From assembly GCF_002572525.1 (NCBI RefSeq), contig NZ_PDBS01000001.1, positions 3,782,001 through 3,846,000 on the forward strand: a stretch of 64,000 nt of DNA, written 5' to 3'. This document shows positions 1 to 64,000 of this stretch, piece by piece. Numbering within the stretch: the stretch's first letter is position 1; each line of letters begins with the position of its first letter. The stretch is from Natrinema sp. CBA1119 (GTDB lineage: Archaea; Halobacteriota; Halobacteria; Halobacteriales; Natrialbaceae). The translations under genes were made by a program, and so were the position numbers. The notes beneath the pieces are model-generated. The model saw only the letters and a program-made list of their open reading frames with translations, was not told the DNA's origin and made no database searches.

Positions 1-570
1 GAGGACGTCGACGCCCCGTTCTCGGGAACGGTCGTTTTCGAGATTGCGGACGGATCGAACGTGCACGCCGGGGCCGACGAGATTACCGTCGAGGTGCCGG
101 ACTACGGCAGTACCGGCACCGTCCTCTCGTCGCTGACGACACGGAAAGCGGACTACCAGCGGGTGTCCGCGACCCACGAGAATCCGCGCGCCAGCGAGTG
201 TCTCAGCGAGATCGAGCCCGACGGCGGCGACGATAGAAGCAGCGACGACGGCGATACCAGCGGCGACGCGACGTTCACGATCGGTCCGCTCGAGACGAAC
301 ACGCCCATCGACTCCGGCGAGTTCCTCGAGGTGAGCGTGACGGTCGAAAACACCGGTGGGGCCGCCGGCACGCAGGAACTCGAGCTCCTCGTCGGTACCA
401 GCGCGGAACTGGTCGAACGGCGGTCGGTGTCACTCGACGCCGGCGAGCGGACGGTCCTCTCGACGGGGTACGAAACGCCCGTCATTGCGAACGATCACGA
501 GTTCCCTATTCGGATCGAATCCGACGACGATACGTCCGAGCGGTCCGTTCTCGTCTACGGGAGGGGGTGA
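1..570 (+). CDS. C-terminal part of a CARDB-domain (cell-surface type) protein, 5' truncated by window edge
   Basis: The reading frame is open from the first base, so the true start lies upstream. The visible 189 residues show a first segment rich in beta-type sequence, then a Ser/Asp/Gly-rich linker (about residues 72-92), then a module of about 90 residues with the VTVENTGG and YETPVIAND-like pattern typical of CARDB (cell adhesion related, Ig-like) domains in archaeal extracellular proteins. No C-terminal membrane anchor is seen in the final residues. The protein is strongly acidic. The role is probably extracellular, but the window shows only the tail, so the full function cannot be named. 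Confidence 0.7.
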   Translation, partial: EDVDAPFSGTVVFEIADGSNVHAGADEITVEVPDYGSTGTVLSSLTTRKADYQRVSATHENPRASECLSEIEPDGGDDRSSDDGDTSGDATFTIGPLETNTPIDSGEFLEVSVTVENTGGAAGTQELELLVGTSAELVERRSVSLDAGERTVLSTGYETPVIANDHEFPIRIESDDDTSERSVLVYGRG

Positions 571-670
571 CAGGGCGGAGGCGGAGTGAGACGCCATCCG
601 ATTGCGACGCGTTCGCTTGCAGTACGCACCGACAAAATTTGCAGGGCTGAAGCGCTGGTCGTCTCTCGAT

Positions 671-2188
671 TCAGGACCACCGGACGAGCGGCTCGTCGGT
701 CGCGGCTCGGCGGATGTAGTCGGCTTGCATTTCGTACACGGCGTCGTCAAATCGTTCGCCAGCGTCGAGATAGTCCGCGACGCGGGCCAGTTTCCATCGA
801 CTCGGAGTCGTCCGATCGGTCCAGCGTGCCTCGATCGGCCCGACGTAGTCCTCGATAGTTGCCGACGAAACTCCCTGCTCGCGGAGGCCGCGACGAGCGA
901 ACTCGAAGAGTTCGTCGTAGATTACAGTCGGATCGGTCGTTCGATCACCGTCCGCAGTAACCCACGCCATCTCGGCATCGATCCCGTCCTCGACGGCGGC
1001 GTAAAAGCTTCGTTCGGCGATGTCTCGATCGAGGCTCGAGAGCGGATGGTCGGCCGTACACAGCCCGTGGACGAGCCCCGCGACTAGGACCTGGAAGCCG
1101 ATGTTCTCCGCGATGGTCGGCTGCGTGGGAAGCGGTCGGTATTCGATGCGAACCGACCAGTGGTCTCCCCGCTCGACCGGTTGCCCGCCGATGACGGCGC
1201 GGAGCCACCGCCAGTACGTTCCCCGCTTGTGATCGAGTTCCCAGAACTGGTCCGCGAACGTCTCGCGAGCCCCGTCTTCGAGCCACTCGCGGAGAAACGG
1301 CGCACACGTCTCGTCGGCGACGAGCCGGTCGACGGTGTCGACCGTCCGCCGTATTCCGTTCGGGAAGCGAACTTTCTCCCAGCCGTGATTGACGGACTGC
1401 TCGAACACCGAAATCCGGAGTTCGTGATAGGTTTCCTCGAGCAAGCGGGGCGGATCGTCGATCTCGTACAGATCCGGCGGAAGCAGCGGCGAGTTCGTCG
1501 CGAGCGCGAGCACCGGACCGAGCGTCCGGATCGCGGTGTTGTAGTAGCGCGGAAACGCCTCGACGTCGGGAATCTGGACGTGGGGCTGGATCGAGGTCGC
1601 CAACGACTCGAAGAGGATCGACGGAAACGCACGCTCGACGCCCGGAACCGAGAGGGTGACCGCTCCGCCGGCTCGCGCCAGAATGTCGTTATCGATCGCA
1701 CAGTAACGCGGCGACCGCGTCATGTTGTCGGCGATCGTCATCCCCTCGCTCTCGCGAGCGGCCGTGAGGTAGTCGTCACTGCCATCCGGCGGCGGAGTCG
1801 TCCACATCGCATCCAGCACGATCTCGAGCCCGTCGCGGTCCGCGGCGCGTCGAACGGCTCGATAGTCACGCCGGAGCGTCGCCGCCTGCGTTTCGATTCC
1901 GTCGCCGTCGAACGAGTTCGGATCGGTGTGGAGCTCGACGTTGTGTCGGCCGAGCTCCTTCTCACAGCGGCTCTCGAACAGGGAGGACGGAACGCGAGCG
2001 AGTCGGTGTTCCTCGTCGATCACGTAGGCCTCGAGTTCGATGCCGAGCCCGAAACTGGGGTTGTCGAGTCGCCCCGCTCGAAGGGCGTCGGTGAGACGAG
2101 CGGCCTGCTCGTCGACGCGCCGGTCGAACTCGGCTCGCGTCTCCTCGCGGAGCGACCGCGTGACGAGGTCAATGAACGCCGCCATCAT
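671..2188 (-). CDS. Glutamate-cysteine ligase family (GCS2-like) protein
   Basis: 505 residues. The stretch LGIELEAYVID (about residues 48-58) has the acidic pair expected for the metal/ATP-binding first strand of the GCS2 carboxylate-amine ligase fold. Further in are family-like features such as HNVELHTDP, the basic/His segment around HVQIP, and WSVRIEYRPLPTQPT near residue 370. GCS2 enzymes join glutamate to an amine, classically cysteine to give gamma-glutamylcysteine, the main low-molecular-weight thiol of haloarchaea. The protein is longer than the roughly 360-residue YbdK/GshA type, so the substrate could differ; I would not assign gshA. It stands alone, convergent with the upstream gene and divergent from rfcL. 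ATG start; Met2 is equally possible. Confidence 0.75.
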   Translation of the reverse strand: MMAAFIDLVTRSLREETRAEFDRRVDEQAARLTDALRAGRLDNPSFGLGIELEAYVIDEEHRLARVPSSLFESRCEKELGRHNVELHTDPNSFDGDGIETQAATLRRDYRAVRRAADRDGLEIVLDAMWTTPPPDGSDDYLTAARESEGMTIADNMTRSPRYCAIDNDILARAGGAVTLSVPGVERAFPSILFESLATSIQPHVQIPDVEAFPRYYNTAIRTLGPVLALATNSPLLPPDLYEIDDPPRLLEETYHELRISVFEQSVNHGWEKVRFPNGIRRTVDTVDRLVADETCAPFLREWLEDGARETFADQFWELDHKRGTYWRWLRAVIGGQPVERGDHWSVRIEYRPLPTQPTIAENIGFQVLVAGLVHGLCTADHPLSSLDRDIAERSFYAAVEDGIDAEMAWVTADGDRTTDPTVIYDELFEFARRGLREQGVSSATIEDYVGPIEARWTDRTTPSRWKLARVADYLDAGERFDDAVYEMQADYIRRAATDEPLVRWS

Positions 2189-2357
2189 CGAAACACAGCG
2201 GGGCCAGTCGCTTAGAGGTGGGGTGCGGGACTGTCTGCTCGAGTAGTGGTTCTCGAGGGTAAACGCGGGTTATCCGCACTTCATCTCGACCTGAAAACGG
2301 TCGACGGGGAGTGACGCTCCGCAATCCCTAAACGCGACTCGCACCAACCGGTATCCA

Positions 2358-3857
2358 ATGACCGACTGGACGGAGACGTACCGCCCGACGACGCTGTCGG
2401 AGGTACGCGGCAACAACAAGGCCCGCGACAAACTCGAGGAGTGGGCCGAGAGCTGGGACGACCACCGTAAGTCGGTGATCGTTCACGGCAGCCCGGGCGT
2501 CGGGAAGACCTCCGCCGCGCACGCGCTGGCCGCCGATATGGGCTGGCCCGTCATGGAACTCAACGCCAGCGACAGCCGGGGAGCCGACGTCATCGAGAAA
2601 ATAGCCGGCGAAGCCGCCAAGAGCGGGACGCTCACCGCTGGCGAGGCGGGTCGACGGCTCGTCATCCTCGACGAGGCGGACAACTTCCACGGCAACGCCG
2701 ACTACGGCGGCTCTCGAGAAGTCACGCGCGTCGTCAAGGACGCGAACCAGCCGATCGTCCTCGTGGCCAACGAGTTCTACGACATGAGCCAGTCGTTGCG
2801 CAACGCCTGCGAGACGATCGAGTTCCGGGACGTCTCGAAGCGCTCGATTGTCCCCGTGCTACGGGACATCTGCCGGCGCGAAGGCGTCGAGTTCGAGGAG
2901 GAGGCCCTCGAGAAGATCGCCGAATCGACGAGCGGCGACCTTCGCTCGGCGGTCAACGACTTGCAGGCGGTCGCCGAGGAGGCCGAGCGACTGACCGTCG
3001 ACGACGTGGTGACAAGCGAGCGAGACACCACCGAGGGCATCTTCGACTTCCTCGACGAACTCATCAAGGAAAAAGACGCGGAGGGAGCGCTGCGAGCCTC
3101 TTACGATGTTGACGAGACGCCCGACGAACTGCTCAACTGGATCGAGGACAACGTTCCGAAGGACTACGAGGGTGCGGAACTGGCCGACGCCTACGGATAC
3201 CTCACGAACGCCGACCGGTGGCTCGGTCGGGTGCGCGCGACGCAGGACTACTCCTACTGGCGCTACGCGACCGACAACATGACCGCGGGCGTCGCCGCCT
3301 CGAGGCGCGGCGACAAAGGCGGGTGGACCCGATACGGCCCGCCGAGCTACTGGTCGAAACTCGGTCGAACCAAAGGAACGCGAAACACCCGCGATTCGAT
3401 CGCCGAACGCATCGCCGAACGGGAGGGCGCGAGCGTCGCGACGGTCCGCCGGGAAGTCCTTCCCTTCCTCTCGGCGATGACCCACCACTGCAAGAACCGC
3501 GATCTGACCGTTCGGATGGCGGCGGCCTACGATCTCGACGAGTCGGAGGTCTCGTTCGTTACCGGCAGCGGGAAGGACACCAACAAGGTCCAATCGATCG
3601 TGGAGGACGCCGCGGAGCTAAAAGCTGACGCCGCGGTCGAACACTCGGGTAACGCCTTCTTCGAGGCCGAGCGCTCGAGCGACGGGAGTACTGCGGCCAC
3701 TGCCGACACCGAGGCCGACGGCGACGAGTCGAACGAGCAACGGGCGCTCGCAGCGACGGAGTCGGACGACGGAACCGACACCGAGTCGGCATCGGATCCC
3801 GCGTCAGCGGACGACGAACCGGACGACGATCAGTCGGGATTGAATGATTTCTTCTGA
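2358..3857 (+). CDS. rfcL: Replication factor C large subunit (clamp loader)
   Basis: 499 residues. An AAA+ ATPase that, with the small RFC subunit, loads the PCNA sliding clamp on primed DNA. Walker A GSPGVGKT is at residues 44-51 and Walker B LVILDEADN at about 101-109. The lid domain follows, then a C-terminal collar domain and a long Asp/Glu/Ser/Thr-rich tail (about 435-490). The last eight residues, QSGLNDFF (492-499), are a textbook PCNA-interacting (PIP) box, which supports the large-subunit call. A TATA-like CCCTAAACG about 27 bp before the ATG indicates a leaderless transcript. Length and order match archaeal RfcL. No anomalies. Confidence 0.97.
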   Translation: MTDWTETYRPTTLSEVRGNNKARDKLEEWAESWDDHRKSVIVHGSPGVGKTSAAHALAADMGWPVMELNASDSRGADVIEKIAGEAAKSGTLTAGEAGRRLVILDEADNFHGNADYGGSREVTRVVKDANQPIVLVANEFYDMSQSLRNACETIEFRDVSKRSIVPVLRDICRREGVEFEEEALEKIAESTSGDLRSAVNDLQAVAEEAERLTVDDVVTSERDTTEGIFDFLDELIKEKDAEGALRASYDVDETPDELLNWIEDNVPKDYEGAELADAYGYLTNADRWLGRVRATQDYSYWRYATDNMTAGVAASRRGDKGGWTRYGPPSYWSKLGRTKGTRNTRDSIAERIAEREGASVATVRREVLPFLSAMTHHCKNRDLTVRMAAAYDLDESEVSFVTGSGKDTNKVQSIVEDAAELKADAAVEHSGNAFFEAERSSDGSTAATADTEADGDESNEQRALAATESDDGTDTESASDPASADDEPDDDQSGLNDFF

Positions 3858-4043
3858 CCGGGGCTCGTCTCTCGACGCTCGTCGGCAACGCTGGTTCTGA
3901 CGGGCGGAAGTCGTACTGTGGCACGGAAGACAGCACGACGGATGCTCATGAATCGGTTTTATTCGCCGCGAATATATCTATACATAAATTGATCGACACT
4001 ATTACAGTGGTGAACGACGAGAGTTCCTCATGGTGACCCACGA

Positions 4044-4241
4044 GTGACAAAACCACACAGCTGCCCGCTCTGTGCGGAAACGTACGACGACAAAACCGGT
4101 CTCCAGGTCCAACTCGAGGTGGAGCACCGGAAATCCGAAGTGGTCTCCCACTTGGTCGAACTCGACGGGGCGAGCACCGATATTTCGTCCGACTACGAGT
4201 CAACGACGGTCAACGAGGAGCGACCGGCACCGTCGCCCTGA
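4044..4241 (+). CDS. Small C2H2-like zinc-finger protein
   Basis: 65 residues from a GTG start. The N-terminal part reads CPLC-x12-Q-x4-H, so the classical C2H2 spacing is present but the first histidine position holds glutamine. A second His eight residues or so further on (SHLVEL) could supply the fourth ligand. The rest is an acidic, Ser/Thr-rich tail. Haloarchaea encode many tiny zinc-finger proteins, mostly uncharacterised and probably nucleic-acid or protein binding. The region upstream (3950-4010) is AT rich and can hold the promoter. It converges on bioD. The start is not certain. Confidence 0.65.
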   Translation: MTKPHSCPLCAETYDDKTGLQVQLEVEHRKSEVVSHLVELDGASTDISSDYESTTVNEERPAPSP

Positions 4242-4254
4242 CCGCACGGTTCGA

Positions 4255-4962
4255 TCAGCAGTCTTCTATCGGCAGCCGATTGCGGAACGCCGGTGACAGT
4301 GCATCGCCGACGCCGGCAGCGAGGATCCCTGGTTCGCTATCGCCGTCGCTCGCATCCGCGTCGAGCGACGGGACCGTCTCCACCGGATAGTCGGTCATCC
4401 GCTCGAGTTCGGCGGGATTCGTCCGCTCCGCCATCGTCTCGCCGCCGTATTCGTTGACGATAACACCGCAGACGTCGATTCCGCGGGCCTCGAGGGCGTC
4501 GATCGAGAGCGCGGTATGATTCAGTGTCCCAAGCCCCGAGCGCGTGACGACGACCGCCGCGGCCTCGAGGTCGGCGACCAGATCGATCACTTCCCGATCA
4601 CCGGCCAGCGGAACCCGCAGGCCGCCGATTCCTTCGACGATCGGGACCGGCGTTTCCTCGATCTCGCGCTCGCACGCCGCCCGAATCGTCTCGTACTCGA
4701 GTTCCTCGTCGGCGACGTCGGCGGCGACTCTGGGCGCCAGTGCCGGCTCGAGATAGCGGGGGCATGTCGCGGCTTCGGAATCCCCACAGGCCGCGGCGAC
4801 GAACCCCGCGTCGTCGTCCGGCGGGTGGCCGGTCTGGGCGGGTTTGATGGCCCGCGCATCGTGTCCCGCCGCACGGAGCAGGCGTGTGAGTCCGGCCGTA
4901 ATAACCGTCTTCCCGACCCCCGTCCCGGTTCCGACGACAGCGATCGGCTTCGTCGCGGTCAC
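4255..4962 (-). CDS. bioD: Dethiobiotin synthase
   Basis: 235 residues. ATP-dependent carboxylation of 7,8-diaminopelargonate to dethiobiotin, the third step of the late biotin pathway. The P-loop GTGTGVGKT sits at residues 11-19, followed by IKPAQTG (substrate/Mg region) and VEGIGGLRVPL (the VEGxGG motif of BioD). Residues around VNEYGG correspond to the nucleotide-specificity loop. The start codon overlaps the stop of bioF by four bases (ATGA), so the two are translationally coupled. It is the last gene of the minus-strand bio operon. Confidence 0.96.
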   Translation of the reverse strand: MTATKPIAVVGTGTGVGKTVITAGLTRLLRAAGHDARAIKPAQTGHPPDDDAGFVAAACGDSEAATCPRYLEPALAPRVAADVADEELEYETIRAACEREIEETPVPIVEGIGGLRVPLAGDREVIDLVADLEAAAVVVTRSGLGTLNHTALSIDALEARGIDVCGVIVNEYGGETMAERTNPAELERMTDYPVETVPSLDADASDGDSEPGILAAGVGDALSPAFRNRLPIEDC

Positions 4963-6182
4963 AGCAGCCCCACCTCCTCGCCCGCCGCGCGGAACGCCTC
5001 GAGGCAGTCGATGATATCGTCACGGTCGTGGGTCGCCATCGGAGCAACGCGGATACGACTGGTCCCTTCCGGAACCGTGGGTGGGCGGATCGCCGGCGCG
5101 ACGACGTCACGTTCGCGAATTCCCTCGGCGAGGGCCATCGCGTCCGCGCGGTCGCCGACGACCACCGGGAGGATCTGGGAGTCACCCCGGACCGCGAACC
5201 CCATCGACTCAAGGCCGTCGCGAAGGTGGGCGACGTTCTCCCAGAGCCGCTCGCGTGCGTCGCCGTGTCGAGCGACGTGCAGCGCCTCGCTCGCGGCCGC
5301 GGCGGCCGGCGGCGTGAGACCGGTCGAGAAAACGAACGAGCGCGCGTCGTTGCACAGACACTCGATCAGTTCCTCGCTCCCGGCGACGTACCCGCCCTGG
5401 CTGGCCAACGCCTTGGAGAGCGTCCCCATCTGGATCTGGACCCGGTCCTCGAGCCCTTCGGCCTGCACGACGCCACCGCCGTGTGCGTACAGCCCGGTCG
5501 CGTGGGCCTCGTCGACCATCACCCACGCGCCGACCGCCTCGGCAGCGTCACAGATCGCCCGTAGCGGCGCGACGGTGCCGTCCATGCTGAACACCGAATC
5601 GGTGACGATCAGCCACGACTCGTCCGCCGGTTTGCGGCCGTCACGGCTCGCTCGATCGGCTCGCTCCTCGAGCATCGATCGCAGGCTCCCAGCGTCGCAG
5701 TGGTCGTAAACGACTGTCTCGGCGTCCGCGAGCCGACAGGCGTCGATGATACTTGCATGGTTTAACTCGTCCGAAAAGACGACATCCGGCTCGAGCGCGG
5801 TGATCGTCCCGACGTTCGCGGCGTAGCCCGAGGAAAAGGCGAGCGCGCGGTCGGTGCGCTTGGTCTCGGCGAGCAACCGCTCGAGATCGCGATGGACCAT
5901 CGTGTCGCCGGTGACAAGCCGGCTCGCGCCGGCACCCGTGCCGACGGTCGCGGCGGCCTGCCGGGCCGCGTCCTGGACGCGCTGGTCGTCGGTCAGCCCG
6001 AGGTAGTTGTTGGAGGCGAAGACCAGCGCCTCACCCGCCTCGAGCACGGGCAACTCGTCGCCCGACGGTTGGGCGAAATAGCCTCGCTCGGCGACCCGAT
6101 CGACGGGCGAGAGGGCGCGTTTCAAATCGTTTGTTTCGAGCGTCTCGAGTCGGTCCTCGAGGTCGAACCCGCGGTCGGCCAT
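4959..6182 (-). CDS. bioF: 8-amino-7-oxononanoate synthase
   Basis: 407 residues from the ATG at 6182; a GTG eight codons upstream is the alternative, but homology normally begins near MADRGFDLE. A PLP-dependent alpha-oxoamine synthase that condenses pimeloyl-thioester with alanine. Features: FASNNYLGL near the N terminus, TGAGASRLVTG, the HASIIDACR segment, VDEAHATG (Asp/His that hold PLP), and the Schiff-base lysine in GTLSKALASQGG (about K257). Alpha-oxoamine synthases also include glycine C-acetyltransferase, but position between bioU and bioD makes BioF by far the better call. A 128-bp gap separates it from bioU; it overlaps bioD. Confidence 0.94.
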   Translation of the reverse strand: MADRGFDLEDRLETLETNDLKRALSPVDRVAERGYFAQPSGDELPVLEAGEALVFASNNYLGLTDDQRVQDAARQAAATVGTGAGASRLVTGDTMVHRDLERLLAETKRTDRALAFSSGYAANVGTITALEPDVVFSDELNHASIIDACRLADAETVVYDHCDAGSLRSMLEERADRASRDGRKPADESWLIVTDSVFSMDGTVAPLRAICDAAEAVGAWVMVDEAHATGLYAHGGGVVQAEGLEDRVQIQMGTLSKALASQGGYVAGSEELIECLCNDARSFVFSTGLTPPAAAAASEALHVARHGDARERLWENVAHLRDGLESMGFAVRGDSQILPVVVGDRADAMALAEGIRERDVVAPAIRPPTVPEGTSRIRVAPMATHDRDDIIDCLEAFRAAGEEVGLL

Positions 6183-6334
6183 TCGGCTAAACGAACTCAG
6201 CGCCACGGTTTGACTCTCACGGTTCCGATCGGTCGGTGAATTCGGCCGAGACGGTCCTCGAGACGGCCGATACGTGACGGGCTCCGGATCATCATGACTC
6301 GTATCCCATGAAAAGACGATTCACTCGCTATCGA

Positions 6335-7420
6335 TCAGAACCCCGGCATCAGTTCGGCGGGACCGAGGACGCCGTACTCGCCCGCACGGTTCCGTCGCAC
6401 GCCGGCTTTCAGGTAGCCAAGCGCGGGTCCGTTAACGTTCGCCTCCATGCTCGTCTCGTCGCCGAGCTGGAAGGTGTTGGTTGCCGTCTCGCCGTCGAAG
6501 GTCGTCCCGGTCACGCGAACCGTCGTCGTCGTCGGCTTCTCGTCGTTTCGCGCGTCGAGGATCCCGCCAACGGTGACGTCCGCGGCGTCGCAGACGCCGG
6601 CGCGCTCGAGCAACACGTCGTCGGCGTGTTCCATGTCTTCGAACTCGATGACGCCGTCGTGGTCGTCGATGATCGCCTCGATCTCCTCGTCGGAGAGGGT
6701 CCGGGCGGTCTCGATATCGTACTCGGGAAGGTGGGCGATGTCCTCGCGGACGGTGCCGCGGTTATCCTCGTAGCCCGATTTGAGGCCGACGCCCCAGTGG
6801 ATGTCGACATCAGTGACCTCGACGAACGACTGGGCGGCGAGTGCGGCCGCGCTGGTCAAGAGGCCGGGCGTCGCGCCGGCGCCACAGATGAACGTGATGC
6901 CGGCCTCGGCGAACTCATCGCTGCGGTCGTCGAGCATGTCGATCACGCGGGAACGCTTGAGCACGTCGATCATAACCCCGGAGTAGCCGCCCTCGGCGAA
7001 GCGGTCGGCCGTCCGCGGGATGAAGTCGTGTTCGTAGTTCGGCAGCGCGAGCAGGACGGCGTCGATCCGGTCACCGTGATCGATACTCTCCTGAATCGGA
7101 TCCTCGCTGGGTCGGGCCTGGCTCGAGGCGACGACGCCCTTGTCCTCGCCGTGTTGTTTGACGCCGCCTTCGGCAGTAGCTGCGCCACCGTCGGTTGCGA
7201 CTTCGTTGTCAATATTGCCCTCCGTCGCCGCCAGCAGTTCGTCAACGTCGAGGCCGTCGAAGTCGAACGCGACGCCGTGGCGATCACACGCCGCAACGGG
7301 CGTCAGCGCGTCCTTGTGCTGGCTCACTTCGAGTGCTCGTCGGCCGATACCACCGGTTCCGAGTACCGCAAACGTGATGTCGTCCATAGGTTTGATCTTG
7401 AATCGTGTGTCGTCAGTCAT
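6335..7420 (-). CDS. bioU: BioU-like (S)-8-amino-7-oxononanoate-to-DAPA converting oxidoreductase (replaces BioA)
   Basis: 361 residues. The N-terminal Rossmann motif LGTGGIGRRAL (about 19-30) marks an NAD(P)-binding saccharopine-dehydrogenase-like protein. BioU, described in cyanobacteria, converts the BioF product to diaminopelargonate by donating the epsilon-amino group of one of its own lysines (Lys124 in the Synechocystis enzyme), then acting as a single-turnover enzyme. The candidate lysine here is K155 in DVLKRSRV; relative to a plain Rossmann start this protein has about 12 extra N-terminal residues and an acidic insertion at about 75-105, which roughly accounts for the shift from 124. 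It lies between bioB and bioF, overlaps bioB by eight bases, and no BioA aminotransferase is present in the cluster. Assignment rests on remembered family likeness plus context. Confidence 0.8.
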   Translation of the reverse strand: MTDDTRFKIKPMDDITFAVLGTGGIGRRALEVSQHKDALTPVAACDRHGVAFDFDGLDVDELLAATEGNIDNEVATDGGAATAEGGVKQHGEDKGVVASSQARPSEDPIQESIDHGDRIDAVLLALPNYEHDFIPRTADRFAEGGYSGVMIDVLKRSRVIDMLDDRSDEFAEAGITFICGAGATPGLLTSAAALAAQSFVEVTDVDIHWGVGLKSGYEDNRGTVREDIAHLPEYDIETARTLSDEEIEAIIDDHDGVIEFEDMEHADDVLLERAGVCDAADVTVGGILDARNDEKPTTTTVRVTGTTFDGETATNTFQLGDETSMEANVNGPALGYLKAGVRRNRAGEYGVLGPAELMPGF

Positions 7421-8516
7421 CGCTCGGTTCTGTGCCTGGACTCGCCGTTTCAGTCGACGATTCGGCGGCCCCGCTGTGGCGTGCCTTTACCTCCTCTGGG
7501 TCGAAATCGTTCGTGTCCCGGTTAGGCTCGAGCCCCGCGCGCTCGATAATTTCGATGTCGTCGCCGGGCGATTGGCCCTCGGTCGTGAGGTAGTCGCCCG
7601 TGAGGATGCCGTCGGCGCCGGCCTCGAGAGGCAGGTGCTGTTCGTCCGGCTCGAGATTTACCTCGCGGCCGCCGGTCAGGCGAACCCGCGAGCGGGGGTG
7701 GAGCAGCTTGTACACCGCGACCGTCTCGACGATCTCCGACGTGCTGATGTCGACACCCTGTTCGGCCAGCGGCGTTCCCGCAACGGGGTTGAGAACGTTC
7801 ACCGGGAGCGAGGAGACGCCGATGTCCTGCAGGGCGATAGCCGCTTCGACCCTGTCGGTCGGCGTCTCGCCCATGCCGAGGATGACGCCGGCACAGAGGT
7901 CCATTCCGGCCGCCTTGGCGACCTCGAGGGTCTTCACGCGGTCCTCGAAGCTGTGGGAGCCGACGATTTCGGGGAAGTAGTTCGGGGAGGTCTCGATGTT
8001 GTGATTGTAGTGATTGATTCCCTCCGCGGCGAGGATTGCGGCCTCCTCCTCGGTCAGGATACCGAGGGAGGCGTCGACCTCGAGGTCGCACTCGTCGCGG
8101 ACGAGTCGGATCGACTCGAGGACCTCCGCCCACTCTTCGGGGCGGTGTTCCTTCGAGACGCCCTTCTCGGCGACCACGATCCCGAAGCGCTGGGCACCGT
8201 CGCGTTCGGCTCGTTTGGCCGCCTCGAGGATCTTCTCGGGGCCGAGGAAGCCGTAGGTGTCGATGCCGGTGTCGAAGTGGACCGACTGCGCACAGAAGCC
8301 GCAATCCTCGGCGCAGTTGCCCGCCTTCGCGTTGACGATCGAGCAGGCGTCGACCGTGCCGTCGCCGAAGTGATCGCGCACGGCCGCGCCGGCCTCCGCG
8401 AGCGCCTCGACCGGCTGGGCGATCAGCGCAAGCCCGTCGGTCCGGTCGAGGCGCTCGCCGGCAAGCACCCGCTCGAGTGCGTCGTCGACCGTCTCGTTTC
8501 CAGTCTCGTAAACCAC
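7413..8516 (-). CDS. bioB: Biotin synthase (radical SAM)
   Basis: 367 residues from GTG. Inserts sulfur into dethiobiotin, the last step of biotin synthesis. The radical-SAM cluster motif C-x3-C-x2-C is C68, C72 and C75 (NCAEDCGFC). YNHNIETS, ETPTDRV, and the conserved RLTGGREVN segment that holds the Arg ligand of the auxiliary 2Fe-2S cluster are all visible. The last 30 or so residues are a Ser/Glu-rich haloarchaeal tail. First gene of the bio operon; its tail overlaps the bioU start. A TATA element (rc ATTATA, 8541-8546) lies 27 bp upstream of the GTG, giving an essentially leaderless start. Confidence 0.97.
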   Translation of the reverse strand: MVYETGNETVDDALERVLAGERLDRTDGLALIAQPVEALAEAGAAVRDHFGDGTVDACSIVNAKAGNCAEDCGFCAQSVHFDTGIDTYGFLGPEKILEAAKRAERDGAQRFGIVVAEKGVSKEHRPEEWAEVLESIRLVRDECDLEVDASLGILTEEEAAILAAEGINHYNHNIETSPNYFPEIVGSHSFEDRVKTLEVAKAAGMDLCAGVILGMGETPTDRVEAAIALQDIGVSSLPVNVLNPVAGTPLAEQGVDISTSEIVETVAVYKLLHPRSRVRLTGGREVNLEPDEQHLPLEAGADGILTGDYLTTEGQSPGDDIEIIERAGLEPNRDTNDFDPEEVKARHSGAAESSTETASPGTEPSDD

Positions 8517-8540
8517 AACTCTAGACGCGGTTGACGGGAT

Positions 8541-8546
8541 TATAAT
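8541..8546 (-). promoter_or_regulatory. TATA box of the bio operon
   Basis: ATTATA on the minus strand, centred about 27 bp before the bioB GTG, the standard archaeal spacing for a leaderless transcript. Confidence 0.6.
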
Positions 8547-8642
8547 GGTTTTGGATAGTCGTGGCTGTTGTCGGGTACTCCTCGATCGGTTAGCTTCGGG
8601 TGAATCCGGCGCATCGCCGAGTGGGGTTTACGGCCGAAACTG

Positions 8643-8655
8643 TTGTTTTGAACAA
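8643..8655. promoter_or_regulatory. Short inverted repeat between bioB and the dehalogenase gene (possible operator)
   Basis: TTGTT-ttg-AACAA, a perfect 5-bp inverted repeat in the 200-bp divergent promoter region. It lies between the two presumed TATA boxes (bioB near 8543 and the rightward gene near 8690). A regulatory role is a guess from position and symmetry only. Confidence 0.3.
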
Positions 8656-8716
8656 TGCTTACAGCGTTCACATCGGTTCCCCAACCTTTGAATAGTGGTA
8701 TGTAATATCACAGCGT

Positions 8717-9616
8717 ATGGTCGTTCGTGTTCCAACGGAGCGATTCGAGGACGTGCCAGATTTCGACTACGAACCGCAGTACGTCGACGTCGGCGAGTTA
8801 CGGATGGCGTACGTGGAAACCGGCGGCAGTGCAGACGGCGACGAAGCCGAGGAAACGTTCCTCTGTCTGCACGGCGAACCCACGTGGTCGTTCCTGTATC
8901 GGAAGATGATGCCCACGCTGGCCGAGCGCGGCCGCGTAATCGTCCCCGATCTGATCGGTTGCGGACGCTCCGACCGGTACGAGGACCGCGACGAGTACTC
9001 CGTCGAGATGCACTACGACGCGCTGAAGACGTTCGTCGAGGAACTCGACCTGACGAACATCACGCTCGTCTGTCAGGACTGGGGTGGCGTCCTCGGACTC
9101 CCGCTTGCGACCCACGAGCCCGAACGGTTCGCGCGTCTGGTACCGATGAACACCGGCGTCCCGAACGGGTCACAGGAGATGAGCGACAGGTGGCACGAGT
9201 TCGCCGAGATGGTGGCGACAGCTGACGACCTCGACATCGGCAGACTGGTCGAAAACGGTTGCTACAGCGACCTCTCCGATGACGTGGTCGACGCCTACCG
9301 CGCGCCGTTCCCCGACGAGCGATACATGGCCGCCGCGCGGACGTTCCCCGGCCTCGTTCCCACGTCGCCCGACGATCCCGGAGCTGACCTGATGGCCGAA
9401 ACTCAGGAACTCCTCGGCGAGTGGGAGAAACCGGCGTTCGTCCTGTTCGCGAAGGAGGATCCGATCACGTCCCACGACCGCGATCCACTCCGACATCACA
9501 TCCCGACTGCGACCGAACAGCCCGATGTCTGGATCGACGAGGCGGCCCACTTCCTGCAGGAGGACGCCGGCGAAGAGATCGCCGAGCACATCGTCGACTT
9601 CGTTGACCGAACCTGA
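8717..9616 (+). CDS. Haloalkane dehalogenase family alpha/beta hydrolase (HLD-I type)
   Basis: 299 residues. The segment LHGEPTWSFLYRKMMP (about 51-66) closely resembles the HLD-I haloalkane dehalogenases, where it forms the oxyanion hole and carries residues next to the halide site. The nucleophile elbow is CQDWGG with D121 as nucleophile and W122 as first halide-stabilising Trp. The catalytic histidine is H278 in EAAHFLQEDAGE. Such enzymes hydrolyse carbon-halogen bonds of haloalkanes; a related haloarchaeal enzyme from Haloferax is known to be active. The natural substrate here is unknown. Divergent from bioB; single gene. Confidence 0.88.
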   Translation: MVVRVPTERFEDVPDFDYEPQYVDVGELRMAYVETGGSADGDEAEETFLCLHGEPTWSFLYRKMMPTLAERGRVIVPDLIGCGRSDRYEDRDEYSVEMHYDALKTFVEELDLTNITLVCQDWGGVLGLPLATHEPERFARLVPMNTGVPNGSQEMSDRWHEFAEMVATADDLDIGRLVENGCYSDLSDDVVDAYRAPFPDERYMAAARTFPGLVPTSPDDPGADLMAETQELLGEWEKPAFVLFAKEDPITSHDRDPLRHHIPTATEQPDVWIDEAAHFLQEDAGEEIAEHIVDFVDRT

Positions 9617-9987
9617 CTCGAGGCGCAGAACCGACTGCTACCGGGGTGTCTCCGCATCCCACTTCTCGGATATCTCTGCAGTCACGTTCACGAGGGAATC
9701 CTCGCACTCGTCCGTCCCCTCCTGTGCGCGATCGCGGGCGGCGAGACGGACTCGTACCGGAATCCCCCGACCGTCGACGGGCGGTGGAGCCGCGCACCAG
9801 CCCCCTCAAGCGACAGTTTGCCGAATCAACGGCTTCGACGGCGTTCAACTGGTCGTTTGTCAACATCCACGGGCGTCGACCCGCGTCGATGGCCAGCACA
9901 CTAATACGTCATCAATCTCAATTCGCGTGACTGAAAAAATTCCAAAAATTAAAGTCGCGTGATAATCGACTAGCACAGAAGGATTTC
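9617..9987. other. Gene-poor interval
   Basis: No convincing gene on either strand. The right half turns AT rich (9925-9965, runs of A with AAATTAAAG near 9950), which fits the promoter of the acidic protein that starts at 9988. Confidence 0.6.
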
Positions 9988-10869
9988 ATGACTGATAGTA
10001 CGACAGACACGCAGTCGGCCGACGGCGGGTTCGAGGTGGGCTCGAGCGTCGACGATCTCTTCGGGGAGATCGAGTCGGACGGGGATTCAGAGGGCGGCCA
10101 GCGAGCCGAGACCGACGACGGGGACGGGTCCGACGTCGTCGAAGATCAGACGGCCGCCGACGTCTTCGACCAGCTTCGGACGGACGCCGGCGATGAGAAC
10201 GGGGCCGACGACATTCTCGCGGACGAGAGCCCGGACGAGATCATCGCAAGCGCGGACGAGCCGGACCCCGAGCCCGACGCGACGGTCGATGCGGACCTGC
10301 TGGCCGACGACGACGAGCTCGCGGATCTCCTGCTCACTGGCCGGTCGAAGGAGACCGACGGGGAGTTCCTCTGGATCGACCCCGCAGACGACGCGGGGAC
10401 GGACGGCGTCGAGAAAGGCGACGAAGGCCGACTCGAGGAGAGTGCAGACGCGACACCTGACTGGGAATCAACCGACGCAACCGACGACGTGGCCGATGAT
10501 ACGGCTGCTGACGTGACCGACAACGCGACCGACGATACGGCTGCTGTCGAGCAATCCGACGCGGCCGAGCCGATCACGGACCACACTGACGGCGACGTCG
10601 ACGTCGACGAATCCGCCTCCCCGAACGATACCGAGACGAAACCCGAATCCGCCACATCGTCGGCACCCGAGATCATCTCCGACGACGGTTCCGAGACGAT
10701 ATCGGACTCGAGCGACGACGGTGGGTCCGGTCTCGAGGAAGACGAAACTGCGCCAGAATCCGCCGCCGACGGAGACGACGCCGAGGAGGAGCCGGAGCGA
10801 GCGGACGCGGACGACGCACCCTCCGGCCCCCTCTCCAAAGTCCGTGCGACGCTGGGCGGACTCTTCTGA
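9988..10869 (+). CDS. Low-complexity acidic hypothetical protein
   Basis: 293 residues, overwhelmingly Asp, Glu, Ser, Thr and Ala. Two short ordered-looking motifs stand out: an N-terminal FEVGSSVDDLFGEIES segment and a C-terminal basic/hydrophobic tail, PLSKVRATLGGLF. Between them are degenerate repeats of the ATDDTA / DNATDDTAA kind (about residues 165-190). There is also a middle block with hydrophobic residues, ELADLLLTG...GEFLWIDP (about 110-130), that could be a small folded or binding element. No enzyme motif or membrane span. It may be a disordered linker or adaptor protein. I do not recognise a characterised family. Confidence 0.6.
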   Translation: MTDSTTDTQSADGGFEVGSSVDDLFGEIESDGDSEGGQRAETDDGDGSDVVEDQTAADVFDQLRTDAGDENGADDILADESPDEIIASADEPDPEPDATVDADLLADDDELADLLLTGRSKETDGEFLWIDPADDAGTDGVEKGDEGRLEESADATPDWESTDATDDVADDTAADVTDNATDDTAAVEQSDAAEPITDHTDGDVDVDESASPNDTETKPESATSSAPEIISDDGSETISDSSDDGGSGLEEDETAPESAADGDDAEEEPERADADDAPSGPLSKVRATLGGLF

Positions 10870-10950
10870 TCGTCGTGAGATCTGTCACGGCGACTCCCGG
10901 GCGACCGGGACGCGTTCGTTCGCCGCTCTCGACTGTGTGTAGGCAGGGCG

Positions 10951-11103
10951 TTACGGGTCGGGATGCCACGCAATATCCGCCCGCCGAACCGTATACGGAC
11001 GCTCGCCGCACTCGGGACAGCACGTTCCGCCGCCAGGATCGTCGACCCGCTCCGGAATCGTATGCTCGTTTCCGCAGCTGTCGCACTCCAGCCAGACCGG
11101 CAT
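10951..11103 (-). CDS. Small CPxCG-type zinc-ribbon protein (50 aa)
   Basis: A 50-residue ORF starting MPVWLECDSCGNEH with two zinc knuckles: C7-x2-C10 and C29-x2-C32 (CCPECGERPY). It ends WHPDP before TAA. This is the layout of the haloarchaeal small zinc-finger proteins that carry two CPxCG-like motifs and are mostly of unknown function, some linked to biofilm and swarming phenotypes. A TATA-like GATCATAAG lies about 26 bp upstream of the ATG, consistent with a leaderless mRNA. It is convergent with the acidic protein upstream. The gene is easily missed because of its size. Confidence 0.75.
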   Translation of the reverse strand: MPVWLECDSCGNEHTIPERVDDPGGGTCCPECGERPYTVRRADIAWHPDP

Positions 11104-11294
11104 ACGAGACACTGACGGGTGACGCACTTATGATCATGCTGCGGGAGAGCGACGGGGCGACCGTATTAAGCCGGTAACGGCGACGCTACTCGTCACTCGA
11201 GAAGCGAGTACGCTCGAGTCGCCGAAATGGGAGAGAAATAGGAGAGAAACGGCCCGCAGCGTCGGTCACGGGCCGCCTCGAGAGCGAGACGGCG

Positions 11295-12167
11295 TTAGTC
11301 GAGGAAGCCTTCGATGTGGTCGGCGACTTCCTCGGGGGTGTCGCCGACGGGGACCCCGGCGTCGTTGAGCGCGTTGATCTTGCTCTCGGCGGTCCCGGTC
11401 CCGGAGCCGGAGACGATCGCACCGGCGTGGCCCATTCGCTTGCCCGGTGGGGCGGTGCGGCCGGCGATGAAGCCGGCGACCGGCGTGTCGACGTAGTCGT
11501 CGATGAACGCGGCGGCTTCCTCTTCGTCCTCGCCGCCGATCTCGCCGCACATGACGATGGCGTCGGTCTCGGGATCGTCCTCGAAGAGTTCGAGGGCGTC
11601 GACGAAGTCCGTCCCGATAATCGGGTCGCCGCCGATACCGATGGCGGTGGTCTGGCCGATGCCGCGATTGGTCAGACTGTCGACGACCTGGTAGGTCAGG
11701 GTGCCCGAGCGGGAGACCAGCCCGACGTTCCCCTCGGAGAAGATGTTGCCGGGGAGAATGCCGAGTTTGGCTTCGCCGGGCGTGATGAGGCCGGGACAGT
11801 TCGGACCGATGAGGCGGGTATCCGTCTCGGAGAGGCGCTTGTTGACTCGCGCCATGTCCTGCGTCGGGATGCCTTCCGTGATCGCGACCGCGAGGTCGAG
11901 CCCCGAATCGAGCGACTCGAAGACGGCGTCGCCGGCGAACGCCGGCGGGACGAAGATGACGGACGTGTCCGCGTTCTCCTCGTCGACCGCTTCGTGGACC
12001 GTGTCGTAGACCGGCACGCCTGCGGTCTCCTGGCCGCCCTTGCCGGGGACCGCGCCGGCGACGACGTTGGTGCCGTACTCCATCATCTGTTCGGCGTGGA
12101 ACTTGCCTTCCCCGCCGGTGATGCCCTGTACCACGACGCGCGTGTCGTCGTCGACTAGTACACTCAT
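11295..12167 (-). CDS. sucD: Succinyl-CoA synthetase (ADP-forming) alpha subunit
   Basis: 290 residues. The CoA-binding N-terminal domain contains [14 protein letters not shown] (about 16-29) and the [12 protein letters not shown] loop. [16 protein letters not shown] (121-136) is the family signature. The phosphohistidine is H247 in [13 protein letters not shown]. With SucC it catalyses substrate-level phosphorylation in the TCA cycle. The start codon overlaps the sucC stop by four bases (ATGA), so the pair is an operon with sucC first. Confidence 0.97.
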
Positions 12168-13315
12168 TGGTCGTTCACCTCCCCAGCGTACTCGACAGCA
12201 CGTTGGACCGCGTCCTCGAGGGTCTGTTCGACCGTCACGAGGTCCTCGTTCAGAATCTCCATGCCTTCCTCCCAGTTGGTCCCGGCCAGTCGGACGACGA
12301 CCGGCTTGGGGATCTCGTCGAACTGCTCGAGCGCTTCGTTGATCCCGCGGGCGACCTCGTCGCCGCGCGTGATCCCGCCGAAGATGTTGAAGACGACCGA
12401 ATCGACGTTGTCGTCGGAGAACACCATGTCGAGCGCGTTCGCGATGCGGGCGGCCTTCGCGCCGCCGCCGACGTCCAGGAAGTTCGCGGGCTTCCCGCCG
12501 TAGTGGTCGACCAGATCCAGCGTCGTCATCACGAGACCCGCGCCGTTGCCGATGATGCCGACGTTGCCGTCGAGGCGGACGTAGTCGAAGCCGTACTCGT
12601 CGGCCTTCTGCTCGAGTTCGTCGCCGCCGGCGGCCGCCTCCTCCATCTCGGCGAGTTCGGGCTGGCGGAACAGCGCGTCCTCGTCGATGTTCATCACGGC
12701 GTCGGCCGCAATGACCTCGTTGTCGCTGGTGACCATCAGCGGGTTGATCTCGGCGTCAGCGCCGTCCTTGTCGTCCCAGAGCTGATAGAGAGTCGTGAGA
12801 ACGCTCGAGACGTCGCGCGCGATAGACTGATCGACGCCGGCGTCGTAGACCGCCTTCCGGGCCTGGTAGGGATGCATCCCGAAAGCGGGATCGATGTGTT
12901 CGCGGGCGATCGCCTCGGGATCCTCCTCGGCGACCTCCTCGATATTGACCCCGCCCTTGGTCGAGACCATCGCGACGGGTTTGCCCTCGCCGCGGTCCAT
13001 CGTGATCCCGACGTAGAGTTCGTTCGTGAAGTCGACCGCTTCCTCGACGAGGACGCGATCCACGTGATACCCCTTCAGATCCATTCCGAGGATGGACTCG
13101 GCCGCCTCGCGGGCCTCGTCCGCGTCGTCGACGAGTTTGATCCCGCCGGCTTTCCCCCGGCCGCCGACCTGTACCTGTGCCTTGACCGCGACTGGATAGC
13201 CGATTTCCTCGGCCGCGGCGACGACGCCGTCGACGTCGGACGCGAGCTGCGAGTCCGGCGTCGGTACCCCGGCATCGGCGAAGACCTGCTTCGCCTGGTA
13301 CTCGTGTAATTTCAT
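12164..13315 (-). CDS. sucC: Succinyl-CoA synthetase (ADP-forming) beta subunit
   Basis: 383 residues. An ATP-grasp domain at the N terminus ([18 protein letters not shown], then [18 protein letters not shown], about 44-61), the nucleotide/metal region EINPLMV, and the C-terminal flavodoxin-like ligase domain with [12 protein letters not shown] and [14 protein letters not shown]. The length matches family norms. An ATTTAAGC TATA-like box sits about 28-30 bp upstream of the ATG. First gene of sucCD. No anomalies. Confidence 0.97.
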
Positions 13316-13650
13316 ACCATTCGAACGGGCGTTCCGACCTTGCTTAAATCCTGCCAGTTTCCACTCGGCACCGGGTATCCATCGACGTGTATCAACGACA
13401 CGACCGATGTTAGTCCCGTAGCGTGTTCTCGTTCGCTACGTTTGTGTGGATTTTCAAGTGAAGTGGGGAAGAGACAATCACGCGTCCGAACCCGACGCCG
13501 CAGCGGTGTCACGAGTGGTCGATCTTCAATGCCATCATCGACCGTCCGTTCGAGAGCGAGAGAGACTACGGAACGTCTCGGACTCGAGCGCCGACCGCCA
13601 GCAGAGCATTCAATGCTCGCCTCTCCCTACCGACGCGTAGAGGCCGCCCC
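13316..13650. other. Divergent promoter interval between sucC and the prenyltransferase gene
   Basis: 335 bp with no supportable gene. The left end carries the sucC TATA-like ATTTAAGC near 13343. No clear TATA was found close to the GTG start of the rightward gene. Confidence 0.5.
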
Positions 13651-14523
13651 GTGACCAACCCTACCGCAACTCGGCGACAGTCGGGGTGGCTGTCGTCGAT
13701 AACGGCCGTGCTGCGGTTTCTGGTTCACAGCAACCTCTTTATCTCGCTGGCGACGGTCAGCGTGGCCGTCACGACGATACTCCTTGCGGACCTCCCGCTC
13801 GAGCCCCTGCCGCTGTTCATCGTCTTCGCGGCGACGATGTTCGTCTACACCGTCAACCGGTTCACCGACCTCGAGGAAGACGAGCAGAACGTCCCGCGGC
13901 GCGCGGCGTTTACGAAGCGGTACGGCCGCCTCTGGCTGACGGCGGGGATCGTCCTCTACGTCGCCGCGATCGGGATCGCCGTCGCGCTCGGCCTCTCGGG
14001 GGCCGCGTACCTGTTCCTCCCGCTCGCGGTCGCACTGATCTACTCCCTCGGCGGCGTCAAACGAACCTTCCTCGTGAAGAACCTCGTCGTCGGCCTCGCG
14101 TGGGGCGCGATCCCGCTGGGCGTCGGCTACTACTACGATCGGCTCGGCTCGCTTGAGATCCTGTTTCTGTTCGTCTACGTGACGGTCATGATCACCATCG
14201 CCGCGGTGGTCTTCGACATCAAGGACATCGAGGGCGACCGGGAGGAAGACATCCCGACGGTTCCGAACCTGTTCGGTCCGCGAGCGACGCGGGTGGGGTC
14301 GCTGGTGGCGACGGTCGCCGTCGCCGCCGCGGTCGTCGCCCTCGCGGCGACGGGCACGATACCGCGCGAGTTCCTCGTCGTGCTCGCGATGAACGCCTAC
14401 GTCTGCGCCTACGTGCCCTTCGCGACCCCCGATCGCGGCCCGCTCTACTACGGCTTCGTCGTCGACGGCGAACACGTCTTTCTGGCCGCCGTCGTCTGCG
14501 CGCTCGAGTGGCTGGTCTGGTGA
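13651..14523 (+). CDS. UbiA-family prenyltransferase (membrane)
   Basis: 290 residues from GTG, with about eight or nine hydrophobic membrane segments. Two Asp-rich motifs typical of the UbiA superfamily are present: NRFTDLEED (69-77) and DIKDIEGD (189-196), which bind the Mg-diphosphate of an isoprenoid donor. Members make menaquinone, archaeal ether lipids, heme O or C50 carotenoids; the sequence alone does not separate these, and there are no lipid or carotenoid genes next to it. The 3' end lies inside a 67-bp perfect tandem duplication (14485-14619), and the stop is in the first copy. Confidence 0.82.
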   Translation: MTNPTATRRQSGWLSSITAVLRFLVHSNLFISLATVSVAVTTILLADLPLEPLPLFIVFAATMFVYTVNRFTDLEEDEQNVPRRAAFTKRYGRLWLTAGIVLYVAAIGIAVALGLSGAAYLFLPLAVALIYSLGGVKRTFLVKNLVVGLAWGAIPLGVGYYYDRLGSLEILFLFVYVTVMITIAAVVFDIKDIEGDREEDIPTVPNLFGPRATRVGSLVATVAVAAAVVALAATGTIPREFLVVLAMNAYVCAYVPFATPDRGPLYYGFVVDGEHVFLAAVVCALEWLVW

Positions 14524-14619
14524 CTCACACCACGTCTCAGTCGTCGTCTGCGCCGCCGTCGTCTGCGCGCTCGAGTGGCTGGTCTGGTGACTCACACCAC
14601 GTCTCAGTCGTCGTCTGCG
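14485..14619. repeat. Perfect 67-bp tandem duplication across two convergent gene ends
   Basis: Copy 1 is 14485-14551 and copy 2 is 14552-14618, identical base for base, with one further matching base at 14619. Each copy holds the last codons and TGA of the UbiA gene and the complement of the TGA of the oppositely oriented RNA-ligase-partner gene. 67 is not a multiple of three. The functional stop of the rightward gene is in copy 1 and that of the leftward gene is in copy 2, so both proteins keep their ends. Confidence 0.95.
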
Positions 14620-15293
14620 ACGCCGGTCGCCCGCAGGTACTCCTCGAGCAGCGTCGGGAACTGCCCCCCGCGGACGTACCGGAGGCCGAACTCGTCGGCC
14701 CAGGAGATGATGCCCCGATCTTCGGTGACGACGCCGGCGTCTAACTCTCGAGCGAGAACCAGCAGGTCGAAGTCCTCGCGAGAGTCGAGCACGCCCCGCC
14801 GGAGCGCCCGACGGTACTTGTCGCGCATGTCCGAGAGAATGCGATCGGCGTCGGTCATGTACGCCTCGCGCCCGTCGTCGGCGTTCGAGCCACCGGCGAG
14901 CGCTTCGGGATCGAGCTGTTCGACCTCGCGGATCGCCTTCTCCGAGACGCGGAGGCCGCGGTCCACGCGATCGCTCATCTCGTCGATGAAGTTGTAGACG
15001 ATGTTCGCCGGAATCGTGACGCCGTACCGGTCGGGACTCTTGCGGACGACCCACGTGTCGAGCCGCGAGAAGACGGCGTCGTCGACGTCCCGTTCGCGCA
15101 GCATCGTCGCGAGTTCGTCGTGGATCGACGGCGGCACGTAACAGGAGATGTTGAGTTCGAGCCGCGCGGTCGCGACGAGATCGAGCAGGCGGACCACGGC
15201 GTCCTCGAGCGATTCGTCGTCGCGGCGGATCTCCTCGGTGATGAACAGCGACGTGTCGAGGACGAACCGTTGACGCGGCAGTTCACCGGGCAT
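14604..15293 (-). CDS. RNA ligase partner protein, PIN-like (MJ1548 family)
   Basis: 229 residues from the ATG at 15293, chosen because the conserved core starts at [10 protein letters not shown] a few residues later; an upstream ATG at 15329 would add 12 residues. The Asp in VLDTS, acidic residues in the middle, and D..VVTEDRGI near the C terminus are the pattern of PIN-type nuclease domains. [17 protein letters not shown] resembles the conserved end of the archaeal family that is nearly always encoded beside an Rnl3-type RNA ligase, as it is here (divergent, 127 bp apart). It probably acts with the ligase on RNA ends; the exact role is not established. Confidence 0.85.
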
Positions 15294-15420
15294 AGTCCTC
15301 AGTTGGACGGGAATCCACATAGACCTCATCCCGCGATCGCTTTGGCGCGGCGGACGGCCGAAGCGATCGACGATCGGTGATCGACCGGGTGTTTTTCACC
15401 GGGAACGTGGTCGACGACGT

Positions 15421-16560
15421 ATGGACCGCGACGAGTACCTCGAGCGGCTCGGTGCGACCACGGAGGAGGCCGCCGACCTCTTCGAGCACTTCGAGCAGCG
15501 GTCGGCTGCCGGCCGAACACACCACGTGCTCACCGCAACTCGCCACGGCGTGGAGCGTGGAACCGTCATCGTCGAGGAAAGTGACGTCGTCGTTCGCGGC
15601 TATCCGAGCGTTCCGCGGATCCTCGTTCTCGATCCCGGTATTCCCTCGTTTTTCGAGGCGAACGAGACGGTCGCAATCGAGGAGAAACTCGACGGTTTCA
15701 ACGTCCGGATCGCAGCTGTTGGAGCCGGCTCCGGGGAGCCCCTCGCGTTTACCAGAAGCGGTTACGTCTGCCCGTTTACGACGGCACGGGCGCGCGAGCG
15801 CCTCCCGCTCGAGACGTTCTTTTCGAGCCATCCGGAGACAGTCCTCTGTGCCGAATTGATTGGATCGGAAACGCCGTACACGACCCACGACTACGAAGGT
15901 GTCGACACCCACGAGTTCAGGGTGATCGACATCCGTGACCGCGAGTCCGGTGAGCCACTTTCCGTCGCCGATCGACGGTCCCGCTGCGAGGAGTACGGGT
16001 TCGGACAACCGCGACACTTCGGTCGGATGGAGCCGTCGACCGCACGTGAGACGGTCGAAGAGACGATCGACGAACTCGATGCGGCGGGACGGGAGGGCGT
16101 CGTCCTGAAGTCGGCAGACGGGCAGTCGATGGTCAAGTACACGACCGAATCACAGCACCACGAGGAACTCGCGTACGCGTTTTCGCTTCCCTTCGATCAC
16201 GGCCGCGACTTCGTCTTTTCCCGAATCGTTCGGGACGCGTTTCAGGCGGCCGAGTTGGACGGAACCGATGCTCGGCTCAGGGCGCGGGCGCATGCGCTCG
16301 GCGAATCGATCCTCGAGCCGATGGTCTCGACTATTCGGGACGTGGCGGACGGCGAAACCGTCGGGGAACGACACACGGTCAGGGGCGATCCCGACTCGAT
16401 CGACGCGCTTCTCGAGCACCTGCACGAGCAATCACTGACGCTCGAGTTCGAGGCCGATCGCCGGGAAGACGGTGAGCGCGTCGTCGAGTTCGTGAAGGTG
16501 GCCGAATCGAGTCGGGACCGGATCCGGTACTATCTGGACGGTGGGACGCGGGACGAATGA
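15421..16560 (+). CDS. ATP-dependent RNA ligase, Rnl3 (Pab1020) family
   Basis: 379 residues. The nucleotidyltransferase motif I is EKLDGFNVR with the adenylated lysine at K89. Motif III/IIIa-like AELIGSETPY and motif IV/V-like GVVLKSADGQSMVKY (K near 230-238) complete the core. A C-terminal domain rich in charged helices follows, expected to mediate dimerisation in this family. Archaeal Rnl3 ligases join or circularise single-stranded RNA. The divergent neighbour encodes its usual PIN-like partner, which strengthens the call. Single-gene unit, ATG start. Confidence 0.9.
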   Translation: MDRDEYLERLGATTEEAADLFEHFEQRSAAGRTHHVLTATRHGVERGTVIVEESDVVVRGYPSVPRILVLDPGIPSFFEANETVAIEEKLDGFNVRIAAVGAGSGEPLAFTRSGYVCPFTTARARERLPLETFFSSHPETVLCAELIGSETPYTTHDYEGVDTHEFRVIDIRDRESGEPLSVADRRSRCEEYGFGQPRHFGRMEPSTARETVEETIDELDAAGREGVVLKSADGQSMVKYTTESQHHEELAYAFSLPFDHGRDFVFSRIVRDAFQAAELDGTDARLRARAHALGESILEPMVSTIRDVADGETVGERHTVRGDPDSIDALLEHLHEQSLTLEFEADRREDGERVVEFVKVAESSRDRIRYYLDGGTRDE

Positions 16561-16656
16561 CCGGAAAACTGGATGAATGGAGGAGTAACTGGCGAATTGC
16601 CGGAGAAAAGGAAGAATCACGAGTTCTGTCCGATAGTCGCGAGCCGAACGAGCGGT

Positions 16657-18420
16657 TCAGTCCCGCGGCAACTCGGCCTCGATATCGGCCCCGGAAGCGG
16701 ACTCCGTCGGGCTCGAATCGGGGGCCGAATCGACCCCACGGAATTCGAATCTGGCACCGCCGGTCTCGCTTTCGGTACTACCGCTCGTCCAGCCGTGGGC
16801 CGTCGAAATCCGGTCGACGATCGAGAGCCCGAACCCCGTTCCCTCCTCGTCCGTCGTGTACCCGCCTTCGAAGACCCTCTCCCGTCGGCAGGCCGGAATA
16901 CCGATGCCATCGTCCTCGACGTAAAACCCGCCGAAAGAGTCGTCTGCGGAGTCGTCGATCGTTCCCACTCGAATCTCGAGGCCGGCACCGTCCGTGCTCT
17001 CCGTCCCGTGGTCGATCGAATTGCGAAACAGGTTCTCGAGCAACCGCGTCAACCGCGTCCGGTCCGCGAAGATCGAGACGTCCGCGTCGATAGCGAGCGA
17101 TGCCGATCCGGTATCGACGCCGTTCCAGGCCGTTTCGGCGACCGTAGCGAGCGCAACGGGCTCCGGATCGGTGACGGCCGCCCCCTCGCGGGCGAGCGTG
17201 AGGACGTCCTCGATGATCGTTTCCATCCGCTCGTGAGAGCGTTCGATTTCGTCGAAATACCCGTCGTTGTCGCCCGTTTCGGACGCGAGTTCGAGATAGC
17301 CCCTGGCGACGGTTAGCGGGTTCCGGAGATCGTGCGAGACGATGGTGGCGAACTCCTCGAGACGGGCATTCGATTCCTCGAGTTTCGATTCGCGGTTCGT
17401 CCGATCGGTGATGTCGCGGGCGATCAGCAGCCAGCCGACGTGTTGATTTCGGTCGTCGTCGATCGGCGCCCCCGTCAGCAGGAAATGGGACGAGTCGATC
17501 GTCGCTCGTACGGCCGTCCGTTCCCTGCCGTCGGTGAGGGTCTCGTAGCGGTCACAGAACTCCGTTCCGGCGAACAACGGTTGGAACGGTCGACCGATGG
17601 GGGATGCGGTATCGTCACCGACGCGATCGAGCAGCCGGTGGCCTTCGGGGTTGATATCGATGAGGCGGTCGGTATCATCGATGACGAAGATCGCGGCGGA
17701 GACGCTGTCGAACACTCGATCGCGGGCGATTGGCATGAGGTCCAACAGTCGGTACCGAACGACGGCGACCGTAAACAGGATGCCCGACGTGATACCACCG
17801 ATCGGCATCAGATCGATCGCGACGAGGTCGAGCACGTAGATTCCGTGTGCGAGCCAGGGTGCCACAGCCGCACCGAGCAGGACGAAACTCTGTCCGCGAT
17901 ACACCGCCCGCGATCGATACAGGAACTTGAGGATCATCGCGGTAGTAGCGGCGTTCACTGCGTACGCGTACCCGAGGTAGAGCGCGACTGCGGGGCCGAA
18001 CTCGTAGGTGATCGGTATCGCTCCCGCCGTGGCCGGCTCCAGCGTCGTATACAGGAGATTGCCCGGATTGGTGTACACCAAGAGCACGAGAGCCATCGAC
18101 GGAATCGCGAGCGCACCGACGATCCGCGGCCGAAGCAAGCGTTCCCGCCCGGTGTACTCAAGGACGAACAGGAGTTTCATCAGCGAGACGAGTGCGACAC
18201 CGACCGACACCGTTCGGAGCGAAAGCGAGGCGACCGTGACGCTATCAGTGACGAGAACGAGCGAGACCGATCCGTTCCAGATCGCGAGCCCGCCCAGCAG
18301 CGACAGGAGTGTCACCGCGCCGGTTCGATTCCGATACTGCCAGAGGAAGGCGCTCGCCACGACGGCCGTGAGCGTGGCGAGCAGATAGATCGTCTGAGTG
18401 ATCGACAGGAGATCCGCCAT
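16657..18420 (-). CDS. 7TM-PAS sensor histidine kinase (paralog 1)
   Basis: 587 residues from the ATG at 18420; an ATG eight codons upstream exists but alignment to the neighbouring paralog and a TATTACTTG box about 27 bp upstream favour this one. N-terminal region with seven hydrophobic spans (about 5-220, HisKA_7TM type), then a PAS domain (FDSVSAAIFVIDDTDRLIDINPEG), the dimerisation/phosphoacceptor helix with H363 in IVSHDLRNPLTVARG, and an ATPase domain with N box FRNSIDHG, DDGIGIP and EGTGFGLSIV. Acts in the membrane, passing phosphate to an unlinked response regulator. Lies 85 bp downstream of its paralog, same strand. Confidence 0.93.
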   Translation of the reverse strand: MADLLSITQTIYLLATLTAVVASAFLWQYRNRTGAVTLLSLLGGLAIWNGSVSLVLVTDSVTVASLSLRTVSVGVALVSLMKLLFVLEYTGRERLLRPRIVGALAIPSMALVLLVYTNPGNLLYTTLEPATAGAIPITYEFGPAVALYLGYAYAVNAATTAMILKFLYRSRAVYRGQSFVLLGAAVAPWLAHGIYVLDLVAIDLMPIGGITSGILFTVAVVRYRLLDLMPIARDRVFDSVSAAIFVIDDTDRLIDINPEGHRLLDRVGDDTASPIGRPFQPLFAGTEFCDRYETLTDGRERTAVRATIDSSHFLLTGAPIDDDRNQHVGWLLIARDITDRTNRESKLEESNARLEEFATIVSHDLRNPLTVARGYLELASETGDNDGYFDEIERSHERMETIIEDVLTLAREGAAVTDPEPVALATVAETAWNGVDTGSASLAIDADVSIFADRTRLTRLLENLFRNSIDHGTESTDGAGLEIRVGTIDDSADDSFGGFYVEDDGIGIPACRRERVFEGGYTTDEEGTGFGLSIVDRISTAHGWTSGSTESETGGARFEFRGVDSAPDSSPTESASGADIEAELPRD

Positions 18421-18505
18421 CGCCTGATAGGTAGCCCGAATCAAGTAATAGGCACCGGCCGATAGTGTTGGTCAAGCGACCAATCGACTGCCCGACGGCG
18501 TCGGT

Positions 18506-20287
18506 TCAGGACGGCGTCGTATCCGATGGCTGTCCATCGGAGGCTGGCACGGGAGACCCGAGCGTCCCAACTGAACCGTCCGCGCTGGACTCGTTGGCAC
18601 CGTCGGAATCGACACCGGTAAAGTCAAATCTGGCACCGCCGCGCTCGCCCTCACCGGCAGTGACGGTCCAGCCGTGAGCGGTCGCGATTCCCTGGACGAT
18701 GCTCAGGCCGAACCCGGTTCCCTCCGCGTTGGTCGTGTAGCCGTCCTCGAAGACATCTTCGCCCTCGTCGGGCAGTCCCAGACCATCGTCGGAGACGTAG
18801 AATCCCACCGATCCACCGCCATCGTCCGCGCCGATAGTGCCCACCTCGACCTCGAGCGGCGACCCGATCGGGTCCGCGCCGTCGTCCGTTGCGTCCGGTG
18901 TCCCGTGTTCGACGCTGTTCCGAAACAGGTTCTCGAACAGGCGGGTAATCCGCTTCGGGTCGGCGAGAATCGTCAGATCGGACGTCACGGAGAGAGTGGC
19001 ATCGCCGGTGTCGACGCTCTCCCAGGCTTGCTCGGCGAGATCGGCGAGTGAGACCGGTTCGGGATCGGTGACCGCCGAGCCCTCCCGGGCGAGCGCGAGC
19101 ACGTCCTCGATGATCGTCTCCATTCGGTCGTGTGATCGGTCGATCTCGTCGAAATACTGGGCCGGATCGTCGGCCTCGCGAGCGAGATCGAGGTAGCCGT
19201 CCGCGACGTTCAGCGGGTTTCGAAGGTCGTGGGAAACGATGTTCGCGAACTGTTCCAGACGGTCATTCTGTTGCTCGAGGCGTTCTTCGTGGCGTTTCCG
19301 TTCGGTAATGTCACGGATGATGAGCAGCCAGCCGACGTGGCGATCTCGGCTGTCCTCGATCGGCGTCGACCGGACGTGGTAGGCGACGGTACCGAGCGAA
19401 AACTCCCGCTCCGACTCGACGGGGGCAGTCGTAATCTCGTCGTACTGCTCTTCCAGCACGGGATAGCCGGCGATCAACGAGTGGACGTCGGTCCCGATCA
19501 CGGAGCTGTCGGCGCCCTCGAACAGGTCCCGCGCGGCGGGGTTGATATCGATGATCCGGTCGTCCGTGTCGATGACGAAGACGCCGTCAGTGACGGTATC
19601 GATGACGCGATCGCGGGCGATCGGGACGACGTCGGCCAGTCGGTAGCGAACGATGGCGACCGCGTACAACGATCCGGCCACGACGAATCCGATCGGTGAC
19701 GTATCGAACTCGACGAAACCGGCGACGTAGACGCCGTTTGCGATCCAGGTCGCGAGCGTTCCGAAGAGGAGTGCTGCACTCTGGCCCTTGTACAGCGATC
19801 GGGACCGGTAGAGAAATCCGAGTATGAGGACCGTTACCAGTCCCAAAACGAGGTACGCGTAGCCGAGGTGAATCCAGAGCAGCGGGCCGGGCTCAAGGGT
19901 CCCGTTGAACGATTCGAAGAAGAGATGAGACGGATTGACGACGGCGAGGACGGCCAACAATATTGGTTCGGCCGACAGGACGGCGAGTATCGGCGTCGTG
20001 AGGAACTGCTCCCGTCCGGTGTACACGAGGGTAAAGACGAGAAACGTCATCGTCGCGAATCCGACGCCCAGGAATAACGTTCCGGTCAGTACGGTAGTTG
20101 CAAGGGGATGACCGATAACGGATAGCAACACTAGCGACACGTCCCACAACCCCACCGCGAGGACGGTCCCGAGAAGCGGGATCACACCGGTCTTACCGTG
20201 GTGCTGCCAGAGAATCACCGCGAGTGCACCGCTCAACAGCGCCGAAAGGATGTAAATCAAGAGGATGGGGTCAAGTCCCTGTGTCAT
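18506..20287 (-). CDS. 7TM-PAS sensor histidine kinase (paralog 2)
   Basis: 593 residues from the ATG at 20287. A longer in-frame TTG start at 20476 would place the start inside the adjacent insertion sequence and upstream of the TATA box, so it is rejected. Same architecture as the downstream neighbour: seven N-terminal hydrophobic spans, PAS domain (DTVTDGVFVIDTDDRIID), phosphoacceptor H353 in IVSHDLRNPLNVADG, then FRNSVEHG, DDGLGLP and EGTGFGLSIVQG of the ATPase domain. The two proteins match along their whole length, so they arose by tandem duplication. No response regulator is beside them. Confidence 0.94.
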   Translation of the reverse strand: MTQGLDPILLIYILSALLSGALAVILWQHHGKTGVIPLLGTVLAVGLWDVSLVLLSVIGHPLATTVLTGTLFLGVGFATMTFLVFTLVYTGREQFLTTPILAVLSAEPILLAVLAVVNPSHLFFESFNGTLEPGPLLWIHLGYAYLVLGLVTVLILGFLYRSRSLYKGQSAALLFGTLATWIANGVYVAGFVEFDTSPIGFVVAGSLYAVAIVRYRLADVVPIARDRVIDTVTDGVFVIDTDDRIIDINPAARDLFEGADSSVIGTDVHSLIAGYPVLEEQYDEITTAPVESEREFSLGTVAYHVRSTPIEDSRDRHVGWLLIIRDITERKRHEERLEQQNDRLEQFANIVSHDLRNPLNVADGYLDLAREADDPAQYFDEIDRSHDRMETIIEDVLALAREGSAVTDPEPVSLADLAEQAWESVDTGDATLSVTSDLTILADPKRITRLFENLFRNSVEHGTPDATDDGADPIGSPLEVEVGTIGADDGGGSVGFYVSDDGLGLPDEGEDVFEDGYTTNAEGTGFGLSIVQGIATAHGWTVTAGEGERGGARFDFTGVDSDGANESSADGSVGTLGSPVPASDGQPSDTTPS

Positions 20288-20308
20288 CGTTCGTACTCGA
20301 GTACCGAG

Positions 20309-20316
20309 TATATAAA
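20309..20316 (-). promoter_or_regulatory. TATA box of histidine kinase paralog 2
   Basis: TTTATATA on the minus strand, centred about 25 bp before the ATG at 20287. It fixes the start of the gene and shows that the nearby insertion sequence lies just upstream of, not within, the core promoter. Confidence 0.75.
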
Positions 20317-20432
20317 GTGCAATGGCCATTTCGCACGCTTCCAACGCTTGCACCGGTCCGAAAGCGGCGCTCATCACAAACGCGTGAAGATCGCGGTCGG
20401 TGGTCCGCTCCCGTCTCGATCGGTCGATCGGG

Positions 20433-21127
20433 TGCTGTTCAGATAAGGCTGAAGGAGTGAGGCGTGGCGTTTTCAAAGTGATTCATGCCCGAAAACGCAC
20501 GCCTCAGTCCTAGTATCGGCCAGTTCGACTTGGATTTTGTGGAGCGAGAAGCAACACCGCGGCTGTTGATGAAGCTCAGTATTCAACTCCATCTTGCTGG
20601 ACTCTCGCTTTCGAATACTGTTCGAGTTCTCGAGATATTTGGTATTGAACGGGCTCGATCGACGGTTCATAATTGGGTTCACAAGGCAGATTTACAGCCC
20701 GATCCCTGTCGAAGTCCGGATCACGTTGCGGTTGACGAGACGGTGATCCGGCTCGGCGATGAACAGTATTGGCTGTACGCCGCTGTCGATCCAGAGTCAA
20801 ACGAATTACTGCATACAAAGATTGAACCGACTAGAACCAAGGTCATAGCCAGTACGTTCTTCACGGAATTACGTGAGAAACACGACGTCGATGACGCCGT
20901 GTTTCTCGTCGATGGCGATAAATCGCTGAACTACGCTTGTCAACGACATGGCCTCGATTTCAGATACGAACGACATGGAAATCGGAACAGTATCGAACGT
21001 GTTTTTCGTGAGATAAAACGCCGAACCTCATCCTTCTCAAACTGCTTTAGTAACGCTCACGCAGACACTGCTGATCAGTGGCTCAGATCGTTCGCCTTCG
21101 CATGGAATCAGCTTATCTGAACACGAT
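20433..21127 (+). mobile_element. IS6-family insertion sequence (ISH14/ISH29-like)
   Basis: About 695 bp. Terminal inverted repeats share GTTCAGATAAG: left at 20437-20447, right as CTTATCTGAAC at 21112-21122, with imperfect continuation both ways. GGTCGATCGGG occurs on both outer sides (20422-20432 and 21128-21138) and fits a target-site duplication, although IS6 elements normally duplicate 8 bp, so the exact outer ends are uncertain by a few bases. The transposase gene fills the element and its stop codon lies in the right repeat. Looks intact and recent. Confidence 0.88.
20485..21120 (+). CDS. IS6-family transposase
   Basis: 211 residues, full length for haloarchaeal IS6 transposases. Helix-turn-helix-like N terminus (LSLSNTVRVLEIFGIERARSTVHNW), then the DDE RNase-H-like catalytic core: first Asp in VAVDETVI, second in VFLVDGDKS, Glu in NSIERVFREIKRRT. 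Cuts and joins DNA at the element ends through cointegrate-type transposition. Codon use is less G+C rich than the neighbours, as expected for a mobile gene. Start ATG lies 48 bp inside the left end. Confidence 0.95.
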   Translation: MPENARLSPSIGQFDLDFVEREATPRLLMKLSIQLHLAGLSLSNTVRVLEIFGIERARSTVHNWVHKADLQPDPCRSPDHVAVDETVIRLGDEQYWLYAAVDPESNELLHTKIEPTRTKVIASTFFTELREKHDVDDAVFLVDGDKSLNYACQRHGLDFRYERHGNRNSIERVFREIKRRTSSFSNCFSNAHADTADQWLRSFAFAWNQLI

Positions 21128-21177
21128 GGTCGATCGGGAACGAACCATTTAGGCACTGGCCGACGGTACGGTGGTGT

Positions 21178-21444
21178 ATGCCCGTCCCCAAATCGGAATT
21201 CGAGAACCTCCCGCCGTGTGACTTCTACACGCCGGCGGAGCTCCTCGAAGACGACCAGATGTACACCGTCTACGAGATCGCTCGATTGTTGCAGGGCGTC
21301 GAACCCGACGCCGAACTCGAGCCCGAGACCGAGGACATCCTGCTCGACTGGGCGATTCCGTGGGTCATGACCAACGCCGACGACCTCGTGGTCGCCGAGC
21401 CCCGCGACGAAGACGAACCCGGCTACTACGGCCTGAGCGAATGA
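21178..21444 (+). CDS. Conserved haloarchaeal small acidic protein
   Basis: 88 residues, acidic, no cysteine pair or membrane span. It contains CDFYTPAELLEDDQMYTVYEIARLLQ, which looks like a short helical bundle, and ends GYYGLSE. It reads like one of the small haloarchaeal domain-of-unknown-function families (possibly DUF5827; from memory, not checked). The stop overlaps the start of the P-loop protein by four bases (ATGA), so the two are co-translated. A CCATTTAGG TATA-like box is about 27 bp before the ATG. Confidence 0.7.
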   Translation: MPVPKSEFENLPPCDFYTPAELLEDDQMYTVYEIARLLQGVEPDAELEPETEDILLDWAIPWVMTNADDLVVAEPRDEDEPGYYGLSE

Positions 21445-22277
21445 TCCTCCTCGTGGTCGGTGCCGATCGCGTCGACGCCGGCAAGACCACGTTCTCGGCC
21501 GGTCTGCTCGATCGAACCGGCGCGGCCGGCTACAAGCCCCGCGCCGGCAACGACTTCTGGTTCGACCACGACGACTGCCGTCGCGCCCTCGACGGCGGGC
21601 GGCTCTATGGCAAAGATGCAATGCGGCTCACGGCAGCAGACGGCCGGGGCCGACCGCCCGAACGACTCAATCCCGTCCACCGGCTCTGGCGGCCCACCCC
21701 TGATGGCGGAAGCGGCCTACTCGGACGGACCGATCGGGAGTTCGTCGTCGACCGGATCGGTCACGGGGTCGACGAGTCGTTATTCGTCCGCAACGCGACC
21801 GCCGAGATTCCGAACGCTGTCGCCGACGCCCTTCCGCTCGCGGACGCGATCCCCGTCGAGACCGTCGAGGAGTTCAACGACCTCGCCGAGCGGGAGTACG
21901 TCCCCGCGTTCGAACGGCTGGCCGACGAGATCGAGGCAGCCGAAGTCGCCGTCGTCGAATCCTACAGCGACATTGCGCTCCCGCTCGCGTCGCTGGATCC
22001 CGCGTCGATCGCCGCAGTCGCGGCCGTCGAACCCGGTCGCGTTCGGATATACGACGGCGATCGCTACTGTCGGGCCTGCGAGGTCGCAAGCTCGAGCCCC
22101 AGAGACGGAACGCTCGAGAAGCGCGTCCCCGACGCACTCGACTATCTCGATCCGTTCGAGCGCGTTCGGCTGCCACCGCTCGACAGCGACACACGGGACG
22201 ATCCCGCACGGATCGCCCGCGCGTACGATCACGCCTATGACGAGTTACTCGACGCCGCCGGACGAGTATCGATCTAA
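21441..22277 (+). CDS. P-loop ATPase/GTPase-like protein, haloarchaeal
   Basis: 278 residues from the ATG at 21441 that overlaps the preceding stop. The N-terminal GADRVDAGKTTFSAGLL is a P-loop of the SIMIBI/dethiobiotin-synthase-like kind (GxxxxGKT), followed by KPRAGNDFWFDHDD. VAVVESYSDIALPL near residue 180 may be the Walker B-like strand. A CRACEVASS cysteine pair lies near residue 215. It resembles the broad group of predicted P-loop ATPases in haloarchaea whose substrate is not known. Co-translated with the small protein upstream. No specific function claimed. Confidence 0.7.
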   Translation: MILLVVGADRVDAGKTTFSAGLLDRTGAAGYKPRAGNDFWFDHDDCRRALDGGRLYGKDAMRLTAADGRGRPPERLNPVHRLWRPTPDGGSGLLGRTDREFVVDRIGHGVDESLFVRNATAEIPNAVADALPLADAIPVETVEEFNDLAEREYVPAFERLADEIEAAEVAVVESYSDIALPLASLDPASIAAVAAVEPGRVRIYDGDRYCRACEVASSSPRDGTLEKRVPDALDYLDPFERVRLPPLDSDTRDDPARIARAYDHAYDELLDAAGRVSI

Positions 22278-22348
22278 CCGATTTCCGACCGCTCTAACGG
22301 CTCTCCGCGAGGAGCCAGCCCGCAAACTCGAGGCCGGACGAGCCGAGT

Positions 22349-22927
22349 CTACATCTGTCGCGCCATCTGCGCCGACAGTTCGACGTGATCGTAGGGGTCG
22401 CTCGTCACGCTCGGTCCGTGACCGGTGTGCATCGCTTCGAGTTCCGGATCGATCCGCTCGAGCACCCGATCGATGCTCTCGATCAGGGCGTCTCGGTCGC
22501 CCTCCTCGAGATCGGTTCGGCCGAAGCTCCCGTTCTGGAAGACGAGATCTCCCGCGAACAGCACGCTCGCGTCGCTCGAGTGAAAACAGAGGTGATCGTC
22601 CTTGTGTCCCGGCGTGTGGAGCGCGACGTACTCGTGGTCGCCCAGTTGAATCGTCTCCTCATCCGCGATCGCGTGGTCGACGCCGTCGATCGAGGTGTCA
22701 TACCCCCAGGCGTCGACATCAAAGGCATCTTTCACCGCCGGGAGGTTTCCGACGTGATCGCGGTGCGTATGCGTCAGGATGACGGCGTCGATGTCGTCGA
22801 TTCGATCGTGAACGGCGTCGACGAGGTCGAAGTTCGCACCCGTATCGACGAGCACGGGCCGGTCGCCGGGGACGAGAAAGACGTTGCTGGTAAACGCCTG
22901 TACGCCTTCCGCGAGGTTCGTGATCAT
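22349..22927 (-). CDS. MBL-fold metallo-hydrolase
   Basis: 192 residues from the ATG at 22927 (MITNLAEGVQAFTS); an upstream in-frame start exists but the conserved fold begins here. The metal motif HTHRDH is at 53-58, followed by the later ligands in LHTPGHKDDH, FAGDLVF (bridging Asp) and MHTGHGPS. This is the glyoxalase II-like branch of the beta-lactamase fold with two metal sites. Likely a thioester or phosphoester hydrolase in the cytoplasm; substrate unknown. Single gene, convergent with the P-loop protein. Confidence 0.85.
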   Translation of the reverse strand: MITNLAEGVQAFTSNVFLVPGDRPVLVDTGANFDLVDAVHDRIDDIDAVILTHTHRDHVGNLPAVKDAFDVDAWGYDTSIDGVDHAIADEETIQLGDHEYVALHTPGHKDDHLCFHSSDASVLFAGDLVFQNGSFGRTDLEEGDRDALIESIDRVLERIDPELEAMHTGHGPSVTSDPYDHVELSAQMARQM

Positions 22928-23135
22928 GGCTGGCGCTACTCGGTCGAGTGATTTGTGGCTATCGACACGGGCCTGAGCGGCGATAGCAAAGACACCACGA
23001 TCCAGTCCAGTGTCTGGATAGTCCCGAGCACATGGCTCTCGGAAATGCTCCACCGATCATCCGGTCTGTGATCCGATTTGCATCTATCCCGCTATTCACA
23101 AGGATTTTTAGCTCCGGCACGCACTGAGTAGACGA

Positions 23136-24389
23136 ATGAACCGGCCGGGCTCCGTCGGATTCGTCGTTCTCCTTATCCTCGCGCTCGTGACCGGGGTCTG
23201 CGGACCGTTCGCGTTGGCCGACACTGGGTCCGCTTCGCCATCAGTGACGGAGCCGGCTCCGGCCGAGACGCGATCCGCCACGATGGTCGCCCAGACAGAC
23301 GGGAGCCCGCTCGTCACGCAGGAAACGCAGGACTTCGACGAGACGACGTTCGAGATCACCGTCCACGAGAACGGCAGCGCGACGTGGACGTTCAGATACG
23401 AACGGCTGTTCGCGAACGACGACAACGCGACCGCTGCCAGGGAGAACTTCGAGGCCTTCGCCGAGGAGTTCGAAGCCAACGAGACGGATCTGTACGACGG
23501 GTTCACCAATCAATCGCGTACCCTGACCGAAATCGGTGCACAGACGACCGGTCGAGAGATGGACGCGACGAACTTCCGTCGCTCAGCGCAGGTCGAAGAA
23601 CAGTTCACCGCCACGGGCGCTGCCGGGAACGAATCCACCGCGACGGGCGTCGTCGAAATGTCGTTTACCTGGACGGGATTCGGCGTCGTCGAAGCGGACC
23701 GGATCGTCGTCGGCGATGTCTTCGAACGTCTCCCGCTCGCGTCGAATCAGGCGATCGTGATCGAGGCGGGCGGCGATCTCACCTTCCGGTCCATCGAACC
23801 CGACGACGGACAGTACGCCGGCACCTCGCTCGAGGACGCGACGTCGGTTCGGTGGAGCGGCCAGCGAGAGTTTATCGATGGCCGGCCCCGAGCAGTGTTC
23901 GATCGACCCGGCGCCGGGAGTGCCGAAACCGGACTCCTCGAAACGATGAGTGATCTCAGTCTGGGCTGGTATCTCGTCGGTGCCCTCCTCTGTGTAGGCA
24001 TCGGCGTTGCAGCAGTGGTCTGGTACCGACGACGCGGGCCCGGTAGCGAGGAAGTCGCCGCTACAGCGTCCGATTCTACCGACGGTTCGGCGCCGCCGCC
24101 AGCAGCGGCAGACACAAATGGTGAGTCCGACGGTGAGCCCGAACCACTCTCCGACGAGGAACTCATGACGGACGAGGACCGCGTCGTCACGCTCATCCAG
24201 GAGAACGGCGGCCGGATGAAACAGGTCAACATCGTCGAGGAAACCGGCTGGTCGAAGTCCAAGGTCAGCATGCTGCTCTCCGATATGGAAGACGACGGCA
24301 CCATCAGCAAGCTCCGCGTTGGCCGCGAAAACATCATCAGCCTCGAGGGATTCGAACCGGAAGCGACCAAGTCGCCGTTCGACGAGTAG
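23136..24389 (+). CDS. Membrane-anchored surface protein with cytoplasmic HTH domain
   Basis: 417 residues. N-terminal signal sequence (about 1-29, hydrophobic VVLLILALVTGVCG), an extracytoplasmic domain of about 230 residues rich in beta-type sequence and N-glycosylation sites, one membrane span near 275-297 (WYLVGALLCVGIGVAAVV), a Pro/Asp-rich linker and a C-terminal winged-helix domain (about 350-400: RVVTLIQENGGRMKQVNIVEETGWSKSKVSMLLSDME). This outside-to-DNA architecture is a haloarchaeal group of presumed one-component regulators. A GATTTTTAGC TATA-like box lies near 23106. The gene and its target are uncharacterised. Confidence 0.85.
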   Translation: MNRPGSVGFVVLLILALVTGVCGPFALADTGSASPSVTEPAPAETRSATMVAQTDGSPLVTQETQDFDETTFEITVHENGSATWTFRYERLFANDDNATAARENFEAFAEEFEANETDLYDGFTNQSRTLTEIGAQTTGREMDATNFRRSAQVEEQFTATGAAGNESTATGVVEMSFTWTGFGVVEADRIVVGDVFERLPLASNQAIVIEAGGDLTFRSIEPDDGQYAGTSLEDATSVRWSGQREFIDGRPRAVFDRPGAGSAETGLLETMSDLSLGWYLVGALLCVGIGVAAVVWYRRRGPGSEEVAATASDSTDGSAPPPAAADTNGESDGEPEPLSDEELMTDEDRVVTLIQENGGRMKQVNIVEETGWSKSKVSMLLSDMEDDGTISKLRVGRENIISLEGFEPEATKSPFDE

Positions 24390-24564
24390 CGATCACCGAC
24401 GAAACGTCGGCCACTGACCCGCTCTCGCATGGCAGGGATCGACAGCCCCGAAATGAAACGGAATCCTTAAACATCGTACTGCGCAACGATTGGATAGAGA
24501 CGACGCCCGCTCCGATGTCCTGTGTACCACGCGGCGCAGGGCCCGGAACGAGACGGCGCGTCGC

Positions 24565-24639
24565 GCTCCGATGGTGTAGTCCGGCCAATCATATTGCCCT
24601 CTCACGGCAATGACCTGGGTTCGAATCCCAGTCGGAGCA
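24565..24639 (+). tRNA. tRNA-Glu (anticodon CTC)
   Basis: 75 nt cloverleaf. Acceptor arms GCTCCGA/TCGGAGC pair perfectly, anticodon stem TTGCC/GGCAA encloses the loop CTCTCAC giving anticodon CTC, and the T arm is CTGGG-TTCGAAT-CCCAG. Discriminator base A, CCA not encoded. No intron. Reads GAG codons. A copy of its 3' 23 bp occurs 102 bp downstream. Confidence 0.96.
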
Positions 24640-24953
24640 CTGTAGCGAACGTAGTGAGCGAAGCGCGCACGGGTGGGATTCGAAGCACGGAAATCCGAGC
24701 GGAGCGAGGATTTGCATCGGGTTCAAATCCCAGTCGGAGCATCCCAATCCGGTTCCCTTCTTGCGGTTTTGGCCTGCAGAGGTCATCCATGTTCGACTCA
24801 ACGCCTAGGTCAAGTAAATTCGAAGGATCCACACATAGCCACGCCGTCTTGCGGTTTTCCCGTTTTGCCGGGCTATCCGATCTGCTAGCGCAGTCTCAGA
24901 CTCCGTCCGCTGCCGAACCGCTACATGCCCAGGGGAGGCCTACAGCGCTCGAG
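24640..24953. other. Interval after tRNA-Glu with repeat-like sequence
   Basis: No gene seen. It contains a GAACGTAGTGAGCGAAGCG stretch, the small inverted repeat AAATCC...GGATTT (24690-24713), and the partial tRNA copy at 24719-24741. The remainder up to the thioesterase stop has no supportable coding or structural feature. Confidence 0.6.
24719..24741 (+). repeat. Displaced copy of the tRNA-Glu 3' end (candidate att scar)
   Basis: 23 bp matching 24617-24639 with a single mismatch (GGGTTCAAATCCC against GGGTTCGAATCCC), covering the T arm and acceptor 3' strand. Haloarchaeal integrases use tRNA 3' ends as att sites, and integration leaves exactly this kind of duplicate. No integrase gene lies between the copies, so this would be the scar of a lost element or an element now remodelled. 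Confidence 0.7.
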
Positions 24954-25556
24954 TCAGCGCCCCTCGGCTCGATCGCCACGCAAGACCATGTAAGTGGTCG
25001 AGAGCCGTGCGACGAGTTTTCCCTCAGATGTCTGTACATCACACTGGACGAGACCGAGGGTCCGGCCTCGGTTGACGACCGTGGCCGTCGCCTCGAGGCG
25101 GTCCTCGAACACCGGCCGAAGGAAGTTAATCTTGAGTTCGATGTTCGTCGTCGATTCGCCCTCCTCGAGCGTCGTCATGAACGCGACCGCAGTCGTCGTG
25201 TCCGCCAGCGCGGTGATGACGCCGCCCTGAACGGGACCGCCCCGGTTCGCGTGCCGGCTAGTCGCCTCCATCGAGAGGACGGCTTCGCCGTCGCCGAGTG
25301 ACTCGACCTCCCAGCCAAGCAGGTTTCCGATGGGAGAGTCCGAGGGTGGTCCCGGTGAGGGGAGGTCGAAGTCATCATCGGCTTCCCCACGCCGCCGTGC
25401 CTCGACGGCTGCCATCCCCTCCCGGACACGCAACTCCCGGCGAAGGGCATCCTCGAGGATCTCGTCTGGATCGTTACTTACCGCTTGTAATCGGTCGTAC
25501 TCGGACGCTGATAGCGACAACTCGACCGTCCGCGTTTCATCCCCGTTGTCGACCAT
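24954..25556 (-). CDS. PaaI-type hotdog thioesterase with N-terminal extension
   Basis: 200 residues from the ATG at 25556. The C-terminal 130 residues are a hotdog domain: SRHANRGGPVQGGVITALADTTTAVA holds the conserved HxNxxGxxxGG-like motif of PaaI acyl-CoA thioesterases, then TNIELKINFLRP. The first 60 to 70 residues (VELSLSASEYDRLQAVS, DEILEDALRRELR) look like a separate helical, ribbon-helix-like extension not usual for this family. Predicted to hydrolyse aromatic or fatty acyl-CoA. An upstream start at 25622 is less likely because a TAGTAATC element about 25 bp before 25556 fits a leaderless start. Confidence 0.8.
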   Translation of the reverse strand: MVDNGDETRTVELSLSASEYDRLQAVSNDPDEILEDALRRELRVREGMAAVEARRRGEADDDFDLPSPGPPSDSPIGNLLGWEVESLGDGEAVLSMEATSRHANRGGPVQGGVITALADTTTAVAFMTTLEEGESTTNIELKINFLRPVFEDRLEATATVVNRGRTLGLVQCDVQTSEGKLVARLSTTYMVLRGDRAEGR

Positions 25557-25718
25557 AGTCACCCGATACGATAGATTACTATGTGGAGGTTGTGCCTCCG
25601 GCAGGCAGACTGAGCTATCCAAAACTGTCGAGCGCTGCTGTGACGAGAGTCGACTGCCGTCACCCCCTCACACTATATGAGGGTTAGTAACAATGCCAAT
25701 AGTGAGATGTGGAGTAGC

Positions 25719-26348
25719 ATGGAAATCCGACCCGGAGTGTACAGCTACGAATTGGAATGGGCGTACGATGAACCGCTTGGGGTCCACGTACTCGACACCG
25801 AGCGCGCTACGGTCCTGTTCGGCGCCGGAAGCGAGGATACTGCCGACCAACTGACCGAAATCGCGACTGCACACGGTATCGATGTCGCTATCGTCGAACA
25901 CGGCGATACCGACCACTACGGGGGCGTCCCGGCGTTGCGCGCGGCCATCGACGACCTCGACATTGCCGCCCCGGCCGGCGATGTTACGGCTCTCGAAGCG
26001 GCCGGGCTCGAGGTTGACGATCCGCTCACAACCGACAACATCTATTGGGGCATCACCCCGATTGCAGCGCCCGGCCACACGCCGGACAATATGGCCTATC
26101 TCTACGAGGAGATTCTCGTGGCCGGGGATACAGTTGTTTCCGCTGACTCGCCGTTCGCTGCGGCGGGGGACTGGAGCGGGCCGTTCGCAGTCATCGCCGC
26201 AGACTACAATGCCGACGACGAGCAGACGCGCAACAGCGTCTCGGTCCTTACCGAGTACGGGTTTGAGACGGTCCTGCTCAGCCACGGTGGCAACGTCACG
26301 GAGATCGGACACGACCCGGTCGAGACGCTCATCGCGGACCTCGAGTGA
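25719..26348 (+). CDS. MBL-fold metallohydrolase-like protein with HxDxDH motif
   Basis: 209 residues from the ATG at 25719 (MEIRPGVYSYEL); ATGs 4 and 14 codons upstream are alternatives. The metal motif reads HGDTDH at 61-66, a variant in which the second histidine of HxHxDH is Asp; the later ligands are visible in APGHTPDN, VAGDTVV and LLSHGGNV. This variant is known in several MBL subgroups, so activity is likely but the substrate is unknown. TATA-like CACTATATG near 25670 lies 30-45 bp upstream of the possible starts. Divergent from the thioesterase. Confidence 0.78.
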   Translation: MEIRPGVYSYELEWAYDEPLGVHVLDTERATVLFGAGSEDTADQLTEIATAHGIDVAIVEHGDTDHYGGVPALRAAIDDLDIAAPAGDVTALEAAGLEVDDPLTTDNIYWGITPIAAPGHTPDNMAYLYEEILVAGDTVVSADSPFAAAGDWSGPFAVIAADYNADDEQTRNSVSVLTEYGFETVLLSHGGNVTEIGHDPVETLIADLE

Positions 26349-26800
26349 CCGCAAACAGCACAAAGTCAATCCGAACCGCTCTGGTGTCCGGCGGTTGGGG
26401 CCGGCACGGAAACGGACTACCTGCAGCCATTCGGGCGTTAGGGAGGGGAGGATGTCAAGTCGGCTTCTAACGGGACGCCTCTGAGTACAAGGTGCAAGAG
26501 TGAACACTGCAGGAGGAACAGACTTTCATCGAACAGAGTTTCGAAACGCTCGACGATCTCTTCTATGTACTCGGTACCGACGACGCTGTTTCGGTAAAGA
26601 CCTACGCGACGATGAACAAGATCATGACAGTCTTCGTAGAACACCACGATAGCTATCAGGAAGAAATCGCGCCCGGTAGCGTTCGACCCACAGATCACGG
26701 GATAGGACCCGTTTGACCGCGCATCTGCTCAGCGTTGAGTTGCGCGATAATTATCTGCCCGTCCGATAGAACAATAGGATCGCCAAGAATAGCTCGTTCT
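26349..26800. other. Decayed interval with a PAS-like gene remnant
   Basis: About 450 bp without an intact gene. It holds the PAS-like fragment at 26504-26716. The rest, including 26717-26800 just before the B12-domain remnant, shows no gene. Confidence 0.5.
26504..26716 (+). pseudogene. Fragment resembling the start of a PAS domain from a haloarchaeal sensor protein
   Basis: A 70-residue open stretch without its own start codon. Its first part, EEQTFIEQSFETLDDLFYVL, is the standard opening of PAS domains in haloarchaeal kinases and Bat-type regulators. The similarity fades after GTDD, and the following KTYATMNKIMTVFVEHHDSYQ is unrelated to PAS. It appears to be a recombined remnant of two genes. 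Confidence 0.45.
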
Positions 26801-27124
26801 ATGAATATTGAGAACAAACAGCAATCGATTCGATGTCTCACGGCGAAAGTCGGACTCAACGGCCACGACCGCGGCGCACACGTCATCGCGCGTGCGTTCC
26901 ACGATACGGGCTTCGAGGCCATCTACTCCAGGTTGCACAAATCCCTCGGCGAGATCGTTCGGGCGGCAGTCCAGGAGGAGGTCGCGGGCCTCTTTGGCAC
27001 CCACGACACGCTCGTCCCGAAAATCACGGACGGCCTCAAAGAGGGTGTTGCGGCGATCTTCGGCCCGATCACGTCGGCCGAAGAAACGATCGAGTTCGTT
27101 CGTGAGACCGCTCCGGAACGATGA
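26801..27124 (+). pseudogene. Shortened B12-binding domain related to methylmalonyl-CoA mutase C-terminal subunit
   Basis: 107 residues in one open frame. The start, RCLTAKVGLNGHDRGAHVIARAF, matches the cobalamin-binding subunit of methylmalonyl-CoA mutase, as does the end, GVAAIFGPITSAEETIEFVRE. The middle, where the family has about 30 more residues including the SxL and GG motifs that contact B12, is missing. The DxHxxG motif also has Asn (N20) for Asp. It therefore probably cannot bind B12 in the normal way and is either a decaying remnant or repurposed. Its stop overlaps the next gene by four bases. Confidence 0.7.
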
Positions 27125-27870
27125 CTGCTCGAGATGGCGCTGCAGGGAACGACGACGGGATCGATTCGAATGGCCGAGAGACAGTTGCCATCGACGAAGA
27201 TACCGTGGACTGGGTGGATCTCACCCAGCCGTTCGACGCCGACGTACCGCACTCGGCGGCGCTCCCCGCGCCCGAGTTTGAGACGCTCAGTGACGTCGAT
27301 CGCGACGGAGCCAACGCCCAATGGATCGGAACTCCGACTCACGTCGGGACACACGTCGACGCGCCCCGACACATGATCCCTGACGGTGCGACGATCGACG
27401 AGATTCCGCTTGCTCGGTTCGTCGGCGACGCGACGGTCGTGGACGTGAGCCGTGACAAGTCCGAAGCGATCCCTGCGGACGAACTGGCAGCGGCAGCGGG
27501 CGACGTTCGATCCGGCGATATTCTCCTCGTCCGGACAGGATGGGGCGAGCGGTACGGCGACGAGGACTACGAGCGCTATCCGTGGTTCGCGGCCGGTGTC
27601 GGCGATTGGCTGCTCGAGCAGGACGTGTCGCTGTTGGCCGTGGACGTCCCGAGTCCCGACCGACCCCGGGCGACGCGACCTGACGACTGGGACGACTACC
27701 CTATCCATCAGACGCTGCTGTCTGAGGGCGTCCTCATCGCGGAACACCTCAGAATCCCGCATTCGCTGGTCGGCGCTCGTCCGACCGTCTTCGGATTTCC
27801 GCTGGCCCTCAGGCGAGGCGACGGAGCGCCGACGCGGTTCGTAGCAGCCCGATCAGCCTCACCGCAGTAA
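27121..27870 (+). CDS. Cyclase / kynurenine-formamidase-like metal-dependent hydrolase
   Basis: 249 residues. THVGTHVDAPRH (73-84) is the HxGTHxDxPxH metal-binding signature of the cyclase family (PF04199). Further family marks are GDILLVRTGW, LLAVDVPSPD and HQTLLSEGVLIAEHL, where the His and Glu near residue 200 are also metal ligands. Family members hydrolyse N-formylkynurenine, cyclic imides or similar amides; the substrate here cannot be read. ATGA overlap with the upstream B12-domain remnant suggests they were once an operon. The first 25 residues are an acidic extension. Confidence 0.85.
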   Translation: MTARDGAAGNDDGIDSNGRETVAIDEDTVDWVDLTQPFDADVPHSAALPAPEFETLSDVDRDGANAQWIGTPTHVGTHVDAPRHMIPDGATIDEIPLARFVGDATVVDVSRDKSEAIPADELAAAAGDVRSGDILLVRTGWGERYGDEDYERYPWFAAGVGDWLLEQDVSLLAVDVPSPDRPRATRPDDWDDYPIHQTLLSEGVLIAEHLRIPHSLVGARPTVFGFPLALRRGDGAPTRFVAARSASPQ

Positions 27871-28140
27871 GTCCCAGAAACTGACTTATCGCTTGGATGG
27901 AGGCGAGAAAAATGCTTTTGACGTGTCCGGATGAGCGCGTCGTGTGTCTGAAACCAAAACCGGCTAATTCGCATCGAGAGCGATGGACAGCGCGCAGACG
28001 TGATAATCGACCGCCCGGAGAAGCAAACGTTGTTCGTCGAGGAGCGCGGTCGCGGGTGACTGCAGTAACCGTTCGGGTGACAAGCAACGAATCCGCGTTC
28101 GACCGACAGCTACTTTGGTCAGATATTGGTCGCCTGCTAA

Positions 28141-29139
28141 TCACTTGCTCGAACTAGCGCCGAGTACCTCAATCAGATTCTCGATTTCAGTGGCGGACGC
28201 GTCCATCGAGGGCATCACGATGACCACGTCGGCCCCGGCCTCGAAGTACCGCCGAAACTGGTCGCGAACATCCGATTCGGTTCCGGCGACGGTCAGTTCC
28301 GAGACCATCCGGTCGGAGATAGCAGCGACCGCCCCCTTGCGGTTTCCCCCGCGGAACAGGTCGTGCGCCCTGTCCGGGGCGTCCCCAAAGTCGTGCGCAT
28401 TCACCTGTTCGTGGTACCCCATCCCCATCTCCTGTGCGAGGAGATACCGTACTCGCCGTTCAGCGCGGTCCGGGTCGGTGTCGACTGCGGTCGGGATCCA
28501 CGGCGCCACGACCACGTCATCCGGCTCTCGGCCGGCCGCTTGCGCACTCTCGCGAACGTCCGCGACGGTGGCCGAAAACGATGACTGAGGGACGAACGCC
28601 GGCAACCAACCGTCCGCGTACTCCCCGGTGAGCCGTCGGTTCGCATCGCCGATCGCGGCGTTAAATATCGGTACGTCGGTAGACGTTTCGAGTGCCATGG
28701 TGTACGGGCCAATATCGAACACGTCCCCGCTGTAGTCGACGGTCCCGCCGGCAGTCGTTTGCCGGATGATCTCGATCGTCTCTCGGAGTCGTCGAAGCGG
28801 TTGGTCGAACGACAGCCCGTGCCACTGTTCGACGAGCGGCGGCGAACTTACGCCGAGTCCGAGCAGCGCACGGCCGCTCGAGAGGCGCTGGAGCGTTGCG
28901 GCACTCATCCCGAGCAGCGTGGGAGTTCGAGAGTAAACGCTGGCAACGCCCGTCCCGATCCGGACGTCGGTCGTACACTGCGTGATCGCAGCGAGCGTGG
29001 CAACCCCATTGCTTCCGGAGGCCTCCTGTTTCCAGACCGAGTGAAGGCCCGCTTCGTCGGCGTGTCTAGCGAACGCCAGCGTCTGCTCGAGCGATACGGA
29101 GGAAAACTCGTCGGGGAGAACGAGTCCGAATTTGGGCAT
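28141..29139 (-). CDS. LLM-class (luciferase-like) F420-dependent oxidoreductase
   Basis: 332 residues. TIM-barrel luciferase-like monooxygenase: MPKFGLVLPDEFS start, ADEAGLHSVWKQE, TDVRIGTGVASVYSRTPTLLGMSAATLQRLSSGRALLGLG (the family signature region, about 57-96), and FNAAIGDANRRLTGEYADGWLP. Archaeal members mostly use coenzyme F420 rather than FMN. The reaction is unknown. A single gene flanked on the right by a decayed tract. Start is the first ATG. Confidence 0.87.
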   Translation of the reverse strand: MPKFGLVLPDEFSSVSLEQTLAFARHADEAGLHSVWKQEASGSNGVATLAAITQCTTDVRIGTGVASVYSRTPTLLGMSAATLQRLSSGRALLGLGVSSPPLVEQWHGLSFDQPLRRLRETIEIIRQTTAGGTVDYSGDVFDIGPYTMALETSTDVPIFNAAIGDANRRLTGEYADGWLPAFVPQSSFSATVADVRESAQAAGREPDDVVVAPWIPTAVDTDPDRAERRVRYLLAQEMGMGYHEQVNAHDFGDAPDRAHDLFRGGNRKGAVAAISDRMVSELTVAGTESDVRDQFRRYFEAGADVVIVMPSMDASATEIENLIEVLGASSSK

Positions 29140-29525
29140 CGGTCGTCAGTTCGTCGCCGTGGACTTCAACTTTCGTGCCGTGAGGGTGGGGCTTGATCTC
29201 GAGACAGTTCACAGATTTCTCAGCAGTATTTGGTTGTCAATCGGCGCTCTCTGGATCGGTGGCTTCTCGACATTCAGGGTATTCTTCGAACTGCTTCCAT
29301 CGTCAATTTGGGATCAGACTGGCAAAGACGAATTAAAGTATCAAGTTACACCAGGGCTGTTATCTTTGATCGCAGTTATCAGGGATCAGCTCCGTGGGCT
29401 TGACGATATCACCACTTTCGAGTGCGACAACAGGTCGGTGCTCGTCTTTTGCGTAGTGGTGGACACTTCCGCCGCCGTACACGGGTGATGGAACCGTGAA
29501 TAGAACTCCATCCTCCTCTCGATAG

Positions 29526-29924
29526 TCGAGTGAACACGACTTTGTCAGCCACTCGTTTGAAGACCTCTGCTGTTCCGCACTTCGAACGCTCTACCCGGAA
29601 CACATGATCACAAACACAGGACAATGGTGGTATGGTGAGCACGAGATCGACGTCGTCGGCCTGACAACCGGCGAGACGCTGATCGTCGGTGAGTGCAAAT
29701 TCCAACAGTCGCCACTCGGATACGACGCGCTGTCGAACCTCCAAGACCACGGCGACGAACTTCGATGGTCGCCACAAAACGGGAGCGACCGGGTCGTCAA
29801 GTACGCACTCTTCTCTCAAAGTGGGTTCAAGCAGTCAGTCGAAGAAGCTGCCAGTCAACGAGATGACCTCCGTTTGTTTACCGTCACAGATGTCGTGAAT
29901 GCACTCACAGGAAACAAGGCTTAG
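29526..29924 (+). pseudogene. C-terminal DUF234 fragment of an archaeal ATPase
   Basis: 132 codons open after a stop, with an internal ATG at 29604. The sequence FVSHSFEDLC followed by GQWWYGEHEIDVVGL and TLIVGECKFQQSPLG is typical of the DUF234 (PD-(D/E)XK-like) domain at the C terminus of archaeal ATPases (PF01637 type). The AAA ATPase half is absent upstream. E and D/E-x-K residues (EIDVV, GECK) of the nuclease-like core are retained. Read as the truncated end of a mobile or defence-associated ATPase gene. Confidence 0.7.
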
Positions 29925-30181
29925 GACGATTTTCTGAGTTGTCTTGTCAGTACCTCAGTTTATCGACTTCATCAATCGTTTACTCAGTTGCGGACTCTTC
30001 GTATTGCGACTGAAACCTGGTGCTGACTACAGAGAGTCTCTTCAGCAGGACCCGATGCTAATTTGCCTAATGAATGTCGAGACTCCATGTTCGCAGACAG
30101 TCGGCGGAACGAGGAGGACAGTCTATGGCCTCTAGATCCACGGGACCAGATCACTACTGACAGCAGTCGGTCATCCGCGAA

Positions 30182-30190
30182 TTATTTAAA
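30182..30190 (+). promoter_or_regulatory. TATA box for the DUF21/CBS protein gene
   Basis: TTATTTAAA, with its centre about 27 bp before the ATG at 30213. The spacing matches a leaderless archaeal transcript and selects that start. Confidence 0.65.
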
Positions 30191-30212
30191 GGATTTTAGT
30201 AAATGGGACGAG

Positions 30213-31598
30213 ATGAATAGATATGGACATACTCCAATCGAACGGCAGTACTTTGTGGGAGCACCAATGGTAGACGTTGCGCTCTCGGCGGCACAACTCG
30301 TCTTAGCACTGATTCTCGTGGTATTAAACGGCTTTTTTGTTGCTGCAGAGTTCGCCTTCGTTCGAATTCGGGGAACATCGGTCGACCAGCTCGTCGAGGA
30401 GGGGCGGCCCGGCTCGGGGACGCTCCAAGAAGTGATGACGAATCTCGACAACTACCTCGCCACGACACAACTCGGCATCACCATCGCCTCACTCGGATTG
30501 GGATGGGTCGGCGAACCCGCCATCGCCTCGCTCCTCGAGCCCATACTGCAACCGGTTCTCCCGGCGAATCTCATCCATCTCGTCGCTTTCGCAATCGGCT
30601 TTAGTATCATCACGTTTCTCCATGTCGTCTTCGGTGAACTTGCGCCGAAGACGCTCGCAATTGCCCAGACCGAGCGACTCTCACTGTTCCTCGCCCCGCC
30701 CATGAAGGCCTTCTATTACATACTCTATCCGGGAATTGTCATCTTCAACGGGGCGGCCAACGCGTTCACGCGGTGGCTCGGTGTGCCACCCGCTTCCGAA
30801 ACGGATGAGACACTCGGTGAGCGGGAGCTCCTTCGGGTGCTAACACAATCCGGCGAGGGCGGGGACATTGACGTGGCAGAAGTGACGATGATCGAGCGCG
30901 TCTTCGATCTTGACGACACCGTGGTGCGGGAGGTCATGGTTCCACGACCGGACGTGGTGAGCGTTCCGGCGGATGCCACACTATCCGAACTTCATTCGAC
31001 CGTCTTAGAGGCCGGACACACGCGCTATCCGGTGCTTGATGCCAACAACGGTGACCAAGTGGTTGGATTCGTAGATGTCAAGGACGTGCTGCGAGCAGAG
31101 GTTGACAATGGGGATGCCGAGATAGTCGATGACATCGCCCGCGACATTCTCATCGTCCCCGAGACAATGGCAATTAGCGATCTCCTGATACAGTTCAGGG
31201 AGGATCGACAGCAGATGGCGGCGGTCATCGACGAGTGGGGAGCATTCGAGGGGATTGCAACGGTTGAAGACATCGTGGAGGCCCTCGTCGGAGACCTTCG
31301 AGACGGGTTTGATCTCGATGAGCGCGAACCCTCGATACGCCAGCGTGACGATGAGGGATACGACATTGACGGAGGAGTCCAATTGTCGAACGTTAACGAT
31401 GCTCTGGCTGGGGACTTCGAAAGCGAGGAGGTCGAAACGATCGGTGGACTGGTGCTCGGGCAACTCAATCGTGCGCCAGAACCTGGCGACCGCGTCGAGG
31501 TCGACGGTCACGTCGTTGAGGTAACGAGCGTCGAGGGGACCCGAATTTCGACGGTATGGGTCCATGAAAAAGATCTCGATGATCCAGCGGTGGACTGA
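30213..31598 (+). CDS. DUF21/CNNM-CBS-CorC membrane protein (hemolysin/CorC family)
   Basis: 461 residues from the ATG at 30213, supported by the TATA box; ATG 30267 (MVDVALSAAQ) is another possible start. The N-terminal DUF21/CNNM transmembrane domain has about four hydrophobic spans and the LNGFFVAAEFAFVRIR motif that begins the family. Two CBS repeats follow (VREVMVPRPDVVSVPADATLSEL and AISDLLIQFREDRQQMAAVIDEWG), and a C-terminal CorC/HlyC transporter-associated domain ends the protein. Related proteins export Mg, Co or Na. Probably an ion-efflux protein of the cell membrane. Confidence 0.9.
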   Translation: MNRYGHTPIERQYFVGAPMVDVALSAAQLVLALILVVLNGFFVAAEFAFVRIRGTSVDQLVEEGRPGSGTLQEVMTNLDNYLATTQLGITIASLGLGWVGEPAIASLLEPILQPVLPANLIHLVAFAIGFSIITFLHVVFGELAPKTLAIAQTERLSLFLAPPMKAFYYILYPGIVIFNGAANAFTRWLGVPPASETDETLGERELLRVLTQSGEGGDIDVAEVTMIERVFDLDDTVVREVMVPRPDVVSVPADATLSELHSTVLEAGHTRYPVLDANNGDQVVGFVDVKDVLRAEVDNGDAEIVDDIARDILIVPETMAISDLLIQFREDRQQMAAVIDEWGAFEGIATVEDIVEALVGDLRDGFDLDEREPSIRQRDDEGYDIDGGVQLSNVNDALAGDFESEEVETIGGLVLGQLNRAPEPGDRVEVDGHVVEVTSVEGTRISTVWVHEKDLDDPAVD

Positions 31599-32038
31599 GT
31601 GGAGTATGGACTTGATCAGTTGGTCTGTTCGGATTCTCGCTGTTAGTTAGCCAGTCAACCAACTTGATGTCGTGATCCGTCACGCCGATGCACTCACAGC
31701 ACGGTTTATCAACCCGAACATTCAAGCCCGGCTCAACGCCTCGATCGTATTCTTTCGTGCTGGAAAAGCGAACTGGGAGAGTGTCCAGAGCAAACACTCG
31801 CAGCTGGAAACGGTGCTTGAGATACCTGCCCCCAGGTGCGGGCAAACGCCTGTACGCTCGTTGCGAACGCCGACATCCCGGTTTCAGTTGAGACACTCCG
31901 CGACCTTCGAGCGAATAATCTCGACGACACTGTCAGAGATCGTGTGGAGAGTGCTCTTCAAGAGTTCACGAGTGAATAGGGACGGTCGCCATCAGAGCTA
32001 GTGCAAAAAGAAACCGGGTATGGATTATCGGAGATGAC
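31599..32038. other. Decayed interval with gene fragments
   Basis: 440 bp with no intact gene. 31658-31702 is about 87% identical to 41186-41230 elsewhere in the window. 31827-31979 (+) is an open stretch of 50 codons without a start, coding for an acidic helical tail (ADIPVSVETLRDLRANN...ALQEFTSE). The family is not recognised. Confidence 0.5.
31658..31702 (+). repeat. Dispersed 45-bp repeat, copy A
   Basis: 39 of 45 bases match 41186-41230. In the + frame it codes for NQLDVVIRHADALTAR, against DQLAVVIEHADTLTAH in copy B, so the similarity is protein-like. Both copies lie in gene-poor DNA next to intact genes. Confidence 0.7.
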
Positions 32039-32800
32039 CTACTCCGCGACGCCGACGATCCATCGCCACCGCTGTTCGACGGTGCCTTCGAGGCCTGCGA
32101 GCAACGCACGTGCCTTCGTGACGCGCTCGTCGACGGTGAGTCTCGGATAGAGACGCGCCGCCATCGCTGGAATCGCGTGGAAACGCCGAACGTCCTCGGC
32201 CGTCGTCGCAAAGCACCAGGTACCCGTGGTGACGGTAACCTCGTTGGCGAGCGCCGCTTCGACCGCATCTGCGCCCGTTGGCGACCGCGACTCCCGCTCG
32301 AGGTCCGCGAAAACGTCCGTTCCGTCGGCATCGACCCAACCAAGCGGCGCGACGGCACCGACGACCCCGTCCGGACGCAGGACGCGGGCAGCCTCCCGCG
32401 CCGCGACTGCAGGATCGGGGACGAGAAAGAGCGACGCGGTAAACGCGACGCCGTCAAATGAGTTGTCGACGAACGGCAAATGATCGAAGTCTGCCTCGAT
32501 CCGCGGCGCAGCCTTGAGTTTGCGCAGCATCTCGCGGCTGATGTCCAGCGCGACCGTTCGCTGTGCCCGCTCGGCGAAGACGCGCGTGCTCACGCCAGTA
32601 CCGGCACCGGCGTCAAGGACGGCGTTGACGGGGTTGTCCGCTCGAGCCGACAGTTCGGTGGCCAACAGTTTTGCGAGGGCGGTGAACCGGCCGGTTCGCT
32701 GCTCGTAGGCGTCGTAGGCGGAGACGCTGTCGTCGAAGTTCGTCCGGACGGCGGCCTTCATACGCTCTGCAACGACTGGCGACGGAATATGTATTCCCAT
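32039..32800 (-). CDS. Class I SAM-dependent methyltransferase
   Basis: 253 residues. Motif I VLDAGAGTG is at 61-69, motif II VALDIS follows and motif IV region DFDHLPFVDNSFDGVAFTASL fits UbiE/BioC-like methyltransferases. RVLRPDGVVGAVAPLGW is motif VI-like. The methylated substrate is unknown. The similarity to BioC-type enzymes is only generic, so no link to biotin synthesis is claimed. A CATTAAG box about 25 bp upstream supports the ATG at 32800. Confidence 0.85.
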   Translation of the reverse strand: MGIHIPSPVVAERMKAAVRTNFDDSVSAYDAYEQRTGRFTALAKLLATELSARADNPVNAVLDAGAGTGVSTRVFAERAQRTVALDISREMLRKLKAAPRIEADFDHLPFVDNSFDGVAFTASLFLVPDPAVAAREAARVLRPDGVVGAVAPLGWVDADGTDVFADLERESRSPTGADAVEAALANEVTVTTGTWCFATTAEDVRRFHAIPAMAARLYPRLTVDERVTKARALLAGLEGTVEQRWRWIVGVAE

Positions 32801-32939
32801 CGGTCAGGTTGGTAGTCCCCCACTTAATGACTTGCAAAAGGGGGACGACCCCTGGAATGTGAACTACAGAGCCACTCGAAACAGAGCGAAGCCAGTCATC
32901 GAACAGTCTCGGAGAAGAATTGCCGAGCTACAACTGAGA

Positions 32940-33609
32940 CTACTTCGATCGTTGCTTGGTCAGTTCAGATGCTAACTGTCGCAGCTCGTCTGCTTCGTCA
33001 ATCTCGACGACCCATCGTTCCGGAAGAGCATCTGCACCGAACCGGGCACCTGCGACTGCGCCGGCAACAGCACCAATCGTATCCGTATCGCCGCCCATCA
33101 TCACCGCGTCGACAACCGCATCTGCAGCACTCTCGGCGGTTAGCCCGTGACAGACCTGCCTGTAGCGTCGTGACGACGTATCCCGAATTTTCGAGGGAGA
33201 TATCAACCGGCTCGCCATGGAGGGCAGTAGTGATCGGTTCAACACTCGCTTCCCACTCACGGTGGCCAGCTTCGTCCCACGGTTCGCCGTTCTGGATTCG
33301 CTGGAGTGCACTCGAGGTCATAATCCCGATGTCGAACGGACCAGAACGCTTCCACTCGACGAATCGCGCGGCAACGTCTTTTGGCTCAAATGTGCCGTGT
33401 TCCGCGAGACTGCGACCGATACAGAGTGCCATCTCCGTATCGTCAGTGATGGTTCCTGCGGGCTGCCCGTGAGTCCCGTGAGCGAGCATTTCGGTTACCC
33501 GCCCGTGCGTTTCCTTGATTCGGTTCGGGTTCTGGAATTCGACTGGGCGTCCGAGTGTGTCCCCACATGCCAGCCCCAGTAAGATTCCCTGTGCTCGTGA
33601 TTGCGCCAT
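32940..33609 (-). pseudogene. ADP-ribosylglycohydrolase family gene, frameshifted and internally shortened
   Basis: The start, MAQSRAQGILLGLACGDTLGRP, with GTITDDTEMALCIGRSL, is the N-terminal half of an ADP-ribosylglycohydrolase (DraG-like), including the TDDT Mg-binding motif. The second half, GLTAESAADAVVDAVMMGGDTDTIGAVAGAVAGARFG, carries the other metal motif GGDTDT but in a different frame: the shift lies near 33160, just after VVTTLQAGL. The family's usual middle segment, with the NGSLMR-type motif, is also absent. The gene is probably dead unless the frameshift is a sequencing error; the internal deletion argues for true decay. Confidence 0.85.
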
Positions 33610-33760
33610 ACAGTAATACTCACATATCTGGTTGCTAATGGTTGTGATCCAAGGAACTGCCAAGTCAGTATCTCTGAAGTCGTGATCGAAAAATATTGGC
33701 CGAGTTTGATGCTACGTTCGAACTACCGAATCAGCCACGACCACAGGCACATCTCTACAC

Positions 33761-34156
33761 ATGAATGATTCTGATCAGTATCGATTTCATGATGGCAATC
33801 TGGTTCTGGATGAGCAACCGACCGATTCAGTCGACAGAGATGAACCGATCAAACCTGGGGAGGAGACAGGCTATCGTGTCGCGGTGAAATTAGGAGCAAT
33901 TGATGTCAATGCGAGGCTTCGAAATATCGTTCAAGAGTACAGTCAAACGCTCGAGTTTGGGACAAGATTCCAAGTCAATCACTATGTAAAGAAACTATCC
34001 GCGTCGGATGGTGAACTTCGGATTCAGACAGCTGCTCCGAATGACCCTGATAATGTTCAGGCATATCCTCTCGCAGAGCACAACCCTTCTGAGCGTGTCA
34101 TACAATGGTTCTCAACAGGTATTATTCACGAAATGTGTATTGAACAAATCCAATGA
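33761..34156 (+). CDS. Hypothetical protein, AT-rich
   Basis: 131 residues with no recognised domain. Clearly lower G+C and more A/T-ending codons than neighbours, as expected of recently acquired DNA. The sequence contains an Asp-rich N-terminal third, then GYRVAVKLGAIDVNARLRNIVQEYSQTLEFG and a C-terminal segment with FSTGIIHEMCIEQIQ. It has a soluble composition and no signal peptide. Lies between the ADP-ribosylglycohydrolase remnant and the acyl-CoA synthetase. Function unknown. Confidence 0.55.
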   Translation: MNDSDQYRFHDGNLVLDEQPTDSVDRDEPIKPGEETGYRVAVKLGAIDVNARLRNIVQEYSQTLEFGTRFQVNHYVKKLSASDGELRIQTAAPNDPDNVQAYPLAEHNPSERVIQWFSTGIIHEMCIEQIQ

Positions 34157-34380
34157 CTGGCGAAACTACAGGCTCATACGCGAATTGAGAGCTGTATAAT
34201 CGTCAGGTAGAGGGTGTGAGACGTATTCTATGACACGCTGGTATCCACTAATTCTATTTCCGTTGTTAACCATTTGTCCATTTTCACCTTACCTTTTTGT
34301 TACCGGCCGAAAACGTGTCATTTGTTATCGCACCGAGCGAGTAAGTACTGGAAAACCATGCCACGGCACCATAGCCACCT

Positions 34381-36063
34381 ATGACACGAGGACAACGCTT
34401 GGACGCGTACCACTTCTACGAGGACGACTGGGACAGTTACGAGCAGTTACACGAGGCGTTCGAGTGGGACGTACCCGATCGATTCAATATGGCGACGTAT
34501 CTGTGTGATCGGTGGGCCGACGACAAGAGCCGCGTCGCACTGTTCGCCGCGGATGCGGCGGGTACCGAGGAGACGTACACGTTCTGGCAGATGCGAAACG
34601 TGACGAACCGACTGGCGAACTACTTGCGGGCACAGGGCGTCGAAGAGGGCGATCGGGTTGGCGTGAACGCACCGCAGCGGCCGGAGACGGTATTCGCTCA
34701 TCTCGCCGCCTGGAAACTCGGTGCGATGTCGGTCCCCCTCTCGACGCTTTTTGGCCCCGACGCTATCGAGTACCGACTCGACGACTGCGATGCCGTCGCG
34801 GCCGTCGTCGACGAATCCAATATCGGGAACTTCCGGGAGGCCCGTGAGTCGCTGCCAGCCCTCGATACCACGCTGACCGTCGGTGACGTCACGCCGGACA
34901 AGGCGGCCGGTGAAGCAGCCTTCTGGGACGCCATCGACGACCGCTCTCGAGAGTTCGACACCGTCGAGACGGACGCCGAGGACGACGCGATTCTCATCTA
35001 CACGTCCGGGACGACCGGCGATCCGAAGGGCGTGCGCCACGCCCAGCGACTGATACTCGGACACCTGCCGCTTTTCGTCACGACCTTCGGAAACATGGAC
35101 CTACAGGAGGGCGACGTGTTCTGGACGCCCGCCGAGTGGGCCTGGATCGCGTCCCTGTTCGACGTGGTAATGCCCGCCCTTTACTACGGGAAGCCGGTCG
35201 TCGCCTACAACGGGGGGCAGTTCGACCCCGCAGCGGCCTTCCAAATCATCGAACAGTACGGCGTCTCGAACTTCTTCGCGCCACCGACCGCCCTGCGCAT
35301 GATGATGCAAGTCGAGGACACCGATCGGTTCGACGTTGGGACGCTCAGAACCATCGCCAGCGGCGGCGAGTCGCTGGGCCAGTCCATCGTCGACTGGGCA
35401 CAGGACACCTTCGGGGACACCGCTGTCCACGAGGGCTACGGTCAGACCGAGGCGAACATGCTCATCGGCGACTGCACCGCCCTGACGGAGTTCCGCGAGG
35501 GCTATATCGGCCGCGCTGGCCCCGGTCACGAGGTGACAATTGTCGATCCCGAGACAGCCGAACCGACCGTCGAGACTGGTGAGACCGGCGAAATCGCCGT
35601 TCGGTACGAGAACAACCCCGTCTGTTTCGTGGAGTACTGGAACAAACCGGAGAAGACGTCAGGAAAAGTACGAAACGGCTGGCTGCTCACCGAGGATCTC
35701 GGGCAGATGGACGAGGACGGCTACGTGGCGTTCGTAGGACGGAAAGACGACGTAATCATCTCCGCGGGTTACCGTATCGGCCCGGAAGAAGTCGAGGACA
35801 GCGTCGCCGGCTACGAGGCCGTCGCTGACGCCGCGGTGATCGGCGTTCCCGACGACGAGCGCGGGGAGGTGCCGAAAGCGTTCGTGGTGCTGACCACCGA
35901 CGCCGAACCGAGCGACGATCTACGAGAGTCGATCCGTCAGCATGTCCGCGACCGCCTTGCGAAGTACGAGTACCCGCGCGAAATCGAAGTTGTCGACGAA
36001 CTTCCCAAGACCGCCACCGGCAAAGTCCGGCGGGCCTCGCTGCGAGACCGTGAGGGGATCTGA
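34381..36063 (+). CDS. AMP-forming acyl-CoA synthetase (acetate/medium-chain type)
   Basis: 560 residues. The adenylate-forming signature is LIYTSGTTGDPKGVRHAQ (about 203-220). HEGYGQTEAN, the TEDLGQMDEDGYVAFVGRKDDVI hinge region and the C-terminal lysine in PKTATGKVRR complete the ANL superfamily pattern. Makes acyl-CoA from a carboxylic acid, ATP and CoA. EWAWIASLFDVVMPALYYG is like the medium-chain/acetyl-CoA synthetase group; chain length cannot be read. It stands upstream of the pxp/biotin carboxylase cluster, so a functional link is possible but unproven. Confidence 0.92.
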   Translation: MTRGQRLDAYHFYEDDWDSYEQLHEAFEWDVPDRFNMATYLCDRWADDKSRVALFAADAAGTEETYTFWQMRNVTNRLANYLRAQGVEEGDRVGVNAPQRPETVFAHLAAWKLGAMSVPLSTLFGPDAIEYRLDDCDAVAAVVDESNIGNFREARESLPALDTTLTVGDVTPDKAAGEAAFWDAIDDRSREFDTVETDAEDDAILIYTSGTTGDPKGVRHAQRLILGHLPLFVTTFGNMDLQEGDVFWTPAEWAWIASLFDVVMPALYYGKPVVAYNGGQFDPAAAFQIIEQYGVSNFFAPPTALRMMMQVEDTDRFDVGTLRTIASGGESLGQSIVDWAQDTFGDTAVHEGYGQTEANMLIGDCTALTEFREGYIGRAGPGHEVTIVDPETAEPTVETGETGEIAVRYENNPVCFVEYWNKPEKTSGKVRNGWLLTEDLGQMDEDGYVAFVGRKDDVIISAGYRIGPEEVEDSVAGYEAVADAAVIGVPDDERGEVPKAFVVLTTDAEPSDDLRESIRQHVRDRLAKYEYPREIEVVDELPKTATGKVRRASLRDREGI

Positions 36064-36518
36064 CGTACGCGGGTGAGGATGTCACAAATCGTGTTCGGAA
36101 AACGCGTGGCCGGCGTTCTCGGCCATTTCTTTCGCTTCGATATCTCACGATTTCCCCAGTCACGCCGATAGTTAAACGATGAATGAGGGCCCCTGTGGGT
36201 CCGTTATGACTGTTTGTCAGCCATTGCTACGAGTTCTGCTAAGGGATCGATCTCGACTCGTGTGTCCTTACCCTTGATACAGGGGATCACCTATACCCGG
36301 TAGCTGATCCTGAAGGCAACCAGTTCGGTGTTCTGTTCCGAGTGCAAGACGATGAGACCTTTATCGTCGACTTCGAGCCAGCGACAGGGAAGTAATCCTT
36401 AGAAATCAATGTCTGTGATTCCCACTCTCGCCGCTCTTGCAGTTGCTCGAGAACGCTCGCATGCAGCGGAAAATACGACGACAACAGTGCTCGAACTCGG
36501 TCGGTGATCGAAACGGCG
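36064..36518. other. Interval with a short gene remnant
   Basis: 455 bp with no intact gene. 36241-36395 (+) is open after a stop and codes for GIDLDSCVLTLDTGDHLYPV, then ADPEGNQFGVLFRV and IVDFEPATGK before TAA. The DPEGN-x-F pattern resembles the C-terminal strand of VOC/glyoxalase-like domains, but the match is short. No start codon. Confidence 0.4.
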
Positions 36519-36764
36519 TCAGTTGGTCTCGAGAACCAGGAGTTCGTCACCGGCGTCGACTTCCTGTTCGTTTTCCGCGATGACTTCGATGATCGTTCCG
36601 TCCGCAGGGGCCGTGATATCGTGGAAGTTCTTCATGACACCGACCAATCCGACGACATCCCCCTCGGCGACCTCGTCACCTTCGTCGGCAAACGTTGCTT
36701 CGTCCGGATCCGGTCGCGTGTAGAAGACGCCGGGCATCGGCGATTCGATGTGTTCTGTCGTCAT
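36519..36764 (-). CDS. Biotin carboxyl carrier protein (biotinyl domain)
   Basis: 81 residues, a single biotinyl/lipoyl fold. The biotin-accepting lysine is K45 in VGVMKNFHD, a VMKxF variant of the usual AMKM motif, and symmetry-related glycines (EGDEVAEGDVVG and GDELLVLE) flank it as in BCCPs. It carries CO2 on biotin from a biotin carboxylase to a carboxyltransferase. It is encoded on the minus strand, divergent from the pxpB-pxpC-biotin carboxylase genes, and is the obvious partner of the carboxylase at 38836. Start ATG. Confidence 0.88.
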   Translation of the reverse strand: MTTEHIESPMPGVFYTRPDPDEATFADEGDEVAEGDVVGLVGVMKNFHDITAPADGTIIEVIAENEQEVDAGDELLVLETN

Positions 36765-36950
36765 TTATGAAATCTTATGCTTAAATAGATCCTCCAGACA
36801 TATAATACTTGACAAAGCTATACCCTGACCACACGGGCGTAAACGTGCACGGACAGACTCGTTTACGAGTTACTACACTTTCACGTACATATTCACTATC
36901 CTAATCTAGTCGGTATCTATACAGTGATAACCGTCCTCTCATTTAGCAGG

Positions 36951-37853
36951 ATGAGTGAGAAAACGATAACCAGACAGGAGCTTCAGTCTCCGCGATACGA
37001 GTACGGGGGGGACGACTGGGTGTTCGTCGAACTCGCCGAAGCGATGAGTTTCGACGCGAACTTCAAAGCACAGGCGATCACACAGGAGATTCGGCAGAAC
37101 AGTCTCGAGGGACTCATCGAGGTCGCACCGTCGAACGCCTCCTACCTGATCCAGTTCGATCCGAGCGTACTTCACCCGGACGAACTGATCGATGAGCTGA
37201 AATCGCTCGAGGAGGAGATCGATGTCTCGGAGTACCAGTGGGAGGCACGGGTGTTCGATATTCCCGTTTTTTACGACGATCCGTGGACTCACGAGACACT
37301 GATGGACTTCCGAGAACGCCATCAAGACCCGGACGTGACGGATCTCGAGTACTCCGCAGAACTCAACGGCTTCGATTCCGTCGAGGCGTTCATCGACCAC
37401 CACTCCGGCGCGCCGCACATGGTGACGATGATCGGCTTCGTTCCCGGGCTTCCCTTTTGCTTCCAAATGGTTCCACACGACGAGCAGATCGAGGTGCCGA
37501 AGTACGAGCAGCCGCGGACGGCGACACCGAGCCGCGCGATCGGGTTCGGTGGCGCGTTCACCGCGATCTATCCCGTCCCCGGGGCCGGCGGCTATCAGCT
37601 CTACGGTCGAACTCCCGTCGAGGTGTTAGACGTCGACCAGGAGCTGTCGGCGTTCGAAGACTCGATGGTACTTCCGAACCCGGGAGACATCCTCAACTTT
37701 CGGCAGATCGATCGCGATGAGTACGATGCAATCCGTTCGGAGGTCGAAGACGGGACCTACCAGTACAACTACGATCGGGTCGAGTTCGAGACACAGGCGT
37801 TCTTCGACGATCCACACGGATACAACGAGCAGCTTCTGGAGGTGCTCGACTGA
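36951..37853 (+). CDS. pxpB: 5-oxoprolinase/allophanate-hydrolase subunit 1 family (PxpB/KipI-like)
   Basis: 300 residues from the ATG at 36951 (a GTG nine codons upstream is less likely). AHS1/KipI fold: MIGFVPGLPFCFQM (about 165-178) and RTATPSRAIGFGGAFTAIYPVPGAGGYQLYGRTPVEV (the conserved arginine, G-rich stretch) are the family signature. In bacteria PxpB with PxpC and PxpA hydrolyses 5-oxoproline with ATP; the same two domains form the carboxyltransferase of urea carboxylase. The stop overlaps the next start (TGATG). Encoded with a BCCP and a biotin carboxylase, so the carboxylase interpretation is open. Confidence 0.88.
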   Translation: MSEKTITRQELQSPRYEYGGDDWVFVELAEAMSFDANFKAQAITQEIRQNSLEGLIEVAPSNASYLIQFDPSVLHPDELIDELKSLEEEIDVSEYQWEARVFDIPVFYDDPWTHETLMDFRERHQDPDVTDLEYSAELNGFDSVEAFIDHHSGAPHMVTMIGFVPGLPFCFQMVPHDEQIEVPKYEQPRTATPSRAIGFGGAFTAIYPVPGAGGYQLYGRTPVEVLDVDQELSAFEDSMVLPNPGDILNFRQIDRDEYDAIRSEVEDGTYQYNYDRVEFETQAFFDDPHGYNEQLLEVLD

Positions 37854-38818
37854 TGCGTATTCTCGACGGTGGACTCGTCACAACCGTTCAGGATACTGGC
37901 CGTTACGGACACTATCACATCGGAATGCCACCCTCCGGCGCGATGGACCAGTTCGCCCACAAAGTCGGCAACTGGCTCGTCGGGAACGACGAATCGGATG
38001 CAACCCTCGAGATGACCTATATGGGTGCGGACATCGAGTTCGAGGAAGACACCGTCTTCGCCGTCACCGGTGCAGATATGGATCCATCCCTCGAGGACGA
38101 ACCAATCCCGACGTGGACTGCCGTCCAGGGCGAGGCTGGCGACACCCTCAGCTTCGAGTTCGCTACGGAAGGCGCACGCGCGTATCTCGCAATCGCCGGT
38201 GGGATCGATATCGAGCCGGTGATGGGAAGTCGTGCGACGTACACCCTGATCGGAATCGGCGGCCACGAGGGTCGGTCGCTCGAGGAGGGTGACGAACTCC
38301 CGATCGGTGAATCGTCAGCGGACACCGACGAACTACTCGGTACTTCGATCGACGAGACGGATCGGCCGGATTACTCCCAGAGCGAGATCAACGTCGTGAT
38401 GGGGCTCTGTGACTATCGGCTTACCGACGAAGGCCGACAGCGGTTCCTCGACGCCGACTGGAACGTTTCCGACGAGGCCGACCGGGTCGGCTACCGGTTC
38501 GAGGGGCCGGATATCACCGATATGTTCGAAGAACGCGAGCAGCCCTTCGGTGCCGGAACGGACGTCACCAACGTCGTCGACCTCGGCTATCCCGTCGGCT
38601 CCATCCAGATGGCCGGCCAACCAATTATTCTGATGCGAGACGCCGTCACGGGTGGCGGCTACGTGACCGTCGGAACCGTGGTGAGTCCCGAGCGCGATGC
38701 ACTCGCCCAGTGTCGAACGCACAGTACCGTCGATTTCAACGCCGTTGACATCGAAGAAGCGCTCGAGATTCGTCAGGAGCGAGACGCCCGTCTCGAAAGC
38801 ATTCAGGAGTCGTTGTAG
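37853..38818 (+). CDS. pxpC: 5-oxoprolinase/allophanate-hydrolase subunit 2 family (PxpC/KipA-like)
   Basis: 321 residues. AHS2 family marks: ILDGGLVTTVQDTGRYGH at the N terminus (the GxxTTVQDxGR motif), PPSGAMDQFAHKVGNWLVGN, the ARAYLAIAGGIDIEPVMGSRATY segment and DLGYPVGSIQMAGQPIILMRDAVTGGGYVTVGTVV near the end. It forms a complex with PxpB. Starts on the TGATG junction with pxpB, and the biotin carboxylase follows 17 bp later, so the three are one transcription unit. Confidence 0.9.
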   Translation: MRILDGGLVTTVQDTGRYGHYHIGMPPSGAMDQFAHKVGNWLVGNDESDATLEMTYMGADIEFEEDTVFAVTGADMDPSLEDEPIPTWTAVQGEAGDTLSFEFATEGARAYLAIAGGIDIEPVMGSRATYTLIGIGGHEGRSLEEGDELPIGESSADTDELLGTSIDETDRPDYSQSEINVVMGLCDYRLTDEGRQRFLDADWNVSDEADRVGYRFEGPDITDMFEEREQPFGAGTDVTNVVDLGYPVGSIQMAGQPIILMRDAVTGGGYVTVGTVVSPERDALAQCRTHSTVDFNAVDIEEALEIRQERDARLESIQESL

Positions 38819-38835
38819 TGGGGATTCTCCAGTAA

Positions 38836-40191
38836 ATGATTGACAAAGTACTCGTCGCGAACCGAGGCGAAATAGCAGTCCGCGTGGTACAGGCAGCGAA
38901 GGAACTTGGAATCGAGACGGTCGCCGTTTACAGCGACGCCGACGAAACAGCGAAACACGTTCGCCGCGCCGACGAGGCCGCTCACGTGGGATCCTCGGTC
39001 GCCGGCAAGAGCTATCTCGATCAGGAGTCGTTGCTGGACGCAGCAGCCGAAACTGGGGCCGATGCGATCCATCCGGGCTACGGGTTCCTTGCGGAAAACG
39101 AGTCGTTCGCCCGTCGGGTCGAGGAGTCCGAGTTCAGCTGGATCGGGCCCCCGTCGGACGTGATGGCCGACTTCGGTGAAAAGACGAAAGCACGAGCCAT
39201 TATGGACGCGGCGGGCGTCCCGATCGTTCCAGGAACGGACGAACCGATCGACGATCCCGACCAGGTGAAAGACTTCGCCGAGGAACACGGCTACCCGGTC
39301 GCGATCAAGGCGGACGGCGGTGGCGGCGGTCGCGGGCTGAAAGTCGTTACCGGTCCCGAGGAGGCCGAGGAGGCGTTCACAAACGCCAAACGTGAGGGCG
39401 AGGCGTACTTCGACAACGACGCTGTCTACGTCGAGCGCTTCCTCGAGAACCCACGCCATATTGAGGTTCAGGTCATCGGCGACAGCCACGGGACCGTCCG
39501 CCATCTCTACGAACGCGACTGCTCGGTACAGCGTCGTCAGCAGAAACTCGTCGAGGAGACGCCCTCGCCCGTCCTCGACGAAGAGACGCGGGAGGAACTC
39601 TGTGAAGCCGCCAGATCGGGCGTTGCCGAAGCCGGTTACAGCAGCGCCGGCACCGTCGAGTTCCTCTACGAGGACGGTGATTTCTACTTCCTCGAGGTGA
39701 ACGCTCGGATCCAAGTCGAACACACGATCACTGAAGCGGTGACGGGCATCGATATCGTCAAAGAACAGTTCCGCGTCGCTGCAGGTGAGGAATTATCGTT
39801 CGAACAGTCCGAAGTCGACTCTCGAGGTGTTGCGATGGAGTTCCGTATCAACGCCGAAGATCCCTCCGAGGAGTTCAATCCGACACCGGGAACGCTCGAA
39901 ACGTATCGACCGCCGACGGGAATGGGAGTCCGCGTCGACGACGGTGTCAACGAAGGCGACAGGATCAGTCCGTTCTACGATTCACTCGTCGGAAAATTCA
40001 TTGTTACCGCACAGGACCGTCAAGAGGTACTCGAACGCAGCAAGCGAGTCCTCGAGGAGACAATGATAGAGGGGATCTCGACAACAATCCCGTTTCATCT
40101 CGCAGTTCTCGATGACGACGTGTTCGTCGAGAGCGATCACACGACGAAATATCTCGATCAACAGTTCGAAGGGGTAACCGAGTCCGAGTAG
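38836..40191 (+). CDS. Biotin carboxylase (AccC-like)
   Basis: 451 residues, full length. The N-terminal preATP-grasp domain begins [14 protein letters not shown]. The ATP-grasp Gly-rich loop is [14 protein letters not shown] (about 155-168), the catalytic strip is [16 protein letters not shown] (canonical form NTRIQVEHPVTE; Ala and Thr-Ile replace Thr and Pro-Val), and [10 protein letters not shown] starts the C-terminal biotin-carboxylase domain. Carboxylates biotin on the BCCP with bicarbonate and ATP. Same operon as pxpBC; with the divergent BCCP it would make a complete carboxylase half. Confidence 0.93.
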
Positions 40192-40249
40192 GCGGACGGC
40201 ACCGCCCAATGGGACGGTATTCGGTCGAACGAGACAGTATCTCGGTCGT

Positions 40250-41011
40250 TCACACGAGTTCGTCGAGACGAGCTCGTTCAATCCCTTCGGCCTCGAGTCG
40301 TTCGTGGATCGTCTCGAGCAGTTCGACCGAGTTCGGCCCGTCACCGTGGATACAGATCGATGACGCGGGAACGTCGATTACTGTTCCATCGACGGCCTCA
40401 ACCTCGCCCCGCGTCGCGATGGAAATGACCCGATCTGCGACCAAGTCCGGGTCTTTCGGTTCGACTTCTTTCTCGACGATCAGCGTGCGGTCGGGGTTGT
40501 AGTCGAGATCGACGTACCCTTCGAAGACGGCATCTAACTCGTCGTACTCCTGGGCGACCTCGTAGATGTTCATATCGGTTGCCAAATAGACGAGAGTAGG
40601 ATCGACCTCGAGAAGCGCTTCCATGACGGCACGGCAGTGAGCCTCACTTTCGGAGAGCATCGAGTACATCGCGCCGTGCGGTTTGACGTGTTGGACGCTC
40701 GCCCCGTGACGATTCGCGAACGCCATCAACGCGCCCAACTGATAAACGACGTAGTCGCGCACTTCTTCGGGCGTCGCGTCCATCGACCGGCGACCGAACC
40801 CCATCTTGTCCGGGAGACCGGGATGGATCCCGATCCCGACATCGTGTTCCGCAGCGAGCGCGACGGTTTCACGCATAACGTGTGGGTCACCTGCGTGGTA
40901 GCCGCCAGCGATGTTCGCAGAGGTGACGTACGGCATCACCTCGGCGTCGCGCCCCATCGTCCAGTTGCCGAAGCTCTCACCCATGTCGCAGTTAATATCG
41001 ATTGCAGTCAT
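40250..41011 (-). CDS. pxpA: LamB/YcsF (PxpA-like) 5-oxoprolinase subunit A
   Basis: 253 residues from the ATG at 41011. IDINCDMGESFG opens the LamB/YcsF family; TSANIAGGYHAGDP (NIAGGxHAGDP, metal/active-site loop), GIHPGLPDKMGFGRRSM and VQHVKPHGAMY, then SICIHGDGPNSVELL at the end, are all family signatures. In bacteria PxpA is the metal-dependent subunit that works with PxpBC in ATP-driven opening of 5-oxoproline to glutamate. Encoded convergently with the biotin carboxylase gene (58-bp gap), so it may be regulated on its own. Residues upstream of this ATG belong to non-coding DNA. Confidence 0.92.
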   Translation of the reverse strand: MTAIDINCDMGESFGNWTMGRDAEVMPYVTSANIAGGYHAGDPHVMRETVALAAEHDVGIGIHPGLPDKMGFGRRSMDATPEEVRDYVVYQLGALMAFANRHGASVQHVKPHGAMYSMLSESEAHCRAVMEALLEVDPTLVYLATDMNIYEVAQEYDELDAVFEGYVDLDYNPDRTLIVEKEVEPKDPDLVADRVISIATRGEVEAVDGTVIDVPASSICIHGDGPNSVELLETIHERLEAEGIERARLDELV

Positions 41012-41185
41012 CGTCCGGAACCTATACTGTTCGTTCGTCGTCCTCATACTTGAGGTAGTATGGCCGCCGAGTTGTCGGAAATACACTCCACTGAACCCTC
41101 GAGCCGACTGGCTCTGAGTCCGATATTGCAGCGAACGTCAGCGAGGCCAAGCAGATTGATGCCCGGGAACAGTACCAGTTGGGCG

Positions 41186-41230
41186 ACCAACTTGCTGTCG
41201 TGATCGAGCACGCCGACACACTCACAGCAC
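41186..41230 (+). repeat. Dispersed 45-bp repeat, copy B
   Basis: 39 of 45 bases match 31658-31702. In the + frame it belongs to a short open stretch (NVSEAKQIDAREQYQLGDQ continuing to LAVVIEHADTLTAH), a remnant of an unrecognised gene that runs into the 3' end of the glycosyltransferase gene. Confidence 0.7.
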
Positions 41231-42331
41231 ATCGCGATAGACCTCGACGGTTTTCTCGAGCATCCGCTCACGGTCGAACTTGCTGCGGACGCGCCGTTGT
41301 GCATTGATCGAATAGCGCCGATATCGATCGGAATCTTCGAACAGTGTTCTCGCAGCCTCGGCGATTCGGTCAGGGTTTCCGGGGGGAACGGTGAATCCGG
41401 TTTTCCCGTCGACGCTAACGAAGGGGACGCCGGTCGGAAGCGCAGTGTTGATGACCGGGAGCCCGTGACTCATCGCCTCGAGTTGAACGATGCCGAACGA
41501 TTCGTTTTCTCCGACCGACGGAAGGACGAAAACGTTTGCGTCGCGATACAGCTGTTCCAACCGATCGTCCGAGACGAACCCCTCGAACGTCACCTTGTGC
41601 GAAACCCCCTCCAGCGCTGCATGCCGCTCGAGCGAACATCGGGCGGGCCCTTTTCCGACGATCGAGAGCGATGCATCGAGGCCTTTCATCGCCGAGATGA
41701 GGTATCTCACCCCTTTGAACTCCACCAGCCGTCCAACAAACAGGAGCGTGTTTCCGTCGAGTGTCCGAGGCTCGATTTCCGTCTCCTGAACGTCGATACC
41801 GAGCGGAATGACCGTCGCTTTCTCCTCGAATTTCGAGATCCGAGCACACGTCTCTCTCATGTTCGGTGAGGAGACGATGATGGCTTGCGCCTCACTGAGG
41901 ACCCGATCGAGTATCGGATTGTACGGATAAATGAATGGTTCCTTTCCGATTATATCGTCGTGAAACGTCACGACGACCGGAACGTCACCTGTTCGGTTGA
42001 GAAGATGGCTCACCGGACCGAGCGGAAACGGCAGATGGTAGTGGACGATATCTGCCCATGCAAGCTGTTGGCGCAGTCGATACGGGAACGTCGGACTGAT
42101 CGGTGTCGATTTGACGTTCCCGAGGCTCCCGGTACGAATGATCTTCGTTCCGTCATCCTCGTCGACGCTGCCCCGTCCGCGAGGCTGTGATGTGAGAACG
42201 CGAAACGTAACGGAATCGATCCCGGTAACCAGGCTTCGAACGATATTCTGTATGCCCCCGGTAAACGGGTAGTAGTACGTACACACCTGCAAGACGTTGA
42301 CCGTGTCGTCAGTTGCTGTGGTCTCTGGCAT
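41222..42331 (-). CDS. Glycosyltransferase family 4
   Basis: 369 residues, GT-B fold. N-terminal acceptor domain starts VNVLQVCTYYYPFTGGIQNIVRSL, with HYHLPFPLGP. The donor domain holds LFVGRLVEFKGVRYLI and the GT4 E-x7-E motif ENESFGIVQLEAM (E..E near 270-278). Adds a sugar from a nucleotide- or lipid-linked donor during polysaccharide assembly. Belongs to the surface-glycan locus with the polymerase/ligase, the initiating transferase and the diphosphatase. The stop codon is inside the dispersed repeat copy B. Confidence 0.9.
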   Translation of the reverse strand: MPETTATDDTVNVLQVCTYYYPFTGGIQNIVRSLVTGIDSVTFRVLTSQPRGRGSVDEDDGTKIIRTGSLGNVKSTPISPTFPYRLRQQLAWADIVHYHLPFPLGPVSHLLNRTGDVPVVVTFHDDIIGKEPFIYPYNPILDRVLSEAQAIIVSSPNMRETCARISKFEEKATVIPLGIDVQETEIEPRTLDGNTLLFVGRLVEFKGVRYLISAMKGLDASLSIVGKGPARCSLERHAALEGVSHKVTFEGFVSDDRLEQLYRDANVFVLPSVGENESFGIVQLEAMSHGLPVINTALPTGVPFVSVDGKTGFTVPPGNPDRIAEAARTLFEDSDRYRRYSINAQRRVRSKFDRERMLEKTVEVYRDVL

Positions 42332-42606
42332 TGATCGATATCGAACGGTAGTTCTGACGACGATAGTCGACGAGAGACCCCGAAGAAATCGTGAACCAGC
42401 TACTTCGACGGCTGGAAGCCGCGCTGGCTACAGGACGATCGGGGAGCCGAGAGACCGATCCGACTGGATTCACCGGATATCGTCGAGTGCTTCGTCCCAC
42501 GGGTCGTTTCTCTCGAGGAGTCATGATTCCGCTGTGTGTGAAAAAGTGAAAAAAACTTCGATTGTGCGAGGGGTGACGGACAGGTCGTAGGGATTGCAGA
42601 CGGGCG

Positions 42607-44106
42607 TCAGTGGTCGCGACTGGTTGCTCTCCACGACGCCCCGACCACGCTTCCAGCCAGTATCCAGTAGATCGCATTCAACGATTCCCGCTGGAACGCG
42701 ATCGTCCAGAACGAATAGGTGTAAAATCCGACCATCGCGGCAAGGATCCCAACCCATATCCATTTCTCGTCAACGGGGCACCGTACGAGCTGTTGTATCC
42801 CGATCCAGGTAGCAGTTGTCACGCTGATCACGTACGTCAAAAAGCCCGGAACGCCCGTTGCGACCAAATTTGCCAGGAACAGGTTGTGAACGCCCCATCG
42901 GCTGTTAACTACTCGTTCGAAGTTTTCCCCGCCGCCGATACCGAACACCGGATACCGAGCGGCGATATCGATAGCGGCCGCATACTGTCTCAGACGGACG
43001 TTTAGATTATTCGTCCGAATCAACAGTATCTCATCTCTTCCCGCTGCAGTTGCAGCAATAGTCCAGGCGATCACGGTCGCTCCGATGAGTACCGAGAGGG
43101 GGACGAGCATCGACCGGGCTCGATACAGTCCGTAGCGTCCGAGAACACGGTAGAACCAGTATAGCAGAACGATACCGATGACCGCATACATAGCGAGCAT
43201 TCCCGAATGCGAACTACTTGCGAGAACGCTCACGATGCCGAGCGAACCGGCTACTGAGAGTGCCGTGTGTACGCGGGACTGCGCCACTGCTGCGACGACC
43301 AGCGGGATAAAAAAGATAGCCATCCCGACCATGATACGACTCTGGCCAATGGGTGGGCCAACGTAGAGTACCGTCGAATCGACCGGGAACGATGTGAGCG
43401 AGGGTGCTGGCCATATTTGTTGCAATTCGACTCCGAGAACGCCGAGGTGACTCGGATATCCGCTCTTTCCGGAGAACACTTCGTCGACAGCAAAAACGAG
43501 CGCACCGCCGAGTGCATACACGAGCGGATAGATAACGGACCGAACGTCGGTCGTTCCGACGAGCAATGCCGCCGTGATGAGCAATAGCCCGTACCGAAGC
43601 TGCGTTTGTGCGTAGAGAAATGCCTCAGTACTCGACGGGCCGTTCCCGACAACGCCCGCGAGAAACGTCCAGAGCACGAAGAGCAGGAACGAGCCGATAG
43701 TCAGCCGGCCGCTGTTGCCCAGGTTCGAGAGGGAATCGTACTGCTGCCGGACGAGGAGACAACACAGCGTACCCACCAACAGCACGTCGACGATGCGTAT
43801 TTGACGACCCCCGATATGGGAACCGGTCACGACGGCAGTGATGTTGAACACTGCGAGTACGATCGTTGCGGCGCAGATCCCCTCAAAGACGATCTTCATC
43901 GAGTATATCGCGAGGACGTACGTTGTGGCTGCCGCGATGAGTAACCGCGTTACAGAGATGTCCGTCACGATCGCCGCTGACGGGACAACGAAAACGAACA
44001 GGGTGATCAAGAGCGCTGCAGACACGGCATAGGCATCGCTACCGGTAGTCGAAGACCGAACGAGAGACGTGGAAAGCCGTCGTGTAATCGGTGGCTTATC
44101 TGCCAT
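42607..44106 (-). CDS. O-antigen ligase/polymerase-like membrane protein (Wzy_C type)
   Basis: 499 residues, about 11 or 12 hydrophobic spans. The region NNLNVRLRQYAAAIDIAARYPVFGIGGGENFERVVNSRWGVHNLFL (about 365-415) matches the Wzy_C/O-antigen ligase pattern: RxxxW/Y-like helix, a P-(V/L)-x-G-x-G motif and an Asn/His that follows a large loop. Likely polymerises or transfers lipid-linked glycans at the cell surface. Transcribed in the same direction as the GT4 gene 275 bp downstream; divergent from the sugar transferase. Confidence 0.85.
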   Translation of the reverse strand: MADKPPITRRLSTSLVRSSTTGSDAYAVSAALLITLFVFVVPSAAIVTDISVTRLLIAAATTYVLAIYSMKIVFEGICAATIVLAVFNITAVVTGSHIGGRQIRIVDVLLVGTLCCLLVRQQYDSLSNLGNSGRLTIGSFLLFVLWTFLAGVVGNGPSSTEAFLYAQTQLRYGLLLITAALLVGTTDVRSVIYPLVYALGGALVFAVDEVFSGKSGYPSHLGVLGVELQQIWPAPSLTSFPVDSTVLYVGPPIGQSRIMVGMAIFFIPLVVAAVAQSRVHTALSVAGSLGIVSVLASSSHSGMLAMYAVIGIVLLYWFYRVLGRYGLYRARSMLVPLSVLIGATVIAWTIAATAAGRDEILLIRTNNLNVRLRQYAAAIDIAARYPVFGIGGGENFERVVNSRWGVHNLFLANLVATGVPGFLTYVISVTTATWIGIQQLVRCPVDEKWIWVGILAAMVGFYTYSFWTIAFQRESLNAIYWILAGSVVGASWRATSRDH

Positions 44107-44419
44107 ACCCGCCTTGGATGCGAGTTATTTCACAGAAGGATAACCCTGCCTATACCGACGATGCGACTGACAGCCATCGAAACGCTTTCGATCGCAGGTA
44201 ACTCTGAGGCACCGTCGCGTTGGGGCACATCGGTTCGGCCCTGCCAGCGAAGCTACACCGACTCGCCACCCTGGTGTTCACGTCGGGAAAACCGGAAGAA
44301 GACATCATCCCATGAGGACTGAAATGTCGAATGGGTGTGTATTTCACAGTGTGTCTTTGTCTCTCACTCGTGACGACAAAACCCCTATACTTTTATTTTA
44401 GGTGTGCCTAAAATCGCCA
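44107..44419. other. Divergent promoter interval in the polysaccharide locus
   Basis: 313 bp with no gene seen. AT rich at its right end: CTATACTTTTATTTTAGG (44387-44401) includes the TATA box for the sugar transferase whose ATG is at 44420. Confidence 0.6.
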
Positions 44420-45922
44420 ATGGCCGCGGACGAACAGTCACAGTTGATGGAAACGGTTCAGGGGAAAAAGGCGACAATACACCCGAAAACCGTCTATCGT
44501 CTCCTGGCGTTCACAGGAACGATTACGCTAACAGTAGCTTGTTTTCTCATCGTAAATATCCCGGTGATTCGGCTATCGTTTGACAAGTATTTGATCACGC
44601 TGGGCGGACCGTCGACACAGCCGGCCACCAGTACCGAACCACGTCTCACGCTCGCAGTACTGGTCGCTGTGACAGTCATCGGAGTGCTTCCGCTCTGTAA
44701 ACCGCAATCGCGGCGCATTCTCGATACGATCATCACCGCGCTCCGGTCGCTGTTGATCGTTGCCCTATTTTTGGCAACTATCGGATACTTCGGCTTCTCA
44801 TTTCGTCTTCCGCAGACAACGCTCGTGCTACTGGTTGGATGTCTCTCTGTCGCGTTACCGCTATGGTTCGTCGGTCTACAACAGTTGCAACTCAAACGAA
44901 CCGACGGAACCCTTATCGTTGGAACCGATCCGAACCAGATCGAGGCCGCAATTCAGGCAACGACGAAGCCGATTGTCGGCTACACGTACACGTCAACACA
45001 CTCGAGTGAAGACGGGCGTGAGACCCAACTCAGTACTGACGGAGGCACCGAGAAGACAGCCCCAAAATTAGCGAAATTCGAGCGGGTGGGCGAACTCTCG
45101 GTGTTAGACGAGATTCTCAAACAGTCGAACGTCGGCACAGTCGTTCCGGCCCTGCCCCAGACCGATCGTGCCGAGTTCTTCGGCATTCTCGAGGCGTGTC
45201 ACCGACACGACGTTAGCGTCGAGATACTCGACGAACACAACGAAAGCGTTCTCGTCAAAGAAGAGCAGGCCGTCGCAGCCGAGAATCGCTCGAACCTCGT
45301 CGGCATCAACCTGCAACCGTGGGATCTACAGAACCGCGTGTGCAAGCGCCTGTTTGACCTGGTTTTCGCCGGTCTCGGACTCCTCTGTACACTGCCACTA
45401 CTGATAGGGATTGCTATCGCCGTGAAGGTAGACAGCCCTGGACCCGTTTTCTATACCCAAGAGCGGACGACACAGTTCGGAGAGACGTTTCAGGTGTATA
45501 AATTCCGGAGTATGATCCCCGAAAGCGAATCGGCGGTACCCGGTGAAGATCACGATCGCATCACTCGATTTGGTCGGCTCCTTCGCAAAACGCACCTGGA
45601 TGAACTCCCCCAGCTCTGGGCAATCATTATCGGTCAGATGAGCGTCGTCGGACCACGGGCAGCCTGGACTGCAGAGGAGCAACTGCTTCAAGACGAAATC
45701 CAGACGTGGCAGAAACGATGGTTCGTCAAACCGGGACTGACCGGACTCGCTCAGATTAACAACGCCTCGAGTGAAACTCCCCGAGCGAAATTGCAGTACG
45801 ATCTCACGTATATCAAAAACCAATCACTCTGGTTCGATTCGAAGATCGTCGTTCGACAGCTTTGGATGGTATTCGTTGACGTGATATCGCTCCTCACGTC
45901 GAAGATGTCAAGTCGACCGTGA
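44420..45922 (+). CDS. Polyprenyl-phosphate sugar-1-phosphate transferase (WbaP/EpsE-type initiating transferase)
   Basis: 500 residues from the ATG at 44420; a GTG six codons upstream is less likely given the TATA position. Four N-terminal hydrophobic spans, a Rossmann-like central domain (LIVGTDPNQIEAAI), then a last membrane helix and the catalytic bacterial sugar transferase domain: KRLFDLVFAGLG, DSPGPVFYTQERT, YKFRSM and HLDELPQLWAIIIGQMSVVGPR (the DELPQ and VGPR motifs). Transfers a sugar-1-phosphate to a polyprenyl phosphate, the first step of glycan assembly. Confidence 0.93.
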   Translation: MAADEQSQLMETVQGKKATIHPKTVYRLLAFTGTITLTVACFLIVNIPVIRLSFDKYLITLGGPSTQPATSTEPRLTLAVLVAVTVIGVLPLCKPQSRRILDTIITALRSLLIVALFLATIGYFGFSFRLPQTTLVLLVGCLSVALPLWFVGLQQLQLKRTDGTLIVGTDPNQIEAAIQATTKPIVGYTYTSTHSSEDGRETQLSTDGGTEKTAPKLAKFERVGELSVLDEILKQSNVGTVVPALPQTDRAEFFGILEACHRHDVSVEILDEHNESVLVKEEQAVAAENRSNLVGINLQPWDLQNRVCKRLFDLVFAGLGLLCTLPLLIGIAIAVKVDSPGPVFYTQERTTQFGETFQVYKFRSMIPESESAVPGEDHDRITRFGRLLRKTHLDELPQLWAIIIGQMSVVGPRAAWTAEEQLLQDEIQTWQKRWFVKPGLTGLAQINNASSETPRAKLQYDLTYIKNQSLWFDSKIVVRQLWMVFVDVISLLTSKMSSRP

Positions 45923-46004
45923 AACTGGGACGTAGAGCTCCGAATCGACGGCCGAACGCATCCCCAGACGGAACAATCATACCGTTCGATCACCCCCTCA
46001 TTGT

Positions 46005-46814
46005 ATGGATCGAGAATTCCTCATCGCACTCATCGCCGGCGTTTTTCAGGGGATTTTCGAGTGGCTGCCGATCTCGAGTGAGGGAAACGTGGCGGTCGTC
46101 CTCTCGGTGCTAGGGAGTTCTCCCGAAACGGTGGTTGCGTTTGCATTGTTCCTTCACCTTGGCACTGCGCTCTCGGCGACGGTCTACTACCGTCACGATC
46201 TCTGGGACCTTCTTACGCTTCTTCCTGTCTGGCGGGCGGATACCCGCTTTGACGGCGAACAGGCGGTACTCACGTTTCTCGCCATTGGGACGCTCGTCTC
46301 CGGTGCCGTCGGTATCACGACCTACGTACTCCTCATCGATCTGTTCTCGAGGCTGACAGGTGGTGTACTCGTCACACTCATCGGTGCGTTCCTCGTCCTC
46401 ACTGGTGGATTTCAGTACGTTTCGCAAGCAGATCCCGGTGGCAGACGGACGACACCGGACGGGGTCGACGCGGTACTGGTCGGCGTCGCACAAGGATCGG
46501 CCATTCTGCCGGGCGTATCCCGGTCGGGCGTAACCACCGGAACGCTCTTGCTCCGCGGGCACGACGGCACACAATCGTTCCGCCTTTCGTTTTTGCTTTC
46601 GATCCCGGCCTCTGTCGGTGGCGGCCTGCTCGCATACTCGGATTCCGGGCTTGACATCAGCATCCTCGCTGCGGCAGTTGCGCTCGGTGCCGCCGCCGTC
46701 GTCGGCTACGCAACTATCGGAACGCTACTTCGTATCGTCGACGAACTCCCGTTTTGGGGCGTCTGTATTGGCCTCGGGATGCTAGCGATACTCAGTGGAC
46801 TCATGATCGTCTGA
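46005..46814 (+). CDS. uppP: Undecaprenyl-diphosphatase-like polyprenyl diphosphatase
   Basis: 269 residues, about eight hydrophobic spans. Both UppP/BacA active-site motifs are present: QGIFEWLPISSEGN (15-28) and PGVSRSGVTTG (about 168-178). In bacteria it recycles the lipid carrier by removing one phosphate from undecaprenyl diphosphate. In an archaeon the substrate would be dolichyl or another polyprenyl diphosphate. The canonical SSxGH has Asn for His at the end of motif 1. Encoded 82 bp after the initiating transferase, with which it would share the lipid-carrier cycle. Confidence 0.9.
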   Translation: MDREFLIALIAGVFQGIFEWLPISSEGNVAVVLSVLGSSPETVVAFALFLHLGTALSATVYYRHDLWDLLTLLPVWRADTRFDGEQAVLTFLAIGTLVSGAVGITTYVLLIDLFSRLTGGVLVTLIGAFLVLTGGFQYVSQADPGGRRTTPDGVDAVLVGVAQGSAILPGVSRSGVTTGTLLLRGHDGTQSFRLSFLLSIPASVGGGLLAYSDSGLDISILAAAVALGAAAVVGYATIGTLLRIVDELPFWGVCIGLGMLAILSGLMIV

Positions 46815-47320
46815 CCAAAATTTCATCAAATCTCTTGACATGGTCTCGTTCAAGACGACCTCTTCTCGTATCGCATTGACGTTCGTCCTGTCTCTCGAGC
46901 GACCGGCGGCTGGGGAGACACAGTTTTTCGGATAGAACGGAGGTTTCTACGTCGCCAGTAGTGAAATGACGAGCTCACAACACTTCCGGGGCCGACGCCG
47001 TTTGCGGTGTGATATGGCACCACTGAGACGATTTACACACCGATCGCATAGTCCGCGGTTCTCACTCGCGGTGTTCGCTTCGCTCACCGTTTTCGTCCCT
47101 GCGGTTCTTGCTCACTACGTTCGCTCACGGCTCGCTTTGCTCACCGTTCGCATTCCTGCGGTTCTCGCTCACTGTGTTCGCTCCGAACCGCACCCGCTCC
47201 GAACCGCGCTCCCGTCGTGTGATCCAGTGCGCAGTGACTGTCAGTGGCTGCGATAGGTAGAAGCCAGAGGGGTGCTTCGGTATACAGATCGCCTCGAGTA
47301 TCGACTCGGATCGCGAGCGA
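46815..47320. other. Gene-poor interval with degenerate repeats
   Basis: 506 bp. Apart from the TTCGCTCAC-type repeats at 47055-47185, no gene is supported; ORFs here have repeat-driven, unnatural composition. Confidence 0.6.
47055..47185. repeat. Imperfect tandem repeats rich in TTCGCTCAC
   Basis: Three imperfect units starting GCGGTTCT at 47055, 47101 and 47158; the first is 46 bp, the second is 57 bp, and the third is partial. The units contain variants of CTCACTNNGTTCGCTC. Similar AGTGAGCGAA-type sequence (complement) occurs near the tRNA-Glu, so this may be a family of small dispersed repeats. Confidence 0.7.
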
Positions 47321-48094
47321 TCATCCGGGCTCCGGTGCTGTGGTGGCGTTCCCCTCGTTCGTCTCGAGCCACTGATCGTACGTTTCCGGGTCGACGACGA
47401 CGACATCGCCCTCCATGCGCGAGTGGCCGGCACCGCAGAACTCGGCACAGACGGCGTCGTACCGGCCGGGTTCGGAAACGATCGTCCGGGCGCGAGTATA
47501 GCGTCCGGGGAATGCGTCCTGCTTGATACCGAGGTCGGACACGAACAGTGAGTGGATAACGTCGTCGCTCGTGAGCCAGAGCGTTACGTTCTCGTCGGCG
47601 GGTATCACGATTTCGTCTTCGGTCGTGACGTTTGCGCCGGGATAGGTCGCTTGCCACTCCCACTGGTACCCGGTGACGTACACCTCCTCGTCGCCGGTCT
47701 CGGGGAGATCGGCGAACGACTCGAACCCGTCCTGACTGCGGTGGTCGCTGTCGAGTGCCTGCGATGGAGACACGTACGGGTTGACGAGGACGCTGTAGCC
47801 GGAGAGACCGACGAACAACAGAATGAGTGCTGTTGCGACGGTCCAGGTAATCTCCAGCGCGGGATCCTCCGTGGTGGGTTCGGGATCGTCGTTGTCGTGG
47901 AACTTGACGGCCGCGTAAACCAGGATTACGAGGACGAACAGCGTCAGTGGCAGGGCCACGTAGAGCAACTGGTACTCGAGGCCGTCGATAAGTTCTCGGT
48001 TCTCCGACTGTGCAGCGGCCGTTCCCGTGAGTGCGAGGAGACTCGAGAGCGCCGCGACGGCGAGTGCGACGATCGTGCGACGGCGGCTTCCCAT
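47321..48094 (-). CDS. coxB: Cytochrome c oxidase subunit II (CuA-containing)
   Basis: 257 residues from the ATG at 48094. N-terminal signal/anchor (RTIVALAVAALSSLLALTG...), two membrane helices (YVALPLTLFVLVILVYAAV and VATALILLFVGLSGYSVLV), then a periplasm-like cupredoxin domain. The CuA site is visible: HSLFVSD, then C-AEFC-GAGHSRM (CxxxC, H, M). YQWEWQATYPG carries the aromatic electron-entry residues. Receives electrons from a donor, probably a blue-copper protein, and passes them to CoxA. Divergently transcribed from coxA. Confidence 0.95.
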   Translation of the reverse strand: MGSRRRTIVALAVAALSSLLALTGTAAAQSENRELIDGLEYQLLYVALPLTLFVLVILVYAAVKFHDNDDPEPTTEDPALEITWTVATALILLFVGLSGYSVLVNPYVSPSQALDSDHRSQDGFESFADLPETGDEEVYVTGYQWEWQATYPGANVTTEDEIVIPADENVTLWLTSDDVIHSLFVSDLGIKQDAFPGRYTRARTIVSEPGRYDAVCAEFCGAGHSRMEGDVVVVDPETYDQWLETNEGNATTAPEPG

Positions 48095-48312
48095 TGGCGG
48101 TGGTTCAATAACCGGCCTGAAATACGTCATTCACGAATTAGCAAACTTTCACGGCTTCGAACTTATTCGGCAAGTGAAATACGATCGAGAGAATGTAGAA
48201 GCAGAAGAAAGTCACGAAATAGTTAATTGATCTTTATGAGGGTCGATAATGAGTCCACCGCTATGCACGGCGATGAGCGGTGTGGTCGTGCCATCAGAGG
48301 TGGCGGACGACG

Positions 48313-50601
48313 ATGAACCGTGCACTCGTCGAGGTCTCGTTGTTCGGGGCTGTCGTCGTTGGCTGTCTAGTGGTCGTCCTCGTCGCACAGCGGTTACGAG
48401 TCGAGCCGTCACCGGACGGCGGTTACGTGACGGGTCGTGAGCGCCGGCTCGGACTCGGCGACGCGAAGGCGGCCGCCGTTCGCTGGACGACGACGACGAA
48501 CCACCGCGAGATTGGGCTGCTCTACATCGCGTTCGGTACCGTCGCGGCGATCTGGGGCGGGATCGATGCGATGATGATCCGGACGCATCTGTTGACTCCG
48601 GAGGCGAACCTCTGGACCGAACAGACGTACAACGAACTGTTCACGATGCACGGACTGACGATGCTGATCTTCTTCGTCACGCCGGTGTTTTTCGGAATCG
48701 GGAACTACTTCCTGCCGCTGTTGATCGGTGCCGACGATATGGCGTTTCCGCGGCTCAACGCTATCGGATTCTGGCTGTTGCCGCCCTCATTGCTGCTCGC
48801 TCGGTTGGGGATCGTCGCCGAAGTAACGGGAGCGGTCCTGGCCGTCGTCGTCCCGACGGACTGGATCTCGGTCCTGTTAGCGTTTCAGGAGCCGGCGATC
48901 GGGTGGACGATGTATCCGCCCTTATCACTGGCACCGAACCCGCAGACGAATTTCCTCTTGCTCGGCCTCCACTTGAGTGGCATCGCGACCACGATCGGCG
49001 CGATTAACTTCATCACGACGATCATCTACGAGCGCGACGAGTCGATCGGGTGGGCGAACCTCGACATCTTCTCCTGGAACATGCTCATCACGAGCGCGAT
49101 CATCATCTTCGCGTTCCCGCTGCTCGGCACCGCGTTGCTCATGCTCCTGTTCGACCGCAATTTCGGGACGACGTTCTTCGCGGTCGAAGGGGGTGGTCCT
49201 ATCCTCTGGCAGCACTTACTGTGGTTCTGGGGCCACCCGGAGGTCTACATTATCTTCCTGCCGGCAACCGGGCTGATGAGCCTCATACTGCCAAAGTTCG
49301 TCGGCCGAAAGTTGTTCGGGTTCAAGTTCATCGTCTACTCGACGATCGCCATCGGCGTCCTCTCGTTCGGCGTCTGGGCCCACCACATGTTCGTGACGGG
49401 CGTCGACCCGCGCGTTCGGGCGAGTTTCATGGCGACATCGATCGCCATCGCCGTTCCCAGCGCGATCAAGGTGTTCAACTGGATCACCACAATGTGGAAC
49501 GGCGACGTCAAACTCGCTGCGCCGACGATCCTCTGTGTCGGCTCGATCGGACTGTTCATCATCGGTGGCGTCACCGGCATCTTCCTCGCGGTCATCCCGG
49601 TCGACGTCATCTATCACGGCACCTACTACGTGGTCGGCCACTTCCATCTCATTCTCATGGGGATCATTCCCCTCATGATGTTCGCCGCGAGCTACTACTG
49701 GTACCCGATGCTCACCGGCCGGATGTACGATCGCCGACTCGCGATCTTCCAGTCGTCGCTGCTGGTCGTCGGCTCCGCGCTCACGTTCATGACGCTGATG
49801 GCGCTCGGCTTCCTCGAGCTCCCCCGCCGGTACGCGACCTACCCGGCGGGATACTCGGGGCTGCAGGTGGTCGCGACCGTCGGTGCGTTCCTCATCGGGA
49901 TCAGCGTCCTCATGTGGCTCTACAACATGATCTGGTCGTATTTCCAGGGGACACCGATCGAAACCGCAGACCCCTGGGAACTGAAGGCGACGGAGCAGTT
50001 CACGCCCGAGTGGCAGTGGTTCGAGGACCGACTCGAGCGCGAGCGCGGGGTCCCGCCGAGCGAACCGGAGGAGGTGCGTCCGTCCTACGTGCCCGCACAG
50101 GACGACCGGCCGCTGTCGCTGTACGGCCGTATCAAGCCGGTCGCCCGGACCGTTGCGAACGATGCCGGTACCGGTGCGGTCGGCGGCGTCGTCGGGACGC
50201 TACTCATGTCGGGCGTGCTCGCCGTCGCCGTTCTTCTCGGTGCGTTCGATTTCGAGTCGTTCGCGACCCTCGCGACGTTCGTCGGGTTGCCGGCGGATCT
50301 CGCTCTCGGCTACGGGCTCTTCCTCATCGCCGGAACGACGGTCTGGCCCCTGTTGTTCCTCTCGCTGGGCGAGTACCTGCCGGGCGAGCTCACCCTCGTC
50401 ACCGGACTGTGGTATGCGACGGTCATTTCACCCGGGTTCGCGCTCGCCTTCTATACCGGACAGACCGGTCTCGAACTGGTGACGTTCCTCATCTTTGTCC
50501 CGCTCGCGCACTGGATCTACGGCCTCGGACTCGCGGGAACGATTACGTATCTCGGCGGTCGTCGACGCCGCCCGTCGACGGGGGAGGACGAGAACGAATG
50601 A
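48313..50601 (+). CDS. coxA: Cytochrome c oxidase subunit I with extra N- and C-terminal membrane domains
   Basis: 762 residues from the ATG at 48313. The 12-helix heme-copper core (about 60-560) has FTMHGLTMLIFF (heme-a His), the WFWGHPEVYIIFLP motif with CuB His, helix VI Glu and the cross-linked Tyr, AHHMF (two CuB His) and VVGHFHLILMG (heme His pair), so it is an A-type oxidase. An additional hydrophobic helix precedes the core (11-28). Residues about 610-755 form a further domain with around four hydrophobic spans that is not part of the usual subunit I. Confidence 0.95.
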   Translation: MNRALVEVSLFGAVVVGCLVVVLVAQRLRVEPSPDGGYVTGRERRLGLGDAKAAAVRWTTTTNHREIGLLYIAFGTVAAIWGGIDAMMIRTHLLTPEANLWTEQTYNELFTMHGLTMLIFFVTPVFFGIGNYFLPLLIGADDMAFPRLNAIGFWLLPPSLLLARLGIVAEVTGAVLAVVVPTDWISVLLAFQEPAIGWTMYPPLSLAPNPQTNFLLLGLHLSGIATTIGAINFITTIIYERDESIGWANLDIFSWNMLITSAIIIFAFPLLGTALLMLLFDRNFGTTFFAVEGGGPILWQHLLWFWGHPEVYIIFLPATGLMSLILPKFVGRKLFGFKFIVYSTIAIGVLSFGVWAHHMFVTGVDPRVRASFMATSIAIAVPSAIKVFNWITTMWNGDVKLAAPTILCVGSIGLFIIGGVTGIFLAVIPVDVIYHGTYYVVGHFHLILMGIIPLMMFAASYYWYPMLTGRMYDRRLAIFQSSLLVVGSALTFMTLMALGFLELPRRYATYPAGYSGLQVVATVGAFLIGISVLMWLYNMIWSYFQGTPIETADPWELKATEQFTPEWQWFEDRLERERGVPPSEPEEVRPSYVPAQDDRPLSLYGRIKPVARTVANDAGTGAVGGVVGTLLMSGVLAVAVLLGAFDFESFATLATFVGLPADLALGYGLFLIAGTTVWPLLFLSLGEYLPGELTLVTGLWYATVISPGFALAFYTGQTGLELVTFLIFVPLAHWIYGLGLAGTITYLGGRRRRPSTGEDENE

Positions 50602-51218
50602 GCGACGGTAACGGCGCATCTCCTGGCTCGGACGAACCTCCCGCTGCCGACGAACCGACCGCTACTGACGTCCCACCCATCACCGACGAGACGGGACCGG
50701 TGGAACCGACCGCCTCCGCCGAGTCGCTACTGTTGACCTACGCCGCGCCCTTTCTCGGCGTCGTCCTGATCGCCGTCGGGCTCCCCCTCGCAATCGTCGG
50801 CGGCTACGTCGTCGTTCAGGACGGCGTCGGCCTCTGTGGGGAACCCACGCTCACGACGACACCGGCCGACGAATACGAGGGAGCGTTGGCAACCATCGAG
50901 ACGTTGCCCGCCGAGAATCTCTCGGCGGCCGAACGGACGGCCCTCGAGGAGGCGATCGATAGCCCGCTTCGGGAAGGGAAGGTTACCGGCGAACTGGCGA
51001 ACCGGGAGGCGCTGCTCGAGGGAGCGATCGTCGAGTACGAGGGCGATCGCTACTACGTCCAGATCGCGTCCCTGAACTCCTGTCTCGAGGTCGCCCCGTT
51101 GCTCTTCCCGATCGGTGCCATCGCAATCGTCGTGGGAATCCTCGGCGTCCTGACGCCGCCGATCTATCGGAAGATGGCCGGTTTCGAGGAGCGCATGCGG
51201 AACGGTCGGACGGAGTGA
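50598..51218 (+). CDS. Membrane protein of the oxidase locus, unknown function
   Basis: 206 residues. Acidic Pro/Thr-rich N terminus (1-40), hydrophobic span LLLTYAAPFLGVVLIAVGLPLAIVGGYVVV at about 42-72, a soluble middle with DRYYVQIASLNSC, and a second span near 165-190 (VAPLLFPIGAIAIVVGILGVL). Two cysteines (GLCGEP and NSCLE) could form a disulfide outside. The ATG overlaps the coxA stop by four bases, so it is co-translated and may be an accessory subunit or assembly factor. Not a recognised family. Confidence 0.75.
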   Translation: MSDGNGASPGSDEPPAADEPTATDVPPITDETGPVEPTASAESLLLTYAAPFLGVVLIAVGLPLAIVGGYVVVQDGVGLCGEPTLTTTPADEYEGALATIETLPAENLSAAERTALEEAIDSPLREGKVTGELANREALLEGAIVEYEGDRYYVQIASLNSCLEVAPLLFPIGAIAIVVGILGVLTPPIYRKMAGFEERMRNGRTE

Positions 51219-51320
51219 GCGCGCTGCCCAGTCACGTCCGAGCGGCGAATTCGAGCGAAATCCACGAGTCGGGTGGCTGGTGGCCAGAGCGGTCGGCCGA
51301 CAGGCCGCATCGATCCGATG

Positions 51321-52163
51321 CTATTCGCTCGAGTCGGACGATTCGTCCGTCCTGTTCGGCGTGTCGTTCGTCATCGGACTGGGCTGGGGAGCGATGACTT
51401 CGCCGTCGCCCGGCTGTTCGGCGGCGTAGGAGAACTGTCCCTTGCCGTCGGGGGCTTCGTCCTGGGTCCAGGGGTACTCGGGATCCGGCTGTTCCTCCCG
51501 CCTGGTCGACATGAACGTGTAGTTGAACTCCTGATTCTCCTGTTCCTGCGGAAAGCTCGCGGGCACCGGAACCGGGTCGTCGAGCGTCTCGAGGGCCTGT
51601 AGCCACTGGTTTTGGTGCATGGTGTCCCGAGCGATGAGGTAGGAGAGCATGTCCTTCATGCCGGGATCGTCGGTATACTCCCAGAGCCGCGTTGCGAGGG
51701 TCCGACCGGTCGACTCGGCCATCACGTTCGCGTAGAGGTCGCCCGCGAGATTGCCCGACGCGACGATGTAGTTGCCGGTGAATGGAGCGCCGTTACTGTC
51801 GACGGGCATGGCCGATTCGCCCGCCGAGAGGAACTGACGCGGGTTCTGGCCGGTCATCGCCGCGGCCGTTGCCGCGGTCTCCTGGGCGTCGTCGCTCATC
51901 TGCTTGGACGACCCCCGGAGATTCTTCGTGACGGCCGATGCGAGCATCTCGATATGGCCGAGTTCCTCGGCGGCGGTCTCCATCAGTAAATTTCGATACT
52001 CCTCGTACCCCTCGGGGAGGGCCCAGGCCTGGAACATGTACTGCATGGCGACGCGCATCTCACCTTCCTGGCCGCCGATCGCTTGCTGGAGGAGCTTCGC
52101 GAAGTGCGGGTCCGGTTCTTCGACGGTGACCTCGTACTGGAGCTCCGGTTCTTGGAAGAACAT
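51321..52163 (-). CDS. Manganese catalase
   Basis: 280 residues from the ATG at 52163 (MFFQEPELQYEV). The ferritin-like di-Mn core shows the expected ligands: Glu in GQEGEMRVAMQYMFQAW, Glu/His in ETAAEELGHIEM, Glu in ANVMAESTGRTLATRLWE, and Glu/Asp-His in ARDTMHQNQW. Disproportionates hydrogen peroxide. The C-terminal 60 residues are an acidic Pro/Asp-rich tail. Encoded beside the terminal oxidase genes, consistent with oxidative-stress defence near respiration, but as a separate minus-strand unit. Confidence 0.95.
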   Translation of the reverse strand: MFFQEPELQYEVTVEEPDPHFAKLLQQAIGGQEGEMRVAMQYMFQAWALPEGYEEYRNLLMETAAEELGHIEMLASAVTKNLRGSSKQMSDDAQETAATAAAMTGQNPRQFLSAGESAMPVDSNGAPFTGNYIVASGNLAGDLYANVMAESTGRTLATRLWEYTDDPGMKDMLSYLIARDTMHQNQWLQALETLDDPVPVPASFPQEQENQEFNYTFMSTRREEQPDPEYPWTQDEAPDGKGQFSYAAEQPGDGEVIAPQPSPMTNDTPNRTDESSDSSE

Positions 52164-52417
52164 CGCACTCGTTCCTGCCCACATCCAGTGGGATAAACCA
52201 CTGTTCCGGCTCCGTCTGAACCTTTTACCGACTGGTAATTGATTGATACAGATCACTCAGATCTCGTGGAACGGACGCTGTCAGTTCCGCTCCCGTCGAT
52301 CAGTGGGCCACGGGGCAGTGAGACAGTAGTGAATCCGCCGAGGCCGTCCAGTCACTTGCATTCGATCGGCCACCGGGGGTTTTTCTATGCTGGCTGTGGT
52401 ACAAATCGGTCCCTGAG

Positions 52418-52609
52418 GTGACCCTGGTGGGTAACACCGACGACAAACAACGAGCGGCGGCGACGTGTGAACACTGCGGAGAGATCGGTATCGTCCAGAT
52501 CTGGCCCGACGGCAATCTCCAGCCCCTCGGCCAGACGGATTTCTGCGACTGTGCGTCTCCCACGCTCGAGGTCCTCGAGACGGATCTCGATCACGACGAG
52601 ATACCGTGA
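52418..52609 (+). CDS. Small zinc-finger-like protein
   Basis: 63 residues from GTG. Two cysteine clusters, CEHCGEIG and FCDCASP, about 25 residues apart, suggest one zinc site. The C-terminal segment is acidic (LEVLETDLDHDEIP). No other motif. Its promoter is not clear: TTTTTCTATGC near 52380 is the only AT-rich candidate. Similar tiny haloarchaeal proteins are common and uncharacterised. An alternative GTG start lies three codons downstream. Confidence 0.6.
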   Translation: MTLVGNTDDKQRAAATCEHCGEIGIVQIWPDGNLQPLGQTDFCDCASPTLEVLETDLDHDEIP

Positions 52610-52655
52610 CCCCGTCTGCAACGGATGGGCGAAACCAGTCGGACGACCAGCTCCG

Positions 52656-53564
52656 TCACACCGACGCGCCCACGTAGAGGACGACGACGAGGAAGATCCA
52701 GACGGCGTCGACGAAGTGCCAGTACAGCGAGACGGTCGCGACGGACGTGTCCCGATCCGGGCCGTAGTGGCCCCGAAGCGCCCGCCAGCAGAGCACGGCG
52801 ATGCCACCGACGCCCAGCGTGACGTGGAGGCCGTGGAGCCCGGTCAGTCCGAAGAACGCGCTCCCGAAGATGCCACTTGCGAGCGAAAATCCCTCGTGAG
52901 CCACGAACTCGTAGTACTCGTAGACCTGCCCGGCGAGGAAGACGAGGCCGAGTCCGAGCGTCGCTCCGAGCAGTCCGATGAACCGTTGTCGGTTGTCGTC
53001 CTCGAGCGCCTCGTGCGCGTAGTGGAAGGTGACGCTGCTCGCGATCAGGATGGCCGTGTTGACGACCACGAGGGAGCCGAGCAGCGGCGGGAGCTCTTCC
53101 GGTGGCCACGACCCGATCCTGACGAAGAAGTAGTAGACGAAGAGCGCGCCGAACGTCGAGACGTCGGTCGCGAGAAAGAGCAGCGTCGTCGAGACGTACG
53201 ATTCGCGCGATTTGAGGGGTCCTTGTGCGTCTCGAGCCGGTGACAGAAACGCCTGGTCGACCCAGCCCGCGATGCCGGCCAGCAGGACGATCGTCCCGAC
53301 CACGGCCAGACCGATGCCGGCCAGGGGCGGGACGAGACCGGTTTCGTTCCCCAGGATGGTGATCGCGACGCCGCCGTAGAGTCCGGCGGCTCCCGCGGCG
53401 GCGACGAGCGGCCAGCGACTCCGGTGGTCGTGCTCGTCGCCGTCGCCGTGGCCGCGATGGTCGCCGTACTCTTCGGGAGCCTGCCCCTCGGGAACGCGAT
53501 GTCCGGAGCCGTCGGCTCGAGGGGGGCCGTCATCGGCCGTCTCGGTGCGTCCACCAGAGTCCAT
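52656..53564 (-). CDS. coxC: Cytochrome c oxidase subunit III
   Basis: 302 residues from the ATG at 53564. Hydrophobic subunit III pattern: AFLSPARDAQGPLKSRESYVSTTLLFLATDVSTFGALFVYYF, FHYAHEALEDDN, GLTGLHGLHVTLGVGG (the conserved HxxHV region) and a C-terminal YWHFVDAVWIFLVVVLY, which is the classical subunit III ending. Two additional N-terminal helices and an unusually His/Asp-rich extension (GDHRGHGDGDEHDHRS, about residues 33-48) precede the core. Works with CoxA and CoxB; transcribed opposite to coxA, separated by the catalase gene. Confidence 0.93.
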   Translation of the reverse strand: MDSGGRTETADDGPPRADGSGHRVPEGQAPEEYGDHRGHGDGDEHDHRSRWPLVAAAGAAGLYGGVAITILGNETGLVPPLAGIGLAVVGTIVLLAGIAGWVDQAFLSPARDAQGPLKSRESYVSTTLLFLATDVSTFGALFVYYFFVRIGSWPPEELPPLLGSLVVVNTAILIASSVTFHYAHEALEDDNRQRFIGLLGATLGLGLVFLAGQVYEYYEFVAHEGFSLASGIFGSAFFGLTGLHGLHVTLGVGGIAVLCWRALRGHYGPDRDTSVATVSLYWHFVDAVWIFLVVVLYVGASV

Positions 53565-53729
53565 ACCCCCGCTTCCACGTCGGCCACGAAAAAGGCTCAC
53601 CGCGTACAATCAATGAGGGACGTGTTAGAGTCACGGCCGCGGTTTCGGACTCCCATACGAACGGTTCGTCGGCACTCGGACTCGAGTCTCCGTTCCCGGC
53701 CCGATCCGGAACCACCGGAACCGGCAGGC

Positions 53730-55121
53730 TCAGTAGAAGTAGTCGGCTTCCGAAAGCTGGACGTAGCGACCGTCGCGGTACTTGAACTTCTGGCGCTTGT
53801 ACGCTGTGAGGATCTTCGCGGCGTCGATCCCGGCGGTGTAGCGCCTGTTGATCAGGGCGTTGTCCGACCCGTTGCCCTGCATATCGTTGACGGTGTCGAA
53901 GGCCCAATCCCAGTTGTCGGGCCCGTAGTCCGCGACGATGTCCGCGAAGGCGACGTTCCGCAGGATCTCGTCGCCGATCGCGCGCTTCCAGATGTCGTTG
54001 TAGTTCGCGATCGAGTCCGTCGCGGCGAGTCGGCCGGCGATCTTGCCGGTGCGGACGGCGACGTGGTAGCCACCCTCGTGGAACGCCGAGGTCGTCCCCA
54101 TCGCGCCGCCGGCGACGGCGATGTTCGCGCCGACGGGCGACTCGATCGGGCGCGTCGAGGAGATCGGATACGTCTCGGTCCCCTTTGACTTCCCGCGGTC
54201 TTCGACGCGCGGAATGTCCTCCTCGATATCGTACTCGTCGCCGTACTCCTGCTCGAGGAGGCGGTTGATGTACTCGGCACCAGATGGGATCCGGTCGTCG
54301 TCCGGTCGCAGGAGCTTGTAGGAGCCGGGATTCTCCACGTCGGCGAGGTCCATCCCGATGGGCATCGTCAGGCCGACGCGGGCGACCGTGCCGTCGTTCG
54401 GGAACACCCACGGGTAGGCGGTCTCGCCGGGCATGTACCCCCACCAGAATTTGAGTCGGTCCTCGAACTCCGCGAACAGTTCGGGGGGGAACTCTCGATA
54501 CTCCTGATAGGCGATGTGATTCGCGTCCGGCGGCGAGAGGTAATCGGAGACGCTCCGGCCGGGGGCCGTGAACTGGTCGAGCGCGTCGAGCGTGATCCGC
54601 CGCTGCGGGCCGTCCGCGAGGACGACGTACTGGGCCTCAAGTTCGTCGCCGTTCGAGAGTGTCAGCGTGTGGGTCGGCCCCTGTGGACCGGACGCTCGCA
54701 GATCGGTCTCGAGATCCTTGACGCCGGTCCCGACGCGTAGGTCGGCACCCGCATCGGTCGCGCGCTCGTAGAGCCAGTCGTCCATGCGCGCGCGGTGGAA
54801 GGTGTACCCGAACTTGGGGTAGTTGGCCTCCATCCCGGTCGTTCGCAACTCGACGCTGCTGTTCGGGCCGACGAACTCCGTGGCCTCGAGCTCCCGGTGA
54901 ATGACCTCGTCGGGAATCTCCCGGTAGTCGAACTCCATGATGTCGATCCAGTAGTCGAGCATCCCGGCGGCGTCGGTCGAGTCCGGCCCCGGTCCATCCC
55001 GGTCCTCTCGAGGCACTCCCTGCTCGAAGAGCACCGTTTCGGCACCGTGGGCCGCGGCTTGCTCGGCCGCGGACGCACCAGCGGGGCCGCCGCCGACGAT
55101 CGCGACGTCTACGCGTTCCAT
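53730..55121 (-). CDS. Geranylgeranyl reductase family FAD-dependent oxidoreductase
   Basis: 463 residues. FAD-binding VDVAIVGGGPAGASAAEQAA at residues 4-23 (GxGxxG), YVVLADGPQR in the middle, and the second FAD contact GANIAVAGGAMGTTSAFHEGGYHVAVRTG (about 345-370). FWWGYMPGETAYPWVFP has the YxWxFP motif of geranylgeranyl reductases, which saturate isoprenoid chains of archaeal lipids, quinones or chlorophyll-type molecules. The exact substrate (phospholipid or menaquinone side chain) is not readable. Single gene on the minus strand. Confidence 0.88.
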   Translation of the reverse strand: MERVDVAIVGGGPAGASAAEQAAAHGAETVLFEQGVPREDRDGPGPDSTDAAGMLDYWIDIMEFDYREIPDEVIHRELEATEFVGPNSSVELRTTGMEANYPKFGYTFHRARMDDWLYERATDAGADLRVGTGVKDLETDLRASGPQGPTHTLTLSNGDELEAQYVVLADGPQRRITLDALDQFTAPGRSVSDYLSPPDANHIAYQEYREFPPELFAEFEDRLKFWWGYMPGETAYPWVFPNDGTVARVGLTMPIGMDLADVENPGSYKLLRPDDDRIPSGAEYINRLLEQEYGDEYDIEEDIPRVEDRGKSKGTETYPISSTRPIESPVGANIAVAGGAMGTTSAFHEGGYHVAVRTGKIAGRLAATDSIANYNDIWKRAIGDEILRNVAFADIVADYGPDNWDWAFDTVNDMQGNGSDNALINRRYTAGIDAAKILTAYKRQKFKYRDGRYVQLSEADYFY

Positions 55122-55269
55122 ACGCCGTGAAGACTCAGTGAGCCATTATAAAAACTGCGAGGCGAATGTCTGCGTAGTGGACCGCTTGTCGAATCGGTCC
55201 ATCTGCAGTGGTGCCAATTAGATGACTACTACTGCGGCATCGGTGAACGGTTAGATCGGTTCGTCGACG

Positions 55270-55398
55270 TTAGAAGAAGCCCCTGAGAAGCACCAGCAGG
55301 ACTCCGGAGAGGATGATGAAACCGAGGAACCCGAAGAAGATGATCGCCGCCTGCCGTCCGGTAAGCGTTTCGCCATCGAGGAACTCGTCTGAAGGCAT
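55270..55398 (-). CDS. Small single-span membrane protein (42 aa)
   Basis: A 42-residue ORF: MPSDEFLDGETLTGRQAA followed by a hydrophobic helix IIFFGFLGFIILSGVLLVLL and ending RGFF. Start ATG at 55398 has a GTTTAAG TATA-like box about 29 bp upstream, the standard leaderless spacing, and codon use (C/G third positions) is normal for the genome. Position near the oxidase locus suggests a small accessory membrane subunit, but this is only proximity. Confidence 0.7.
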   Translation of the reverse strand: MPSDEFLDGETLTGRQAAIIFFGFLGFIILSGVLLVLLRGFF

Positions 55399-55608
55399 TG
55401 CAATCAACTTCGCATCTCCCCCGCTTAAACATGATGATCTGATTACTCGGCTCGCGGTCGGAGACCGGCCTGGAGGGCCCTAGACCTTGCAGTGGCTACG
55501 ATACCGAACGCGGGTTTCCCACGCCTGACCGCTGAGAAATCCGTCTCTCACATCGAGCACGGTGCCGCGAGACGAACGTTTTTGATCGCACTGGACGAGT
55601 CCACGGAC

Positions 55609-56583
55609 ATGAGTGATACTGCCGCGCCGGACGTGCTCGTCCTCCGGAAGGGGACTCACGGCATTCCGATCGAACAGTACGCCGACGCGATTCGCGACCG
55701 ACTGCCGGACCACACCGTCGCGCTCGCGCGCACGCCGGCCGAGGAGCGCGATGCGATCCGGGACGCGACGTTCGTCACCGGCATGACCCTCGAGGCGGAC
55801 CTACTCGACGCGGCCGAGAACCTCTCAGTCTTCGCCTGTGCGTACGCGGGGACCGGCCACCTTCCCCTCGAGAAACTCGAGGAACGAGGCGTCGCGGTGA
55901 CGAACGCTTCGGGCGTCCACGGGCCGAACATCGGCGAGCACGTGCTGGGGTCGATTTTGCACTTCACCCGACGGTTCCACGTCGGTGCGCGCCGCCAGCG
56001 CCGCCGCGAGTGGCGACATTACAGGGCCCGCGAACTGCAGGGATCGACGGTCACCGTCGTCGGACTGGGCGCGATCGGACGGGCGGTCTGCGATCGGCTC
56101 GAGCCGTTCGGCGTCGAGACGATCGGCGTGCGCTACACGCCCGAGAAGGGCGGCCCGACCGACGAGGTGATCGGATTCGAGGGCGCGGCGTTCGACGACG
56201 CGCTCGCGCGCACGGACTACCTCGTGCTCGCCTGTCCGCTGACGGAGACGACCCGCGGTCTGCTCGACCACGAGGCGTTCGTGACGATCGATCCCGACGC
56301 CGTGCTGGTCAACGTGGCTCGCGGCCCGGTCGTCGAGACGGACGCGCTGGTCGAGGCCCTGCGGTCGAACTGGATCCGCGGCGCGTCGCTTGACGTGACC
56401 GATCCCGAACCGCTGCCCGAGGAGCACCCGCTCTGGACATTCGAAAACGTCCAGATTACGCCCCACAACGCGGGTCACACGCCGAAGTACTACGACCGGC
56501 TGGCCGATATCGTCGCCGAAAACGTCACGCGGATCGACGACGACGGGGCCGACGCCGATCTCGAGAATCAGGTTCTCCCCTGA
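55609..56583 (+). CDS. D-2-hydroxyacid dehydrogenase (NAD-dependent)
   Basis: 324 residues from the ATG at 55609. The C-terminal Rossmann domain has VVGLGAIGRAVCDRL (GxGxxG, about 186-200). The catalytic set is visible: Arg in NVARGPVVETDAL, Glu in DVTDPEPLPEEHPL, and His in ITPHNAGHTP. The family reduces 2-oxoacids or works as phosphoglycerate/glyoxylate reductase-like enzymes; substrate unknown. An in-frame upstream start would run through the AT-rich promoter and is rejected. Single gene. Confidence 0.92.
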   Translation: MSDTAAPDVLVLRKGTHGIPIEQYADAIRDRLPDHTVALARTPAEERDAIRDATFVTGMTLEADLLDAAENLSVFACAYAGTGHLPLEKLEERGVAVTNASGVHGPNIGEHVLGSILHFTRRFHVGARRQRRREWRHYRARELQGSTVTVVGLGAIGRAVCDRLEPFGVETIGVRYTPEKGGPTDEVIGFEGAAFDDALARTDYLVLACPLTETTRGLLDHEAFVTIDPDAVLVNVARGPVVETDALVEALRSNWIRGASLDVTDPEPLPEEHPLWTFENVQITPHNAGHTPKYYDRLADIVAENVTRIDDDGADADLENQVLP

Positions 56584-56667
56584 TCGGTGACGGCCGAACG
56601 GTTCCGTCACCTACCCAACTCGAACGGTGCCGTCATCCGTCCGCCCCCGCGACCTAATTCACTTTTT

Positions 56668-56751
56668 TAGCTGAATTGAGACGCTAATCCCCCTTCCTCA
56701 GCGAGCGCCGAAGGCGCGAGCAGGGAGGGGATACAGCGTCTCAATTCAGCT
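56668..56751. repeat. 84-bp hairpin element with 17-bp perfect inverted repeats
   Basis: Outer arms AGCTGAATTGAGACGCT (56668-56684) and its exact complement (56735-56751) enclose 50 bp that itself holds GCGCC-gaa-GGCGC and a CCCCCTTCC/GGAGGGG-type stem, so nearly the whole element folds into one nested hairpin. Outside lies a T run (CTTTTTT) on the left. There is no coding capacity. It could be a MITE-like relic, a bidirectional terminator or a structured RNA. Confidence 0.9.
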
Positions 56752-56868
56752 CAAGGAGCGAACCGCGTCAGCGGTGAGCGAGTAGGGTGGGGTAGTTCAC
56801 CGTCTGCTGCGAAGTACACGTATGGAACTGATACTACCGACCGTTCGCACGCGAGCGGAGGAAAAACG

Positions 56869-57300
56869 ATGACACTGACAGTCGATGGAACAGTTCTGGT
56901 TCCCGTCGCCGATCCGGACGACGGGGAGCGAACGGCTGTGGCGCTCGCGCCGCACCTTTCACCCTCGAGTACGGTGCTCGTCGTCAACGTAATCGAGAAG
57001 GCCGGCGGTGCGCCCGACAAGGCCTCCGTCGAACAGCGCGAGGAGTACGCTCGGGATATTTTCGAGCGCACTCAGGGGCCGCTCGAGGGGTCGGCCGGAA
57101 CGGTCGAGACGGTGATCCTCTTCGGGACCGATGTCGTCGAGACGATCATGGACGCGGCGTCGGAGCGAGCGGTCGACGCCGTGGTCTTTGCACCTCGGAA
57201 GGGAAACCGGTTCGTGGAACTGCTCACCGGCGATGTGGCCCGTCGGCTAGTGAGGCGGGCGTCGGTTCCCGTCGTCGCGCTGCCGCGAACCGACGACTAG
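56869..57300 (+). CDS. Universal stress protein (UspA family)
   Basis: 143 residues. Opens GTVLVPVADPDDGERTAVALAPHL, has VILFGTDVVETIMDAASERAVDAVVFAPRKGNRFVELLTGDVARRLVRRASVPVVALP at the end, which is the UspA nucleotide-binding pattern, although the canonical GxxGxxxxxxxxxG is only partly kept (the first Gly of the loop is Arg-Lys-Gly). Probably a small cytoplasmic stress or signalling protein. ATG start with a GGAGG-like sequence just before it. Confidence 0.85.
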   Translation: MTLTVDGTVLVPVADPDDGERTAVALAPHLSPSSTVLVVNVIEKAGGAPDKASVEQREEYARDIFERTQGPLEGSAGTVETVILFGTDVVETIMDAASERAVDAVVFAPRKGNRFVELLTGDVARRLVRRASVPVVALPRTDD

Positions 57301-57382
57301 CGACTACTATACCGCCCCGTCTCCCGCCTCCACACCACCCTGCTTCGTTTCTTCTCGGCGGTCAGTCTTCGTCTCGAGTCGA

Positions 57383-57697
57383 TTACTGCCGATCGGCGAG
57401 GACGACCCAGCCGGTCTGGTCGACCGTAACTCGATAGTCGGCGTACTCGAATGTGACGCAGCAGGCGGATCGGTCGGCCGTTCCCATCGGCTGGAACAGC
57501 GAATCGAGCGCGGACGGGTCGACCACGTCGTACAGCGGTCCGAACTCGTCGGCGATCTCGAGCGCGTCCAGTTCGGAGTTCGTGGCAATCGCCTCGACGA
57601 CCGCCCCGGAAAGCGACTGATCCGGATCTGCCTGGTACGTCCCGCTTCCGCATTTCGGTTGCGACTCGTCGGTCGGGGTTTCAGTTTCCATGCCCAT
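57383..57697 (-). CDS. HalOD1 (halobacterial output domain) protein
   Basis: 104 residues. The segment SLSGAVVEAIATNSELDALEI, then EFGPLYDVVDPSALDSLFQP and VTFEYADYRVTVDQTGWVVL, fit the haloarchaeal output domain HalOD1. The domain occurs alone or at the end of signalling proteins and is thought to be a regulatory output module. Acidic N-terminal 20 residues with one free cysteine. The HTH-10 regulator lies 47 bp upstream in the same direction, so the two may be co-transcribed. Confidence 0.82.
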   Translation of the reverse strand: MGMETETPTDESQPKCGSGTYQADPDQSLSGAVVEAIATNSELDALEIADEFGPLYDVVDPSALDSLFQPMGTADRSACCVTFEYADYRVTVDQTGWVVLADRQ

Positions 57698-57744
57698 TCT
57701 ATCGGTGCAACGGGGGAAACGATCCCCCTTGGAGGGTCAACGAT

Positions 57745-58389
57745 TTAAGAGGGGGAACGCTCGCGGAGCGTGTTTCGGAGCAGGTTGGCTTGCCCCCGCC
57801 GGAGGCGAGCGGAGAGGGCCTGATCCGAGATGTCCAGTTTCGCGGCGACCGCTGAGAGGGTCGTCTCCCGCGGCACGTCGAAGTAGCCCTCCTCAAGCGC
57901 GATGAGAAGCGCTTCTCGCTGTCTGTCCGTGATCTCGTACCGATCGCCGGACTGCGTCGATTCGCTGAAGATCCGCTCGATTCGGAACGGAATGTCCCGT
58001 TCGCGACAGGCGTCGCGGTAGGCGAACAGCGCCTCGCGCGTCGGAACGCGAGCGCGGATTCTCGTGTCCTTCGTGACAGTGACATCCAGATACGCGATAT
58101 CGTATTCGGCGGCCGTCGGATAGGTCAGGTGTTTCTCGCCCCGTTCCGACAGCGTGCCGCTGTAGAGACGGCGGGCGCCCGTCGCCTCGAGAAGGGTGAA
58201 CTCGGAGACGGTCTCGTCGTCGCCCAGCGCGTCGTCGATGCCCTCGAGGTCCTCGCCGTCGGTCCAGAAGATGAACTTCGTCTCGCCCGCCGCCGAGTAA
58301 AAAATCTCCTCGACGTCGATTCTCGAGACGGCGTCGGACACTCGTCGGAGGATCGGTGTCTCGATCTCGAACTCGACGATGAGGACCAT
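57745..58389 (-). CDS. HTH-10 (Bat-type) transcriptional regulator
   Basis: 214 residues. The C-terminal HTH-10 domain is clear: YEITDRQREALLIALEEGYFDVPRETTLSAVAAKLDISDQALSARLRRGQANLL. The N-terminal 150 residues form the partner domain of the Bat/HTH-10 family (VLIVEFEIETPILRR), with no PAS or GAF signature. Regulates transcription of unknown targets; the adjacent HalOD1 gene is downstream on the same strand. Confidence 0.9.
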   Translation of the reverse strand: MVLIVEFEIETPILRRVSDAVSRIDVEEIFYSAAGETKFIFWTDGEDLEGIDDALGDDETVSEFTLLEATGARRLYSGTLSERGEKHLTYPTAAEYDIAYLDVTVTKDTRIRARVPTREALFAYRDACRERDIPFRIERIFSESTQSGDRYEITDRQREALLIALEEGYFDVPRETTLSAVAAKLDISDQALSARLRRGQANLLRNTLRERSPS

Positions 58390-58516
58390 AGATGATCGTC
58401 GGTGCCTACGGGACGCACGATTGTTATACTGTCACAGTGATCGGGCCGGTCCGCACAACGCGTGCACAGCACGGCCCGCCTCGAGCCGCTACGTGGGCGA
58501 GAAACCGGTCGAACGA

Positions 58517-59551
58517 CTAGATGTAGCCGTTCTCGAGCAACAGTTCGCCGTTGAGGACGCTCGCGCCGGCGGCACCGCGGATCGTATTGTGTGCGAGACA
58601 GTTGTACTGGAGGCCGAACGGCGACTCCTGCAGACCGCCCGCGGCGATGGCCATCCCGTCGCCGAGCGTGCGGTCCATCCGCGGCTGCGGTCGATCCGGC
58701 TCCTCGAAGACGTGGATGAGCGGGTCAGGCGAGGAGCGCAGGTCGAGCGAGGGGTACTCCCGCATGGCCTCGGCCGCCGCCTCGGGGGTGAGATCGTCTT
58801 CGGTCTCGACCCAGACGTTCTCGAGGTGGCCGTCGATCGTCGGGATGCGGTTACAGGAGGCGGCGACGTCCATGCCGTTGTGCGACAGTTCGGCCCCGTC
58901 GAAGTCGCCGAGCAGTTTCCGGGACTCCGTCTCGAGTTTGTCCTCCTCGCCGCCGATGTAGGGGATGGCGTTGTCGATGATCTCCATCGAGGAGACGCCG
59001 TCGTAGCCCGCGCCAGAGACCGCTTGCAGCGTCGAGACGTGAACCTTCTCGAGGCCGAACTCGGCCAGGGCCGCGAGCGTGGGGACGAAGGTGATCGTCG
59101 AGCAGTTGGGGTTCTTGACCATCGCGCCGTCCCAGCCGCGCTCGTCGCGCTGGACCTCAAGCAAGTCGAGGTGTTCGGCGTTGACCTCCGGAATCACGAG
59201 GGGGATGTCGTCGTCCATCCGTCCGTTCGAGGAGTTCGAGGAGACGACGTAGCCCGCGTCACAGAATCCGGGCTCGACCGCTGCGCCGACGCTCGAGGGG
59301 AGCGATGAGAACAGGAGGTCGATATCGTCGGGAACCTCGTCGGGATCGGTCGCCGTGACGGTCGAATCGGCGACATCCGCCGGGATGGGGCTGTCGACGC
59401 GCCACTTCGCGGCCTGTCGATACGTCTTGCCGGCGCTGGCGTCGCTCGCGGTCAGCGCTGCGATCTCGAACTCCGGGTGGGGATCGAGAAGCTGGATGAG
59501 TCGCTGTCCGACGGCGCCGGTCGCACCGAGTACGCCTACTCGTACTGCCAT
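58517..59551 (-). CDS. asd: Aspartate-semialdehyde dehydrogenase
   Basis: 344 residues from the ATG at 59551 (MAVRVGVLGATGAVGQRL; the longer ORF start is rejected). NADP-binding GATGAVGQR at 9-17; the active-site cysteine is C150 in VKNPNCSTI. AVSGAGYDGVSS and CNRIPTIDGH follow as in archaeal/fungal-type Asd proteins. Catalyses formation of aspartate-semialdehyde from aspartyl phosphate, the shared step to lysine, methionine and threonine. Single gene. Confidence 0.95.
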   Translation of the reverse strand: MAVRVGVLGATGAVGQRLIQLLDPHPEFEIAALTASDASAGKTYRQAAKWRVDSPIPADVADSTVTATDPDEVPDDIDLLFSSLPSSVGAAVEPGFCDAGYVVSSNSSNGRMDDDIPLVIPEVNAEHLDLLEVQRDERGWDGAMVKNPNCSTITFVPTLAALAEFGLEKVHVSTLQAVSGAGYDGVSSMEIIDNAIPYIGGEEDKLETESRKLLGDFDGAELSHNGMDVAASCNRIPTIDGHLENVWVETEDDLTPEAAAEAMREYPSLDLRSSPDPLIHVFEEPDRPQPRMDRTLGDGMAIAAGGLQESPFGLQYNCLAHNTIRGAAGASVLNGELLLENGYI

Positions 59552-59750
59552 TTTCCGCCACTCCGAGTCGTGTCCGCAAAACCGTTTGGGTTTTCGGTAG
59601 CGCGTGTCAATCGACGGAGGCACCGGTCGGAGGGGTTTCGAACAGTGCTCTGGGAAACGCATCAGATCCGAGAGCTCTGCCATCGCGAGACAGCGGATCG
59701 CGACGGTCGGATAGAAGATATTAAGAAACGGGAGCGGCTCCTAGCGACCG

Positions 59751-59804
59751 ATGCACTACCGACAGGATCGACTCGAGGCCGCCAGCCAGAGGTGGTCCCG
59801 ATGA
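59751..59804 (+). CDS. Possible 17-codon upstream ORF (leader peptide) before the 59801 membrane gene
   Basis: An ATG at 59751 opens a 17-residue frame (MHYRQDRLEAASQRWSR) whose TGA at 59802-59804 overlaps the ATG of the membrane protein at 59801 (ATGA). A TATA-like ATATTAAG near 59719 is about 30 bp upstream, so this ATG would be close to the first base of a leaderless mRNA. It could be a translational-coupling leader. Very short, so only suggestive. Confidence 0.35.
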   Translation: MHYRQDRLEAASQRWSR

Positions 59805-60058
59805 CGAGTTCGACCACGAGTACGAGCGATCGGGGACTGCTCGAGACGCGGTTCAGCATGGGTGCGGCAGCCCTCGCGGCCGTCGCGGCACTGCTGGCCC
59901 TCGCCTTTGGCTACCTCGGGTTTATCGATGGCGTGTTGCCGGGGATCGGCTACCAGCTCTCCATTCTGACGGGTGCCGTCGGGCTCGTGTTCGGGCTCGG
60001 TATCGCCCTCGTGGCGTTCGTCGCCGCGGTCTACATGGAACCCGGTCTCGACGAATAA
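59801..60058 (+). CDS. Small two-span membrane protein, unknown function
   Basis: 85 residues. Ser/Thr-rich N terminus, then two hydrophobic helices: MGAAALAAVAALLALAFGYLGF and an SILTGAVGLVFGLGIALVAFVAAVY segment, ending MEPGLDE. No conserved polar or catalytic motif. Haloarchaeal small membrane proteins of this kind have no known role. Its ATG overlaps a possible 17-codon upstream ORF. In-frame sequence further upstream is non-coding. Confidence 0.7.
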   Translation: MTSSTTSTSDRGLLETRFSMGAAALAAVAALLALAFGYLGFIDGVLPGIGYQLSILTGAVGLVFGLGIALVAFVAAVYMEPGLDE

Positions 60059-60255
60059 CTCGCTTTTTCGGTCTCGTTGCGATCGGCTCCGCATCGTCGA
60101 TGCTTTCGCACCTGTTCAGTGACGACGGGCAACCCACAAACCGCTCCTCGGCGATCCCACGACGACTGTCGATCGCCGACTCTCGAGTGAGCCAAACGAG
60201 TCCCCGCGGCTCGCTGCCATCGGGTATACGTACTGTTCGCGGCGAGAATACCGAC

Positions 60256-60447
60256 TTACGCGGGGACTTCCGCGCCTTTCTTTCGAGTCACGTAGCCCGC
60301 GATGCGGTTGCGGACGCCTTTCGACTCGACGTTGGTGAGCTTCGTGACGCTCTCTTTGTTCTGCTCGAAATCGGTCGTGAACGCCTCCGGATACCGCTCC
60401 AGGAGGAGGGTCCCGGTCTTCTTGACGTAGGCCGGTTTGATTGCCAT
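60256..60447 (-). CDS. rps17e: 30S ribosomal protein S17e
   Basis: 63 residues from the ATG at 60447, the usual length for archaeal S17e. MAIKPAYVKKTGTLLLERYPEAFTTDFEQNK and the conserved VESKGVRNRIAGYVTRK pattern are clear. Part of the small ribosomal subunit. A longer in-frame start would precede it but is not conserved. Located downstream of the DUF447-like gene in the same direction. Confidence 0.96.
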   Translation of the reverse strand: MAIKPAYVKKTGTLLLERYPEAFTTDFEQNKESVTKLTNVESKGVRNRIAGYVTRKKGAEVPA

Positions 60448-60530
60448 GTGAAGTGGTTCCGTCCAGAGGCTCTTAATCCCTTTCTCTTCGCCGCTCCGGA
60501 ATATCGATCGAGTCACTCCTCGCCCCGAGG

Positions 60531-61184
60531 CTACCACTTCGAGTGCTCCCGCACTCGCTCGAGCGCCTCGCGCTCGCGCGGTCCCCCGGCCCGATCGACA
60601 ACGGAGGCGCAGTACGCGAGCCGATCGCGGAGTTCAGTTTCGTCGAAGTCCGCGACCGAGAGCCGTGAGGCGGCGACGGTCGCCTCGATGACGGCTCCGA
60701 ATCCGCGGTCGATCGTCGGGACCCGTTCGCTCACGATCTTCGACTCGAGCGGGGTGAGCGTCCACGTCTCCCAGTCGGTGCCGCCGTCGGTTCCGGACTC
60801 GACGCATTCGACGCTCACGCGAGCCCACGCGCTCGCGGACTCGAGGATCGGCTCCTCGCGTTCGACGATCGAGAGAGCGGCGTCGGCGAAGTCGACGGGG
60901 TCGTCAACGAACTGCACGTAGGCCTCGCCCCGTCGGTGGAAGTTCCGGCGAGTACGAGTATTCCCCCAGGTTCGAGCGGTGACGGGATCGCCGGCGCGAA
61001 GGCCGAGCGCGGCGGCGTTCCACAGACCGTTGGGTCCAAGCGTGGTCACGACCGACTCGGTGACGCCCGAGAGGGTGACGGGCCACTCCGCCGGTACGGA
61101 TTCGTCGCATTCGCTTTCGGCCGTCCCATCGGCGCTATCGTCGTCTATCGCTCGGCTCTCACGCATCGTCCGATCGTCGGTCAT
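60531..61184 (-). CDS. DUF447-family protein (flavin-reductase-like fold)
   Basis: 217 residues. GVTESVVTTLGPNGLWNAAALGLRAGDPVTARTWGNTRTRRNFHRRG is the DUF447 pattern; the fold is related to FMN-binding split barrels. RRGEAYVQFVDDPVDFADAAL and the C-terminal helical half are conserved in archaea. Function unknown. The start overlaps the CitG-like gene by four bases (ATGA), so the two are one operon, as often seen in archaea, which suggests a common cofactor-related role. Acidic N-terminal extension of about 30 residues. Confidence 0.82.
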   Translation of the reverse strand: MTDDRTMRESRAIDDDSADGTAESECDESVPAEWPVTLSGVTESVVTTLGPNGLWNAAALGLRAGDPVTARTWGNTRTRRNFHRRGEAYVQFVDDPVDFADAALSIVEREEPILESASAWARVSVECVESGTDGGTDWETWTLTPLESKIVSERVPTIDRGFGAVIEATVAASRLSVADFDETELRDRLAYCASVVDRAGGPREREALERVREHSKW

Positions 61185-62032
61185 AGCCCGATCGCCTCGT
61201 GCTCGAGCGCGACGAACAACCCTGCCGCGGTGACGTCCGCCGTCGTCCCCGGGTTGATCCCGCGATCGACGAGGTCGTCGGCGAAGGTCTCGACGGCGTC
61301 GCGATCCGTCTCGAGAGCGTCGTCCGCGGCCAGTGCCGCGGCGCGGTCAGTCACCTCCCGGGCGGTCGCCTCGTCGTGGCGCGTCGCGACGAGCGTGTCG
61401 GGCCGCTCGGCGAGCAGCGAGAGGAAGACCGCCGCGGTCCGCTCCGAGACCGTGCCGTCCGCCTCGGCGAGTCGTTCGGCGGCCGCGAACGACCGGTCGA
61501 ATCCCCGGACCCACTCGCGAGCCACGTCGTCCCCCGGGACGCTTCGTTCCATGATGTCGAATAACGTCAGTCCGCGCTCCTCGAGGGCCGGAATCGCGTC
61601 CGCACCCCGACGGACGTCGAGGGCCGTCATGTCCGCGGGCGGCTCGTCGACGCCCACGTCGACGTGATCGAACGCGCGGTAGAACGACGCCGCGTCGCCG
61701 ACGGTCGTCTCCCGAACGACGGCCTCGGCAACGGGCTGGGAGAGGTCGTCGCGGGCGGCCCGCACGAGCGGGACGAGCAACAGGAGCGCTCCGAACTGCG
61801 TGTTTCCCCCCTCCTGGGCCGCCATCTCCTCGACGGCCCGCTCGAACGCCGGCCCGACCGCCGCGCCATCGGCCGCCAGCTCGAGCCCCTCGCGGGCCCC
61901 CACCGCTCCGGCGAGGAAGTGTTCGAACCGCAACTCCGCGAGGTCGCGGTGGCGGTCGACGTTGCCCGGTTTGGGCGTCCCCGCCACCTCGAGGAGCAGC
62001 GCCAGTTCCGCGTTCTGTGCCGGCGATCGCAT
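61181..62032 (-). CDS. CitG/MdcB-like triphosphoribosyl-dephospho-CoA synthase family protein
   Basis: 283 residues. VAGTPKPGNVDRHRDL (about 16-31) is the signature opening; QEGGNTQFGALLLLVPL and the C-terminal NPGTTADVTAAGLFVAL complete the family. Bacterial CitG makes the prosthetic group of citrate lyase; archaeal relatives have no citrate lyase and probably make or modify another nucleotide-type cofactor. First gene of the operon with the DUF447 protein and probably S17e. Substrate not readable. Confidence 0.85.
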   Translation of the reverse strand: MRSPAQNAELALLLEVAGTPKPGNVDRHRDLAELRFEHFLAGAVGAREGLELAADGAAVGPAFERAVEEMAAQEGGNTQFGALLLLVPLVRAARDDLSQPVAEAVVRETTVGDAASFYRAFDHVDVGVDEPPADMTALDVRRGADAIPALEERGLTLFDIMERSVPGDDVAREWVRGFDRSFAAAERLAEADGTVSERTAAVFLSLLAERPDTLVATRHDEATAREVTDRAAALAADDALETDRDAVETFADDLVDRGINPGTTADVTAAGLFVALEHEAIGL

Positions 62033-62137
62033 ACGTCTCGTTGCGTCCCGGGACGGCTTAGGGATGCGGGTTGTTCGCTGGGGCTCCCGACCGCGAGACG
62101 GTGACCGAAGGTGGCAGACGGGTTCGCCGTCCCACTG

Positions 62138-62145
62138 CTTTAAGG
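62138..62145 (+). promoter_or_regulatory. TATA box of the cupin gene
   Basis: CTTTAAGG centred about 27 bp upstream of the ATG at 62168, consistent with a leaderless transcript. Confidence 0.7.
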
Positions 62146-62167
62146 GTCGAACCGTAAACGATGGGGT

Positions 62168-62512
62168 ATGGGCTACGATACCGCAGCCAAGACCGATCCG
62201 GACTCAGTCATCGACGAGGAGTGGGGCGGCATGTGGTTCCTCAAGGACGCGCTCGCGACTGACGAACTCGGAATCTCCGTGCTCGAGCTCGAGCCCGGTG
62301 GCAAGGGGATGGAACACGCCGAGGCCGACTCCGGGCAGGAAGAGGTGTACTACGTGGTCGCCGGGACGGTCGACATCGAGCTTCCGGACGCGGACGAGAC
62401 GGTGACGCTCGAGACGGACGAGGCGATTCGACTGGACCCAGAGGAGACCCGGCAGATCCACAACGGCGGCGACGAGCGCGCGAAGCTCGTGCTGGTCGGC
62501 GCGCCGCTGTGA
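62168..62512 (+). CDS. Cupin-domain protein
   Basis: 114 residues, single cupin barrel. ISVLELEPGGKGMEHAEADSGQEEVYYVVAGTVDIELPD holds cupin motif 1, with H and Glu ligands, and ETRQIHNGGDERAKLVLVGAP holds motif 2. The metal site appears intact (His, Glu, His). Function could be sugar isomerase, oxygenase or binding protein; unknown. Divergent from the CitG-like gene. Confidence 0.85.
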   Translation: MGYDTAAKTDPDSVIDEEWGGMWFLKDALATDELGISVLELEPGGKGMEHAEADSGQEEVYYVVAGTVDIELPDADETVTLETDEAIRLDPEETRQIHNGGDERAKLVLVGAPL

Positions 62513-62573
62513 GGTCCCGTCGCTGTCCGCTGTACTGCCACGATTGCTGTCCAAAAGACTGGTTCTAACGCGT

Positions 62574-62984
62574 TTACCGATCGGGACGAGGGGCGTTTTC
62601 CGCGGCTTCGACCTCGTCCGGTTTCTCGACGCGCGAGTAGAGTTCTTGCCAGTGTTCCTCGACGAAGATGTCGTTCCTATCGAAGAGTTCACGAGCGCTC
62701 TCCGTGAGACCGTAGAACTTGCTTGGTTGGCCTTTCGTCCGCTGTCCGCGGGGGAACGCGACGACTTCGACGATCCCTGCGTCGATGAGGGTATCTAGAT
62801 GGTCGCGAACCGTCGTTCGGTGCAGCCCGGTCGTGAACTCCAACTCCTTCATCGAGGGGAGGGACTGCGGGTGAGCAACGATGTCCGCAACGATGTCTCG
62901 CCGTGATTCTTCTGCCAGCGCTTCAGCGACGCTAAAGAACTGTGTGTCGTTGCGAGGGGTAGCCGAAGCACCAGTCTGTGGCAT
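62574..62984 (-). CDS. Winged-helix (ArsR-like) transcriptional regulator
   Basis: 136 residues from the ATG at 62984. DNA-binding domain: AEESRRDIVADIVAHPQSLPSMKELEFTTGLHRTTVRDHLDTLIDAGIVEVV followed by the wing with GQRTKGQPSKFYGLT. The C-terminal helix is charged. A TTATCTATATCG element about 27 bp upstream fits the promoter. It diverges from the 63173 gene, and the space between contains the 19-bp inverted repeat, so autoregulation and control of the neighbour are plausible. Confidence 0.88.
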   Translation of the reverse strand: MPQTGASATPRNDTQFFSVAEALAEESRRDIVADIVAHPQSLPSMKELEFTTGLHRTTVRDHLDTLIDAGIVEVVAFPRGQRTKGQPSKFYGLTESARELFDRNDIFVEEHWQELYSRVEKPDEVEAAENAPRPDR

Positions 62985-63062
62985 CTCACTCGGACGTACA
63001 GGTTCGATATAGATAACGATGTGGGTCGCTATCCACATCAATGGGCTGATACCTAATGGTTG

Positions 63063-63150
63063 ACTATAGCACCAACTGAAAGTCACTGTACACCCAATCG
63101 CACGACAGCTTTGTAATCGGTGTGTGAATTGTTTCAGTTGGTACTATAGT
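63063..63150. promoter_or_regulatory. 19-bp inverted repeat spanning a divergent promoter region
   Basis: Left arm ACTATAGCACCAACTGAAA (63063-63081) and right arm TTTCAGTTGGTACTATAGT (63132-63150) are complementary at 18 of 19 positions, with 50 bp between. The right arm includes the CTATAG TATA-like box of the rightward gene (about 27 bp before its ATG at 63173), and the left arm is its mirror toward the regulator gene. Probable operator/promoter pair. Confidence 0.7.
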
Positions 63151-63172
63151 GTCGGACAACCAGCGCTTCGTA

Positions 63173-63766
63173 ATGGCCGAGGACCGATTGCAGCAGCTTA
63201 TCGAGGATACGCTCACGTACTCCGAGAAAGCGGAGGCCGAATTGAAAATCGAGGACTACCGATCCCTTCGGCGTGCACTTCACACGGATGTCCTCAATGT
63301 GATCGCTGCTGACCGGTCGTTTTTCGTCCTCGGAAGTTACAACGACGAGGAAAAACACCGTCTCGAGAAAACCGTCGAGCACCTCTACAACGATGGATAT
63401 GCATTTCTATTAGATGATACACTCGAGGCGTGGGAAAACTGGACGACACACTTCAAAATCTACGCGGATCGAGCAACGCACATCATCGGCGTGTTCGAAC
63501 ACGCTGACGGCGGCCACGAGTGGGAAGCTGGATACCTGGATCATCGCGAATATCGGCGGAAGACGTACATCTTGAAGCGTCGGTATCCATCGCTGGTGCC
63601 GAAAGACGAACCATTCGACGGGATGATGGCCCACTACATGCTCCTCGTGGACCGACGCGGACAGCTCGTCGAATGGGACGGCGACGAAAACGCGTCAGCG
63701 GCCGAATTGGAACGCAGTCTCGAAGCCGCAATCGACGAATTCCGCGATTCTGAACTCTCCTCGTAG
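63173..63766 (+). CDS. Unknown protein with TIR/nucleoside-deoxyribosyltransferase-like motif
   Basis: 197 residues from the ATG at 63173; a GTG at 63149 lies on the inverted-repeat arm and is less likely. The core shows FFVLGSYNDEEK (48-60), LYNDGYAFLLDD, ATHIIGVFEH (101-110) and GGHEWEAGYL (113-122), where E118 in an ExG context recalls the catalytic Glu of TIR-like and nucleoside 2-deoxyribosyltransferase-like domains that cleave N-glycosidic bonds of nucleotides. The similarity is by eye and may be wrong. N-terminal 45 residues are helical. Divergent HTH gene; no membrane span. Confidence 0.65.
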   Translation: MAEDRLQQLIEDTLTYSEKAEAELKIEDYRSLRRALHTDVLNVIAADRSFFVLGSYNDEEKHRLEKTVEHLYNDGYAFLLDDTLEAWENWTTHFKIYADRATHIIGVFEHADGGHEWEAGYLDHREYRRKTYILKRRYPSLVPKDEPFDGMMAHYMLLVDRRGQLVEWDGDENASAAELERSLEAAIDEFRDSELSS

Positions 63767-63877
63767 ATACGCTCTCCTGTTTCTCATTGCAGTCGTCGTA
63801 CTGACCGACCGTCGTTCAGCCCTCGACCGGTATTCGACGACCGTCGTCGACGACAGAATCCGGAGTACCAACGATCG
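63767..63877. other. Short interval before the window-end gene
   Basis: No gene or structure seen. Confidence 0.4.
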
Positions 63878-64000
63878 TCAGGACTCGAGGTCGCGCTGTC
63901 GCCCCTTCGGCACCATCGAGCGCAGTTCGCCGTGGACGTAGAGGCCGACGCCGAGCGGTTCGAGCGCTTCGCACTCGACGGCCTCTTCTCGCGGGCTTCG
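63878..64000 (-). CDS. C-terminal end of a gene cut by the window edge
   Basis: The minus-strand frame is open from the window end and stops at TGA (63878-63880). The 40 visible residues read REEAVECEALEPLGVGLYV, then HGELRSMVPKGRQRDLES. No family recognised. Only the last part of the protein is in the window. Confidence 0.6.
   Translation of the reverse strand, partial: RSPREEAVECEALEPLGVGLYVHGELRSMVPKGRQRDLES

Follow-up and report, generated by a model that had tools for sequence, protein, structure and literature searches.

A probable IS200/IS605-type transposon remnant with a palindromised left end upstream of uspA in Natrinema sp. CBA1119

IS605-type elements that consist of their termini only, the core having been deleted, have been reported from the haloarchaeon Haloquadratum (PMC3119063), and the terminal-only elements of Haloquadratum walsbyi and the PATEs are the closest known counterparts of the sequence analysed here. 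In the H. walsbyi case described there, a deletion between direct repeats located in two palindromes left 52 bp (PMC3119063). A second relevant precedent comes from yeast, where the arms of inverted repeats are reported to be homogenised by template switching, and an arm of 5 bp to have become one of 16 bp (PMC8604942).

The present analysis concerns an unusually stable hairpin of Natrinema sp. CBA1119 and the sequence that follows it, located in a 64,000-nucleotide stretch of DNA (the window, to which all positions refer). This hairpin is very probably the left end (LE) of a decayed IS200/IS605-type transposon that inserted upstream of uspA and lost its core, whereby the LE was joined to a truncated right end (RE). 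The remnant is most likely the neat fossil of a known transposon family, and not a new kind of system. A puzzling hairpin would in this way become a readable history of insertion into a probable promoter, followed by collapse.

The hairpin and the ends of related transposons

The preliminary description of this DNA reported perfect 17-bp arms, inner GCGCC/GGCGC and C/G-run stems and two co-oriented neighbouring genes, all of which were confirmed. The arms AGCTGAATTGAGACGCT (56669-56685) and AGCGTCTCAATTCAGCT (56735-56751) show perfect complementarity, with T56668 remaining outside the pairing; GCGCC/GGCGC (56705-56709/56713-56717) and a stem of a C-run with a G-run are found inside the hairpin, and Pfam places the 2-hydroxyacid dehydrogenase and Usp domains on the same strand. 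The extent originally given, 56668-56751, describes the hairpin, but the feature runs on to 56800, where the right end of the transposon finishes (Table 1). As RNA the hairpin folds with -58.9 kcal/mol (z -11.8) and as DNA with -34 kcal/mol (z -10.4), and in neither case did any of 200 shuffled sequences fold equally well; for comparison, the DNA folds of three ordinary LEs from relatives reach z values of only -2.2 to -2.8. At the gathering score, Rfam assigns no family to the hairpin, its sole match in the 64-kb window being a tRNA at 24565-24639. Two microRNA families that appeared on the hairpin at a lax threshold scored far under their gathering cut-offs and were taken as chance matches.

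Table 1. Position of the probable remnant, its component parts and the neighbouring host features in the window
Feature	Position	Strand	Remark
D-isomer-specific 2-hydroxyacid dehydrogenase, upstream host gene	55609..56583	+	Pfam PF02826, E 4.9e-54
T-run, TATA-like, host	56663..56668	+	putative promoter role, from spacing in 13 aligned relatives
TTAG, presumed insertion target	56667..56670	+	borders the LE on its 5' side
Probable IS200/IS605-type transposon remnant, 130 bp	56671..56800	+	LE, inverted arm copy and truncated RE; core lost
Right border of the remnant	56799 or 56800	+	empty-site comparison
Left end (LE) with subterminal hairpin	56671..56740	+	BLAST similarity itself stops at 56738
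Outer stem proper to the LE family	GACGCT 56680-56685 / AGCGTC 56735-56740	+	consensus GGCGCT/AGCGCC
Inverted copy of the LE left flank	56741..56751	+	stem extended to 17 bp by the copy
Right end (RE), terminal GTTCAC	56750..56800	+	C-rich 5' arm of the RE hairpin missing
Leader ORF, 16 codons, overlapping the uspA start (MELILPTVRTRAEEKR)	56822..56872	+	comparable ORFs in relatives
UspA-like universal stress protein, downstream host gene	56869..57300	+	Pfam PF00582, E 3.5e-12

A query covering 56640-56830 was searched against the 29 genomes of the genus, at least 26 of which matched, and 49 stretches chosen from the matches were read. The listed matches mostly correspond to two modules, located at about positions 27-99 (56666-56738) and 111-161 (56750-56800) of the query, that recur separately in the genus. 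The left module was found in 42 of these 49 stretches, corresponding to 41 distinct loci (L041 and L114 are the same), and seven stretches were without it. At seven of the 41 LE loci (L038, L039, L040, L041, L042, L124 and L135) the RE is matched over 39 or more of its 51 nt on the same strand, 0.9-1.9 kb downstream, a further nine (L101, L102, L107, L109, L112, L117, L118, L119 and L120) carry a partial RE of 19-35 nt at 1.1-1.6 kb, and at three (L129, L132 and L133) the right half is fused into the left hairpin. No RE match was found in the expected place at the other 22, so that the presence of one end does not guarantee the other; these 22 include two loci with an RE on the opposite strand (L108, L127) and one, L110, that stops at a contig end. 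When two elements were scanned with Pfam, L038 was found to encode TnpB and L039 both TnpA (Y1_Tnp, E 3.2e-40) and TnpB. Because the two modules, which in relatives stand about 1.5-1.9 kb from each other, flank these genes, we regard them as the LE and RE of IS200/IS605-type transposons, in agreement with one early proposal for the hairpin, that of an IS200/605-type relic: each half of the feature corresponds to one end of tnpA/tnpB transposons. In L038, a 78-aa ORF without a Pfam match (900-1136) sits before tnpB, at the place where tnpA would be.

In the wider family, an exact LE core pattern, which catches two of the four lengthened LEs discussed below, gave 102 matches in 55 of 125 genomes and none in the reversed control. 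Single hairpins of about 75 bp in which LE and RE are fused, in the manner of solo LTRs, were retrieved by a pattern seven times in six of the 125 genomes (L141-L147), and L129 is another such fused hairpin, with one end diverged. The genome of strain CBA1119 itself contains five Y1_Tnp matches, of which four are free of internal stops and two of these four nearly full length, as well as 17 OrfB_IS605 matches (16 above the cut-off); none of the Y1_Tnp or OrfB_IS605 matches listed for this genome falls at 56671..56800. A transposase acting in trans may thus be supplied by the same genome.

The right end at the uspA site is broken. In all 12 other REs that were folded, one of them (L046) being a fused hairpin whose C-rich arm derives from an LE, C-rich bases before CTCA pair with a G-run near the right terminus; in the RE at the uspA site the arm copy has taken the place of the C-rich arm and the outer stem fails to form. 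The junction of LE and RE, TCTCAATTCAGCTCAAGGAG, occurs once with up to two mismatches, in one of 125 family genomes, the reversed control matching in eight. The RE hairpin being broken, the remnant is probably immobile, and it is unlikely to serve as a substrate of TnpA. A stand-alone guide RNA in the remnant is likewise judged unlikely, because the RE side retains no element sequence 5' of CTCAAGG; Rfam gave no match on 12 loci of relatives, intact and collapsed, and is therefore no indicator of omega-RNA retention.

The insertion site upstream of uspA

TTAG or TTAC directly precedes 28 of the 32 LEs that were aligned, and the REs compared terminate in GTTCAC (9/12) or GAAGTC (3/12). The preliminary description had reasoned that a single copy, if every relative had it at this position, would argue for a simple terminator. 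The relatives give another picture, as blastn at E 1e-3 matched neither LE nor RE in any of 31 syntenic loci (L047-L077). For a comparison of spacing, 13 syntenic relatives were selected after 20 spacers had been read. In these, the distance from the end of a T-run of 5-7 to an ATG upstream of usp is 23 nt at two loci and 24 nt at 11, and at the remnant-bearing site it is 153 nt; excision of 56671-56799 or 56671-56800 brings it back to 24 or 23 nt, respectively. The automatic search found no T-run box in L061.

Empty sites were compared by fixing the left border at 56670, trying 14 right borders and counting ungapped identities over 34 positions. Mean identity to the 13 relatives peaks at border 56799 (19.69/34), with 18.54 at 56798 and 18.23 at 56800, and is 16.31/34 if nothing is excised. 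Identity to the empty site L049, which itself carries the presumed target and reads TTTTTTAGC, peaks at border 56800 (21/34, against 18/34 at 56799 and 15/34 without excision). Excision closes to the empty site with no duplicated bases. Judged from these alignments, the insertion upstream of uspA looks precise, having taken place 3' of TTAG and without target duplication. In four Natrinema loci (L047, L048, L050 and L056), other, unrelated extra sequence or inverted repeats were read by eye in the same spacer. The spacer after the dehydrogenase gene may be a recurrent insertion spot.

The constant spacing in 13 relatives suggests that the T-run is a promoter element of uspA. The likeliest effect of the remnant would be the separation of this T-run from the start codon of the 16-codon leader ORF that precedes uspA, and, if the T-run does act as a promoter element, expression of uspA should have changed. 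At 15 of the 31 syntenic loci a short leader ORF starts 23-25 nt after a T-run and extends past the usp start, with an overlap of 4 nt in nine loci and 10 nt in six; among the remaining loci, the usp start was unrecognised by the script in 15, and one is without a box. At the remnant-bearing site the leader ORF (56822-56872) has been kept and the T-run displaced. The ORF has the appearance of a leaderless, translationally coupled leader peptide.

Lengthened left ends and their possible origin

In ordinary LEs the outer stem is short, about 4-6 bp (GGCGCT/AGCGCC), and some paired changes are seen in it (GACGCT/AGCGTC in L112, GGCGA/TCGCC in L120 and CCGCT/AGCGG in L115); over 32 LEs the covariation term of RNAalifold is weak (-0.13), with a double-sided change in two of 12 pairs. 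The stem at the uspA site is longer by 11 nt, since the sequence that follows is the left flank of the LE in inverted form. This inverted copy (56741..56751) is absent from the ordinary LEs compared, and its final CT is common to the RE. Over 37 LE contexts the complementarity of the arms is bimodal, with a run of 2-5 nt in 33 and of 10-15 nt in four, namely the uspA-site remnant (G000), which is the longest, G013, G025 and G072; because G072 came from a palindrome pattern, 4/37 is not a rate. A gapped pattern for palindromised ends, which lengthened LEs of another form would escape, matches 18 of the 125 family genomes (reversed control, 3/125) and 3 of the 29 genomes of the genus (reversed control, 1/29). 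Inspected letter by letter, four of the 18 matches are lengthened LEs, the remainder being unrelated sequence and one LE fragment (G067). No RE match was found near the lengthened LEs of G013, G025 and G072 at the loci examined, and these three could have another origin than the uspA-site remnant. The lengthened LE of G025 adjoins repeats resembling a CRISPR array (GTCGCTTCGACCCCACAAGGGTCCGTCTGAAAC; L082, about 1500-1700, read by eye).

The following course of events would account for the remnant. As the empty-site comparison indicates, an IS200/IS605-type transposon would have entered the interval that separates the T-run from the start codon upstream of uspA, on the 3' side of TTAG. The core, about 1.4-1.8 kb judging by relatives, would later have been lost, such that, by comparison with fuller copies, the whole LE hairpin became joined to an RE cut within its own hairpin. 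A replicating strand may have paused at the LE hairpin, where its nascent end would have folded back on the short outer stem and copied its own left flank over 11-13 nt (TC TCAATTCAG CT), making the arms perfect; synthesis would then have resumed within the RE at the CT microhomology, the core being deleted in the same event. We lean slightly towards this template-switch course, from pausing through fold-back and flank copying to resumption in the RE, and core loss and arm copying as two separate events are equally possible. The order of events is inferred, because no strain was found that has an intact element, or an LE with an ordinary, un-lengthened stem, at the uspA site.

Other readings of the same sequence have to be weighed against that of a decayed transposon. 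The palindromised LE might itself be a mobile mini-element, PATE-like or similar to a small mobile repeat, for which TnpA would act in trans. Lengthened LEs do occur at four different loci in four of 125 family genomes, the host genome offers the Y1_Tnp genes described above, and the 52-bp terminal-only element of Haloquadratum may be mobilised according to PMC3119063. However, each of the four genomes has a lengthened LE at one locus only, the LE-RE junction of the uspA site is confined to one genome in 125 (the reversed control giving eight), the RE hairpin is broken, and the arm sequences differ among the four, as if each had been made from its own LE; we thus regard this reading as unlikely. 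Slightly less credit still can be given to two LEs that once stood head to head and later collapsed, in which case the right arm would stem from the flank of another LE in opposite orientation. Such an arrangement would likewise account for an inverted left-flank copy. In the right arm, however, the 3' sequence of the LE itself (ATACAGCG) is followed directly by the inverted flank, where another LE would presumably have contributed an inverted junction of its own (GCTTAGCGCC in the consensus). The pairing of T56739 with A56681 also fits one arm templating the other. The pair is uncommon without being private to this site, one of 32 LEs (L112) having it as well, and it thus lends copying in cis little weight.

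The proposals of a MITE, a structured RNA or an attenuator, raised when the hairpin was first noted, fared less well than that of a relic. The suggested search for further copies with target duplications bore out its first half, both parts of the feature occurring repeatedly elsewhere, and failed on its second, as the empty site closes without duplication; a MITE is also at odds with the single LE-RE junction in 125 family genomes. MITEs have terminal inverted repeats at both ends and a target duplication, but the arms of this hairpin span only the left part of the remnant, its right terminus is a different sequence (the RE), and no bases are duplicated. That the sequence acts as a regulatory RNA, attenuator or terminator for the dehydrogenase or the uspA gene seems extremely improbable to us: the fold is very stable and lies between two co-oriented genes, and nothing positive was found beyond that stability. 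Against this function stand the 31 syntenic loci of relatives, none of which has an LE or RE match, and Rfam, with no family at the gathering score and two microRNA matches far below their cut-offs. Intrinsic terminators have a T-run after the stem, but here the T-run lies 5' of the hairpin and the plus strand after it reads CAAGGAGCG.

A decayed transposon being the preferred reading, its wider bearing depends on how often ends are palindromised. LE hairpins of haloarchaeal IS200/IS605 elements could be recurrent hotspots of template switching, in that the very hairpin which the element needs would also fold the replicating strand back. The outcome would be a class of palindromised ends without a core, which either inactivate their element or propagate as symmetrical mini-elements, and all four lengthened LEs, each from a different genome, would belong to it. 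We consider this generalisation rather doubtful. Should palindromised ends prove recurrent, the hairpins that IS200/IS605 elements require would at the same time contribute to inactivating these elements, a process that could be counted across archaeal genomes. A warning follows as well: where a haloarchaeal spacer holds a very stable hairpin, this may be the end of a transposon and not an RNA gene. We found no description of palindromised IS605 ends in open-licence PMC papers and do not claim that they are absent from print.

Comparison with known systems

With haloarchaeal IS200/IS605 transposons (TnpA Y1 and TnpB) the remnant shares TTAG before the LE hairpin, a GTTCAC terminus of the RE and the lack of a target duplication; its ends match those of elements encoding TnpB (L038) or TnpA and TnpB (L039), and it lies 3' of a short target, TTAG, with the host spacing restored on excision. 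It differs from them in having no genes and a broken RE hairpin. Intact elements carry a subterminal hairpin at both ends and a transposase of their own, but here the hairpin is present at the LE only and the sequence amounts to 130 bp. Because the RE hairpin has lost its 5' arm, we class it as a remnant and not as an intact element. The rewriting of one arm of an imperfect repeat as the complement of the other recalls quasipalindrome correction and template-switch mutations (PMC8604942); unlike those, it is coupled to the loss of a transposon core, and the event is deduced from its product and was not itself observed.

In PMC3119063, PATEs are defined as too short for a transposase and without target duplication, which applies equally to the remnant. 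Palindromes near both termini are represented here by the left one alone, the right being broken, and short-form copies that would indicate mobility as a unit were not found, the junction occurring once in 125 genomes. We thus call the remnant PATE-like and do not file it as a PATE. Like the terminal-only elements of H. walsbyi as presented there, it consists of IS605-type ends fused after loss of the core, with neither transposase nor target duplication. The seven LE/RE-fused hairpins in six of the 125 family genomes come closer to that Haloquadratum type, whereas at the uspA site the LE hairpin is whole, has its stem extended by its own flank in inverted copy, and is joined to a truncated RE.
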